DNA of 5,494 nucleotides, taken from NCBI GenBank assembly GCA_965371325.1, contig CBDUXZ010000157.1, positions 1 to 5,494 of the forward strand, written 5' to 3'. This stretch comes from CBDUXZ01 sp965371325 [NCBI: uncultured bacterium] (GTDB lineage Bacteria; JAUYMQ01). Position 1 is the first letter of the stretch, and the number at the start of each line of letters is the position of its first letter. The translations under genes were made by a program, and so were the position numbers. Below, in pieces: positions 1 to 5,494 of the stretch. Below the pieces are notes generated by a model, which searched no databases, was not told the DNA's origin, and worked only from the letters and a program-made list of their open reading frames with translations.

Positions 1-1
1 C

Positions 2-511
2 TGCCCCCGGGGGGTCGGTGACCTGCCCAGACGCGCCGGGCTCAGGAACGTTACCGAGGTTGACCTTGGAGAAGAGGTGCGCATCGGAAATCTCAAGATA
101 ACGTCGATCCCGGTGCGGCATTTCGGACAGCGCTACTTCCTCGACACGCATCGCGGATATACCGCGTTCCTGGTCGAAGGGGGTTCCCGCTCGATCTTCT
201 TTGGAGGGGACACGGCTTACGACAAGCGCTTCAAGGAGATAGGCAGAAAGCACGAGATCGACATCGCCCTGATTCCAATCGGCGCCTACAGGCCCGACAC
301 GTTCCGGGGCGTCCACTGCAACCCGCCCGACGCCATCCAGGCGTTCTACGAGTTGCGCGCAAAGTGGCTCGTTCCCATCCACTGGGGAACCTTCGTTCTC
401 TCTTATGAGCCCGTCGAAGAGCCGATTGAATGGCTGGAGGCGATCCGGGACGAACAGGAACTGGAAGAGCGGGTGACTATTCTCCATCACGGAGAACAGC
501 AAATCTTCTGA
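2..511 (+). CDS. MBL-fold metallohydrolase, NAPE-PLD/UlaG-like, C-terminal part (5' end outside window)
   Basis: The frame is open from the first bases to a TGA at 509-511, giving 169 residues of a protein whose start lies before the window. A GTG at 77 is an internal valine, not a start, because the reading frame and the fold continue upstream. Seen: PVRH (His codon 119-121), FFGGDTAY (Asp codon 209-211), a His at 314-316 followed by CNPPDAI, and PIHWGTF (His codon 380-382). In N-acyl-phosphatidylethanolamine phospholipase D and its bacterial relatives these positions are the late metal ligands (His, bridging Asp, final His) and an active-site His; the N-terminal HxHxDH motif must lie upstream. 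Known family members are dizinc hydrolases acting on phosphodiesters or lactones; the substrate here is unknown. It ends 10 bases from the oppositely oriented crotonase gene, so it belongs to a different transcription unit. Fold confidence is high and function confidence low. Confidence 0.88.
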   Translation, partial: CPRGVGDLPRRAGLRNVTEVDLGEEVRIGNLKITSIPVRHFGQRYFLDTHRGYTAFLVEGGSRSIFFGGDTAYDKRFKEIGRKHEIDIALIPIGAYRPDTFRGVHCNPPDAIQAFYELRAKWLVPIHWGTFVLSYEPVEEPIEWLEAIRDEQELEERVTILHHGEQQIF

Positions 512-521
512 CGCGGACGGA

Positions 522-1328
522 TCAGCGCCCTTTGAACCGGGGCTTGCGCCCCTCGAGGAACGCCGCCTGCCCCTCCGCCATATCCTCGCTTGCGAAACTC
601 TCGGCGACGAGGCGGAATGCTTCTTCCTCCGTCTCAGCCGAAAGGGGACGCTCCTCGATGCAGGCGTTAATCACACGCTTCATGCCCCGCACGGCGAGGG
701 GCGCGTTCGCGGCGATCGATCCGGCCATTTCACCGACGGTTTCCTGGAGATCGGTCCGGGCCACGACGTGGTTCACGAGTCCTATCGCCAGTGCACGCCG
801 AGCGTCTACCGGAAGAGCGGTGAAAAACATCTCTTTCGTCGCGGCGACCCCGATGAGATTCAGAAAACGCGTGAGTCCCACCGGAGAGTAGATGATCCCC
901 AGGCGTGCCGGGGGCATACCGAAGGTGGCGTCCTCAACAGCCACCCGTAGATCGCAGGCGGTGATAAGCTCGCAGCCCGCGCCGTATGCGTGACCGTTCA
1001 CCATGGCGATGGTGGGGACGGGAAAACGCGCTAGGGCCCCAATGGCCTCCTGCACGATGTTGCGGGGGGCCTTCTCATTGAACTCCGAAGGGGGCATGCG
1101 GGTGGGGATCGCGGAGATGTCGAACCCGGAGCAGAAGCTTTTCTCACCCGCTCCCCTGATGAGCAGCACGCGAACGTCTTCTTTTTCAAGCGTCGCGAGT
1201 GCTTCCATGAAATCAACGAGGAGATCGATGTAGAGCGCGTTTCGCTTGGCGGGATTATTGATGACGAGCGTCGCGACCGCATCCTGCCGCGTGACGATGA
1301 CCCGATCGGTCGCAGCTTGCCCCGACAT
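522..1328 (-). CDS. Crotonase-family protein (enoyl-CoA hydratase / methylmalonyl-CoA decarboxylase-like)
   Basis: A complete 268-residue protein, the usual crotonase length. The frame extends upstream to an ATG at 1415, but that would overlap the biotin carrier gene. The ATG at 1328 has GGTGGAG five bases upstream and begins directly before the conserved fold, so I chose it. Seen: the oxyanion-hole segment SFCSGFDI (about 64-71), NGHAYGAGCE (111-120), FGMPPARLGIIYSPVG (136-151), and the C-terminal FLEGRKPRFKGR typical of the family. Glu120 matches the first catalytic Glu of enoyl-CoA hydratase (rat Glu144), but the second (rat Glu164, in a FGxPE motif) is Pro140. The RLGIIY segment and the following NHVV region recall E. 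coli methylmalonyl-CoA decarboxylase (ScpB/YgfG), whose active-site Tyr would be Tyr147, although its active-site His is Phe69 here. A hydratase using one Glu, a decarboxylase or another crotonase reaction are all possible. It is the last gene of the accC operon, 31 bases after the carrier gene. Confidence 0.93.
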   Translation of the reverse strand: MSGQAATDRVIVTRQDAVATLVINNPAKRNALYIDLLVDFMEALATLEKEDVRVLLIRGAGEKSFCSGFDISAIPTRMPPSEFNEKAPRNIVQEAIGALARFPVPTIAMVNGHAYGAGCELITACDLRVAVEDATFGMPPARLGIIYSPVGLTRFLNLIGVAATKEMFFTALPVDARRALAIGLVNHVVARTDLQETVGEMAGSIAANAPLAVRGMKRVINACIEERPLSAETEEEAFRLVAESFASEDMAEGQAAFLEGRKPRFKGR

Positions 1329-1333
1329 GCGCA

Positions 1334-1340
1334 CTCCACC
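1334..1340 (-). promoter_or_regulatory. Ribosome binding site that sets the crotonase start
   Basis: On the minus strand this reads GGTGGAG and lies five bases before the ATG at 1328. It supports that start over the upstream in-frame ATG at 1415, which lies inside the biotin carrier gene. The GTG two codons before the ATG overlaps the site itself and is therefore an unlikely start. Confidence 0.6.
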
Positions 1341-1359
1341 CTGTTTCGGCCCGATGACT

Positions 1360-1575
1360 TCAGCCGATAACGGCGAGAACGTCCCCCTCGTTGACCGCGG
1401 CGCCCTCGGTAACACGAATCTCCGTGATGCTTCCGCTCGCCGTGGCCTCCACCGGCATCTCCATCTTCATCGATTCGAGAATGATAATCGTGTCACCCTC
1501 CTGAACCTCGTCGCCAACGTTTGATTCGATCTTCCAGACGGTTCCGGTGATATGTGCGGGAACATCTGTCGCCAT
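1360..1575 (-). CDS. Minimal biotin carboxyl carrier protein (biotin/lipoyl attachment domain)
   Basis: A 71-residue protein that is nothing but one biotinyl domain. The hallmark ESMKMEMPV is present, with Lys37 as the expected biotinylation site between two Met residues; it sits on the hairpin between two half-barrel repeats (about 5-34 and 42-71). The flanking Gly residues GDEVQEGD and the C-terminal NEGDVLAVIG are typical of the fold. MKM flanked by Glu favours biotin over lipoate. There is no Pro/Ala-rich N-terminal arm as in E. coli AccB (about 156 residues). It resembles the short stand-alone carriers, such as Bacillus YngHB, that accompany an acyl-CoA carboxylase biotin carboxylase. 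It would be biotinylated by BirA, charged with carboxyl by the biotin carboxylase encoded just upstream, and would hand it to a carboxyltransferase not seen here. The ATG at 1575 has AAGGAG eight bases upstream, and the gene starts 35 bases after the accC stop. Confidence 0.95.
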   Translation of the reverse strand: MATDVPAHITGTVWKIESNVGDEVQEGDTIIILESMKMEMPVEATASGSITEIRVTEGAAVNEGDVLAVIG

Positions 1576-1583
1576 TTCTCAAG

Positions 1584-1589
1584 CTCCTT
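1584..1589 (-). promoter_or_regulatory. Ribosome binding site of the biotin carrier gene
   Basis: The minus strand reads AAGGAG eight bases before the ATG at 1575. It lies in the 35-base gap after accC, with no sign of a terminator, so the two genes are probably cotranscribed. Confidence 0.7.
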
Positions 1590-1610
1590 GCGCGCGCAGG
1601 CCCGCGAAGC

Positions 1611-2954
1611 CTACGCCTTCAGTCGGTTGTATAGAAATCCGGTGTCGAATTCACCGGCCCGAAACTCGCGATGCTGCAGCACTTCCTTGTGTAAATCGAT
1701 GTTCGTGTGAATTCCCTCTACCCGGTAATTTCCGAGCGCGTCGAGAGCCCGTTCGATCGCTTCTTCGCGCGACTTGCCCGAGACGATGAGCTTTGCCAGC
1801 AGGGGATCATAGTGAACACTTACGACCGATCCCTCGGCAACGCCGCTGTCCACGCGCACACCCTCCCCCTTTGGCTCCTTCCATTTTTCGATCGTGCCGG
1901 GGCTGGGCATGAAGTTCTTCCCGGGGTTCTCCGCGTAGATTCGAAACTGGATGGCGTGGCCTTCGGGCTTCACCTCATGCTGCGAAAGGGATAGCCGCTC
2001 TCCCGACGCGACCTGGAGCTGCATATGGACCAGATCGACATTGCAGGTGGCTTCGGTAACGGTGTGCTCGACCTGCAGACGGGTGTTCATCTCGATGAAG
2101 TAGAAGTTCTTATCCCCATCGATAAGGAATTCGATCGTTCCCGCGTTGAGATAATCGACGGTGCGCGCCGCTCTAATCGCCGCCTCACCCATCCTGGCCC
2201 TGAGCGCGGGCGTGAGCCCCGTGCTAGGCGTCTCCTCGATGACTTTCTGGTGCCGGCGCTGAATCGTGCATTCCCGCTCGAAGAGATGGATGAGATTACC
2301 ATCGCCATCGCCAAAGATCTGGAACTCCACGTGGCGAGGGGCCTCGATGCATTTTTCGATATAGACGGCGCCGTCGCCAAAGAGCGACTCCGCGCGGGCT
2401 GTGGCGGCCGGAAAAGCCTTCTCGAGGGCCGCCTCGTCCTGAACGCGCTGCATGCCCAGCCCGCCTCCACCGCCCGAAGCCTTGATGAAAACGGGATACC
2501 CTGCCTCAATGGCGGCCTTCTTCGCCTCTTCGATCGTTTGCACGGAACCGTCGCTCCCCGGCACCACGGGAACGCCGGCCCTCTGCATCAGGGTCCGCGC
2601 CTGCGCCTTCGAACCCATCTTCTCGATGGCCTCCGCACGGGGACCGATGAAGACCAGCCCCGCCTCCACGCACAGCCGGGCGAACCCCGCGTTCTCCGAG
2701 AGAAAGCCGTAACCCGGATGAATTGCCTCGGCGGCTGTCTGCTTCGCGGCACGGACAATGCGGTCGGCGTCGAGGTAGCTCTCTCTTGCCGGCGGCGGGC
2801 CGATCAGAACGCGCTCATCCGCGCCAAGCGCGTGGGGGGCATTTGCATCGGCTTCCGAGTGCACCGCGACGGTGGCGATGCCCAGTTCCTTACAGGCGCG
2901 CATCACGCGCAGGGCAATCTCACCCCGGTTGGCAATGAGAACTTTCCTGAACAC
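1611..2954 (-). CDS. accC: Biotin carboxylase subunit of an acyl-CoA carboxylase
   Basis: ATP-dependent carboxylation of the biotin carried by a carrier protein, in the cytoplasm. I chose the GTG at 2954: it gives the classic N-terminus (f)MFRKVLIANRGEIALRV, has GGAGAG seven bases upstream, and yields 447 residues (E. coli AccC has 449). An ATG at 3026 is in frame but lies upstream of the likely promoter. Seen: the N-terminal domain with HPGYGFLSEN, the ATP-grasp glycine loop KASGGGGGLGM (Lys158), ERECTIQRRHQK (226-237), and EMNTRLQVEH with Glu288, Asn290, Arg292 and Glu296, then FRIYAENP with Arg338. These numbers match the E. coli catalytic residues exactly, which also supports the GTG start. 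One difference is Leu166 where E. coli has Arg in the glycine loop. With the carrier gene next to it, this is the biotin carboxylase half of an acetyl-, propionyl- or longer acyl-CoA carboxylase; the carboxyltransferase that would set the substrate is not in the window. Confidence 0.97.
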   Translation of the reverse strand: MFRKVLIANRGEIALRVMRACKELGIATVAVHSEADANAPHALGADERVLIGPPPARESYLDADRIVRAAKQTAAEAIHPGYGFLSENAGFARLCVEAGLVFIGPRAEAIEKMGSKAQARTLMQRAGVPVVPGSDGSVQTIEEAKKAAIEAGYPVFIKASGGGGGLGMQRVQDEAALEKAFPAATARAESLFGDGAVYIEKCIEAPRHVEFQIFGDGDGNLIHLFERECTIQRRHQKVIEETPSTGLTPALRARMGEAAIRAARTVDYLNAGTIEFLIDGDKNFYFIEMNTRLQVEHTVTEATCNVDLVHMQLQVASGERLSLSQHEVKPEGHAIQFRIYAENPGKNFMPSPGTIEKWKEPKGEGVRVDSGVAEGSVVSVHYDPLLAKLIVSGKSREEAIERALDALGNYRVEGIHTNIDLHKEVLQHREFRAGEFDTGFLYNRLKA

Positions 2955-2961
2955 GATTTTT

Positions 2962-2967
2962 CTCTCC
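2962..2967 (-). promoter_or_regulatory. Ribosome binding site that sets the accC GTG start
   Basis: The minus strand reads GGAGAG seven bases before the GTG at 2954. It favours that start, rather than the ATG at 3026, as the true beginning of the biotin carboxylase. Confidence 0.65.
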
Positions 2968-2985
2968 GGCTTCCGCGAAAGCAGG

Positions 2986-3014
2986 TCTGTAACACGCGTT
3001 GATTGGCCAGTCAA
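2986..3014 (-). promoter_or_regulatory. Predicted sigma70-type promoter of the accC operon
   Basis: On the minus strand TTGACT (3014-3009) and TACAGA (2991-2986) are separated by exactly 17 bases. The -35 hexamer matches the consensus at 5 of 6 positions; the -10 is weak (3 of 6). Transcription would begin near 2979, leaving a leader of about 25 bases with the GGAGAG site. The -35 lies inside the palindrome at 2998-3015, as expected if a repressor competes with RNA polymerase. This is inferred from sequence only. Confidence 0.45.
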
Positions 3015-3024
3015 CCAAGTTGAC
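2998..3024. promoter_or_regulatory. Predicted operator: two overlapping inverted repeats between divergent promoters
   Basis: GTTGATTGGCCAGTCAAC (2998-3015) is an 18-base palindrome with a single mismatched pair. Its right arm GTCAAC (3010-3015) also forms a perfect inverted repeat with GTTGAC (3019-3024) across CAA. Three half sites of the type GTTGAC therefore stand in a row in alternating orientation. The first palindrome covers the -35 of the leftward promoter, and the second repeat reaches into the -35 of the rightward one. Size and symmetry suit a dimeric repressor such as the TetR-family regulators common in fatty-acid and acyl-CoA gene clusters, but no regulator gene is in the window and the family is a guess. 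Confidence 0.55.
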
Positions 3025-3048
3025 ATCGGAGTCAGGGATGGCTAAAAC
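3020..3048 (+). promoter_or_regulatory. Predicted sigma70-type promoter of the HMGS-like/thiolase operon
   Basis: A perfect TTGACA (3020-3025) is followed after 17 bases by TAAAAC (3043-3048; 4 of 6 to consensus). Transcription would start near 3055, giving a leader of about 27 bases ahead of the ATG at 3082. The -35 shares its first five bases with the right half of an inverted repeat (3010-3024), so the same protein could control both directions. Confidence 0.55.
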
Positions 3049-3081
3049 CAGACGAGTTCCTTCATTCATCCGAGGCTCTCG

Positions 3082-4509
3082 ATGCCCAAAGAATCCGTCG
3101 GGATTGTTTCCTTCGGCGCCTATCTCCCCCGTTACCGTCTCCCCCGTGAGGTCATCTCCCGGCACTGGGGACAGGCGCCCGGCAAGGGAGAGAAGGCCGT
3201 CGCGAACTTCGATGAAGACACCTTCACGATGGCCTACGAAGCGGCGGCCAACTGCTTCGAAGGACCAGGCGCCACAGCCCTGGAGAACGACACGCGCTTC
3301 GCCTGCTTTGCAAGCACCACCCCTCCCTACCACGAGAAGACAGGGGCCGGCCTTTTGGCCACCGCCCTCGATCTCCATCGCGCGTGCCGGACCTTCGACA
3401 GCGGAAACACGCTGCGCGCCGCGACCTCGGCGCTTCTCGCCGGCGCAGACGCCATCCACGCGGGTTCAACCGGGCGCGCACTCATCGCAGCGGCGGATAT
3501 TCGCCCGGCCGAACCGAGGAGCGCGACTGAGCTCGCCCTCGGGGACGGCGCCGCGGCGCTCATTCTGGGCGCCGATCAGTGCCTGGCGATCCTCGAGGGA
3601 CACGTTTCGATCAACGACGAGTTTCTCGGCACCTGGCGGCGCGATACGGACTCCTATGTGCAGCAGTTTCCCGGGGGGTTCGAGAACAAGTTCGGCTATC
3701 AGCGGGTTCTGCGGGAGAGCATCTCGGGACTGCTTGCGCTCTTGAACCTGAAGCCCCTCGATATCACGAACCTCATTCTCTACAGTCCGAACGCCCGGGC
3801 GCCCCGGACGGTGGCCCGGGGACTCGAAATGGATCCCAAGCGCCAGCTGGCCGACGCCATGCTCGGGACGTTGGGTGATACGGGCTGCGCGCAGGTCCTC
3901 CTGACGCTCGTGCGGGTGCTCGAGACGGCCGTGCCGGGAGATCGGATTCTCGTCGCCAGCTACGGGGACGGGAGCGACGCGCTTCTGTTCCGCGTGACCG
4001 AGGCTATCGAGGAGCATCGCAACCGCCGCGCCGTGTCTCATTATCTCAACCGGCGCAGGCCCATGGAGAACTACGGGAAGTACGCGTTGTTCCGGGATGT
4101 CGTAAAAACCGTTCCGGCCCAGGGGGCCAGCTCGCCGGTTGTCCTCTGGCGGGAGACCAAGCAGGACCTGCAGTTCTACGGAGAGAAGTGCGCGAAGTGC
4201 GAGACTGTCCAATTCCCGCGACAGCGCGTCTGCGTCTCCTGCGGCGCCAGGGATGACTTCACGGATCATAAGCTGGTGCGTCAGGGGATTCTACACACCT
4301 TCACGAACGACTACCTGCACCCCTCGGTCGATCCACCCACGACGGAGGCGATCATCAATATCGACGGGGGCGGCCGGGTACTCGTCCAGATGACCGACGC
4401 CGATCCCGAACAGATCCGCATTGGTCTGGAAGTGGACATCGTGCTTCGCAAGCTTCACGAGGGGGGCGGGATCAAGAACTACTTCTGGACGGCCAGGCCG
4501 CGCGATTGA
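3082..4509 (+). CDS. HMG-CoA synthase-like protein fused to a C-terminal zinc-ribbon/OB-fold DUF35 domain
   Basis: 475 residues. Residues 1-320 follow the archaeal-type HMG-CoA synthase fold (thiolase superfamily): VGIVSFGAYLPRYRL at the N-terminus, DEDTFTMAYEAA near 44-55, ALGDGAAALILGA near 152-164, and PGDRILVASYGDGSDALLF near the end. After a linker comes DUF35 (about 356-475): a zinc ribbon with Cys370, Cys373, Cys384 and Cys387, then an OB-fold ending in NYFWTARP. HMG-CoA synthases use Glu, Cys and His (Glu79, Cys111, His233 in the S. aureus enzyme). Aligned by eye, these are Thr79, Leu111 (CTG at 3412) and Tyr234 (in LYSPN), so the normal acyl-transfer chemistry looks impossible. In archaea a separate DUF35 protein bridges HMG-CoA synthase and acetoacetyl-CoA thiolase; here it is fused, and a thiolase gene follows after 24 bases. 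I infer a structural, CoA-binding or re-purposed partner for that thiolase. The ATG at 3082 has a weak GAGG six bases upstream. Fold confidence is high, reaction unknown. Confidence 0.92.
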   Translation: MPKESVGIVSFGAYLPRYRLPREVISRHWGQAPGKGEKAVANFDEDTFTMAYEAAANCFEGPGATALENDTRFACFASTTPPYHEKTGAGLLATALDLHRACRTFDSGNTLRAATSALLAGADAIHAGSTGRALIAAADIRPAEPRSATELALGDGAAALILGADQCLAILEGHVSINDEFLGTWRRDTDSYVQQFPGGFENKFGYQRVLRESISGLLALLNLKPLDITNLILYSPNARAPRTVARGLEMDPKRQLADAMLGTLGDTGCAQVLLTLVRVLETAVPGDRILVASYGDGSDALLFRVTEAIEEHRNRRAVSHYLNRRRPMENYGKYALFRDVVKTVPAQGASSPVVLWRETKQDLQFYGEKCAKCETVQFPRQRVCVSCGARDDFTDHKLVRQGILHTFTNDYLHPSVDPPTTEAIINIDGGGRVLVQMTDADPEQIRIGLEVDIVLRKLHEGGGIKNYFWTARPRD

Positions 4510-4522
4510 GTACGGCTTAGGG

Positions 4523-4528
4523 AAGGAG
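4523..4528 (+). promoter_or_regulatory. Ribosome binding site of the thiolase gene
   Basis: AAGGAG lies five bases before the ATG at 4534, inside the 24-base gap after the HMGS-like stop. It is the strongest such site on the plus strand of this window and points to cotranscription with strong independent initiation for the thiolase. Confidence 0.75.
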
Positions 4529-4533
4529 CGATC

Positions 4534-5494
4534 ATGGGTGACATTCGGGACCGTGTAGCCGTCGTTGGAACGGGATGCGCGAAGTTCGGCGAGAACTACG
4601 ACATGAGCATCGAAGACATGATCGTCGAGGCTGGTTTCGAGGCGCTCGGGGACGCGGGCGTGGAGCCGAAGGACATTCAGGCAGCCTGGGTAGGCACGTT
4701 GAATTCGGCCTTCTCGGGAACGAGCCTCGGCGACGCCCTGAAGATCCAGAAAATTCCCATCACGCGGGTGGAGAACTACTGCGCCAGCGGCATGGACGCC
4801 TTCCGGAACGCCTGTTTCGGCATTGCGAGCGGTATGTACGACGTGGCCCTGGTCCTGGGCTTCGAGAAGCTCCGCGATTCGGGCGCGCGGGGAATTCCGA
4901 ACACACGGAACCATCCCCTTCTGGCCTGGGGCGTGACGGCTCCGAACCTCTTCGCGCTGGCCGCGAACCGCCACTTCCACAAGTACGGTACGACCAAAAC
5001 ACAGCTGGCCAAGGTGGCCGTCAAGAACCACCACAACGGCGCCATGAACAAGAAAGCGCACTTCCAGATGGAGGTGGACATCGACAAGGTGATCAATGCG
5101 CCCTTGATCTCGAGCCCCCTCGGGCTCTTCGACTGTTGCCCCACGACCGACGGCGCCGCCGCCGCCGTGATCTGCCGCACCGACATCGCACGGAAGTTCC
5201 GCGACGACTACGTGGTGGTGAAGGGACTCGGTCTGGCGGTCACCTCCGGCGCCCCCTACTTCAAGCCGGGCTTCGAGTACGACGGCTTTCCGGCGACCAC
5301 GCTCGCGGCCAAGCAAGCCTACGAGCAGGCGGGGATCAAGAACCCCCTGGAGGAGATCGATCTCGCCGAAACCCACGACTGTTTCACGATCACCGAAATC
5401 CTGAATTACGAGGATCTCGGTTTTTGTGAGAAGGGAACCGGCGGGCGTTTCATCGAGGAGGGGCACTCCGCAATCGGCGGGAAGCTTCCCGTGA
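4534..5494 (+). CDS. Thiolase, SCP-x/archaeal acetoacetyl-CoA thiolase type (3' end outside window)
   Basis: The frame starts at the ATG at 4534 and stays open to the right edge, giving 320 residues of a family usually near 390. Seen: an N-terminal RDRVAVVGTGCAKFGE, the nucleophile motif ENYCASGMDAF with Cys83 (4780-4782), and ETHDCFTITEIL with His281, the HDCF form typical of SCP-x-type thiolases rather than the NEAF form of classical ones. The last residues, SAIGGKLPV, are those expected just before the SGG and GHPxGATG motifs, which lie outside. Known members cleave or form 3-ketoacyl-CoA; many need a DUF35 partner, which the preceding gene supplies as a fused domain. Retention of Cys83 and His281 argues for a true thiolase rather than an Ltp2-like retro-aldolase, which also pairs with DUF35. 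It probably forms an operon with the HMGS-like gene. The direction (condensing or cleaving) and chain length cannot be told. Confidence 0.95.
   Translation, partial: MGDIRDRVAVVGTGCAKFGENYDMSIEDMIVEAGFEALGDAGVEPKDIQAAWVGTLNSAFSGTSLGDALKIQKIPITRVENYCASGMDAFRNACFGIASGMYDVALVLGFEKLRDSGARGIPNTRNHPLLAWGVTAPNLFALAANRHFHKYGTTKTQLAKVAVKNHHNGAMNKKAHFQMEVDIDKVINAPLISSPLGLFDCCPTTDGAAAAVICRTDIARKFRDDYVVVKGLGLAVTSGAPYFKPGFEYDGFPATTLAAKQAYEQAGIKNPLEEIDLAETHDCFTITEILNYEDLGFCEKGTGGRFIEEGHSAIGGKLPV

Follow-up and report, generated by a model that had tools for sequence, protein, structure and literature searches.

An HMG-CoA synthase-like protein without the synthase catalytic residues, fused to a DUF35 module and paired with a thiolase gene

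The closest described systems are complexes in which a thiolase-type enzyme is accompanied by an HMG-CoA synthase (HMGCS)-fold subunit and a DUF35 protein, namely the archaeal acetoacetyl-CoA thiolase/HMGCS/DUF35 complex (6ESQ, 6ET9) and PhlACB of Pseudomonas protegens (5M3K, 5MG5). PMC6392133 identifies Glu82 and Cys114 as key to the archaeal HMGCS of 6ESQ; for PhlACB it assigns the chemistry to residues of PhlC only and describes a cavity common to PhlA and PhlC, closed by PhlB. The inactivity of PhlA is already on record (excerpts of PMC6392133 and PMC2954200). DUF35 is described as a bridge in related complexes in the available text of PMC12329534, and an excerpt of PMC2954200 mentions DUF35 homologues fused to members of the thiolase superfamily, which may include the family reported here. 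The excerpted text of PMC10398937 concerns a lone DUF35 protein. A literature search aimed at fused HMGCS-like/DUF35 members returned no paper that we recognised as describing one.

We analysed a stretch of 5,494 nucleotides, referred to in its whole length as the window, which encodes all three building blocks in two adjacent genes, with the following features.

522-3026, reverse strand: biotin carboxylase, a 71-residue BCCP-like gene and enoyl-CoA hydratase (open reading frames, Pfam)
3082-4509, forward strand: HMGCS-like/DUF35 fusion gene, 475 residues (open reading frame, Pfam and NCBIfam domains, predicted structure)
3082-4116, forward strand: HMGCS-like (PhlA-like) thiolase-fold domain, about residues 1-345 (NF003274 match at 5-342; VIA-align to 6esq_J)
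3316-3318, forward strand: codon of Thr79, at the catalytic Glu position (phmmer and MAFFT; Thr in 107 of 120 fused proteins)
3334-3336, forward strand: codon of Glu85, a clade-specific acidic residue (Glu in 106 and Asp in 10 of 120 fused proteins)
3412-3414, forward strand: codon of Leu111, at the nucleophilic Cys position (phmmer and MAFFT; Leu in 90 of 120)
3781-3783, forward strand: codon of Tyr234, at the catalytic His position (phmmer and MAFFT; Tyr in 62 of 120)
4165-4254, forward strand: rubredoxin-like zinc ribbon PF12172, residues 362-391 (Pfam 31.7 bits, cut-off 23.2)
4279-4446, forward strand: OB-fold domain PF01796, residues 400-455 (Pfam 30.6 bits, cut-off 27.1)
4534-5493, forward strand: partner thiolase of the SCP2/archaeal acetoacetyl-CoA thiolase type, running off the window (Pfam thiolase)
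4780-4782, forward strand: codon of the thiolase nucleophile Cys83 in NYCASG (Cys in all 82 rows covering the column)
5374-5385, forward strand: thiolase HDCF motif, at 281 (HDCF in all 72 partner thiolases of at least 370 residues)

The window gene is an HMGCS-like domain fused to a DUF35 zinc-ribbon/OB module. NF003274, the NCBI archaeal-type HMGCS model, covers residues 5-342 with a score below its cut-off, and the DUF35 part, whose zinc ribbon (Cys370, Cys373, Cys384 and Cys387) and OB fold both exceed their Pfam cut-offs, matches 6esq_E, 6ok1_B and 5m3k_B in a search of PDB sequences. Of 120 fused rows, 117 have Cys at all four zinc positions of the alignment; the exceptions are L004, L011 and L039. 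An initial annotation made from the sequence had described an intact, maintained gene with a complete zinc ribbon, and the uninterrupted reading frame, the wide conservation of the family and the four cysteines agree with it. The extent it gave, 3082-4044, captured the HMGCS-like part and missed the DUF35 fusion as a whole, the full reading frame reaching 4509.

An AlphaFold2 model built from 76 sequences (pLDDT 94.9, pTM 0.94) has the HMGCS fold. Its nearest structure by VIA-align is 6esq_J, the archaeal HMGCS of 6ESQ (Z 48.3, rmsd 1.6 A over 335 residues), followed by the PhlA-type chains 9skh_A (Z 46.9) and 5m3k_A (Z 46.0), MucA 9vbo_A (Z 42.2) and bacterial HMGCS (about 40). Foldseek ranked 9skh_A first and returned the same top families. 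The top matches of both methods are HMGCS, PhlA and MucA subunits of thiolase complexes, and the HMGCS fold originally proposed is borne out by this comparison of the predicted model with archaeal and bacterial synthases.

The catalytic residues of HMGCS (EC 2.3.3.10) are absent from the window protein. Alignments by phmmer and MAFFT agree, contain no gaps inside the motifs and place Thr79, Leu111 and Tyr234 in the columns of the general-base Glu, the nucleophilic Cys and the catalytic His, the last of which we take to be the His at residue 238 of the aligned 6ESQ HMGCS chain. The motifs ASTTPPY, NTLRAATSAL and LYSPN begin at window residues 77, 109 and 233, and the placement of the three residues first made by eye proved exact. 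In neither alignment does the window protein have a Cys at the nucleophile column, where Leu111 stands. The data support reading the window protein as a pseudoenzyme, a member of a conserved HMGCS-fold family without the HMGCS catalytic residues. The initial annotation had offered the same reading as one of two.

Relatives of the fusion are common. Single-sequence pattern scans with P0001 recovered no relatives in genome contigs or viral contigs. A tblastn search of plasmids yielded 63 records. Twelve loci were fetched from these, and an alignment (A1) of 11 of the 12 (all except L010) and the window was then used to search genome contigs, where at least 589 stretches matched, at least 570 were confirmed by tblastn and 80 were kept. 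These relatives come from several bacterial phyla and from archaea. P0001 also matched at E 1e-20 or better in 49 of a set of 58 genomes that included that of L013, and the alignments cover part of these matches.

Loss of the catalytic residues is nearly universal among the fused proteins. A first set of 90 rows (12 plasmid-borne, 77 from genome contigs and the window, with the interrupted reading frames L018, L024 and L030 dropped) had no Glu at the Glu column (Thr in 79), no Cys at the Cys column (Leu in 65) and His at the His column in two rows (Tyr in 54). After further genomes had been added, 119 of 120 distinct fused HMGCS-like/DUF35 proteins lacked both Glu and Cys: 117 had none of the three residues, L011 and L082 had His only, and L121 had all three, so that Glu, Cys and His occur at their columns in one, one and three proteins. 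Clustering at 95% identity left 111 proteins, 110 of them without Glu and Cys, with unchanged exceptions. As a positive control, the same columns held Glu, Cys and His together in 33 of 39 unfused rows, the six others being two other condensing enzymes (L109, L110) and the unfused pseudo rows L174-L177. L179 and L180 (547 and 557 residues), placed in neither the fused nor the unfused set, have Glu/Cys/His at the HMGCS columns, and their C-terminal part differs, the DUF35 region not being covered. At the three columns the fused proteins, a large clade, most often have Thr, Leu and Tyr (107, 90 and 62 of 120), and the idea that they mark a clade holds to that extent; the signature is not strict, the Tyr being replaced by Ala (15) or Pro (5) in the best 20 matches among relatives of the L013 genome.

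A tree of 63 hand-picked rows, rooted at the midpoint, placed 43 fused and four unfused pseudo rows on one side of a branch with 100/98 support and 13 active HMGCS and three PhlA/MucA rows on the other. Forty-two of the fused rows form one group (100/99); the haloarchaeal L010 lies outside it, with an unfused row on a long branch. PhlA/MucA, active HMGCS and the fused clade are three groups in this tree, and the midpoint root is compatible with one or two losses of catalysis. Loci L174-L177, four fetched of nine matches (293-342 bits) in the phylum of a Jordarchaeia genome, presumably Asgard, carry split versions in which an unfused pseudo-HMGCS, a separate DUF35-like reading frame and a thiolase lie side by side. 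One of them, L175, keeps Cys at the Cys column, without Glu and His. In L121 (1489-2976), from the same phylum, an HMGCS with intact Glu/Cys/His is also fused to DUF35. Because split pseudo versions and a fused intact version both occur, fusion and loss of catalysis are separable.

The thiolase gene starts 24 bases past the fusion stop and retains the nucleophilic Cys and the HDCF motif of the SCP2/archaeal type; its best PDB match is 6esq_A (194 bits), with PhlC chains at 77-89 bits. The conservation of Cys83 was counted over 83 rows including the window, the fragment L025 not covering the column. A GHP pattern in the C-terminal loop, which for the window thiolase would fall beyond the window end, is present in 67 of the 72 long partner thiolases. 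Across 92 homologous loci (the 12 plasmid loci and the 80 kept from at least 570 confirmed genome-contig stretches), a thiolase lies directly downstream of the fusion in 82, with a gap of at most 30 bases in 58 of these. In L010 the thiolase is directly upstream, in L018 and L024 it follows the interrupted match, in L044, L068 and L069 it is about 0.7-1.5 kb off with no adjacent one, and in L016, L017 and L028 the sequence stops at or just past the fusion gene. L030 (5001-7988) has an interrupted fused reading frame, a transposase-like reading frame downstream and no thiolase despite room for one, and seems to be an orphan fusion in decay.

Pairing extends to paralogues. Genome G003 (1.5 Mb) has seven long fused paralogues, each with its own thiolase, one of them cut by a contig end, and both long fused reading frames of genome G002 have their own thiolase. 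The seven pairs of G003 (L113-L118), reached through the Dehalococcoidia locus L021, are an unusual expansion. Identity matrices of the G003 fusions and thiolases correlate modestly within this one genome (r 0.615, with 19 of 5040 permutations as high; r 0.628 for the six complete pairs, with 9 of 720 as high).

The neighbours of relatives suggest catabolism. An acyl-CoA dehydrogenase gene adjoins the pair in all three near-relative loci scanned (L013, L183, L185); L013 and L185 also have a dehydratase-type gene, and L013 an SDR. Of the 12 plasmid loci, 11 have one or more genes annotated nearby as acyl-CoA dehydrogenase, enoyl-CoA hydratase, MaoC or SDR. The remaining plasmid neighbourhood, that of L010, showed no beta-oxidation-type gene other than the thiolase. 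In the window, no acyl-CoA dehydrogenase was found in the flank and no carboxyltransferase among the six proteins scanned. The pairs of L001 (2118-8573) and L006 (1034-8542) lie beside CoA ligase-type (AMP-binding) and ring-hydroxylating dioxygenase genes, a layout that we take to resemble the ibuprofen ipf cluster. In excerpts of PMC11347016 and PMC9195938, ipfE of that cluster is an OB-fold protein working with the thiolase ipfD.

We consider it likely that the fusion is a non-catalytic, HMGCS-derived scaffold or pocket subunit in a thiolase complex similar in kind to PhlACB or to the archaeal thiolase-HMGCS-DUF35 assembly, probably engaged in beta-oxidation-like cleavage. By analogy with those systems we infer that the fusion most likely assembles with the neighbouring thiolase into a comparable complex. 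Catalysis would fall to the thiolase, by way of Cys83, HDCF and the C-terminal GHP loop seen in its relatives. The DUF35 part would link the thiolase to the HMGCS-like domain, which, though dead itself, would have a structural role and probably form part of the acyl/CoA cavity, thereby influencing the choice of substrate. Thiolytic cleavage in a dedicated beta-oxidation-like module is probably the usual job of the pair, because the nearest relatives scanned adjoin an acyl-CoA dehydrogenase and mostly a dehydratase. The cavity analogy with PhlACB is weak, because, in the available parts of PMC6392133, PpATase does not have the CoA-binding residues of the archaeal complex and a role of PhlA and PhlB in earlier steps is left open. 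Other observations also weigh against a scaffold or pocket subunit: the tree does not place PhlA within the fused clade, four loci (L044, L068, L069 and L030) have no adjacent thiolase, the flank of the window pair carries biotin carboxylase, BCCP and enoyl-CoA hydratase genes and no acyl-CoA dehydrogenase, the L010 neighbourhood has no beta-oxidation-type gene apart from its thiolase, and the retention of Thr79 and of an acid at residue 85 is more than a plain scaffold would obviously need.

Those retained residues speak for new chemistry, which the initial annotation had offered as a second option and which we regard as improbable. In this alternative, Thr79, Glu85, Arg112 and Tyr234 would form a new active site that processes the substrate or product of the thiolase, for example by hydrolysis or CoA transfer. 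Residue 85, six positions past the lost catalytic Glu, is acidic in 116 of 120 fused proteins, whereas it is Val in 6esq_I and Ser in PhlA; Arg or Lys occupies residue 112 in 115 of 120, and Thr keeps its hold on the Glu column. Cys58 (codon 3253-3255) might be added to the set, being nearly invariant in alignment A2, from which L039 was left out by a filter for X; it is Cys in 84 of 120 fused proteins overall. However, the Cys column is highly variable (Leu, Thr, Val, Gln, Ala, Ile, Gly, Arg, Pro), as is the His column (Tyr, Pro, Ala, Ser and others), where the Tyr is lost in the best L013-relative matches, and the conserved residues may equally serve structure or an interface. PhlA, a studied relative without Cys and Glu, takes no part in acyl transfer according to the available text of PMC6392133. 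A combined version, in which the dead domain, fused to DUF35, was re-used in the acyl pocket of the partner across widespread two-gene thiolases while Thr79, the acid at 85 and Arg112 came to carry out a separate reaction on the thiolase substrate, appears unlikely to the same degree.

A synthetic rather than degradative role, in which the pair would act in Friedel-Crafts-like C-acylation as PhlACB does, strikes us as slightly less probable again. PhlA chains are the closest PDB sequence matches of the HMGCS-like domain, but the thiolase, with its HDCF motif, is far nearer to the archaeal acetoacetyl-CoA thiolase than to PhlC, and beta-oxidation-type neighbours accompany nearly all plasmid loci and the three near relatives scanned. 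That the protein is an active HMG-CoA synthase whose displaced residues were misplaced by the alignment is very improbable: it has the fold, 221 bits to the NCBI HMGCS model, a conserved acid just past the lost Glu, and Cys58 and Cys102, but the two gap-free alignments agree, the same alignment finds Glu/Cys/His in most unfused rows and Cys at the nucleophile column in a single fused protein, and genome G005 encodes, besides its fused protein, a bacterial-type HMGCS (L105) in which none of the residues is missing.

A non-catalytic subunit that scores well against synthase models is at risk of being misnamed, a risk to relatives rather than an observed case. The window protein fails all NCBI HMGCS equivalog cut-offs (221.3 versus 244, 144.8 versus 353.35 and 56.6 versus 360.35 bits), and none of 40 plasmid relatives among the matches listed has HMGCS as its product name. 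The warning in the initial annotation, that automatic naming would mislead, is partly supported: L015 (266.4 bits) and L021 (247.8 bits) exceed the cut-off of 244 without the catalytic residues, four of the six fused proteins scanned staying under it. Five fused reading frames in two of seven genomes exceed that NCBI HMGCS cut-off, and the four that were checked all lack the residues. Mistaking such proteins for HMGCS would lead to a mevalonate step being wrongly assigned to organisms; read as thiolase partners, the fused proteins would point to uncharacterised acyl-CoA catabolism.

PhlA is among the described proteins closest to the fusion: according to PMC6392133 it has the HMGCS fold without Cys and Glu, and its partners are a thiolase-like subunit with the Cys and a DUF35 protein, and the window likewise encodes such a fold together with DUF35 and a Cys-bearing thiolase. 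The initial annotation had proposed a pseudoenzyme and missed both the thiolase pairing and this precedent. PhlA and PhlB are separate proteins, whereas the window joins their counterparts in one chain, and the Glu/Cys/His columns hold Cys/Gly/Gln in PhlA and Thr/Leu/Tyr in the window protein (MAFFT); Cys83 and Gly115 of PhlA, as named in the available text of PMC6392133, agree with these columns. PhlACB serves antibiotic synthesis, and PhlA/MucA and the fused clade are distinct in the tree. The archaeal complex has the same three building blocks as the window pair, the nearest fold and the nearest thiolase, but there the DUF35 protein is a chain of its own and the HMGCS retains Glu82 and Cys114. 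MucA (MucABC, Streptococcus macacae, 9VBO/9VBT), also an HMGCS-like subunit of an acyltransferase complex, is a separate 359-residue chain without DUF35 and groups with PhlA on a long branch. In the excerpts of PMC12329534, the benzoylsuccinyl-CoA thiolase BbsAB and the steroid aldolases Ltp2-ChsH2 and Sal-Shy are catabolic and combine a thiolase-fold enzyme with DUF35, an HMGCS-like pseudoenzyme subunit not being described there. While a dead HMGCS-like subunit has itself been published, what is new relative to PhlA is the union of the A and B subunits in one chain and the apparently catabolic setting in which that chain is found.
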